Positions 1 to 32,949 of a stretch of DNA of 32,949 bases are shown here, one piece after another. The stretch comes from Chitinophagaceae bacterium (GTDB lineage: Bacteria > Bacteroidota > Bacteroidia > Chitinophagales > Chitinophagaceae), in NCBI GenBank assembly GCA_004322425.1, contig SCVJ01000007.1, forward strand, positions 1-32,949. Direction: 5' to 3'. The position numbers and the translations under genes were made by a program. A model generated the notes under the pieces. It was given only the letters and a program-made list of their open reading frames with translations. It did not search any database and was not told where the DNA came from. Numbering within the stretch: the first letter of the stretch is position 1; each line of letters opens with the position of its first letter.

Positions 1-849
1 AACCTCATTTGCTCCTCGGATAATAATAGTGGAATCACTATTTTTTGCATCGTTCCATCTTTTTTGTTGTAATGGTGTAAGGCATTCTAATGGGTTTATC
101 AATTCACCCGATCCAACAATGATAAGATTGGAAGGTGCTGTAATTGAAAATTCATAATCGCCGTATTCACAATAAAATTCACCGGCACCCAAATATGGTA
201 ATGTGTTCCAGCCTTGTATATCATCATACACACACATTCTCGGAAACCACTGTGCTACTTCGTAAATAATTCCGTCTTTTGTCATAAGCCTTCCCATTCT
301 ATCTGTACCATATTCTGGAACTTGAAATTCAAATTTGATCAACAATTTTATTTTATTACCTGAAGCTTTTAAGGATTCCACTAACTCAATCTTCATTCGA
401 GTATCTGTTACATTGTATTTCGCTTTATTTATTTTTCCGGCAGTTTCAATATTTACCGACTTAATAATATCTCCATTTGTATACTCCGCATTTGCCCATC
501 TACCACCGGTTTGAGTTGTGGTAGCAGAGCCACGAGAATCTTGTTTGTAAATATTCTGATCTAATTGTAACCACAAAAATTTTAATTGATCGGGACTATT
601 ATTTGTATAAATAATTTCTAAATCTCCAGCAACTACATGTGTTGCGGTATCTAAGCTGCAAGTAATTTTATAATCAGCTTTATTTTGCCAATAACGATGA
701 CCGGGCTCACCGCTAGCACTTCGAAAATCGTTACCGGGGTAAGGATAAAATTGTGGATGAAAAGCTTCACGATGATCATATTTTGAATCTTGAGAGAAAC
801 TACTGCTTGAGCTTAACAGTAAACAAAAACCAAAAATTAATTTTTTCAT
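1..849 (-). CDS. M1 family metallopeptidase, exported (3' end beyond window)
   Basis: Open reading frame of 283 codons running off the left edge, so only the N-terminal part is visible. It starts at the ATG whose first base is 849, with a signal peptide MKKLIFGFCLLLSSSSSFSQ. The next 260 residues match the N-terminal beta-sandwich of gluzincin aminopeptidases (peptidase family M1). Seen are the segment YKITCSLDTATHVVAGDLEI, the aromatic WLQLDQNIY, and the family-typical QWFPRMCVYDDIQGW followed by GEFYCEYGDYEFSI. The catalytic HExxH and distal Glu would lie beyond the edge, so activity cannot be judged. Likely a periplasmic or surface aminopeptidase that trims peptides. It lies 74 bases downstream of the nucleotidyltransferase gene on the same strand; an imperfect -7 element (caaagtaa on the plus strand, 870-877) suggests its own promoter. 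Confidence 0.85.
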   Translation of the reverse strand, partial: MKKLIFGFCLLLSSSSSFSQDSKYDHREAFHPQFYPYPGNDFRSASGEPGHRYWQNKADYKITCSLDTATHVVAGDLEIIYTNNSPDQLKFLWLQLDQNIYKQDSRGSATTTQTGGRWANAEYTNGDIIKSVNIETAGKINKAKYNVTDTRMKIELVESLKASGNKIKLLIKFEFQVPEYGTDRMGRLMTKDGIIYEVAQWFPRMCVYDDIQGWNTLPYLGAGEFYCEYGDYEFSITAPSNLIIVGSGELINPLECLTPLQQKRWNDAKNSDSTIIIRGANEV

Positions 850-923
850 AGAAATTTTTTTGAGGAGACCAAAGTAAATAAAATTAAAAGAATCAAGGAA
901 AGATTAAAAACTTTAGCAATAAT

Positions 924-1649
924 TTATATAAAAATTGAAGTCGCGAGTGTTGCTGATTCAAGAGTGCCAACATCCAAAAATTTATCTCCGCTATGGTCGT
1001 ATCCAAGAATAGTATGGCTGGACGCAAGTTTCAGATAAACATCGGTTAGTGAAAATTTTCCATTAAATCCATTTTTTCGAATCAGTTCAAAAATTTCATA
1101 TTCGAAAACAGCAACACAGCTGTACGCCTTTGTTGAAAGATTAGAATGTGAAAGCGAAAGTTTTGTTTCGTCAGTCTTGCTATTTTTCCAACCACAAAGC
1201 CGATTATTTTCATCAAATAAAAAATTTCTAGAAGTAACTCTGTTTGTTACGCCCAAGGAAATAAGTGGTTGATGTTGTTGATGAAAAGCCAGCAGCTCGT
1301 TTATTTTAAGGTCCGTGAGAATGTCAACATTACAAGTTATTAGTCGTTCGGAAGGGGTAAAAAATTTCTGTGCATTCAATAATCCACCACCAGTTTCCAA
1401 AAGGGAATCCGTTTCATTACTTATTGTAATTGTTGCTCCCCAACCTTTATTTTTTTGGATTGCTGTAATTATGTGATCGGCAAAATGATGAACGTTAACA
1501 ATAATTTCTGTAATCCCGAATTGCTGTAGGTATTCTATATTTCTTTGTAAAAGTGATTTCCCATTTATCAATGCCAATGCTTTAGGATGCTTGTCTGTCC
1601 ATGGTTTGAAACGAGTTCCCAATCCGGCTGAAAAAAGTAATGCTTTCAT
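924..1649 (-). CDS. murU: MurU-like sugar-1-phosphate nucleotidyltransferase
   Basis: A 241-residue nucleotidyltransferase. The N-terminus has the nucleotide-binding signature GLGTRFKPWTDKHPKAL (residues 9-25), then NVHHFADHI, the metal-site stretch CNVDILTDL, and the C-terminal FLDVGTLESA. This short form without a left-handed beta-helix matches MurU (N-acetylmuramate alpha-1-phosphate uridylyltransferase) and small mannose-1-phosphate guanylyltransferases. The NVHH motif and the partner gene favour MurU: its ATG overlaps the stop of the upstream AmgK-like kinase by one base (TAATG), so translation is probably coupled. In Pseudomonas, AmgK phosphorylates MurNAc at C1 and MurU makes UDP-MurNAc, bypassing de novo synthesis. 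The sugar specificity is inferred; a guanylyltransferase is the main alternative. Confidence 0.8.
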   Translation of the reverse strand: MKALLFSAGLGTRFKPWTDKHPKALALINGKSLLQRNIEYLQQFGITEIIVNVHHFADHIITAIQKNKGWGATITISNETDSLLETGGGLLNAQKFFTPSERLITCNVDILTDLKINELLAFHQQHQPLISLGVTNRVTSRNFLFDENNRLCGWKNSKTDETKLSLSHSNLSTKAYSCVAVFEYEIFELIRKNGFNGKFSLTDVYLKLASSHTILGYDHSGDKFLDVGTLESATLATSIFI

Positions 1650-3106
1650 TATTCAATCCCCTTTTTTTCTAAGATGTTTTGTTCGCGGTGATGTAAAATA
1701 ATTTTCACGTTAAATTTATTTCTCAAATGTCGGGCTAGTGCATCGGCAGCATAAACGCTTCGGTGTTGGCCACCTGTGCACCCAAAATTGATTGATAAAT
1801 TTTCAAAATTTCTATTTAAGTATTCTTCAACAGTAATATCAACAGTATCAAAAACACTATTTAAAAATGAAATCATTTTTGTTTGTTGCTCTAAAAAAGA
1901 TTGTACAGATTTATCACGTCCGGTTAATACTTTAAATTCTTCCAATCTGCCAGGATTTAAAATGCCTCGGCAATCAAAAACAAATCCTCCACCATTTCCA
2001 GAGTTGTCTGTCGGGATTCCGTTTTTGTAAGAAAAACTAGAGATATTAATTATCAATGGAGTTTGATCTGTAGCTATTGGGGGTGAAAATTGTAGCATCG
2101 TTTCATCTGAAGTACAAATAGCTAAAACTTTTTGAAATTCGGGAATTTCAATATTCAAATCATTTTGGTTGAGAAATTCATTAAGATTTTTTAATGCTGT
2201 GGGAATACTCGTCAAAAAGTGTGCTTTTCGTTCAAACAAACCACGGAATCCGTATGCTCCAAGAACTTGCAAAAGCCGAATTAGAACAAATCCTTTGTAT
2301 TGGTTTCTAAAAGTTGTTCTATCTAATTTTTTACTTATTTGTAACTCTAAAGCATTCATGTAATCCACCAATAAATTTTCCTTCCATTCATTGCTTAAGT
2401 TGGCTTTGGCCTGCCACAATAAACTGGCAACATCGTATTGGGGCGCCCCTTTCATACCTCCTTGATAATCGATAAAGTGAATGGAGTTATCTTTTTGAAC
2501 CATAATATTCCGACTTTGAAAATCGCGGAACATAAAAAAACGATAATCTGTTTTCGATAGAAATTGGCTGAGTAATTCGAAATCATCTATCAATTTTTGT
2601 TTATCGTAAGGTTTGCGTAATGCGTCTAAAAAATAATATTTAAAATAAAGTAAATCCGCCATGATGGCCTGTTTGCCAAATTCTTGATTTGTAAGGCAAC
2701 GTGTGTAATCCAATTCTTTATCTCCGTTTACTTGAAGTTTGGCAAGTTCTTCTAAACTTTTTTTGAAAAGCGCATAAATGTTAGAAGTTGCTTCTTCTTT
2801 TTCTAGAAAATAGAGGAGGGAGTTGTCACCAAAATCTTCCTGTAAATAAAACAATCCATCGCTACTTACTTTATGAATAGTGGCCACTGGAAAATTTTGG
2901 GCTTTAAATTTTTTTGAAAAATAAATGAAAGCCTCGTTTTCTTTACTATTCGCACCATATGTGCCAATAAGTGTAGTGCCGTCTGATTGATGTACTCGAA
3001 AGTAGCGTCGCTCACTGCCAGACTGGGGAAGCACTTCAACCAACTTGGGCTTTATTCCTTTCCACGATTCATAAAGTTCGGATATTGCCTGTAACGATTT
3101 TTGCAT
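1649..3106 (-). CDS. AmgK-like amino-sugar kinase fused to a RapZ C-terminal domain
   Basis: A 485-residue two-domain protein. Residues 1 to about 315 are an aminoglycoside-phosphotransferase-type kinase: nucleotide-loop region SGSERRYFRV, catalytic loop FRDFQSRNIM (Asp195, Asn200) and metal-binding IDYQGG (Asp213), as in AmgK, which phosphorylates MurNAc/GlcNAc at the anomeric carbon. Residues about 350-485 are a RapZ (YvcJ) C-terminal domain: ISSFSYKNGIP, VFDCRGILNPG, LTGRDKSV and the signature GCTGGQHRSVYAADALA (from 442). The RapZ P-loop ATPase domain is absent. In E. coli this C-terminal domain binds glucosamine-6-phosphate and the adapter controls GlmS. The ATG at 3106 is preferred over one 39 bases upstream, because a -7 element lies at 3111-3118 and the extra residues look unlike the family. 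The stop overlaps the murU-like start. Confidence 0.85.
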   Translation of the reverse strand: MQKSLQAISELYESWKGIKPKLVEVLPQSGSERRYFRVHQSDGTTLIGTYGANSKENEAFIYFSKKFKAQNFPVATIHKVSSDGLFYLQEDFGDNSLLYFLEKEEATSNIYALFKKSLEELAKLQVNGDKELDYTRCLTNQEFGKQAIMADLLYFKYYFLDALRKPYDKQKLIDDFELLSQFLSKTDYRFFMFRDFQSRNIMVQKDNSIHFIDYQGGMKGAPQYDVASLLWQAKANLSNEWKENLLVDYMNALELQISKKLDRTTFRNQYKGFVLIRLLQVLGAYGFRGLFERKAHFLTSIPTALKNLNEFLNQNDLNIEIPEFQKVLAICTSDETMLQFSPPIATDQTPLIINISSFSYKNGIPTDNSGNGGGFVFDCRGILNPGRLEEFKVLTGRDKSVQSFLEQQTKMISFLNSVFDTVDITVEEYLNRNFENLSINFGCTGGQHRSVYAADALARHLRNKFNVKIILHHREQNILEKKGIE

Positions 3107-3110
3107 GTAG

Positions 3111-3118
3111 CAAAAGTA
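3111..3118 (-). promoter_or_regulatory. -7 promoter element upstream of the kinase-murU pair
   Basis: The minus strand reads TACTTTTG, an exact match to TAnnTTTG, ending only four bases before the ATG at 3106. If used, the transcript would begin at or almost at the start codon (leaderless). No TTG lies at the usual 19-base distance. Confidence 0.35.
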
Positions 3119-3167
3119 ACCGAAATGAATAGGAAGAGAGAACACTAACGGGCATTAGTTTTTATTT

Positions 3168-3175
3168 TAACTTTG
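3168..3175 (+). promoter_or_regulatory. -7 promoter element upstream of icmF
   Basis: TAACTTTG, an exact TAnnTTTG match, ends 23 bases before the icmF ATG. This is the common spacing for Bacteroidota genes with short leaders. No clear -33 TTG is seen. Confidence 0.4.
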
Positions 3176-3198
3176 AAGCCTTCAGATAGAAAATTGAT

Positions 3199-6100
3199 AT
3201 GGGAACTAAGCCGAAAAATAAGATAAGAATTGTAACAGCCGCTTCTTTGTTCGATGGGCACGATGCGGCAATAAATATCATGCGCAGAATTTTGCAGGCA
3301 AAAGGAGCCGAAATTATTCACTTAGGCCATAACCGCAGCGTTCATGAAATTGTTGAAACAGCCATCGAAGAAGATGTGCAAGGAATCGCCATTACAAGCT
3401 ATCAGGGTGGGCATCTGGAATTTTTTAAATACATGAAAGATTTGTTGGATGAAAATGGTTGTAGTCAGATAAAAATATTTGGCGGCGGAGGTGGAACTAT
3501 TTTACCTAATGAGATTGAAGAATTACATCAATATGGAATTGCCAAAATATTTTCTCCCGATGATGGAAGAAAAATGGGATTGGAGGGAATGATTGAAGAA
3601 GTAATTCGTCAGTGCGATGTTCAGCTAAACGGAAATCCCAACTTTGCAACTAAGCTAAAACTTGATGAAGTAAGAGACATTCGAAAAATTGCCCGACAAA
3701 TTACGAATGTAGAAAATGGAATACCAATTGGTGATAGTAGCAAAAAGAAAGATGAAAAATATATTCCAGTTTTAGGAATAACTGGAACCGGTGGTGCGGG
3801 AAAATCATCAGTTACCGATGAGCTTGTGCGCAGATTTTTGAATAATTTTTTAGATAAAACAATTGCAGTTATTTCTGTTGATCCGTCCAAGAAAAAAACA
3901 GGGGGAGCATTATTGGGCGATAGAATAAGAATGAATTCTATTTCAAATCCAAGAGCCTACATGCGTTCACTGGCTACACGAGAGGATAACACAGCGTTGA
4001 GTGGCGCAGTGCAACAAGCCATTGATGTTTGTAAGGCGGAAAAATTTGATTTCATTATTTTGGAAAGTGCTGGAGTTGGGCAAAGCGATGCGTCAATTCT
4101 TGATTATTGCGACATCAGCATGTATGTAATGACTCCTGAATATGGGGCTGCAACACAGTTGGAAAAAATAAACATGCTAGATTTTGCCGATTTGATTTGT
4201 ATTAACAAATTCGACAAAGCCGGTTCATTGGATGCCATTGCTGATGTAAGGAAGCAATACAAACGTAATCATCAATTATTTACAGCCAAAGATCACGAGC
4301 TTCCAATTATTGGAACAATGGCAAGTAAGTTCAATGACGATGGCGTTAATAATCTATTTGCATTGCTGCTAAATAAAATCGAAGCAAAAACAAAAATTAA
4401 TTTTGGAGAATATAGTTTTTCCGAAACTGCAAAAATTTTACAAGCTATTATTCCTTCTGGTCGAGTTCGTTATTTAAGTGAAATATCGGAGAACAATCGC
4501 AACTACGATCAACTAGTAAAAGATCAAGCCAGCATTGCTTCTAAAGTATACCAATTACAAGGAAGTTTGGAAGTATTGACTGGAAGTTTAAATGACTCTT
4601 CTTTAAAAATAATAAAAGAGCAACTAAGTTTTTACTTGGAGCAGCTAACTCCTATTAGTCGAAAATTGATAAGCAACTGGGAAAAAAAGAAAAAAGAATA
4701 TCAAAAAGATTTTTATGAATTTTCTGTTCGTGATAAAGTAATAAAACAAGAAATGTTTACTAAAAGTTTATCCGGACTTCGCATTCCAAAAATTGTACTA
4801 CCAAAATATTCAGACTGGGGCGATCTTTTAAGATGGCAAGCACAAGAGAACGTACCGGGGCATTTTCCATTTACGGCAGGTGTGTTTCCATTGAAACGAG
4901 AAGGAGAGGATCCAACAAGGATGTTTGCCGGAGAAGGTACACCGGAAAGAACCAATAAAAGATTTCATTATGTAAGCTTTGATCAGCCTGCAAAGCGCCT
5001 GTCTACAGCGTTTGACAGTGTAACTTTGTATGGTGAAGATCCCGCTTATCGACCAGATATTTATGGAAAGGTTGGCAATAGTGGTGTAAGTATTGCAACA
5101 GTTGATGATGCTAAAAAATTATACAGCGGTTTCGATTTGTGCGATTCCAAGACAAGTGTGTCGATGACAATTAATGGACCAGCTCCTATTCTTCTTGCAT
5201 TTTTTATGAATGCCGCTATTGATCAACAATGCGAAAAAAAGATTAAAGAGTTAGGAATAGATTCAACGGTTGAAAAAATTAAAAATTCAAAATTCAAAAA
5301 ACAAAATTCTCCAGTATACAGTAATTCATCAGCACACCAAAAATTACCGGAAGGGAACAATGGATTGGGATTGCAATTATTGGGACTAAGTGGAGAAGAA
5401 ATTTTATCAGAATCCGATTACGCAATATGCAAGAAAGATGCGTTACAGCAAGTTCGGGGAACAGTACAATCTGATATTCTAAAAGAAGATCAAGCTCAAA
5501 ATACTTGTATTTTTTCTACAGAATTTGCCTTAAAGTTAATGGGCGATGTACAAGAATATTTCATTCATAATAAAGTAAAAAATTTTTATAGCGTCAGTAT
5601 CAGTGGTTATCATATTGCTGAAGCCGGCGCCAATCCTATCTCACAGCTAGCCTTTACTTTATCAAATGGATTTACGTACGTTGAATATTATTTGAGTCGT
5701 GGTATGCTCATTGATGATTTTGCCCCCAACCTTTCTTTCTTTTTCAGCAATGGAATGGATCCGGAATACACCGTTATTGGAAGAGTAGCAAGAAGAATTT
5801 GGGCCAAAGCAATGAAGTACAAGTATAAAGCAAACAAGCGAAGCCAAATGTTGAAATATCATATTCAAACATCAGGAAGAAGTTTGCATGCTCAAGAAAT
5901 TGATTTCAATGACATACGAACAACCTTACAAGCATTGTATGCTATTTACGACAACTGTAATTCCTTACACACGAATGCCTATGATGAAGCCATAACAACA
6001 CCTACTGAAGAAAGTGTAAGAAGGGCAATGGCTATTCAATTAATCATCAACAGAGAATTGGGAACCGCCAAAACAGAAAATTTTATTCAAGGAAGTTTTG

Positions 6101-6555
6101 CAACAGAAGAACTAACTGATTTGGTGGAAGAGGCCGTGCTTACTGAGTTTGACCGAATCACAGAAAGGGGCGGTGTTTTAGGTGCCATGGAAAGAATGTA
6201 TCAGCGAAATAAGATTCAGGAAGAAAGTTTATTTTATGAGCAACAAAAGCATACTGGCGAATTACCACTAATTGGCGTTAATACATTTTTTAATAAAAAA
6301 GGTAGTCCCACTGTTGTTCCCAGCGAAGTGATTCGAAGCACTAACGAAGAAAAAGAACAGCAAATTAATAATTTGCAAAAATTTTGGAAACGCAATGAAA
6401 ATATAGCTGCTGAAAAAATTGCAAAATTGAAACAAGTTGCTATCAACAATGAAAATATTTTTGAGGAATTGATGGAGTCAGTCAAGTATTGTTCGCTTGG
6501 TCAAATTACTCACGCTTTGTACGAAGTAGGTGGCCAATATCGGAGAAGCATGTAA
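3199..6555 (+). CDS. icmF: Fused adenosylcobalamin-dependent isobutyryl-CoA mutase IcmF
   Basis: An 1118-residue protein that interconverts branched and linear acyl-CoAs (isobutyryl/n-butyryl type) using coenzyme B12. Domains in order: B12-binding domain, residues 1-140, with [14 protein letters not shown] (His21 as lower axial ligand), SYQGG and the GGGGGT loop; MeaB-like G-protein chaperone, about 185-400, with P-loop [12 protein letters not shown] (193-204), [26 protein letters not shown] and NKFD (336-339); helical linker, about 405-535; mutase TIM barrel, about 540-1118, with [21 protein letters not shown]. The last motif is the IcmF form and differs from methylmalonyl-CoA mutase. The built-in GTPase gates cofactor loading. 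The exact substrate (isobutyryl, isovaleryl or pivalyl) cannot be settled by eye. Its first gene partner downstream, 32 bases away, is a cell-wall amidase with no evident metabolic link. Confidence 0.93.
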
Positions 6556-6587
6556 TCAAATTGATAAAATAAAAAAGAAAACACAGT

Positions 6588-7397
6588 ATGAAATATTTTT
6601 TGGCGCTATCAATAATTGTAATAGGATTGTATGCTTGTGCTCCCAAACCTTATTCAGACACCAATAAAAGCTATAAAAAACAAGTAAAAAATTATGGTAA
6701 ACAATTGCATCGGTTTCCGTTACAAGACTCAGCAGGATTGATTTATAGCAAACAATTTGTGGGCACGACAAATCTTTCTATGCGTCGCCCCAATTTTGTT
6801 GTTATTCATCACACAGCACAAAATAGTTGCGAGCAAACTTTAAAAACATTCACATTGCCACGTACGGCAGTAAGCTCACATTATGTTATTTGTCGAGATG
6901 GATCTGTGTATCACATGCTCAACGATTTGTTACGAGCGCATCATGCGGGAGTTAGCAAATGGGGCAATGCAACAGATTTGAATTCGAGTAGTATCGGTAT
7001 TGAAATTGACAATAATGGAGGTGAACCATTTGCGGAACAACAGATGAATAGTTTGGTGCAATTATTGGATCGATTGAAAAAAGCATACAACATTCCTACT
7101 GCCAATTTTGTTGGACACGCAGATGTGGCTCCAGGAAGGAAAGTTGATCCCAGTCGACATTTTTCATGGGAGTTGCTTGCCACCAAAGGGTTTGGATATT
7201 GGTATGATACAACACGTGTGGAAGTGCCAACCGATTTTAACGCCATTCAAGCACTTCGAATAATAGGGTATAATACAACGAATCTTTCCAACGCCATTCA
7301 GTCATTCAAAATTCATTTTATACCGCAAGACACAACAAGAGTCATCTTAGATGCGGATAAAAAAATTCTTTATGACTTAGCTACGAAATATCAATAA
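6588..7397 (+). CDS. AmpD-type N-acetylmuramoyl-L-alanine amidase, lipoprotein
   Basis: A 269-residue Amidase_2/PGRP-fold enzyme that cuts the MurNAc-L-Ala bond of peptidoglycan or muropeptides. The lipoprotein signal MKYFLALSIIVIGLYAC places the acylated cysteine at residue 17, so it should be membrane-anchored on the periplasmic side. Zinc-site motifs are intact: VVIHHTAQ (His74/75), RAHHAG, GHADVAPGRKVDP (His177, Lys185, Asp187), matching the His-His-Asp ligands and catalytic Lys of AmpD. About 70 residues follow the catalytic domain. It follows icmF by 32 bases on the same strand and is probably cotranscribed. With the AmgK/MurU-like pair 3.5 kb away it suggests a local cell-wall recycling theme: this enzyme could release the sugar moiety that the kinase uses. 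That link is inference. Confidence 0.88.
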   Translation: MKYFLALSIIVIGLYACAPKPYSDTNKSYKKQVKNYGKQLHRFPLQDSAGLIYSKQFVGTTNLSMRRPNFVVIHHTAQNSCEQTLKTFTLPRTAVSSHYVICRDGSVYHMLNDLLRAHHAGVSKWGNATDLNSSSIGIEIDNNGGEPFAEQQMNSLVQLLDRLKKAYNIPTANFVGHADVAPGRKVDPSRHFSWELLATKGFGYWYDTTRVEVPTDFNAIQALRIIGYNTTNLSNAIQSFKIHFIPQDTTRVILDADKKILYDLATKYQ

Positions 7398-7424
7398 AGA
7401 GTGGTAAGCTAAAAATTGTAAAAA

Positions 7425-8600
7425 TCATTTCGAGTAAAATTTCCACTTTTCAAAAAACAAAAAATAAAGGACAACAAAAGCTGTTGCTATAGCAGCCATT
7501 AAAAATGTTGAACTACTACCCGACAAAAACCAAATCAATCCAGCAACAGTACTAGCCAATAATGCCGAAATGCTTTGACAGGAAGTATAAAATCCTACTG
7601 CCGTAGCAGTATTTTCACGGTGTGCAATATTCGTAATCCAAGCTTTGGCAATGCCTTCTGTGGCGGCAGCATATATTCCATAAACAAAAAATAAAAAGAA
7701 AATAGCATTGGTTGACGGACGCATTGCAAAACCACTGTAAACAATTACAAACAACAAAAGTCCAAAAATGAAAACTTTTTTTAATCCAAATTTATCTGCT
7801 AAAGAACCTAACGGATAGGCAGATGCAGCAAAAATTAAATTATAAAAAATGTAGGCAGCAATTGTAATCGTATCGCTACCAGTTATTTCTTTTGTAATTA
7901 ATAAAAGGAATACATCGGAGCTATTGAATAAGGCAAACAACAAAAGTCCAACAACTAATTTTTTATATTCGGTAGTGGCAGTTTTCCAATATTTGAAAAA
8001 TGAAAAAAAATTTCCTTTTGATAAATTGGATATCGGCTGCTTGTTTTCTTTTAACAAAAAAAGTAACAAAACGGAAATAATACCGGGAATAAAAGCCAAG
8101 AGAAAAAGTGTGGTGTGCTGTTTGGGAAAAAAATAAAGAAACAGTAAAGCCAATAGAGGTCCAATAGTAGCACCCAAAGTATCCATGCTTCGATGAAATC
8201 CAAAAACCGTTGCTTTGGTTTCGAAGGTTGCTTGGTTGGAAAGTAGCGCATCGCGAGCAGCAGTTCGTAAACCTTTTCCCAACCGATCTGTCGTTCTTGC
8301 AAAAAATATCCAAATGGGGTAAACAAAGAAAGCCATCATAGGTTTACTGATGGCACTTAACAAATATCCTGATTTAATAAATGGCAAGCGCCTACCGGTT
8401 TCATCACTTCGTTTTCCAAAGTATCCCTTACTGATGCCTGCTGTAAATTCAGCAACTCCTTCCAAAATTCCAATCAACAAAACAGAAAATCCAATTTCTT
8501 TTAAATAAACCGGCACCACGGGGTACAACATTTCGCTGGCAATATCTGCAAATAAGCTTACTGCGGAAAGTATCAAAACTGTTCGGTTGACAATACGCAT
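7425..8600 (-). CDS. Major facilitator superfamily transporter
   Basis: A 391-residue integral membrane protein with about 12 hydrophobic segments. The N-terminal half carries TLILSAVSLFADIASEMLYP-like residues, a loop GKRSDETGRRLP between helices 2 and 3 (MFS motif A position), and DRLGKGLRTAARDAL after helix 4, a signature I associate with a drug/metabolite MFS subgroup found in Bacteroidota and Proteobacteria. The substrate is unknown. The start is taken as the ATG at 8600 (MRIVNRTVLIL); an in-frame ATG 87 bases upstream would add a polar, non-homologous extension. It is convergent with the amidase gene (27 bases between stops) and divergent from mreB. Confidence 0.8.
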   Translation of the reverse strand: MRIVNRTVLILSAVSLFADIASEMLYPVVPVYLKEIGFSVLLIGILEGVAEFTAGISKGYFGKRSDETGRRLPFIKSGYLLSAISKPMMAFFVYPIWIFFARTTDRLGKGLRTAARDALLSNQATFETKATVFGFHRSMDTLGATIGPLLALLFLYFFPKQHTTLFLLAFIPGIISVLLLFLLKENKQPISNLSKGNFFSFFKYWKTATTEYKKLVVGLLLFALFNSSDVFLLLITKEITGSDTITIAAYIFYNLIFAASAYPLGSLADKFGLKKVFIFGLLLFVIVYSGFAMRPSTNAIFFLFFVYGIYAAATEGIAKAWITNIAHRENTATAVGFYTSCQSISALLASTVAGLIWFLSGSSSTFLMAAIATAFVVLYFLFFEKWKFYSK

Positions 8601-8676
8601 ACATTGAAGATAATAAAATTGAGATGGTGATGAGGAATGAATCGTAAAAAAATATTGTATTGTACAGATTTCCATC

Positions 8677-8706
8677 TTGTAATTCAAATAATTTCCGCCA
8701 ACTTTG
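8677..8706 (+). promoter_or_regulatory. Promoter of the mreBCD-mrdA-rodA operon
   Basis: A TTG at 8677-8679 is followed after 19 bases by CAACTTTG at 8699-8706, which matches the Bacteroidota pattern TTG-N19-TAnnTTTG in all but one position. The -7 element ends 24 bases before the mreB ATG. Confidence 0.5.
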
Positions 8707-8730
8707 CTTCCATTAATTACAATCCATCAC

Positions 8731-9756
8731 ATGGGACTTTTTAACTGGTTTACACAAGAAATAGCTATCGACTTAGGTACAGCGAATACCCTCATTATTC
8801 ATAATGATGAAATAGTGGTTAATGAACCATCAATCATTGCGCTTAATCGAAACAATCCAAAAGAGGTTTTGGCAATTGGTAAAAGAGCATTGATGATGCA
8901 TGAAAAAACGCATGAAAGTATTCGTACAGTTCGTCCGTTGCGGGATGGAGTAATTGCCGATTTTAATGCTGCCGAATTAATGATTCGCGAATTAATAAAA
9001 TTGGTATATCCCAAAAGACCTTTGTTTCCTCCCAGTTGGAGAATGATGATTTGTATTCCTTCTTCCATTACAGAAGTAGAAAAAAGAGCAGTACGCGATA
9101 GTGCCGAACAAGCCGGTGCTCGAGAAGTATATTTAATTCATGAACCAATGGCTGCTGCACTTGGAATTGGAATTGATGTAGAAGAACCAGTTGGAAATAT
9201 GATTATTGATATTGGTGGTGGAACTACAGGTATTTCTGTAATTGCATTGGCAGGAATTGTTTGCGATCAAAGTATTCGAATTGCAGGCGATGAATTTACC
9301 GCCGATATTATGGAAGCACTACGCCGCTATCATAGTTTATTGATTGGTGAAAGAACGGCCGAGCAAATAAAAATTCAAGTTGGGTCAGCACTTAAAGACT
9401 TAGATAATCCACCCGAAGATATTCCCGTATATGGACGCGATTTGGTAACAGGTATTCCTAAGCAAATTTTTGTTAGCTATCAGGAAATAGCGGAAGCGCT
9501 GGACAAAAGTGTTTTCAAAATTGAAGAAGCTATTTTAAAAGCATTGGAGCAAACTCCGCCCGAGTTAGCAGCCGATATTTATCGTCGTGGTTTGTATATT
9601 ACTGGAGGTGGCGCTTTACTTCGTGGTCTGGACAAACGATTAAGTCAAAAAATAAAATTACCAGTGCATATTGCCGACGACCCACTTAAAAGTGTTGTAA
9701 GAGGTACGGGCATTGCATTAAAAAATTATGACAGATTTCCGTTTGTTATGCGCTAA
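8731..9756 (+). CDS. mreB: Rod shape-determining protein MreB (bacterial actin)
   Basis: A 341-residue actin-fold ATPase that polymerises under the inner membrane and directs the elongasome. Motifs: phosphate 1 IAIDLGTANTLI near the N-terminus, MICIPSSITEVEKRAV, phosphate 2 IDIGGGTTGISVIAL, and the adenosine motif ITGGGALLRGLD. The N-terminal MGLFNWF is an amphipathic membrane-binding stretch as in other MreB proteins; that and the promoter at 8677-8706 decide the ATG at 8731 over an in-frame TTG/ATG upstream. It is the first gene of the classical operon mreB-mreC-mreD-mrdA-rodA, all on the plus strand. Length equals the family norm. Confidence 0.97.
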   Translation: MGLFNWFTQEIAIDLGTANTLIIHNDEIVVNEPSIIALNRNNPKEVLAIGKRALMMHEKTHESIRTVRPLRDGVIADFNAAELMIRELIKLVYPKRPLFPPSWRMMICIPSSITEVEKRAVRDSAEQAGAREVYLIHEPMAAALGIGIDVEEPVGNMIIDIGGGTTGISVIALAGIVCDQSIRIAGDEFTADIMEALRRYHSLLIGERTAEQIKIQVGSALKDLDNPPEDIPVYGRDLVTGIPKQIFVSYQEIAEALDKSVFKIEEAILKALEQTPPELAADIYRRGLYITGGGALLRGLDKRLSQKIKLPVHIADDPLKSVVRGTGIALKNYDRFPFVMR

Positions 9757-9843
9757 GTAATTTGAAAGACCGAATAATTTTTTTAAAAAAGTTCAAATAT
9801 TATTTCTACCTCGTATCTTGGACATTGAATTCTCTTTCATTTC

Positions 9844-10722
9844 ATGCGTAATATATTTTTGTTTCTTCGTCGGTATTCCACATTTTTTATTTTTCTTGTA
9901 TTACAAGTAATTGCATTAGTTATGTTGTTTAGATACAATAACTATCAACGTGCAATTTTTTTAGGAAAAGCAACTGAGATAACTGGTTTTTTCAATTCAA
10001 AATATAATAAAGCAGAAGATTTTTTTCATTTAAGAAATGAAAATATTAGGGTTCATCAAATGAATGACTCGTTGCGAAATCTATTGTATTCTAATTTTAT
10101 AATTCCCGACTCAGACGCTACCATTGTTGTTGATACAATTAAATATGATACAACCGGTAAGGTGCGCCGCTATATTAGCAGAGCAGCACAGGTGGTTAAT
10201 AATTCTGTAAATGAAGAAAAAAATTATATTCAATTAAACCGAGGTTCACTTCAGGGTATTGCAGATAATATGTCGGTCATTAATTCAGATGGAACAGTTG
10301 TAGGCGTGGTTGTAAATGTGAGTGATAATTTTAGCCAGGTGATGAGTTTGTTGCACGTACAAAGCAGGGTAAATGCAATGTTGAAAAAGAGTAGAAACAA
10401 TGGTAGGGTTGAATGGGATGGGAAGCATCCTTTTTTTCTTACCGTAAAAGATATTCCAAAAAGTGATAATGTTACGCTTGGTGATTCAGTGGTAACCGGA
10501 CTGTATTCGTATAATTTTCCACCGGGTTTATTAATAGGGACTGTGGCAGAAATCATCAATGAAAAGAGTACAAATTTTTATAGTTTAAAAATAAGGACCA
10601 GTACAAATTTTCAAAATTTGCAACAGGTTTTTGTGATTGAAAATTTACAAAGAAGCGAGCAAGTTGAATTAAATAAAGCCACACATAAAAAAATTGATGA
10701 AATAAATAAACGAAAAAATTGA
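9844..10722 (+). CDS. mreC: Rod shape-determining protein MreC
   Basis: A 292-residue bitopic membrane protein: a short basic N-terminus, one transmembrane helix (about residues 12-30, YSTFFIFLVLQVIALVMLF), a periplasmic coiled-coil region (about 45-80, rich in Asn/Arg/Glu) and two small beta domains. Visible family motifs include RAAQVVNNSVNEEKNYIQLN and NRGSLQGIADNMSVI, the conserved N-x-G-x-x-G-I turn of MreC. It links MreB to PBP2 and activates it. It sits 87 bases after mreB; its stop overlaps the mreD start by four bases. Confidence 0.93.
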   Translation: MRNIFLFLRRYSTFFIFLVLQVIALVMLFRYNNYQRAIFLGKATEITGFFNSKYNKAEDFFHLRNENIRVHQMNDSLRNLLYSNFIIPDSDATIVVDTIKYDTTGKVRRYISRAAQVVNNSVNEEKNYIQLNRGSLQGIADNMSVINSDGTVVGVVVNVSDNFSQVMSLLHVQSRVNAMLKKSRNNGRVEWDGKHPFFLTVKDIPKSDNVTLGDSVVTGLYSYNFPPGLLIGTVAEIINEKSTNFYSLKIRTSTNFQNLQQVFVIENLQRSEQVELNKATHKKIDEINKRKN

Positions 10723-11252
10723 ACAACCTATTCTTAAATAGTATTCGGATGGTGCTTTTTCTTGGGCTACAAATTTATGTACTCAACAATGTCCCACCGT
10801 TGCACCAATTCATATCACCTATTATTTATTATTTATTCTTATTATGGTTACCTTTTTCTGTTTCTAGATTGGGCTTGCTTTTTCTGGGTTTTTTATTGGG
10901 GCTATCTATAGATTATTTTTTAGTAACGCCAGGGCTAAATACGGCAGTTTGTTTAGTTATCGCATACGTTCGTCCTTTTTTGATAAGTGTTTTAATTCCG
11001 CACGATAAAGCTGAGTTTAATTTTCGTGAACCTTCAGCTGTTGCAATGGGATGGGTTCCTTATATAACTTATGTGATGCTACTTTCATTTTTATTTCATG
11101 GCTACATTTCTTTCTTGGAATGGCTTCAGTGGGGCGGTTTTTTTGATTTTATTTTAAAAACAATTAGCGCTACTTTGATTAGCACCCTACTAGCAATAAC
11201 CAGCGAGGTGCTTTTTCCCCGAAAAGGAAAACTAAGATCCAGTGGACGTTAA
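10719..11252 (+). CDS. mreD: Rod shape-determining protein MreD
   Basis: A 177-residue polytopic membrane protein with five or six hydrophobic helices (for example YVLNNVPPLHQFISPIIYYL and LPFSVSRLGLLFLGFLLGLS). The conserved FLLGLSIDYF segment is typical of Bacteroidota MreD. I choose the TTG at 10719, which overlaps the mreC stop as TTGA; the next in-frame ATG (10749) would remove the first ten residues, which look like the usual N-terminus of this family. It is part of the elongasome and modulates the MreC-PBP2 interaction. Confidence 0.88.
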   Translation: MNNLFLNSIRMVLFLGLQIYVLNNVPPLHQFISPIIYYLFLLWLPFSVSRLGLLFLGFLLGLSIDYFLVTPGLNTAVCLVIAYVRPFLISVLIPHDKAEFNFREPSAVAMGWVPYITYVMLLSFLFHGYISFLEWLQWGGFFDFILKTISATLISTLLAITSEVLFPRKGKLRSSGR

Positions 11253-11281
11253 AAAAATAGCCAAATAGAATTTTTACCTTG

Positions 11282-11289
11282 TAGCTTTG
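11282..11289 (+). promoter_or_regulatory. -7 element upstream of mrdA
   Basis: TAGCTTTG, an exact TAnnTTTG match, lies 35 bases before the mrdA ATG in the 72-base mreD-mrdA gap. It could be an internal operon promoter. No -33 TTG is seen at 19 bases. Confidence 0.35.
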
Positions 11290-11324
11290 AAACTCAAAAA
11301 TTATCCCTTCATCTTCAAGCAACT

Positions 11325-13388
11325 ATGTCTGCGTTTAATCAATCAAGGAGCTATATTATTAAGTTAGTTTTTCTTATTTCCTTTTTTATTGTATTGGTGC
11401 AACTTTTTTATATGCAAGTTGTTTCTAATAAGTACGAAAAATTAGCACACGATCTTTCGGTTTATCCTAAAATTATTTATCCCGAACGGGGAATTATTTA
11501 CGATAGAAATGGTAAAGCCATTTTAAACAATTCTATCATGTATGACTTGATGGTAACTCCTGCCGAAGTGAAGAATATTGATACGCTTGAATTTTGCAAC
11601 ATCATGGAAATGGATACGGCAGAATTTAAAAATCGAATAAACGATGCCATTTTTAAAAATTCAAAAGTTCGTCCTTCTGTTTTTGAAGATTTATTACCCA
11701 CTTATTTACAGGCACGGTTTGAAGAAAATAGCTGGAAATTTCCTGGATTTGTTTTGGTTCAACGACCCATTCGAACCTATCCTTTTAATGCGGCTGCGCA
11801 CATTCTCGGCTATATTGGAGAAGCGGATACGGCGCAAATTAGACGAACAGGAAATTTTTACCGAATGGGAGATTATGTTGGGAAAAATGGAATAGAAGCT
11901 TCCTATGAAAATATTTTGATGGGACAAAGAGGTGTACAATATTTGATAAGAGATAATAAAAATAGATTAGTGGGTGCTTATCAAAAAGGAACATTGGATA
12001 CTGTGGCAATTGCCGGTAGAAGTTTACGTACTTATATTGATATAGAAGTTCAACAATTAGCGGAAAAATTACTCTCGAATAAAGTGGGAGCTATCGTTGC
12101 AATTGAACCAAAAACTGGCGGCATTATTGCCATGGCATCAGGCCCCAATTTTAATCCCAATGATTTAACCGGACCAGATAAAAGTAAAAATTTTGCAAAA
12201 TTGCAATTGGATGTTTCCGCACCCATGTTGAACAGAGCAATTAAAGGACAGTATCCACCTGGTTCAACTATAAAAATATTGGGCGCCATTACTGCACTGG
12301 ATGAAGGAATCATAACTGAAAAATTCGGATACAATTGTAATGGGAGATATTTTTCTTGTGGCATTGGCAAGCCGGCTTGTTCGCATCATAATATTGGACA
12401 TGCTGCCAACTTACGAATGGCTATTGCCAATTCTTGCAATTCATATTTTACTCATTTATATCGAATGACGGTTGATAATCCAAAATATAAAAATGTAAAA
12501 GAAGGATATACCGTTTGGCAGAATTATATGAATAGTTTTGGGTTGGGTGTTAAATTAGGCATTGACTTGCCCAGCGAAGACAAAGGAAATATTCCAGACA
12601 CGGTTGTTTATAATAAAGATTATAGAAGTAGATGGAACTCCTGCACAAATCTTACATTGGGTATTGGGCAAGATAAAATGCTAGCTACTCCATTACAATT
12701 GGCAAATGCTATGTGCATTATTGCTAATAAAGGATTTTATATTACACCTCACTTTGTTTCAAAAATTGATGGTGAAACTGCTGCCGATACCGTATTGAAT
12801 CGTTATAGAACTAAGCATGAGATTTCTGCGAAAATTTCAGATTCATTGTACGAAATTGTTATTGGCGGCATGCAGGATGTTGTTGAAAGAGGAACTGCAG
12901 GCAATGCAAGAATTCCTGGCATTACTGTTTGTGGTAAAACAGGAACTGCAGAGAATAAAAAAGTAATTGATGGAAAGGTGATACAACTTGCCGATCATTC
13001 TTTTTTTGTTTGTTTTGCTCCAAGAGAAAATCCAAAAATTGCAATTGCCATTGTGGTTGAAAATAGTGGCTTTGGAAATACATGGGCTGCTCCCATTGCT
13101 AAGATGATAATGGAAAAATATCTGAATGATTCGTTAAGTACAGAAAGTCAAACAAAATGGTTGGATTATATCAGCAGTAAAAATCTATTACCTTCTTATT
13201 TAAAGCGCCTGCAAACCAAAACAGATTCTGTTCGGGCTTTTGATTGGTTCAAACTAACAAAAGACAGTAGTTATATTAAAAAATATAAACGTACTAATAA
13301 AATAAGTGATAAGGGTTCTAAAAATAAAAAAGAACGCAAAGTGCAAACTAGTTCTACAGCTGCATTGTTGCCAAAAAAACATTTCTAA
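11325..13388 (+). CDS. mrdA: Penicillin-binding protein 2, elongasome transpeptidase
   Basis: A 687-residue class B penicillin-binding protein that crosslinks peptidoglycan during side-wall growth with RodA. It has a short cytoplasmic tail, one transmembrane helix (about residues 11-31), a pedestal domain starting with YPERGIIYDRNG, and a transpeptidase domain with all three active-site motifs: S-x-x-K in PPGSTIK (Ser314, Lys317), S-x-N in ANSCNS (Ser370, Asn372) and KTG in CGKTGTAEN (538-540). The C-terminus has a long basic, lysine-rich tail (about residues 650-687) that is probably disordered. It is the fourth gene of the rod-shape operon and the likely target of mecillinam-type beta-lactams. 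Confidence 0.96.
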   Translation: MSAFNQSRSYIIKLVFLISFFIVLVQLFYMQVVSNKYEKLAHDLSVYPKIIYPERGIIYDRNGKAILNNSIMYDLMVTPAEVKNIDTLEFCNIMEMDTAEFKNRINDAIFKNSKVRPSVFEDLLPTYLQARFEENSWKFPGFVLVQRPIRTYPFNAAAHILGYIGEADTAQIRRTGNFYRMGDYVGKNGIEASYENILMGQRGVQYLIRDNKNRLVGAYQKGTLDTVAIAGRSLRTYIDIEVQQLAEKLLSNKVGAIVAIEPKTGGIIAMASGPNFNPNDLTGPDKSKNFAKLQLDVSAPMLNRAIKGQYPPGSTIKILGAITALDEGIITEKFGYNCNGRYFSCGIGKPACSHHNIGHAANLRMAIANSCNSYFTHLYRMTVDNPKYKNVKEGYTVWQNYMNSFGLGVKLGIDLPSEDKGNIPDTVVYNKDYRSRWNSCTNLTLGIGQDKMLATPLQLANAMCIIANKGFYITPHFVSKIDGETAADTVLNRYRTKHEISAKISDSLYEIVIGGMQDVVERGTAGNARIPGITVCGKTGTAENKKVIDGKVIQLADHSFFVCFAPRENPKIAIAIVVENSGFGNTWAAPIAKMIMEKYLNDSLSTESQTKWLDYISSKNLLPSYLKRLQTKTDSVRAFDWFKLTKDSSYIKKYKRTNKISDKGSKNKKERKVQTSSTAALLPKKHF

Positions 13389-13408
13389 TTTGAAAAAAGT
13401 AGAGATTA

Positions 13409-14734
13409 ATGAGTTATAGAAAACAGGAAATAACAAAAGGCATTGATTGGCTATTGCTTTGGTTGTGGCTTCTGCTGTGTTCGATTGGCATACTTGCCAT
13501 ATTTGCTGTAACGTACAAGGACGGGGATTCAGTTATTCAAGCTTTGGTTGGATTTAAAACCGATTACAGTAAACAGTTTTATTTTTTCGGTCTTTCTTTT
13601 ATCATTGGTGTTTTTATTTTATTAACCGACAGTAAATTTTTTACAGCTACAGCTACTATTTGGTATTTACTGGGAATAATAATGTTGCTTTTGGTTTTTC
13701 CGTTTGGCTCGAATGTAAGAGGTACTGAATCTATAATACGAATTGGTGGCTTTCAATTTCAACCGGCAGAGTTTTGTAAAATCTGTGTTTGTTTAGCGTT
13801 GGCAAAATATCTTTCTCAACCACAAAGAGATTTGGGTAGAACTAAAACGCAATTAGTTGCGGCAAGTATTGTTTTACTGCCAGCAATTATTAGCGTCATG
13901 CAAAGTGAAACCGGATTGGCGTTAGTATATTTTTCATTTTTTATTGTGATGTATCGCGAAGGGTTGTCATCTATGATATTAATTGTTGGTTTTTCTGTAG
14001 CAGTAATGGTTGTGGCTACTTTATTGATTGAAAAAAGCACACTTTTCTTTTTTCTCACTTCCCTAGCTCTTGTAACAATATATTTTTTAAGACGTCAAGT
14101 AAAAAAGAAAAAAGCAGTACTCTTTTCTGTTTTATTTATTTGGCTTTTATGTGTCAGTATTCAACGATTTGCGGTTCCTTTCTTTTTTAAGCAAGTACTA
14201 AAGCCGCATCAAGTAGAGAGAATCTTCAGCACAATTGGCAAAGATGTACCTGTTGAATATAGTTTAGACGGAGGCATAGTCGCTAAAAACAAGGATGTAC
14301 ACTACAATGTGAAGCAATCCAAAATTGCAATTGGTAGTGGTGGTTTTTTCGGTAAGGGGTTATTAAAAGGAACGCAAACTCGATACGATTTTGTTCCGGA
14401 GCAACGAACCGATTTTATTTTTTGCGCAATTGGGGAAGGCTTTGGTTTTATGGGCAGCTTTGTATTAATTGGTTTATATGTTCTTCTTCTTTTCCGAATC
14501 ATTTTGTTGGCAGAGCGGCAAAGAAGCACGTTCAGTAGAAGTTATGCCTATGGCGTTGCTGCTGTTTTCTTTTTTCATATAATTATTAATATAACCATGA
14601 CGGTAGGGCTTGCGCCAGTTATTGGTATCCCACTTCCATTTCTTAGTTACGGAGGAACTTCGTTGCTCACGAATTCTATTTTACTTTTTATTTTAGCACG
14701 ATTAGATGCTGATCGGCAAATGGGGATGAGATAA
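13409..14734 (+). CDS. rodA: Peptidoglycan polymerase RodA (SEDS family)
   Basis: A 441-residue SEDS glycosyltransferase that polymerises lipid II in partnership with PBP2. About ten transmembrane helices are evident. Conserved parts: IRIGGFQFQPAEFCKI (normally GGFxxQPSEFxK), the extracellular loop VKQSKIAIGSGGFFGKGLLK, FVPEQRTDFIFCAIGEG with the catalytic aspartate (Asp335), and GIPLPFLSYGGTSLL near the C-terminus. The loop between the middle helices is longer than in E. coli RodA and carries a basic RRQVKKKK stretch, giving 441 rather than about 370 residues, as usual in Bacteroidota. It starts 20 bases after the mrdA stop. Confidence 0.95.
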   Translation: MSYRKQEITKGIDWLLLWLWLLLCSIGILAIFAVTYKDGDSVIQALVGFKTDYSKQFYFFGLSFIIGVFILLTDSKFFTATATIWYLLGIIMLLLVFPFGSNVRGTESIIRIGGFQFQPAEFCKICVCLALAKYLSQPQRDLGRTKTQLVAASIVLLPAIISVMQSETGLALVYFSFFIVMYREGLSSMILIVGFSVAVMVVATLLIEKSTLFFFLTSLALVTIYFLRRQVKKKKAVLFSVLFIWLLCVSIQRFAVPFFFKQVLKPHQVERIFSTIGKDVPVEYSLDGGIVAKNKDVHYNVKQSKIAIGSGGFFGKGLLKGTQTRYDFVPEQRTDFIFCAIGEGFGFMGSFVLIGLYVLLLFRIILLAERQRSTFSRSYAYGVAAVFFFHIIINITMTVGLAPVIGIPLPFLSYGGTSLLTNSILLFILARLDADRQMGMR

Positions 14735-14769
14735 AAACAGCAACAATATTTTCTAAAAATTAGGAGTTG

Positions 14770-14777
14770 TATTTTTG
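14770..14777 (+). promoter_or_regulatory. -7 element upstream of the MBL-fold gene
   Basis: TATTTTTG, an exact TAnnTTTG match, ends six bases before the ATG at 14784. If functional, transcription would start at or next to the start codon. Confidence 0.35.
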
Positions 14778-14783
14778 ATAGCT

Positions 14784-15518
14784 ATGAAAATTATTCCACT
14801 TTCAGAAGGGTGCTTTACCATAGATAGTTCCAAAGAATTTATTCCTTTTGATGAGCACAAACATTTATTGGTGGATCGTCCAAAGGGGAGTTTACTGGTA
14901 GAGATTCAACCCTTCGTCGTAATAACAAAAAATGATATAATAATTATCGATACTGGACTTGGCATTGCAAAAAACGGAAGACCGCAAATTCATCAAAACC
15001 TGATGAATGTTGGTATTAACTCATCGGAAGTAACCAAAGTTCTACTTTCACATTTGCATAAAGATCATGCTGGCGGTATATTAAAAAAACAATCAATTGC
15101 TGAACTTAATTTTCCTAATGCAACTTATTTTGTTCATGAAAAAGAATTTGAGAATGCTTTTAGTACAAACTCAGCTTCTTATAATTTGGATGAACTTAAT
15201 AAATTAAAATCATCTTCAAAGCTTTGCCTGCTGAAAGATGAGAACGGTGCCATTGAAAATTATATTGAGTATAAAATAACTGGAGCTCATTCTATTTATC
15301 ACCAAGTATTCTGGATTCGGGAGGAAGGACAAATAGCATTTTTTGGTGGCGATGATGCGCCACAGTTACAACAAATGAAACATCGATTTATTGCAAAGTA
15401 TGATTATGGCGGTAGAAAAGCAATGGAGTTGCGAAAGGAATGGTGGGAAAAAGGGTTGCAAGAAAAATGGACTTTTATGTTCTATCACGATATTAAAAAT
15501 CCAGTTTGGAATTTTTAA
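14784..15518 (+). CDS. MBL-fold metallohydrolase
   Basis: A 244-residue metallo-beta-lactamase-fold protein with the metal-binding signature SHLHKDHAGG (His90, His92, Asp94, His95). Further probable ligands are the His of TGAHSIYH, the Asp of FFGGDDAP and the His of FYHDIK near the C-terminus. The preceding strand IIIIDTGLG is typical of the fold. There is no signal peptide, so it should be cytoplasmic. The family includes lactonases, glyoxalase II and phosphodiesterases; I cannot name a substrate. The ATG at 14784 is preferred over a TTG three codons upstream. It lies 49 bases after rodA on the same strand but probably has its own promoter. Confidence 0.85.
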   Translation: MKIIPLSEGCFTIDSSKEFIPFDEHKHLLVDRPKGSLLVEIQPFVVITKNDIIIIDTGLGIAKNGRPQIHQNLMNVGINSSEVTKVLLSHLHKDHAGGILKKQSIAELNFPNATYFVHEKEFENAFSTNSASYNLDELNKLKSSSKLCLLKDENGAIENYIEYKITGAHSIYHQVFWIREEGQIAFFGGDDAPQLQQMKHRFIAKYDYGGRKAMELRKEWWEKGLQEKWTFMFYHDIKNPVWNF

Positions 15519-15550
15519 TCTAAACAATGATTTGATTTTGAATCCGAAAC

Positions 15551-15958
15551 TTATCTAAAGCGTTTACGAACCTGGTCGTTTCTATGTTGTATCCTATCTT
15601 TTCTTAAAGCATCCAATTCACGAATGAATAAATCTTGTTGGCGAAAAACCTCGTTGCTTCTTGGCTCACCCATTATTTCTTTAAAATTGGATCTGTAGCG
15701 AAGACGTAGTTCAATAATTTTTTGTTGACGAAAAAGTGGATCGGCTCTATTTTCTTTCAAAGCAGAGCGCCATTCATTATAATATCTATAAAAAACAGGC
15801 GTAAACTGATCTGCTTCGTTAGCAGAGAGGCGCATTCTTTTTTGAATAAACTCTTTCATTCGGTCTCTAATCTTTTCCGAATTATCATTAGTTTCTTGTG
15901 CCAGTAATGATGTAACAGTAAAGATTCCAAACCCTAGTATCAAAAATATCTTCTTCAT
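15551..15958 (-). CDS. Spy/CpxP-like periplasmic protein, third gene of a sigma-factor operon
   Basis: A 135-residue exported helical protein. The signal peptide MKKIFLILGFGIFTVTSLLA is followed by a strongly charged alpha-helical chain: DRMKEFIQKRMRLSANEADQ, then a Tyr/Trp-rich FYRYYNEWR, then Arg/Gln/Glu-rich helices. The LSANEADQFTPVFYRY segment resembles the L-T-x-x-Q motif of Spy/CpxP/CnrX proteins, which act as periplasmic chaperones or metal/envelope-stress sensors. It lies 11 bases after the anti-sigma gene. By analogy with CnrX-CnrY-CnrH it may sense an envelope signal and control sigma release. Membership rests on character and context, not a firm alignment. Confidence 0.6.
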   Translation of the reverse strand: MKKIFLILGFGIFTVTSLLAQETNDNSEKIRDRMKEFIQKRMRLSANEADQFTPVFYRYYNEWRSALKENRADPLFRQQKIIELRLRYRSNFKEIMGEPRSNEVFRQQDLFIRELDALRKDRIQHRNDQVRKRFR

Positions 15959-15969
15959 TTTATGTTTTC

Positions 15970-16587
15970 TTAATTCAATATTGTTTCTTCAATAAAATTT
16001 GCTTCATCAAAAAACTGTTGAATTTCATTGTTAGAAACATCTCTCATCAACATTTCCATAGTTTTATCTGTCGATTTCGTGTTATCTTTTAAAAAATTTG
16101 TTTCGGTTTCTCCGGCAAGATTAATAAAACTATTAATTTCTTCAGTGCTTACTTTTTTCATTTTTTGTTCTATCCAACTATGCGGAGCTGTTGATGGATT
16201 AGAATAATTTTTATTGAAGAACTGTAATCCGGTTAGTACTATTAAACCAAACACGGATGCTGCTGCTGCGAAACGAAACCACTTTTTGGAAGCTATGGAA
16301 ATAACTTTAGCAGTAGGTTTATTTTGATTAAAAGTAATTGTTTCAAAATATTGGTCAGGCACTTCGAAGACATTTTCTTTCTTCAGCGTCTTTAATAGTG
16401 GGGCAATAGAATTCAACTCCTCGCTTGCAGTTTGATAGTCAGCACTTGTGCGTACTACTGTCATTAATTTTTCTTCCAAGCCGACAAAATATCCCTGAGG
16501 TATTTGAAAAGGCGTATCCAGAATAGTTTTTGCCAAAAAACTGCCCTGTTCCTGTAACTCCATTACTATTTCGTCTTTTTTCTTCAT
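15970..16587 (-). CDS. Membrane-bound anti-sigma factor (probable)
   Basis: A 205-residue protein with one central transmembrane helix (about residues 105-124, FRFAAAASVFGLIVLTGLQF), an N-terminal cytoplasmic part and a C-terminal periplasmic part. Two short motifs, IPQGYF (29-34) and VPDQYF (76-81), are variants of the VPxGYF motif repeated in many Bacteroidota proteins encoded next to ECF sigma factors. The classical ZAS zinc motif (HxxxCxxC) is absent. It follows the sigma gene by 57 bases and precedes the Spy-like gene by 11 bases. A hairpin at 16600-16614 lies just upstream of its start and may adjust its translation relative to sigma. Confidence 0.72.
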   Translation of the reverse strand: MKKKDEIVMELQEQGSFLAKTILDTPFQIPQGYFVGLEEKLMTVVRTSADYQTASEELNSIAPLLKTLKKENVFEVPDQYFETITFNQNKPTAKVISIASKKWFRFAAAASVFGLIVLTGLQFFNKNYSNPSTAPHSWIEQKMKKVSTEEINSFINLAGETETNFLKDNTKSTDKTMEMLMRDVSNNEIQQFFDEANFIEETILN

Positions 16588-16599
16588 TTAACTGTACAA

Positions 16600-16614
16600 G
16601 CCCCAAGAGGGGGC
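16600..16614 (-). other. Intercistronic GC-rich hairpin between sigma and anti-sigma genes
   Basis: Perfect 5-bp stem GCCCC/GGGGC with a five-base loop in an otherwise AT-rich gap, 12 bases upstream of the anti-sigma ATG. On the transcribed minus strand it is not followed by a T-run, so it is not a standard terminator for this operon. It could shield the ribosome-entry region of the anti-sigma gene or act as an RNA processing or stability element. Confidence 0.5.
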
Positions 16615-16644
16615 ATTTTTAAGACAACGACCCAAAAATAAGGT

Positions 16645-17199
16645 TTAATTGTGGAGCATAAATTCTTCAATTTTTTTTACTGCGTGATGATAGCTTGCCT
16701 TTAAAGCTCCTTCGCTCGTTTCCAAAATTTGGCTCATATCGGCATAGGGCATTTCATCAAAATAGCGAAGTTGAAATACAATCTTCTGTTTTTCAGGAAG
16801 TTGCTGAATAGCCAGCTGAAGTTTCCACTCCAATTTTGAGGCGTCAAAGTGTTTGTCGGCTTTTAATTTGTTCTCAATTCCAGTTGTGCCTTCATCAATC
16901 GAAACCGAAGTTCTTTTCTTTTGCTGTTCAATAAAAGTAAGACATTCGTTTGTTGCCACTCTGTAAAGCCAAGTGTACAATTGACTATTTTCTTTAAAAT
17001 TTTCAAGGCCATTCCAAACTCGAATAGAAACATTTTGAAGTACATCATTGGCATCTTCATGATCCACTACCATTCTGCGAATATGCCAATAAAGTTTTTC
17101 CTGATATTTTTTAAGCATGGCAGTAAACGCTTTTTCTTTCGTAATCGGATTTCGAAATTGAAAAAGTAATTCTGCGTCACTTGTACTCGTCAAAGCCAT
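16645..17199 (-). CDS. ECF-family RNA polymerase sigma factor
   Basis: A 184-residue sigma-70 family protein of the extracytoplasmic-function type. Region 2 is at about residues 22-90, with HEDANDVLQNVSIRVWNGL (47-65) and LYTWLYRVATNECL, which contacts core enzyme and the -10 element. Region 4 is at about 125-180, with LPEKQKIVFQLRYFDEMPYA and the helix-turn-helix ILETSEGALKASYHHAVKKI. There is no region 3, as expected. It is the first gene of a three-gene minus-strand operon with an anti-sigma-like membrane protein and a Spy-like periplasmic protein. The operon promoter was not identified; autoregulation is likely for this class but not visible. Confidence 0.92.
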   Translation of the reverse strand: MALTSTSDAELLFQFRNPITKEKAFTAMLKKYQEKLYWHIRRMVVDHEDANDVLQNVSIRVWNGLENFKENSQLYTWLYRVATNECLTFIEQQKKRTSVSIDEGTTGIENKLKADKHFDASKLEWKLQLAIQQLPEKQKIVFQLRYFDEMPYADMSQILETSEGALKASYHHAVKKIEEFMLHN

Positions 17200-17263
17200 A
17201 TTCAGTTTTTTGGAGTTTGTTGCTTCAAAAAATGTAAAGGAGAATAGGTATAAAAATAGTGGA

Positions 17264-18220
17264 TTATTTTTTTGCCATCACTTTTTCAGCAGCAGCAACA
17301 ATATCAGGAATATCTAATCCATATTTTTTGAGGAGTTGCATTGGCGTTCCACTTTCTCCAAAAGTGTCTTTTGTTCCAACGTATTCAATTGGAATGGGAA
17401 AATTTTTGGCAGCGCATTGTGCAATTGCATCGCCTAGTCCACCAATAATATTATGTTCTTCGGCTGTTACCGCACAACGAGTTTTTCGAATTGAATTGAT
17501 AATGGCAGCTTCATCCAATGGCTTTATTGTATGGATATTAATTACTTCTACACTACATCCTTTTTCTTGTAATATGATACCAGCTTGAATTGCATTCCAA
17601 ACTAGATGGCCACAAGCAAAAATAGAAACATCCGTTCCTTCTGAAAATACTTGTGCTTTCCCAATTTCAAATTTCTCGTTAGGGTTTGTAAAAATGGGCC
17701 AACTCGGTCTTCCAAAGCGTAGATAAACCGGACCTACAAAATCTGCAATTTCAATTGTGGCTGCTTTGGTTTGATTAAAATCGCAAGGAACAACAACGGT
17801 CATTCCCGGAAGCATTTTCATTAATCCAATATCTTCTAAAATCTGATGTGTAGCGCCATCTTCGCCAAGTGTAACACCAGCGTGAGAAGCACAAATTTTC
17901 ACATTCTTTCCACTATAAGCAATGCTTTGGCGTATTTGATCATAAACTCGACCGGTAGAAAAATTAGCAAAAGTGGTGGTAAAAGGGATCTTTCCACCAA
18001 TGGTCATTCCGGCGGCAATACTCATCATATTGGCTTCGGCAATTCCACATTGAAAAAAGCGATCTGGAAATTCTTTAATAAATTGATTCAGTTTTAGGGA
18101 GCCGGCAAGATCGGCAGTCAGAGCTACAATATTTGAGTTCTTCCGTGCGGCTTCAACTATTCCCTCTCCAAAACCACTGCGAGTATCTTTATTTCCTGTT
18201 GACTGAATTGCTTGTAGCAT
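17264..18220 (-). CDS. Transketolase, C-terminal half (split enzyme)
   Basis: A 318-residue protein equal to the pyrimidine-binding and C-terminal domains of transketolase; the N-terminal diphosphate-binding domain with its GDG motif is absent. Seen are the activating glutamate in CGIAEANMMS (Glu62), FPDRFFQCGIAE, SHAGVTLGEDGATHQ, VYLRFGR, and the C-terminal-domain stretch TAEEHNIIGGLGDAI. In split transketolases the two halves form the active thiamine-diphosphate enzyme of the pentose phosphate pathway. No N-terminal half is encoded in this window: the upstream neighbour is galE, 72 bases away. The partner must be elsewhere, or the protein does another job. DXS and pyruvate dehydrogenase E1-beta relatives are less likely given the sequence. 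Confidence 0.88.
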   Translation of the reverse strand: MLQAIQSTGNKDTRSGFGEGIVEAARKNSNIVALTADLAGSLKLNQFIKEFPDRFFQCGIAEANMMSIAAGMTIGGKIPFTTTFANFSTGRVYDQIRQSIAYSGKNVKICASHAGVTLGEDGATHQILEDIGLMKMLPGMTVVVPCDFNQTKAATIEIADFVGPVYLRFGRPSWPIFTNPNEKFEIGKAQVFSEGTDVSIFACGHLVWNAIQAGIILQEKGCSVEVINIHTIKPLDEAAIINSIRKTRCAVTAEEHNIIGGLGDAIAQCAAKNFPIPIEYVGTKDTFGESGTPMQLLKKYGLDIPDIVAAAEKVMAKK

Positions 18221-18236
18221 AATAAAAATATTGGCG

Positions 18237-18244
18237 CAAAATTA
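18237..18244 (-). promoter_or_regulatory. -7 element upstream of the transketolase half
   Basis: The minus strand reads TAATTTTG, an exact TAnnTTTG match, ending 16 bases before the ATG at 18220. At the -33 position there is TTC rather than TTG. Confidence 0.38.
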
Positions 18245-18292
18245 AGGGATTAGTTTGCTTGTTGAAGTACGAAGTAGCTATTCAACTTAATT

Positions 18293-19342
18293 TTAATTAT
18301 TGGAGTTTCCCGAAAAAATGTCTTTATCCGATTGCAACTTTTGTTCCCATTTCCACGCAGAGGAAACCATATCGGTCAAACTATAATTCAAGTTCCAACC
18401 CAATTGAGCTTTCGCCAAATCGTTACTAGCAAAAATGGCGATAACATCACCCGGTCTTTTGGGGCCAATTTCATATTCCAATTTAATGCCATTTATTTTT
18501 TCAAATGTTTGTATGGCTTCCAAAACTGTAACTCCATTGCCGGTTCCTAAATTAAACACTTCACAATTAGACTTGTTTTTCTCTTTTTCTAAATAATTAA
18601 TTGAAAGGGTGTGGGCATGGGCAATATCGCAAACGTGAATATAATCTCGAATACAACTACCATCACGAGTTGGATAATCGTTTCCATGAACTGTCATTTT
18701 TGATAATTTCCCAATAGCTGTTTGCGTGATAGCAGGGAATAAATTCTGTGGTCTTCCTATGGGTAATTCGCCAATAAGGGCTGAAGGATGTGCGCCTACC
18801 GGATTGAAATAACGCAATAAAATAAATTTACACAAAGACGTTTGTGCCAACTCGGCAATCAATTGCTCCCCCATTTGTTTAGTAGTTCCATACGGAGACG
18901 TAGAAGGCTTTTGAGGTGATTTTTCAGTTACAGGAAATGAATCGGGATTACCATAAACGGTGCATGAAGAAGAAAAAACAAAATAAGGAATGGCAAATTC
19001 ATCTACACATTTAAGTAAATTAATTAACGAAAAAAGATTGTTTTCAAAATACAGGAGTGGATTTTCTACTGATTCGTTTACGGCTTTATAAGCTGCAAAA
19101 TGAATAACTCCTTTTATGTCTGTGTTTTCTTGAAACACAGCATGACTATCATCAAAATTGCAAAGATCTACCGCGTAATTTTTTATTTTTTTTCCAATAA
19201 TTTTTTCTACACCAGCAAGCATGCTTGGATTCGATCGAGAAAAATTATCAATAGAAATTACTTCGTAACCATTTTCAATAAGGTCAACGAGTGTGTGTGT
19301 ACCAATATAACCACAACCTCCTGTTACTAAAATTTTGCTCAT
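18293..19342 (-). CDS. galE: UDP-glucose 4-epimerase
   Basis: A 349-residue extended short-chain dehydrogenase that interconverts UDP-glucose and UDP-galactose (or the N-acetyl forms) with bound NAD+. Seen are the Rossmann motif TGGCGYIG (7-14), HFAAYKAVNES, SSSCTVYG, the catalytic YxxxK in SPYGTTKQMGE, RYFNPVGAHPSALIGE, and RDYIHVCDIAHAH. All are GalE hallmarks. The start is set at the ATG at 19342 (MSKILVTGG); the frame is open 42 bases further, but that extension is simply the terminator hairpin read as codons. It supplies galactose units for polysaccharide or glycoconjugate synthesis. It lies upstream of the transketolase half on the same strand; a strong terminator sits just before its start. 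Confidence 0.95.
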   Translation of the reverse strand: MSKILVTGGCGYIGTHTLVDLIENGYEVISIDNFSRSNPSMLAGVEKIIGKKIKNYAVDLCNFDDSHAVFQENTDIKGVIHFAAYKAVNESVENPLLYFENNLFSLINLLKCVDEFAIPYFVFSSSCTVYGNPDSFPVTEKSPQKPSTSPYGTTKQMGEQLIAELAQTSLCKFILLRYFNPVGAHPSALIGELPIGRPQNLFPAITQTAIGKLSKMTVHGNDYPTRDGSCIRDYIHVCDIAHAHTLSINYLEKEKNKSNCEVFNLGTGNGVTVLEAIQTFEKINGIKLEYEIGPKRPGDVIAIFASNDLAKAQLGWNLNYSLTDMVSSAWKWEQKLQSDKDIFSGNSNN

Positions 19343-19346
19343 AAAT

Positions 19347-19376
19347 AAAAAATCCTGACAAATGTCAGGATTTTTT
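19347..19376 (-). terminator. Intrinsic terminator after the PiT-DUF47 operon
   Basis: Perfect 13-bp inverted repeat (AAAAAATCCTGAC and its complement) around a four-base loop, with A/T runs on both sides, so it works as an intrinsic terminator on the minus strand 20 bases past the pit stop codon. The T-run ends only four bases before the galE ATG, which is unusual. Confidence 0.88.
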
Positions 19377-19396
19377 CTAAGCACATGAATTAAATA

Positions 19397-21103
19397 TTAC
19401 ATAAACAGCATTACCAATTTATAAATACCTGCTGCCATCAAGGCACTTATAGGAATGGTAAGGATCCAAGCCCAAATCAAATTGATGGTAACGCCCCAGC
19501 GAACTGCTGATAGGCGTTTAGTTGCACCCACTCCCATAATACTACCAGCAATTGTATGTGTAGTAGAAACAGGAATTCCCATTTGTCCGGTAAAAAATAA
19601 TGTAAAAGCGCCGGCAGTTTCAGCAGCAACGCCTTCCAACGGAGTAACTTTTGTAATTTTTGTTCCCATTGTTTTTACAATTTTCCAACCACCACTTAGT
19701 GTACCGAAACCAATGGCGGCATAACAAGCAATAGGCACCCAAGCAGGTAATTGCCCAAAATCTTGAATAGCTCCACTGGCAATTAGCGCAGCACCAATAA
19801 TTCCCATTACTTTTTGAGCATCGTTACCTCCGTGTCCAATACTAAATGCCGCAGAACTTAATAATTGCAATTTCTTAAACATATTGCTGACGCGATAAGC
19901 CGTTGGGGTTTTAATTTTTTCGGAGTATAAAAATGCAAGACAGAAGATGATTGTCATACCCGCGATACCCCAAGTAATTCCTTTGTTATCAGCTTTTAAA
20001 ATATCTTTTGTGAATGACTTTTCAATGCTAAACTTGGATAGAATATTTTTTATTTTAGTGATATTAGCTTCCTTTAATGGATAGATAGCAGACATTAATA
20101 CTAATGTGCTGTCTGCAGTTATTTTTTTTGTCAAATAAAGGGTTACAGGCGCTTTGTATTTTTCTGTAAATTCTTTTGCCTTTGCAAATTCTTCTTTTTT
20201 ATTTTTATCTGAAAGCGAGGCCGATTCAAGAATTAAATAGTCATTGGCATTTCTTACCTCATCTTTTAGTTTACTAATTTCAATTTCGGTTAACCAACCA
20301 TTTTGATACGCAGTTTTTGAGATGGAATCAGCACCTAAATTATCGTAATCGGCAATTAGTGGTTTCAAATTAGTATGAATTGCCGTGGCTTTAGCTAATT
20401 TTTTTTGAGCCGTAGCAACAGCCAATATAGTAGCACTATCATTCGGATTTAACTTGGCAGTTGCGGCATTCAAATCCGAAGTGTACTTATCTATTTTTAA
20501 AAATTTGATCGCATTTTGATTCATTTTATTTTCCTCAAATCGATCAAAAAGGAAAAAAATGGCAACGGTAAACAAAGTAAAGACAACAATTCGAAGCCAT
20601 ATATTTCTCATGACAGTAATAATGGTGATAAAAATGGAAACTATCATACCGAGTAATGGAGCTAAGAAAATAAACATTACCGTTTTAATAATAGTATCAC
20701 TTTCTACTATTTTGCCCCAGGAAAAGTCCAATCCCTTAATGGTTAAGGCGTGTGATATAGCGGCGCCGGCAAATCCACCAATCAAAGTATGCGAAGAGGA
20801 AGAAGGAATTCCGTACCACCAAGTGAGTAAATTCCAAAAAATGGCAGCTATTAATCCCGAAAAAATAACGGGAAGTGTAATAAATTCTTTATTGACGGTT
20901 TTGCTGATTGTGTTGGCTACCGCGTGATCTTGAAAAATCCAATACGCAGCTACGTTGAAAATAGCGGCCCAAATTACTGCCTGTAATGGTGTCAGCACTT
21001 TTGTAGAAACAACCGTAGCAATGGAGTTCGCCGCATCGTGAAACCCATTGATAAAGTCGAATATAAGTGCCAGAGCAATAATGGCTATTAAAAAAGTAAT
21101 CAT
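19397..21103 (-). CDS. PiT-family inorganic phosphate transporter with a large central soluble insert
   Basis: A 568-residue low-affinity phosphate permease (PiT family, proton- or sodium-coupled). The duplicated family signatures are both present: GFHDAANSIATVVST (20-34) and GHGGNDAQKVMGIIGAAL (423-440), together with GIPSSSSHTLIGG (98-110) and its repeat GIPVSTTHTIAGS. Transmembrane helices occupy about 1-187 and 376-568. Between them lies a hydrophilic, helix-rich insert of about 185 residues (190-375), Lys/Ala/Asp-rich, with no motif I recognise. It is 23 bases downstream of the DUF47 gene, its usual partner, and is followed by a strong terminator. Confidence 0.93.
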   Translation of the reverse strand: MITFLIAIIALALIFDFINGFHDAANSIATVVSTKVLTPLQAVIWAAIFNVAAYWIFQDHAVANTISKTVNKEFITLPVIFSGLIAAIFWNLLTWWYGIPSSSSHTLIGGFAGAAISHALTIKGLDFSWGKIVESDTIIKTVMFIFLAPLLGMIVSIFITIITVMRNIWLRIVVFTLFTVAIFFLFDRFEENKMNQNAIKFLKIDKYTSDLNAATAKLNPNDSATILAVATAQKKLAKATAIHTNLKPLIADYDNLGADSISKTAYQNGWLTEIEISKLKDEVRNANDYLILESASLSDKNKKEEFAKAKEFTEKYKAPVTLYLTKKITADSTLVLMSAIYPLKEANITKIKNILSKFSIEKSFTKDILKADNKGITWGIAGMTIIFCLAFLYSEKIKTPTAYRVSNMFKKLQLLSSAAFSIGHGGNDAQKVMGIIGAALIASGAIQDFGQLPAWVPIACYAAIGFGTLSGGWKIVKTMGTKITKVTPLEGVAAETAGAFTLFFTGQMGIPVSTTHTIAGSIMGVGATKRLSAVRWGVTINLIWAWILTIPISALMAAGIYKLVMLFM

Positions 21104-21126
21104 ATAATGTAGTTAGCTAGCCTTGG

Positions 21127-21774
21127 TTAGGCGTATTTAATAATAATAGACTCTATTACATTGGAAGCGTCTTCGCATTTATCAGTAGCCAATTCAAGAA
21201 TTTGATAAATTTCTCTTTTTTTAATTACTTCTTTGGCATCGGGTTCGGTTTCAAAAAGTCTTTCAATGCTCATATCAAAAATATCGTCAGCTTGATTTTC
21301 TAAGCTGTTTATTTTTATCAATGATTCAGTAATTTTTTTCATGTTTTTCATATTTCGCAATTCAGTTACAGCCGATTTAACTTCGTTTGCACTCTGTTGA
21401 ATTACTTCTGCTAGTTTTTGAAAACCAGTTTCGTTTGGATTCACTTTATAAAAGTTTATCTTTTTTGCAGAAGCATAAATATAGTCGGCAATATCATCCA
21501 AGGCTGTAGCCAGTGCGTGAATATCTTCCCTATCAAAAGGAGTAATAAAATTTCTACCCAACTCCGTAAAAATTGTATGAGTTAATTTATCATTTTCATG
21601 TTCAAGATCTTCCAGTATGCTAATAAAAGCAGCTCTTTTATCGAAATCGGGTTCGGCTACCAATTCTTTCAGTTTATCACTCATAATAGTAACATTCCCA
21701 ACAACTTGTTCAAACAAGTCATAGAAAACTCGGTCTTTAGGTAAAAAGACTTTTAGAATAGAATTAAACGACAT
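21127..21774 (-). CDS. DUF47 (PhoU-like) phosphate transport accessory protein
   Basis: A 215-residue all-helical cytoplasmic protein of the DUF47 family, distantly related to PhoU. Typical features: VFYDLFEQVVGNV near the N-terminus, DLEHENDKLTHTIFTELGRN, FITPFDREDIHALATALDDI (about 75-95), and acidic residues spaced to bind a metal cluster. It is encoded immediately upstream of the PiT transporter (23-base gap) and probably regulates it. A -7 element at 21794-21801 and an 11-base-period repeat array at 21839-21882 lie upstream, suggesting phosphate-responsive control. Confidence 0.92.
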   Translation of the reverse strand: MSFNSILKVFLPKDRVFYDLFEQVVGNVTIMSDKLKELVAEPDFDKRAAFISILEDLEHENDKLTHTIFTELGRNFITPFDREDIHALATALDDIADYIYASAKKINFYKVNPNETGFQKLAEVIQQSANEVKSAVTELRNMKNMKKITESLIKINSLENQADDIFDMSIERLFETEPDAKEVIKKREIYQILELATDKCEDASNVIESIIIKYA

Positions 21775-21793
21775 AGATTTATTTTTAGTGCGG

Positions 21794-21801
21794 CAAAGTT
21801 A
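21794..21801 (-). promoter_or_regulatory. -7 element upstream of DUF47-pit
   Basis: The minus strand reads TAACTTTG, an exact TAnnTTTG match, ending 19 bases before the DUF47 ATG. The repeat array at 21839-21882 lies about 40-80 bases upstream of it. Confidence 0.42.
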
Positions 21802-21838
21802 TTTCACCAAGTCAATATAAAATGGCGAAACTCAATAC

Positions 21839-21882
21839 TTAATAATTATTTAATATACGGGTAACAATTTCCTAACCAAGAA
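21839..21882. promoter_or_regulatory. Four-unit direct repeat with 11-base period; candidate Pho box
   Basis: Four consecutive 11-base units start TTAAT, TTAAT, GTAAC and CTAAC at 21839, 21850, 21861 and 21872, so every unit has TAA plus a pyrimidine at positions 2-5. PhoB/PhoP-type regulators bind direct repeats with this period (B. subtilis PhoP: TTAACA-like units). The array sits between the divergent DUF47-pit and porin promoters, ending 27 bases before the porin -7 element. The related array at 25145 shares the TAACAAT core. Confidence 0.5.
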
Positions 21883-21909
21883 GAAATGGTGCAATTATAT
21901 ATATGCATG

Positions 21910-21917
21910 TAGTTTTG
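21910..21917 (+). promoter_or_regulatory. -7 element upstream of the porin gene
   Basis: TAGTTTTG, an exact TAnnTTTG match, ends 38 bases before the porin ATG. No TTG is present at -33, which would fit a promoter needing an activator bound at the adjacent repeat array. Confidence 0.42.
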
Positions 21918-21955
21918 CAACCGTTATTAACTAATTGTAAAAACAATATATTCTA

Positions 21956-23275
21956 ATGGTAAATCTTTTGTTACGATCTATTTTTTTTGGTTTGCTTCTA
22001 TTTTTTTGTGATAATGTATCTGCGCAAAAATTTTTGATGGATATTGACTCCTCTTTTTTTATTAGGGATACAGTTCGTCCTACTATAAAAAGGTTAGAAA
22101 ATATTCGTATTGTCGGATATATCCAGCCTCAATTCCAAGTGGCTCAGTCAATGGGTACTTCTTCTTACTCAGGTGGAAATTTTTCTCAATACAGCAGCAA
22201 CCGTTTCATGCTTCGCAGAGCTCGATTACGTATTGAATATGTTTTACCATCAAAAGGAAAAACTCCTAATGCCATATTTGCCTTTCAATTAGATGCATCA
22301 GAACGTGGCGTAATAACTCGAGATATTTTTATTCGTCTATTTGAAACAAAGAAAAATAATTTTTCCACTACTATTGGACTCTTTGCTCGTCCTTTCGGAT
22401 ACGAATTAAACCTTTCGTCTTCAACTCGCGAAACTCCTGAACGGGGACGAATGTCGCAAATTTTAATGCCTTCCGAACGAGATTTAGGAATGATGATTTC
22501 GTATGAACCACAAACTAAAAAACAATTATTAAAACAAGCAAAAGTAGACGCTGGTTTTTTTAATGGGCAAGGATTGGCTGGCACAACCGATTTTGACAGC
22601 TACAAAGATTTTATTAGCAGACTTACAGTGAGGCCTTTTAAATGGAACAAGATGACGGTAAGTGGTGGTGCTTCATTGTTGAGAGGCAATTTTAGAAACG
22701 GCACGAAATTTATTTATACTACACAAACCACAACAAACGGGAGCAAATCTTTTATTGTAGATTCTGTTGCTACTAATTTTGGGAAAGCTGCTCCTCGCCA
22801 TTATTATGGAGTAGATGTACAAACAAAATTTTCGCATGGTTGGGGTGAAACTGAATTGCGTGCTGAATATTGGATGGGTACACAATCGGGAACTTCATCT
22901 TCTTCAGTAAGCCCTGGTGTTATTCCCAATTCAAATGGGATTCCAGTGCCTACTTATATCCGCAATTTCAATGGAGCCTTCTTTTATTTACTTCAAAACA
23001 TCGTCAATAAAAACAATCAATTTTTAGTAAAGTATGATTGGTACGATCCGAATGTGAAAGTAGATCAATCCAATATTGGAAATTCGGGAGCCAATTTTAC
23101 TGCTACAGATATTAAATATAGCACTCTTGGAATTGGATTTGTACACCATATTAATTCACAAACAAAATTGATTTTTTACTACGATTTTGTTAAAAATGAG
23201 AAGACAAAATTGGCAGGATATACCAACGATTTGAAAGACAATATTCTAACTTGTCGATTGCAATTCAAATTTTAG
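21956..23275 (+). CDS. Phosphate-selective porin O/P family outer-membrane channel
   Basis: A 439-residue outer-membrane beta-barrel. The signal peptide MVNLLLRSIFFGLLLFFCDNVSA is followed by a linker and then alternating amphipathic strands. Family-typical features: GYIQPQFQ, a Ser/Asn-rich loop, NRFMLRRARLRIEYVLPS, FAFQLDASERGV, LFARPFGYELNLSSS, and the C-terminal strand NILTCRLQFKF ending in Phe. The Porin_O_P family includes the Pseudomonas phosphate/pyrophosphate channels OprP/OprO. The divergent DUF47-pit operon and the PhoR/PhoB-like genes next door support phosphate uptake across the outer membrane, though family members elsewhere serve other anions. Confidence 0.88.
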   Translation: MVNLLLRSIFFGLLLFFCDNVSAQKFLMDIDSSFFIRDTVRPTIKRLENIRIVGYIQPQFQVAQSMGTSSYSGGNFSQYSSNRFMLRRARLRIEYVLPSKGKTPNAIFAFQLDASERGVITRDIFIRLFETKKNNFSTTIGLFARPFGYELNLSSSTRETPERGRMSQILMPSERDLGMMISYEPQTKKQLLKQAKVDAGFFNGQGLAGTTDFDSYKDFISRLTVRPFKWNKMTVSGGASLLRGNFRNGTKFIYTTQTTTNGSKSFIVDSVATNFGKAAPRHYYGVDVQTKFSHGWGETELRAEYWMGTQSGTSSSSVSPGVIPNSNGIPVPTYIRNFNGAFFYLLQNIVNKNNQFLVKYDWYDPNVKVDQSNIGNSGANFTATDIKYSTLGIGFVHHINSQTKLIFYYDFVKNEKTKLAGYTNDLKDNILTCRLQFKF

Positions 23276-23296
23276 TAACCAAAAAGTAAAGATGTC

Positions 23297-23324
23297 AAAA
23301 GGGTAGCCCAAGTGCTAACCTTTT
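23297..23324. terminator. Bidirectional terminator between porin and histidine kinase genes
   Basis: Inverted repeat AAAAGG-g-TAGC / GCTA-a-CCTTTT with one internal mismatch and a six-base loop, flanked by A and T runs. It lies 21 bases after the porin stop and reaches the stop of the convergent kinase gene, so it can serve both. Confidence 0.75.
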
Positions 23325-24371
23325 TTATGATTTAATTTCTAATGTAAAACCAATTGTAGTTCCAACATCGGGCGTACTGCGTACATGAATTGTTTGCCCA
23401 TGTGCTTCAATTATATGTTTGCATATAGCCAAGCCTAATCCGCTTCCTGTAATATCAATGCTTCGTCCTTCCTCTGTTCGGTAAAATCGTTCAAATAGTC
23501 TAGGAATATGATTTTCAGAAATTCCAATACCGTTATCAGTTATTTCTATCAACACACGATCGTCATCCATTGCGTACATACTAGCAATTGTATTTCCATT
23601 GGGTTTCCCGAATTTAATAGAATTATCAACTAGGTTGCTGAGTATTTGTCTGATTTTTTCTTTGTCAGCAAAAACAGTGAGCGGAAGCTCGCAACCATTT
23701 TTAATACTGAAAAAAACAGGGCGTAGCTCAGCTTTTACAGCTAAGCTTTCAAATACTTCTTTTACGATGTCCTGGATACAAAAGTTAGATTTAGCTAAAA
23801 TCAATTCACCTCGTTCCAGTTTTGAAATTTCATCCAAGTCTTTTATTAAATGAGATAGCCGTTCTACGTTTTTAAAAGTATTTTGTAAAAAACGTTTATT
23901 TGTTTCAGGTACATGCATTCCACCATCGAGAAGGCTTTCCACGTATCCTTGAATGGCAAAAACAGGCGTTTTGAATTCGTGCGATAAGTTCTGTAAAAAT
24001 TCTTTTCGGAACTGTTCGTTTTTGCGAAGCAATTCTATTTCCTTCTTATTTTCTTCTGCCCAAGCGGTAACATCATCATTTACTTCATCAATACTTTTCT
24101 TTTGTAAAATGTATTTGAAATAAGTTTCCTCTCTTTTGGTTGCTTTGGTTTGATAAATGAATTTATAAATGAGTTTTATTTTGCGATAAATAAAACGATT
24201 CATAGTAAAGAAAATAATTCCAAAACTCAAACTCAGTAAAAGGATAAAAAACAGTAAAGCTTGTTTAGTGTTACCATTCAAAATGTATAAAAGAAGCGTA
24301 GCAGGAAGTGTAATACCGAGTGCTGTTAAAAACGAAAGTTGACGTGGCGATAAGTTTTTTGGAGAGTACAT
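23325..24371 (-). CDS. PhoR-like membrane sensor histidine kinase
   Basis: A 348-residue kinase with two N-terminal transmembrane helices (about 11-31 and 37-57) joined by a very short loop, so it has essentially no periplasmic sensor. This matches PhoR, which senses through the transport machinery or the membrane. Dimerisation domain: FLQNLSHEFKTPVFAIQGYV with phosphoacceptor His131. ATPase domain: N box ILSNLVDNSIKFG, G1 ITDNGIGIS, F box LFERFYRTEEGRS, G2 GSGLGLAICKHIIEAHG. It is the second gene of a regulator-kinase operon (53-base gap). The phosphate role is inferred from the neighbouring transporter, porin and repeat arrays. Confidence 0.9.
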   Translation of the reverse strand: MYSPKNLSPRQLSFLTALGITLPATLLLYILNGNTKQALLFFILLLSLSFGIIFFTMNRFIYRKIKLIYKFIYQTKATKREETYFKYILQKKSIDEVNDDVTAWAEENKKEIELLRKNEQFRKEFLQNLSHEFKTPVFAIQGYVESLLDGGMHVPETNKRFLQNTFKNVERLSHLIKDLDEISKLERGELILAKSNFCIQDIVKEVFESLAVKAELRPVFFSIKNGCELPLTVFADKEKIRQILSNLVDNSIKFGKPNGNTIASMYAMDDDRVLIEITDNGIGISENHIPRLFERFYRTEEGRSIDITGSGLGLAICKHIIEAHGQTIHVRSTPDVGTTIGFTLEIKS

Positions 24372-24424
24372 GATGACAAATCTAAGAACTGAAATGCAAA
24401 ATCATCAATTCTCATTTGAAATGA

Positions 24425-25102
24425 CTACAACGTAAATTTATAGCCCACTCCTTTTATAGTAGAAATACAGTCGATATTTAATTTTTGACGAATTTTTCGA
24501 ATATGAACATCAATGGTACGGCTACCAACAATTACATCCGAACCCCAAATTTGATGGAGGATTTCATTTCGCAAAAAAACCCGTCCTGGTTTGGCTGCCA
24601 AGAAATGAAGTAATTCAAATTCCTTTTTTGCCAAAAAAAAATCTTTCCCTTTGTATTGTACAATAAATTTTTCAGGATCAATGGTTAATTCATTTATTGT
24701 GATAATTTTTCCTTGTGCTTTATCATGTCGGCGAAATAATGAATTGACTTTGCTTAAAAAAACTTTAGGACTAACAGGTTTACTTACATAATCATCAGCT
24801 CCTGTTTCCAGTCCTTTTATTTGCGTTTCTTCATCACTCAATGCTGTTAAAAAAAGTATCAGGGTATTTTTAAAAGCAGCTTGTTGACGTAAAATTTCGC
24901 ACACTTCAACACCCGATTTTTTTGGCATCATAATATCCAACACAATCAAATCGGGTTGAAAAAGTTTGGCTTTATCAATCGCTTCACTTCCGTCTTTTGC
25001 TGTAAAAACCTGATAACCGTGGTTGACAAGATTGTATTTTAAAATTTCAAGAATATCAGGTTCGTCATCGGCAATTAACACTTTTCGAGGTGTGATTTCC
25101 AT
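24425..25102 (-). CDS. PhoB-like response regulator (OmpR family)
   Basis: A 225-residue regulator. The receiver domain (1-120) has the acidic pair Asp12/Asp13, the phosphoacceptor Asp56 in LIVLDIMMPKKSG, the switch Thr in FLTALSD, and Lys108 in YVSKPVSP. The winged-helix domain (about 130-225) carries ELTIDPEKF, KKEFELLHFLAAKPGRVFLR, VIVGSRTIDVHIRKIRQKL and GVGYKF. Regulators of this class bind direct repeats with a period of about 11 bases, as found in front of this gene and in front of pit/porin. Its promoter at 25122-25151 overlaps the first repeat unit, which points to autoregulation. Confidence 0.92.
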   Translation of the reverse strand: MEITPRKVLIADDEPDILEILKYNLVNHGYQVFTAKDGSEAIDKAKLFQPDLIVLDIMMPKKSGVEVCEILRQQAAFKNTLILFLTALSDEETQIKGLETGADDYVSKPVSPKVFLSKVNSLFRRHDKAQGKIITINELTIDPEKFIVQYKGKDFFLAKKEFELLHFLAAKPGRVFLRNEILHQIWGSDVIVGSRTIDVHIRKIRQKLNIDCISTIKGVGYKFTL

Positions 25103-25121
25103 TGCTTAATAATTAATGGTG

Positions 25122-25151
25122 CAAACCTACTTGAAATTATTTTTTTAACAA
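25122..25151 (-). promoter_or_regulatory. Promoter of the regulator-kinase operon
   Basis: On the minus strand TTG (25151-25149) is followed after exactly 19 bases by TAGGTTTG (25129-25122), a full match to the Bacteroidota -33/-7 pattern. The -7 element ends 19 bases before the regulator ATG, and the -33 element lies inside the first unit of the repeat array at 25145. Confidence 0.6.
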
Positions 25152-25199
25152 TCGGTTTAAACCAAACAAATCAATCCTTAATACTAAGTTAATACTGCA
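25145..25199. promoter_or_regulatory. 11-base-period repeat array upstream of the response regulator; candidate Pho box
   Basis: In 11-base register from 25145 the units begin TTAACA (25145), TTTAAA (25156), a degenerate unit (25167), TTAATACT (25178) and TTAATACT (25189). The identical 8-base words exactly 11 apart are the clearest part. The first unit overlaps the -33 element of the regulator promoter. The array also lies upstream of the divergent gene at 25273. Confidence 0.5.
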
Positions 25200-25252
25200 T
25201 TGTTAATCGCGTTGTTGTAAACAGATAACAAAAAATAAAAGCCCAGAAGTTG

Positions 25253-25260
25253 TATGTTTG
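25253..25260 (+). promoter_or_regulatory. -7 element upstream of the clan-CD-like gene
   Basis: TATGTTTG, an exact TAnnTTTG match, ends 12 bases before the ATG at 25273; AAAGGAG just before the ATG resembles a ribosome binding site, but its spacing is short. No TTG is found at -33. Confidence 0.35.
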
Positions 25261-25272
25261 TTCAAAGGAGTT

Positions 25273-27456
25273 ATGATTTCAAAATTAAAAATTTTATCAT
25301 TTTGGTTTTTCTGTTCTAGCCTTTCCGGCTGGGCGCAACCTGGTTCTGGAAAAGAGCTTCTTCCTGATTCTAGAACGGCACTATTTCATGATTTTGTAAA
25401 TAAGGAGCAACTAAATGCTTTGCAATCGGATGGTAAAGAAGACGATTTAATGAACGTATCACATAATCAGGAAATAAATTTTCTGGTTACACGAGCCATT
25501 ATTCAGCAAGTGGATGAGCTACAATATCGGATTGAAAAAGATTCGACAATGGGCATTCAGACAAAAGTTCGATATATCCGTGGTATTGAAAGATTGTTAA
25601 AAGATTTAAACGCCAATTGGAAACTCAACCGTTTTGATATCGCCCAATTTCCCGTAATGGTTGTGGCTTATACAAAATGTATGGAAATGGATCATGCAGG
25701 AATAAGTATCGAAGCAGAAATAGAGCAACTTTCATATGAGGTTGCAAAACCCTTGGTTAATTGTACTGCTTTTGATACCAATGTTGGTTTTAAAGCGAGT
25801 AAAAATTTACTGGTAAAAAAATATTGTCATCTGTTTCCACAACAAATTTTATTTACACTCAATCAATTTCCCGATGTTCCGTTTGCAGACAGTCTTATTA
25901 AAATTGCCGCCAATAATTCACCCAAACAGTTATACGATTATGCTGCCGCCAATAATAAATTAGGAGCCATCATTCGAAAAATTGATGATCCGCTGATAAA
26001 AGCAGTTTCCAAAATGGCTATGAGTAGTGGGAATGGTCAGCTATATTTTCCTTTTTTGGATAAAGTGGTAAATGGTTCTTTAACAATTGCTACCATTGAT
26101 TCTGCACGAAGTGATTCACTGAGTTATTTTCAATTGCTCGTAAAAACGCATATTGAATATGCCGGAAGATTAATCGAAAAGGATACAGCAAAAGGGTTTA
26201 ATGATTTGCTAAAAATGATGGAACTAAAAGCTCGAGATGTTTATATTACTACCATCAATGGATTACATAATGAAGAAAACGAATTGCGTTTCAAAGTTAT
26301 TCAACCCTTAAATGCACAGGAGCTTTACTACTTAGCGGTTTTAACTGATGGAATTATTTATACTTCCAGTTTTGTAAATGGAGTTTATCCGTTGATGATG
26401 CAAAAAGTAAATCAACGTGGCGACTCGTTGCTACAATTAGTAAATTTTGATCGGTATCGGAAATTTCTAAAAATGGTGGCAGGGTACAATACACTGAATA
26501 ATTTCCTGAGTTCATTTTCAAATACGAATGATGCCAATAGTTTAATGCGTGCCTTTGTGGGTAACCTGGAAAAATCAGCGGGACTGGAAGATGCCGTTGA
26601 TGTTGCCGATTCATACGCTAGTATTATGGAATCAAATCCTCTGCTGGCGAAGAAAATGCTGGAGCATATTAATTTGAATTACAATCGAAACGTAAAACAG
26701 AATAATAAAAAAGGAATTGTACTCTATAATCTTTTACAAAAATTATTACTATCAGCCGATACATCAAGACAAGTTGATCTTGCAGTTGAGTTGGGTATTC
26801 CACCGGTGTATAACGTGCCATTTAAAAGTCTTGTAAACGACAGTGGACAAATTGTGATGCAAGTATTTTTTTATGGCGATAAAGACGGACAAAATATTTT
26901 TCAAGGGTTTCAAAAAATGTTTCAGCCCGATAAATGGAAAATCACCAATGAAAAAAATTGGATTTGTATTAATTCTATAAAAGGGAAACCTATTTTCATT
27001 TATGCGAATCGTCCATTGTCCGAAGAAACTGGCGAAGATGAAATGGCGCAAGAATCTTTAGACTCATTTTTTGTTGCCAATAAATTACATCCCACGGTGG
27101 TTATTCATCGGGGCCATAGTTATTATGCACCGTATACAATTGCTCAATTACAACCCAGTACAAAAATTGTTTTTATGGGTAGTTGCGGTGGCTATCATTT
27201 AATTCACGATATTCTAAAAACGGCTCCTGATGCACATATCATAGCTTCAAAGCAAATTGGGAAAACGGCTATTAATCGACCTTTCTTTGAATTGCTGTTA
27301 GAAAAATTACGAATAGGGGAAGATGTTCAATGGATAAGTTTCTGGAAAGAGTTTCAGCAAAAAGTAAAAGTAGAAGGATTTGAAGATTACATTCCACCCC
27401 ATAAAAATTTAGGTGCCATCTTAATCAAAGCATTTGCAATTGACTCTGAAAAATGA
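25273..27456 (+). CDS. Exported protein with a C-terminal clan-CD-like (caspase/gingipain-fold) domain
   Basis: A 727-residue protein I cannot assign to a named family. The signal peptide MISKLKILSFWFFCSSLSGWAQ directs export. Residues about 25-520 are mostly helical with no recognised motif. The last 200 residues look like a caspase-type fold: a strand MQVFFYGDKDG, later the hydrophobic strand VVIHRGHSYY with His615, then KIVFMGSCGGYHL with Cys638, followed by HIIASKQIGKTAINRPFFELL. A hydrophobic strand ending in G-H-S and a second ending in S-C-G is the arrangement of the catalytic dyad in clan CD peptidases (gingipain, caspase, CHAT). Activity is unproven. It is divergent from the PhoB-like gene and 36 bases upstream of an ABC exporter gene. 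Confidence 0.6.
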   Translation: MISKLKILSFWFFCSSLSGWAQPGSGKELLPDSRTALFHDFVNKEQLNALQSDGKEDDLMNVSHNQEINFLVTRAIIQQVDELQYRIEKDSTMGIQTKVRYIRGIERLLKDLNANWKLNRFDIAQFPVMVVAYTKCMEMDHAGISIEAEIEQLSYEVAKPLVNCTAFDTNVGFKASKNLLVKKYCHLFPQQILFTLNQFPDVPFADSLIKIAANNSPKQLYDYAAANNKLGAIIRKIDDPLIKAVSKMAMSSGNGQLYFPFLDKVVNGSLTIATIDSARSDSLSYFQLLVKTHIEYAGRLIEKDTAKGFNDLLKMMELKARDVYITTINGLHNEENELRFKVIQPLNAQELYYLAVLTDGIIYTSSFVNGVYPLMMQKVNQRGDSLLQLVNFDRYRKFLKMVAGYNTLNNFLSSFSNTNDANSLMRAFVGNLEKSAGLEDAVDVADSYASIMESNPLLAKKMLEHINLNYNRNVKQNNKKGIVLYNLLQKLLLSADTSRQVDLAVELGIPPVYNVPFKSLVNDSGQIVMQVFFYGDKDGQNIFQGFQKMFQPDKWKITNEKNWICINSIKGKPIFIYANRPLSEETGEDEMAQESLDSFFVANKLHPTVVIHRGHSYYAPYTIAQLQPSTKIVFMGSCGGYHLIHDILKTAPDAHIIASKQIGKTAINRPFFELLLEKLRIGEDVQWISFWKEFQQKVKVEGFEDYIPPHKNLGAILIKAFAIDSEK

Positions 27457-27465
27457 TGTCCTTTC

Positions 27466-27473
27466 TATTTTTG
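27466..27473 (+). promoter_or_regulatory. -7 element upstream of the ABC exporter
   Basis: TATTTTTG, an exact TAnnTTTG match, in the 36-base gap, ending 19 bases before the GTG start. A TTG lies 23 bases upstream of it (27440-27442), inside the preceding coding region. Confidence 0.38.
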
Positions 27474-27492
27474 TTTTTAATTCAACTATTGA

Positions 27493-29262
27493 GTGACAAA
27501 AAAAAATACAAATAAAAAATTTGATCTAGCGCTTCTTCGCCGCGTTTTACACTATGCCTCTCCATATAAAAACAAATTTTATTTATCTGTTTTTTTGGCA
27601 ATTGTTTTAGCCGTATTTACTCCAATCCGTCCACTGCTGATTCAAATTACAGTAGACAAATACATTGCTGGAAAAATGGCAGAGCTTTTAATTTTTATTA
27701 CACTTATTCAAATTGGATTTCTTGTATTGGAAACATTACTGCGTTTTTATTTTTCCTTTCTTACAGCTTGGTTGGGACAAAACGTTGTCAAAGATCTTCG
27801 GGTAAAAGTGTATGAAAAAGTTTTAGGACTTAATTTGGCGCAGTTCGACAAAACGCCGATTGGCACACTGTCAACACGAACCGTTGATGATATTGAAAGA
27901 ATTAACGATGTTTTTTCCGATGGAGTAATTCCTATTCTAGCCGATCTTCTTTCTATTATTTGTGTGTTGGGTTATATGTTTTGGCAAGATTGGCAACTAA
28001 GTTTAGTAGCACTTATTCCATTTCCATTATTGTTGATTGTAACTTATTATTTTAAAGAAAGTGTCAACAAATCTTTTCATCGAGTGCGGAATGCTGTCGC
28101 CCATTTAAACGCTTTTATACAAGAACATCTTTCCGGAATGCAGGTGGTGCAAGCTTTTGCAGCTGAAGAAAAAGAAATGGAAAAATTCAAACTCATCAAT
28201 AAAGAACATCGCAAAGCAAACGTGCACGCAATTTTTGCATACTCCATTTTTTTTCCTATCGTAGAAATTGTATTAGCCACGGCCATCGGATTTATTGTTT
28301 GGTGGACGTCGAAAGAAGCCTTGCAGTTGCAACAAAATCAGCAAGGAACATTGGTGGCATTTATTCTTTGTCTGAATCTTATTTTTCGTCCGTTGCGAGT
28401 TATTGCCGATAAATTCAATGTGCTGCAAATGGGGATGATAGCAGGCGAACGTGTTTTTAAATTACTGGACAATACCGATGTCATTCAAAACAACGGAACT
28501 TTTGCACCGGAAAAAGTAAAAGGAAAAATTGAATTTGAAAATGTTTGGTTTGGTTATTTGAAAGAAGTTCCGGTGTTGAAGAATATTAGTTTCACCGTAA
28601 ATCCTGGAGAAACCGTTGCTATAGTTGGACACACGGGCAGTGGAAAATCTACCATCATTAGTTTGTTGAATCGGTTATATGCTATTCAGCAAGGATGTAT
28701 AAAGTTGGACGGTGTAACTATTGAATCGTATGATGTGTATGCACTTCGAAAAAATATTGGCGTGGTGTTGCAAGATGTATTTCTATTTTCAAGTTCCATC
28801 AAAGAAAATAGTACGCTAAGAAATTCATCAATTTCAGATGAAAAAATAATTGAAGCCGCAAAGCTTATTGGCTTGCACACATTTATTATGAAATTACCCG
28901 GCGGCTACGATTTTAATGTCATGGAACGGGGCAGCTTACTTTCTTTTGGGCAACGGCAACTGCTGTCTTTTGTTCGTGCGGTATTATACAATCCTTCTAT
29001 TCTTATTTTAGATGAAGCTACTTCTTCGGTGGATTCGGAAAGCGAGCTATTAATTCAACGCGCTATTGATACATTGATAAAAGGAAGAACTTCGATTGTT
29101 ATTGCGCACCGACTTTCCACTATTCAAAAAGCCAATAAAATAATCGTGTTGGATAAGGGAGAGATTAAAGAAATGGGGACTCATCAAGAATTACTGCAAG
29201 AACAAGGTTTTTATCATAAACTTTATCAGATGCAGTTTGAGAAGCATAAACCTGTTTTGTAA
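27493..29262 (+). CDS. MsbA-type ABC exporter (fused permease and ATPase)
   Basis: A 589-residue half-transporter. The N-terminal ABC transmembrane type 1 domain (about 1-320) has six helices; the C-terminal nucleotide-binding domain has Walker A GHTGSGKST (379-387), Q-loop VVLQDVFLFS, signature LSFGQ (483-487), Walker B ILILDEATSSVD (Asp507, Glu508) and the switch His in IAHRLST. The signature is LSFGQ rather than LSGGQ; the catalytic glutamate is intact. It probably dimerises to export a lipid, drug or peptide; the substrate is unknown. The start is a GTG: a stop codon lies directly upstream in frame and no suitable ATG follows near the N-terminus. Confidence 0.9.
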   Translation: MTKKNTNKKFDLALLRRVLHYASPYKNKFYLSVFLAIVLAVFTPIRPLLIQITVDKYIAGKMAELLIFITLIQIGFLVLETLLRFYFSFLTAWLGQNVVKDLRVKVYEKVLGLNLAQFDKTPIGTLSTRTVDDIERINDVFSDGVIPILADLLSIICVLGYMFWQDWQLSLVALIPFPLLLIVTYYFKESVNKSFHRVRNAVAHLNAFIQEHLSGMQVVQAFAAEEKEMEKFKLINKEHRKANVHAIFAYSIFFPIVEIVLATAIGFIVWWTSKEALQLQQNQQGTLVAFILCLNLIFRPLRVIADKFNVLQMGMIAGERVFKLLDNTDVIQNNGTFAPEKVKGKIEFENVWFGYLKEVPVLKNISFTVNPGETVAIVGHTGSGKSTIISLLNRLYAIQQGCIKLDGVTIESYDVYALRKNIGVVLQDVFLFSSSIKENSTLRNSSISDEKIIEAAKLIGLHTFIMKLPGGYDFNVMERGSLLSFGQRQLLSFVRAVLYNPSILILDEATSSVDSESELLIQRAIDTLIKGRTSIVIAHRLSTIQKANKIIVLDKGEIKEMGTHQELLQEQGFYHKLYQMQFEKHKPVL

Positions 29263-29324
29263 ATGTTTCGGGGCTTTCTCAATTAATCTATTCTCAAACT
29301 AAACGTTTGCAGTAGGTTCGCTAT

Positions 29325-29888
29325 TTAAACCCTTAGCGAGCCTCGGAACGCCCTGCCAGCATAGTAAGATTGTGCCCCGTTGTGATAAACGAACACCGTA
29401 CCAAATCGGAAATCGGCAAAGAGAGCACCGCCGAGTTTTCTAATATCCGGAGTTGTTTTTATCCAGCTCGATGTTTTCGTATCAAACTTCCCAAATTGTT
29501 GCAACTGCCGATATTCTTCTTCCGATAAAATCTCAATTTTCATATCAGCTGCCATATCAATAGCGGTATTTTTTGGTTTAAATTCTTTCCTCGAGTCTAG
29601 CCCTTCACGGTCGTAACAAATGCTTCTTCGGCCTTGAGGACTTTCAGCTGAACAATCATAAAAAATATATTCGCTGTTTTTTTTATCATAACCAACAACA
29701 TCGGGTTCACCGCCAGTTTTTTCCATTTCATTTAGGGACCATAGTTTTTCATCATAAGCTTCCAGCTTTGTTTGCACTTTAGCCCATTCAAGATCTTTAT
29801 GGCGACTCTTATTTTTCTCAAAACGGGTTTTCAATACTATGAGTAATTCTTCCTTTTGTTTTGATGATAACTCCTTTTTATTTTTCAT
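29325..29888 (-). CDS. DUF4256 family protein
   Basis: A 187-residue soluble protein whose whole length matches DUF4256 as I know it: EMEKTGGEPDVVGYDKK, EYIFYDCSAESPQGRRSICY, KPKNTAIDMAADM, GKFDTKTSSWIKTTPDIRK, FRFGTVFVYHNGAQSYY, and the C-terminal RAFRGSLRV. The function is unknown. There is no signal peptide. It follows the DUF1801 gene by six bases, a pairing I associate with stress-related operons in several phyla. It is the last gene of a likely four-gene minus-strand run and convergent with the ABC exporter gene. Confidence 0.88.
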   Translation of the reverse strand: MKNKKELSSKQKEELLIVLKTRFEKNKSRHKDLEWAKVQTKLEAYDEKLWSLNEMEKTGGEPDVVGYDKKNSEYIFYDCSAESPQGRRSICYDREGLDSRKEFKPKNTAIDMAADMKIEILSEEEYRQLQQFGKFDTKTSSWIKTTPDIRKLGGALFADFRFGTVFVYHNGAQSYYAGRAFRGSLRV

Positions 29889-29894
29889 AGTAAG

Positions 29895-30320
29895 TTATTT
29901 TCGATTAAACGATGCTTCTATCATTCCCTGCAAAACTTTCAGATCAATTTCTTCCAACTTATTTATGTAGAGACAACCAACACCCGTTTTATGTTTGCCA
30001 AGTTTTTTAAGAGTTGCAGCTTCCTTATTAATATCCATCATAAGGTACAACGATAGATTCGCTTTGCGTGGAGAGAAACCTATGCGAAGCCAATCAACTT
30101 CTCTTCCAGTTGTGGGACTTTTGTATCTTTTATTACCAAAACCAATTACAGAGCTGCTCCATAATATGGGCTTTTCGCCAGTTGCTTTTTTCATCATTTC
30201 CAACAGCACAAAACTGTCTTTACGCATTTGTTCATCAGTAACCTTAGTAATAAAGTCCTCCACACTTGCAGCGGTTGGTTTTGTTTTTATTTCAACCAAC
30301 TTTGATTTTTTTTCAGCCAT
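29895..30320 (-). CDS. DUF1801 (YdhG-like) protein
   Basis: A 141-residue cytoplasmic protein of the DUF1801 fold. Family features: SVEDFITKVTDEQMRKDSFV, LLEMMKKATGEKPILWSSSV, IGFGNKRYKSPTTGREVDWL, GFSPRKANLSLYLM, and the C-terminal GKHKTGVGCLYINKLEEID. The biochemical role is unknown; some relatives are linked to iron handling or stress. It lies 22 bases after the rhodanese gene and six before DUF4256, so it is probably cotranscribed with both. Confidence 0.86.
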   Translation of the reverse strand: MAEKKSKLVEIKTKPTAASVEDFITKVTDEQMRKDSFVLLEMMKKATGEKPILWSSSVIGFGNKRYKSPTTGREVDWLRIGFSPRKANLSLYLMMDINKEAATLKKLGKHKTGVGCLYINKLEEIDLKVLQGMIEASFNRK

Positions 30321-30342
30321 TTGAAATTATTATTTGTTTGAC

Positions 30343-30801
30343 TTAAAGTTTCTTTTTATCATTCATCGGGAATCCTTTATCAATCCAGTCTGCTTTTAAG
30401 TTTTTTGTAAGATTAAGTAGTTTAGGATTTTTAAATTTTTGCTCGTTCAATAAAGTAAATGCAGGGCGAATATTCGGACAATCTTTGAAGGGGCAACAGC
30501 CGCAATAGATTACTATATTGGCATCTTTTGGTAATGCGCTTACTTCATTTTTTAATTTTTTAATATTGTTTTTGTCTTTGCCGGCGCCAATATTAATGGA
30601 GTTTTTAATTCGTCCTGCTGGTCCGATATTAAAAATGTAAATGAGTGTTTTATTTTCTGAAGTAATAATTTTTGCAAGTTCAGACGGGTGCATTAATTGT
30701 TTTTCACTCCACGGTTGTTTTTCTTGCTTTTGTGTAAAACTTTGCAATATAAAGATGGGCGTAACAATTATAAGCAAGAGTATATAAAACTGCCACTTCA
30801 T
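30343..30801 (-). CDS. Exported Cys-rich rhodanese-like protein
   Basis: A 152-residue protein with an N-terminal membrane anchor or signal (residues 3-22, WQFYILLLIIVTPIFILQSF) and a rhodanese-type domain. The segment ANIVIYCGCCPFKDCPN (95-110) places the candidate catalytic Cys100 at the end of the strand, but the active-site loop carries three further cysteines (102, 103, 108) and lacks the usual CxxGxR pattern. This could bind metal or handle sulfur or thiol redox. The ATG at 30801 is preferred over one at 30837 that would overlap the upstream gene and put polar residues before the signal. It lies 28 bases after the class V PLP enzyme gene. Confidence 0.72.
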   Translation of the reverse strand: MKWQFYILLLIIVTPIFILQSFTQKQEKQPWSEKQLMHPSELAKIITSENKTLIYIFNIGPAGRIKNSINIGAGKDKNNIKKLKNEVSALPKDANIVIYCGCCPFKDCPNIRPAFTLLNEQKFKNPKLLNLTKNLKADWIDKGFPMNDKKKL

Positions 30802-30829
30802 TTTTTGAAAATTAAAGGTTGTTATTAGT

Positions 30830-32113
30830 TTATGCAAAATCTTTTATTCCCATTACCAGTTTTTTAATATCATCTGAAGAATTATAAACTGCAGGGGTTA
30901 CGCGAATGCATCTATTCACATCAAAAACCCGATTAACTGTAAAAACACGGTGCTGCTTGAAAAGATAGGATGCAATATCTGCAGTGTTTTTGTTTTTAAT
31001 TCGAAAGGAAGCAATGGCACAAGATAAATCTGGTTCCACTGGTGTAATCACTTCTACGGTTGAATGATTTTGAAATTCATTAACCCAAATGCTTTTTAAA
31101 TAGTGTAGCCGTTTTGATATTTTTTCAACATCCATAAGTTTATGAAAAGCAAAACTTGCAGGAATGGTCATGTTTATTGCAAAGTTGGTAGTGCCAAAGT
31201 GGGATAGTTTTGCGATGTTGTTTTCGTTAATCAACACATCGCCAAATAAAGGCTGCAGCAGCGATTGCCTTTCTTTTTTTACATACAATACTCCTACTCC
31301 AATAGGATTGCCAATCCATTTGTGCAAATTCATACCTACAAAATCAGTTTGCAATTCTGGTAAACTAAAGGGAATATGCCCCAACGCATGAGCAGCATCT
31401 GTAATGGTATCAATCCCTTTTGCTTTTGCCATTGTTGCAATTTTTTTGACAGGAATAATCAGGCCGTTAAAATTTGATACCTGTGTCAATAAGATCACTT
31501 TGGTTTTTGAACTAATGGCTTGGCGATAAATTTCTACAATTTCATCATCGGTTTTAGGTAACAATGGTAATTCGATGGTTTTTATTTTTAATCGTCCTCT
31601 TTTTTCTAGCATCTGAAAAGTTTCTATTACACTGGGATAATCAAGCTGACTGAGGATTACTTCATCAGCGTCTTTAAAAGGGTAGCCCTGTATCGCAATG
31701 TTCATGGCTTCGGTTGCATTGCGGGTAATAATAATTTCATCATCTGCTACTTGTAAAAAAGCAGCAACCTGTTTTTTTACTACAGTAAATAATTCAGGAT
31801 AATCCAGTCTAGCAAATTTTGATAGCTCCTTGTTTAACAATGCTGTGTTTTCCAAAAAAGCCTGCATAACGGGTTTTGCTTGCACTCCAAAATATCCGTT
31901 TTCTAGATTAATGAAACTATCAGAAACATCGTAATATTTTTTAGAAATGTGACGCCAGTATTTTTCATCGGTTGAGTCTCCCGATCCTTCAAAATCTTTT
32001 GCATCAAATGGGGCAAAATATTTTTTTGATGATAGAGAAATTCCAGAAGTGGAAGCTGCCAGTAGCAGACCGCTACCCATCTTTTTGAGAAATGATTTTC
32101 TGTTTTGGTACAT
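30830..32113 (-). CDS. Exported class V aminotransferase-fold PLP enzyme
   Basis: A 427-residue PLP enzyme of the class V aminotransferase/IscS/isopenicillin-N-epimerase superfamily. The N-terminus NRKSFLKKMGSGLLLAAS resembles a Tat signal with an Arg-Lys rather than Arg-Arg pair, so export of a folded, cofactor-loaded enzyme is likely. Catalytic features: NATEAMNIAIQ (phosphate cup), TDAAHALGHIPF with the cofactor-contacting Asp and His, and VGMNLHKWIGNPIGVG with the Schiff-base Lys. The reaction is not determined; epimerase, lyase and desulfurase activities all occur here. A rhodanese gene follows, which hints at sulfur chemistry. The start is the ATG at 32113. Confidence 0.82.
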   Translation of the reverse strand: MYQNRKSFLKKMGSGLLLAASTSGISLSSKKYFAPFDAKDFEGSGDSTDEKYWRHISKKYYDVSDSFINLENGYFGVQAKPVMQAFLENTALLNKELSKFARLDYPELFTVVKKQVAAFLQVADDEIIITRNATEAMNIAIQGYPFKDADEVILSQLDYPSVIETFQMLEKRGRLKIKTIELPLLPKTDDEIVEIYRQAISSKTKVILLTQVSNFNGLIIPVKKIATMAKAKGIDTITDAAHALGHIPFSLPELQTDFVGMNLHKWIGNPIGVGVLYVKKERQSLLQPLFGDVLINENNIAKLSHFGTTNFAINMTIPASFAFHKLMDVEKISKRLHYLKSIWVNEFQNHSTVEVITPVEPDLSCAIASFRIKNKNTADIASYLFKQHRVFTVNRVFDVNRCIRVTPAVYNSSDDIKKLVMGIKDFA

Positions 32114-32205
32114 ATACAATATTTTAACAACTAGTAAATGTACTTTTTAATTTGCCTAATTTTCAGGCATTTTTGAAACAAAGAGTGCATCAATTTTCTA
32201 TGTTT

Positions 32206-32949
32206 TCACTCACCGGGACGATAGGTTCTTTCTGCGTTTTTCAGTACATCTTCTTTATAAAACAATACATCTTTAAATATTCCTTTTGTATACATTTCCA
32301 ACTGATCCGTAAAATGTTTGGAAGATTGATTGCCACTATTTCCACCTGCTAGTAACGATTTTGCTTTTATCTTTTTTCCAAACTCAACGGCACAAACAAA
32401 ACTGTTGCCGCTTACACCGTATCGTTTGTTGGTACCCGAATAATAGCGACTATTATAAGAGGGTAACATCCCCCAGGAAGCCGAAGCAAAACCAACGGGA
32501 AAACTCGGCGCCGCATCATTGAATTTTTGTTCGATATTACTTGAAATGCGTTGATAGCGATTGATAGTTCCCCAAGGGATTTCCCATTTTTTGAATTTAC
32601 TTTTCAACTCATTTACAACTCTCAATAAAGGGAGCAATAACTCTTCTTGTGTGGCAGTTGTTGCAAATTTTTTTACCAGTGTTACCTGATCATCCCAGCC
32701 CTCATCGATATAAACGCGCTGAATGGAACTACTTAATTTCTGCGCCCATTCTATCGCTAACGTTGTAGCAATAGAATTTTCGCCTGCTTCATAATTCCAT
32801 TTCTTTAAAATTTCAATGGGTTCAATTAGTAATGAATAAAGTGTGTCTGTCGGAGAAATATTTTTTTCAAACGATGTAATTAATGCAGGCATCAAAACCT
32901 CAAAAGCAGAAAGTTTTCGATCGTAACCGGCAGCAATTGTTTTATCAAT
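32206..32949 (-). CDS. Penicillin acylase-family Ntn hydrolase, C-terminal part (5' end beyond window)
   Basis: An open frame of 247 codons entering from the right edge, so no start is assigned; internal ATG/TTG codons near 32892 are not the start because the frame stays open with matching sequence (YDRKLSAFEVLMPA). It matches the C-terminal part of the penicillin/acyl-homoserine-lactone acylase beta chain: WEIPWGTINRYQR, PVGFASASWGMLPS, KRYGVSGNSFVCAVEFG, AGGNSGNQSSKHFTDQ (a family-specific GGxSGxxxSPHxxD-like motif) and RTYRPGE at the end. The catalytic Ser and autoprocessing site lie outside. Probably a periplasmic amidase of unknown substrate. Confidence 0.85.
   Translation of the reverse strand: MDKTIAAGYDRKLSAFEVLMPALITSFEKNISPTDTLYSLLIEPIEILKKWNYEAGENSIATTLAIEWAQKLSSSIQRVYIDEGWDDQVTLVKKFATTATQEELLLPLLRVVNELKSKFKKWEIPWGTINRYQRISSNIEQKFNDAAPSFPVGFASASWGMLPSYNSRYYSGTNKRYGVSGNSFVCAVEFGKKIKAKSLLAGGNSGNQSSKHFTDQLEMYTKGIFKDVLFYKEDVLKNAERTYRPGE

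Follow-up and report, generated by a model that had tools for sequence, protein, structure and literature searches.

A close described counterpart of the locus studied here is the anabolic recycling route of Pseudomonas, in which AnmK, MupP, AmgK and MurU act (PMC5371407). AmgK is described as an anomeric kinase of MurNAc and GlcNAc whose gene has murU as its neighbour (PMC5371407, PMC13046382). The second relevant system is the C-terminal domain of Escherichia coli RapZ, where a pocket formed by H190, T248, G249, H252 and R253 was reported to bind malonate or sulphate (PMC5737377). This domain alone binds GlcN6P with a KD of 10 nM, and the anion pocket was proposed by the authors as the binding site (PMC7073468). 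Furthermore, the substitutions H190A, G249W, R253A, C247A and even C247S abolished the action of E. coli RapZ on GlmZ and glmS, and it was suggested that the SH group of C247 may have a catalytic function (PMC9841335).

Elements of both systems meet in a gene of a Chitinophagaceae bacterium (assembly GCA_004322425.1, contig SCVJ01000007.1). The whole stretch of DNA analysed, 32,949 nucleotides long, is referred to as the window. Like AmgK of Pseudomonas and Caulobacter, the gene product has an APH-fold kinase, and a murU-like gene adjoins; it shares a kinase and a uridylyltransferase with the AnmK-MupP-AmgK-MurU route, but here the module includes RapZ-C, the C-terminal domain of RapZ. As far as we have seen, the fusion of kinase and RapZ-C is widespread but uncharacterised in the open-licence literature searched. 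No published description of a kinase-RapZ-C fusion was found there, in line with the preliminary description, made from the sequence, whose author knew of no characterised example.

The fusion gene and its MurU-like neighbour

The features of the locus are collected in Table 1. The open reading frame listing also contains an upstream GTG as an alternative start of the fusion frame, which would give a protein of 498 aa. In Pfam searches, RapZ_C (PF22740) matched residues 352-476 with 115.9 bits (cut-off 27), covering profile positions 2-120 of 121, and APH matched residues 29-249 with 34.7 bits (cut-off 23.2). The domain is complete, as had been claimed, and lies in one chain with the kinase; the GCTGGQHRSV motif is intact, and the MurU-like gene begins within the stop codon of the fusion gene, as expected for the cotranslation that had been proposed. 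Profile searches of the same genome found this one RapZ_C domain in all and two APH-type matches, the fusion gene counted.

Table 1. Features of the kinase-RapZ_C locus in the window
Feature	Position	Strand	Remarks
MurU-like nucleotidyltransferase gene	924..1649	-	241 aa; ORF, Pfam, NCBIfam and profile matches
TAATG	1647..1651	-	Fusion stop shares one base with the MurU-like start
APH/AmgK-like kinase-RapZ_C fusion gene	1649..3106	-	485 aa; ATG at 3106, stop 1651-1649
RapZ C-terminal domain	1679..2053	-	Residues 352-476; Pfam and domain model
GCTGGQHRSV loop (C-x5-R-S)	1754..1783	-	Residues 442-451; equivalent of E. coli C247-S254 and neighbours
Gly386 codon	1949..1951	-	Position of the E. coli pocket residue His190
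GNGGG	1985..1999	-	Residues 370-374; part of an insert that canonical RapZ is without
Kinase domain	2153..3106	-	Residues 1-318; Pfam, 78-row alignment and fold match

The fusion protein was aligned with 26 fused relatives and then with 77, giving 78 rows; these 77 came from 80 relatives kept from a contig-collection scan (L089, L091 and L120 were left out). D195, N200 and D213 of the kinase domain, which from what is known of the APH fold we take to be the catalytic Asp, the Asn and the metal Asp, were invariant in this alignment. Mean pairwise column identity across the 78 fusions was higher in RapZ_C (0.576) than in the kinase (0.447). Among the NCBIfam models, two AmgK models gave the top kinase matches, with 62.1 and 37.1 bits, and this supports the AmgK-like assignment of the preliminary description, although both fall far short of the curated cut-offs of 550 and 500. 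The AmgK models, of 324 and 360 positions, match nothing but the kinase part.

AlphaFold2 modelling of the whole chain with the 78 sequences gave a pLDDT of 95.3 and a pTM of 0.87. The top fold match of the kinase part was 3csv (Z 29.3, 312 residues, 2.8 A), which places it in the APH kinase fold; a stretch of 267 residues of 3csv scored 226 bits against an AmgK model with a cut-off of 500. The N-acetylhexosamine 1-kinase 4ocj was also among the fold matches listed (Z 20.7, 285 residues, 3.5 A). Since the 50 matches listed for the whole chain included kinases, the RapZ-C tail was also folded on its own (pLDDT 94.0), and this model matched the C-terminal domain of E. coli RapZ (5o5s) with Z 19.3 over 123 residues at 1.6 A and 33% identity. 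Both domains are therefore confidently folded in prediction and each matches its own family. NCBIfam RapZ was likewise the top model for the tail, with 102.8 bits for the RapZ equivalog, below its cut-off of 244. The RapZ N-terminal ATPase domain (PF03668) was without a match in the genome of the window, as had been noted for the fusion chain, and was found in 0 of the 57 genomes tested, while six control genomes were positive. The neighbouring cotranslated gene had the two NCBIfam MurU (MurNAc-1-phosphate uridylyltransferase) models as its top matches, with 110.5 and 88.2 bits, but remained under both curated cut-offs (250 and 370).

Based on homology, the kinase domain of the fusion could be a MurNAc/GlcNAc 1-kinase. 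The observation of an AmgK-like kinase and a RapZ-C domain in one chain is confirmed, far beyond chance.

Distribution of the module and its linkage to MurU

RapZ_C was present in 36 of 296 sampled Bacteroidota genomes. It was fused to the kinase in 27 of these carriers, was a separate gene between the kinase and MurU genes in 7, and had neither gene nearby in the remaining 2, where the kinase and MurU are encoded elsewhere. A class sample, which overlaps with the phylum sample, contained RapZ_C in 45 of 396 genomes; the open frame is 467-544 aa long in 41 of these and short (102-156 aa) in the other 4. Two of the short frames belong to split-gene genomes shared with the phylum sample; a third (G601, locus L139) appears split, although a frameshift is possible as the assembly is fragmented, and the fourth (G430, locus L140) runs off its contig. 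The contig-collection scan gave at least 586 relatives, and all 80 that were kept are fusions. By record title these come mostly from Bacteroidales and Chitinophagales; the outlying titles, single MAGs of Calditrichia, Elusimicrobia and Delongbacteria and two of Ignavibacteria, may be misbinned. The architecture, whose survey across the Bacteroidota the preliminary description had proposed, is thus widespread and not singular.

The occurrence of RapZ-C was tightly connected to that of the two enzymes. MurU was found in 36 of 36 RapZ-C genomes and in 0 of 20 non-carriers (E 1e-30), the latter being those of 260 that a results table listed and not a random draw. The kinase profile reached at least 257 bits in 37 of the 296 phylum genomes, namely the 36 carriers and one further genome (G009), and MurU reached at least 189 bits in the same 37. 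G009, where the kinase and MurU genes overlap, was alone among the 296 genomes in having both at carrier level without RapZ-C. A divergent kinase with lower scores (85-144 bits) occurs in family f17, accompanied in most of its genomes by a MurU-like match but not by RapZ_C; the two genes were adjacent in the 3 f17 loci read. Because G009 and f17 have the kinase and MurU without RapZ-C, the domain is not required for the chemistry everywhere. Partial sets were seen in G231 (MurU with 182 bits, no kinase match), in G047, G070 and G078 (weaker MurU-like matches of 110-123 bits, kinase not matched) and in G024 (kinase, no MurU match at E 1e-30).

Gene order agreed with the co-occurrence. MurU adjoins in 28 of the 36 carrier genomes (21 fused and 7 split). 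In the 80 contig loci it adjoins in 51, is not adjoining in 28 and is fused in 1, a triple kinase-RapZ_C-MurU fusion from a Bacteroidaceae record (L091) with an open frame of 773 aa. Of the 28 loci without adjoining MurU, 2 end at a contig edge, and in 4 a MurU-like frame lies at a greater distance or is read from the opposite strand. The fusions, the order of the genes and their joint occurrence show that RapZ-C is part of a kinase-MurU module, and the link to MurU drawn in the preliminary description is thereby strengthened. The same observations could be explained if RapZ-C were merely a scaffold that docks MurU onto the kinase for channeling, and the retention of the kinase-RapZC-MurU order in the 7 split loci as well as the triple fusion would fit such a role. 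Docking would, however, not need the invariant anion-pocket loop described below, and 8 of the 36 carriers have MurU at another place; we find this explanation improbable.

To follow the fused and separate states, we used a kinase tree of 120 rows made by a quick method, in which 41 of 115 inner branches have less than 80% support. Support was 97% for the pairing of the split kinase L039 with a fused row and 93% for a group in which the six split kinases of family f4, on a long stem (2.03), stand with fused rows; the kinases L134 and L135 are scattered on long branches with unsure places. The fewest changes among the fused, separate and absent states on this tree were 5. Split kinases are thus placed among fused ones at two points of the tree, and it seems that fusion preceded splitting and that RapZ-C was retained next to the kinase afterwards. 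Duplicates of the window locus and of L039, L040 and L041 (L001, L032, L014, L027 and L030) were dropped from the counts.

An altered pocket in the RapZ-C domain

We compared the RapZ-C residues of 107 fused and 9 separate kinase-linked domains (116 in total, with two pairs of identical fused rows counted as given) with those of 6 canonical RapZ proteins. In the canonical set, Klebsiella is identical to E. coli over the compared stretch, and two lone plasmid domains and Fusobacterium were left out. In E. coli numbering, C247, T248, G249, G250, H252, R253 and S254, as well as D182 and R184, were invariant in 116 of 116 domains, so that the C-T-G-G-x-H-R-S loop is common to the fusions and E. 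coli RapZ. The position of H190 was instead Gly in all 107 fused and all 9 separate domains; of the 6 canonical proteins, 5 have His there and 1 has Tyr. The full five-residue pocket is thus not retained. In addition, 116 of 116 domains carry an insert with GGG, five residues long in 115 domains and four in 1, which is absent from 6 of 6 canonical proteins; in the fusion of the window it comes after the conserved D367 and lies near Gly386 in sequence.

In the reading of the preliminary description, the domain would be a GlcN6P sensor like that of E. coli, through which the de novo supply of amino sugars would gate the kinase. The binding of GlcN6P by the isolated E. coli domain, the close fold match to that domain and the conservation of T248, G249, H252 and R253 out of the five residues of the pocket agree with this proposal. 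Against it stand the GGG-bearing insert and the glycine at position 190, where the H190A exchange costs E. coli RapZ its action on GlmZ and glmS (PMC9841335). GlcN6P as the ligand has become doubtful, and we consider this reading unlikely. Since the glycine and the insert are found in 116 of 116 domains, the ligand may differ from GlcN6P. Judged from these residues, the RapZ-C pocket is probably a phosphate site that has been kept but altered, with a different sugar specificity.

An RNA-binding role was also considered, in which RapZ-C would act as a post-transcriptional regulator like RapZ and the kinase part would be the metabolic sensor. RefSeq labels two of the fusions, from Parabacteroides distasonis and Bacteroides finegoldii, as "RNase adapter RapZ", and 103 of 107 fusions have K or R at the K170 position, both of which could speak for such a role. 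On the other hand, all 107 fusions have F or W at the R238 position, where 6 of 6 canonical proteins have a basic residue, and no Rfam family reached the gathering score within the window. Most fusions also depart from E. coli at K194, R211 and K251; as canonical RapZ is variable at these positions too, the changes carry no weight against RNA binding. With the RapZ N-terminal domain missing and the R238 position aromatic, we hold an RNA-adapter function to be highly improbable. Bacteroidota RefSeq entries named RNase adapter RapZ can therefore be something else, and the name is misleading in the two entries seen.

The reading that we prefer, with a probability of about 0.46, is that the fusion is a MurNAc/GlcNAc 1-kinase of an AmgK-MurU type salvage pathway, whose RapZ-C domain binds a sugar phosphate other than GlcN6P, probably in a regulatory role. 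From homology and genomic context, the N-terminal domain would act as an anomeric kinase on free MurNAc, perhaps also on GlcNAc, and the cotranslated MurU-like enzyme would convert the 1-phosphate to UDP-MurNAc. By analogy with the E. coli structures, the C-T-G-G-x-H-R-S loop would bind an amino-sugar phosphate through its phosphate group. We propose a bulkier sugar phosphate of the pathway as the ligand, e.g., MurNAc-6-phosphate or MurNAc-1-phosphate, in view of the glycine at the His190 position and the inserted glycine loop. Binding of the ligand might then adjust the activity of the kinase (or of MurU), in cis where the domains are fused and as a partner subunit where they are split. A sugar-sensing domain of RapZ would in this way be tied to cell wall salvage in a phylum where the RapZ N-terminal domain was found in none of the 57 genomes tested, and RapZ-C may accordingly be less a part of an RNA adapter than a module of wider use for amino-sugar phosphates. 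The genomic data are also compatible with a catalytic or a scaffold role of the domain.

MurNAc recycling genes and a possible catalytic loop

The salvage reading was further compared with the occurrence of AnmK and MurQ. AnmK was detected in 26 of 36 carriers (in G216 only partially, at a contig end) and MurQ in 17 of 36 (15 above and 2 just below the cut-off), whereas both were present in 20 of 20 listed non-carriers. Among the 36 carriers, 14 had both genes, 12 AnmK only, 3 MurQ only and 7 neither. This pattern fits an anabolic MurNAc salvage able to replace the MurQ route, as is the case in Pseudomonas (PMC5371407), and the 12 carriers with AnmK and without MurQ speak for the salvage reading. 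Against it are the scores of the kinase and of the MurU-like protein far under the curated cut-offs, the 10 carriers without AnmK, 7 of them also without MurQ, the presence of the kinase and MurU without RapZ-C in G009 and f17, and the 28 contig loci and 8 genomes without adjoining MurU. AnmK was absent from all 28 genomes that have the kinase and MurU without RapZ_C (G009 and 27 of f17), or from 29 if G024 is added; G231, with AnmK and MurU but no kinase match, was excluded from this count.

These data also bear on a catalytic function. RapZ-C could be a Cys-loop phosphatase (C-x5-R-S) that takes the 6-phosphate off MurNAc-6-phosphate, in which case the one chain would correspond to Pseudomonas MupP plus AmgK. 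In the AlphaFold2 model, the loop with C443 and R449 connects a strand (436-443) to a helix (449-465). A strand followed by a C-x5-R-S loop and a helix is the layout of Cys-phosphatase loops. The loop cysteine is invariant (116 of 116), and a catalytic SH group has been suggested for E. coli RapZ, where even the exchange of C247 to serine is inactivating (PMC9841335). The gene content points in the same direction: in the 12 carriers with AnmK and without MurQ, MurNAc-6P needs another outlet, AnmK is common in carriers and absent from the genomes with kinase and MurU but without RapZ-C, and split RapZ-C stays beside the kinase in 7 genomes.

Several observations nevertheless argue against a phosphatase. 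The carriers without AnmK, above all the 7 with neither AnmK nor MurQ, speak against a general role of this kind, and the AnmK contrast is confounded by descent, since f17, with 27 of the 28 genomes, is a single family. Canonical RapZ has the cysteine just as consistently (6 of 6), and the parts of the RapZ literature consulted do not mention a phosphatase activity there. Finally, the fold matches of RapZ-C were led by RapZ and not by phosphatases: the dual-specificity phosphatase 6d67 was a weak match to the RapZ-C model (Z 5.0, 86 residues, 3.3 A). A phosphofructokinase was also matched (Z 6.3, 95 residues, 4.0 A), in a range in which chance arrangements are met.

Taken together, we consider a phosphatase function unlikely, but retain it because of the C-x5-R-S loop layout and the unexplained inactivity of E. 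coli C247S; gene co-occurrence leaves it as a rival, given the 10 carriers without AnmK and the single-family origin of the f17 contrast. Also rather doubtful is its extended form, in which RapZ-C would be a MurNAc-6-phosphate phosphatase, the fusion would be bifunctional (MurNAc-6P to MurNAc to MurNAc-1P), and canonical RapZ would have descended from, or would still retain, a sugar-phosphate phosphatase. If the loop were catalytic, the fusion would supply the phosphatase step for AnmK genomes without MurQ and would offer a direct test of the unexplained C247 requirement in E. coli RapZ. Among the kept relatives, a Tannerella sp. MAG (L074) carries the fusion followed by MurU, and AmgK and MurU of T. 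forsythia have served in E. coli as the positive control for MurNAc-probe labelling (PMC13041923).

Kinase-linked and lone RapZ C-terminal domains

Among the aligned kinase-linked RapZ C-terminal (RapZ-C) domains, the second cysteine, C379, was nearly invariant, and the adjoining D378 was invariant. In the kinase-MurU pairs of the three genomes examined from f17 (a family with a divergent kinase), which lack RapZ-C, the MurU-like frame was longer, at 317 to 345 aa.

Lone RapZ-C-like proteins on plasmids are described here from two records. The search matched 81 plasmid records in all, 26 of them from Streptomyces. Both proteins are too short to leave room for the RapZ N-terminal domain. They carry the name RNase adapter RapZ, as do two Bacteroidota kinase-RapZ-C fusions.

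Features of the window and of related loci
Feature	Location	Strand	Basis or source
Codon of C379, FDCR motif	window 1970-1972	-	alignment of kinase-linked RapZ-C domains
Fused mutase, placed divergently	window 3199-6555	+	domain matches
N-acetylmuramoyl-L-alanine amidase	window 6588-7397	+	Amidase_2 match
Cell-shape cluster	window 8704-14734	+	assigned by eye
732 aa protein	window 25258-27456	+	
Lone RapZ-C-like protein, 160 aa	L131:1501-1983		Streptomyces linear plasmid
Lone RapZ-C-like protein, 180 aa	L132:1447-1989		Planobispora linear plasmid
Overlapping kinase-MurU pair without RapZ-C	L133:2084-3801		genome G009
Divergent kinase-MurU pair without RapZ-C	L136, L137, L138		three f17 genomes

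Other genes of the window

A Pfam search at E 0.001 returned no matches for the 732 aa protein. The mutase gene encodes a single chain with B12-binding, MeaB GTPase and methylmalonyl-CoA mutase domains. The peptidoglycan-related amidase gene lies about 3.5 kb from the fusion, outside its operon, and the cell-shape cluster comprises what we take to be mreB, mreC, mreD, penicillin-binding protein 2 and rodA.
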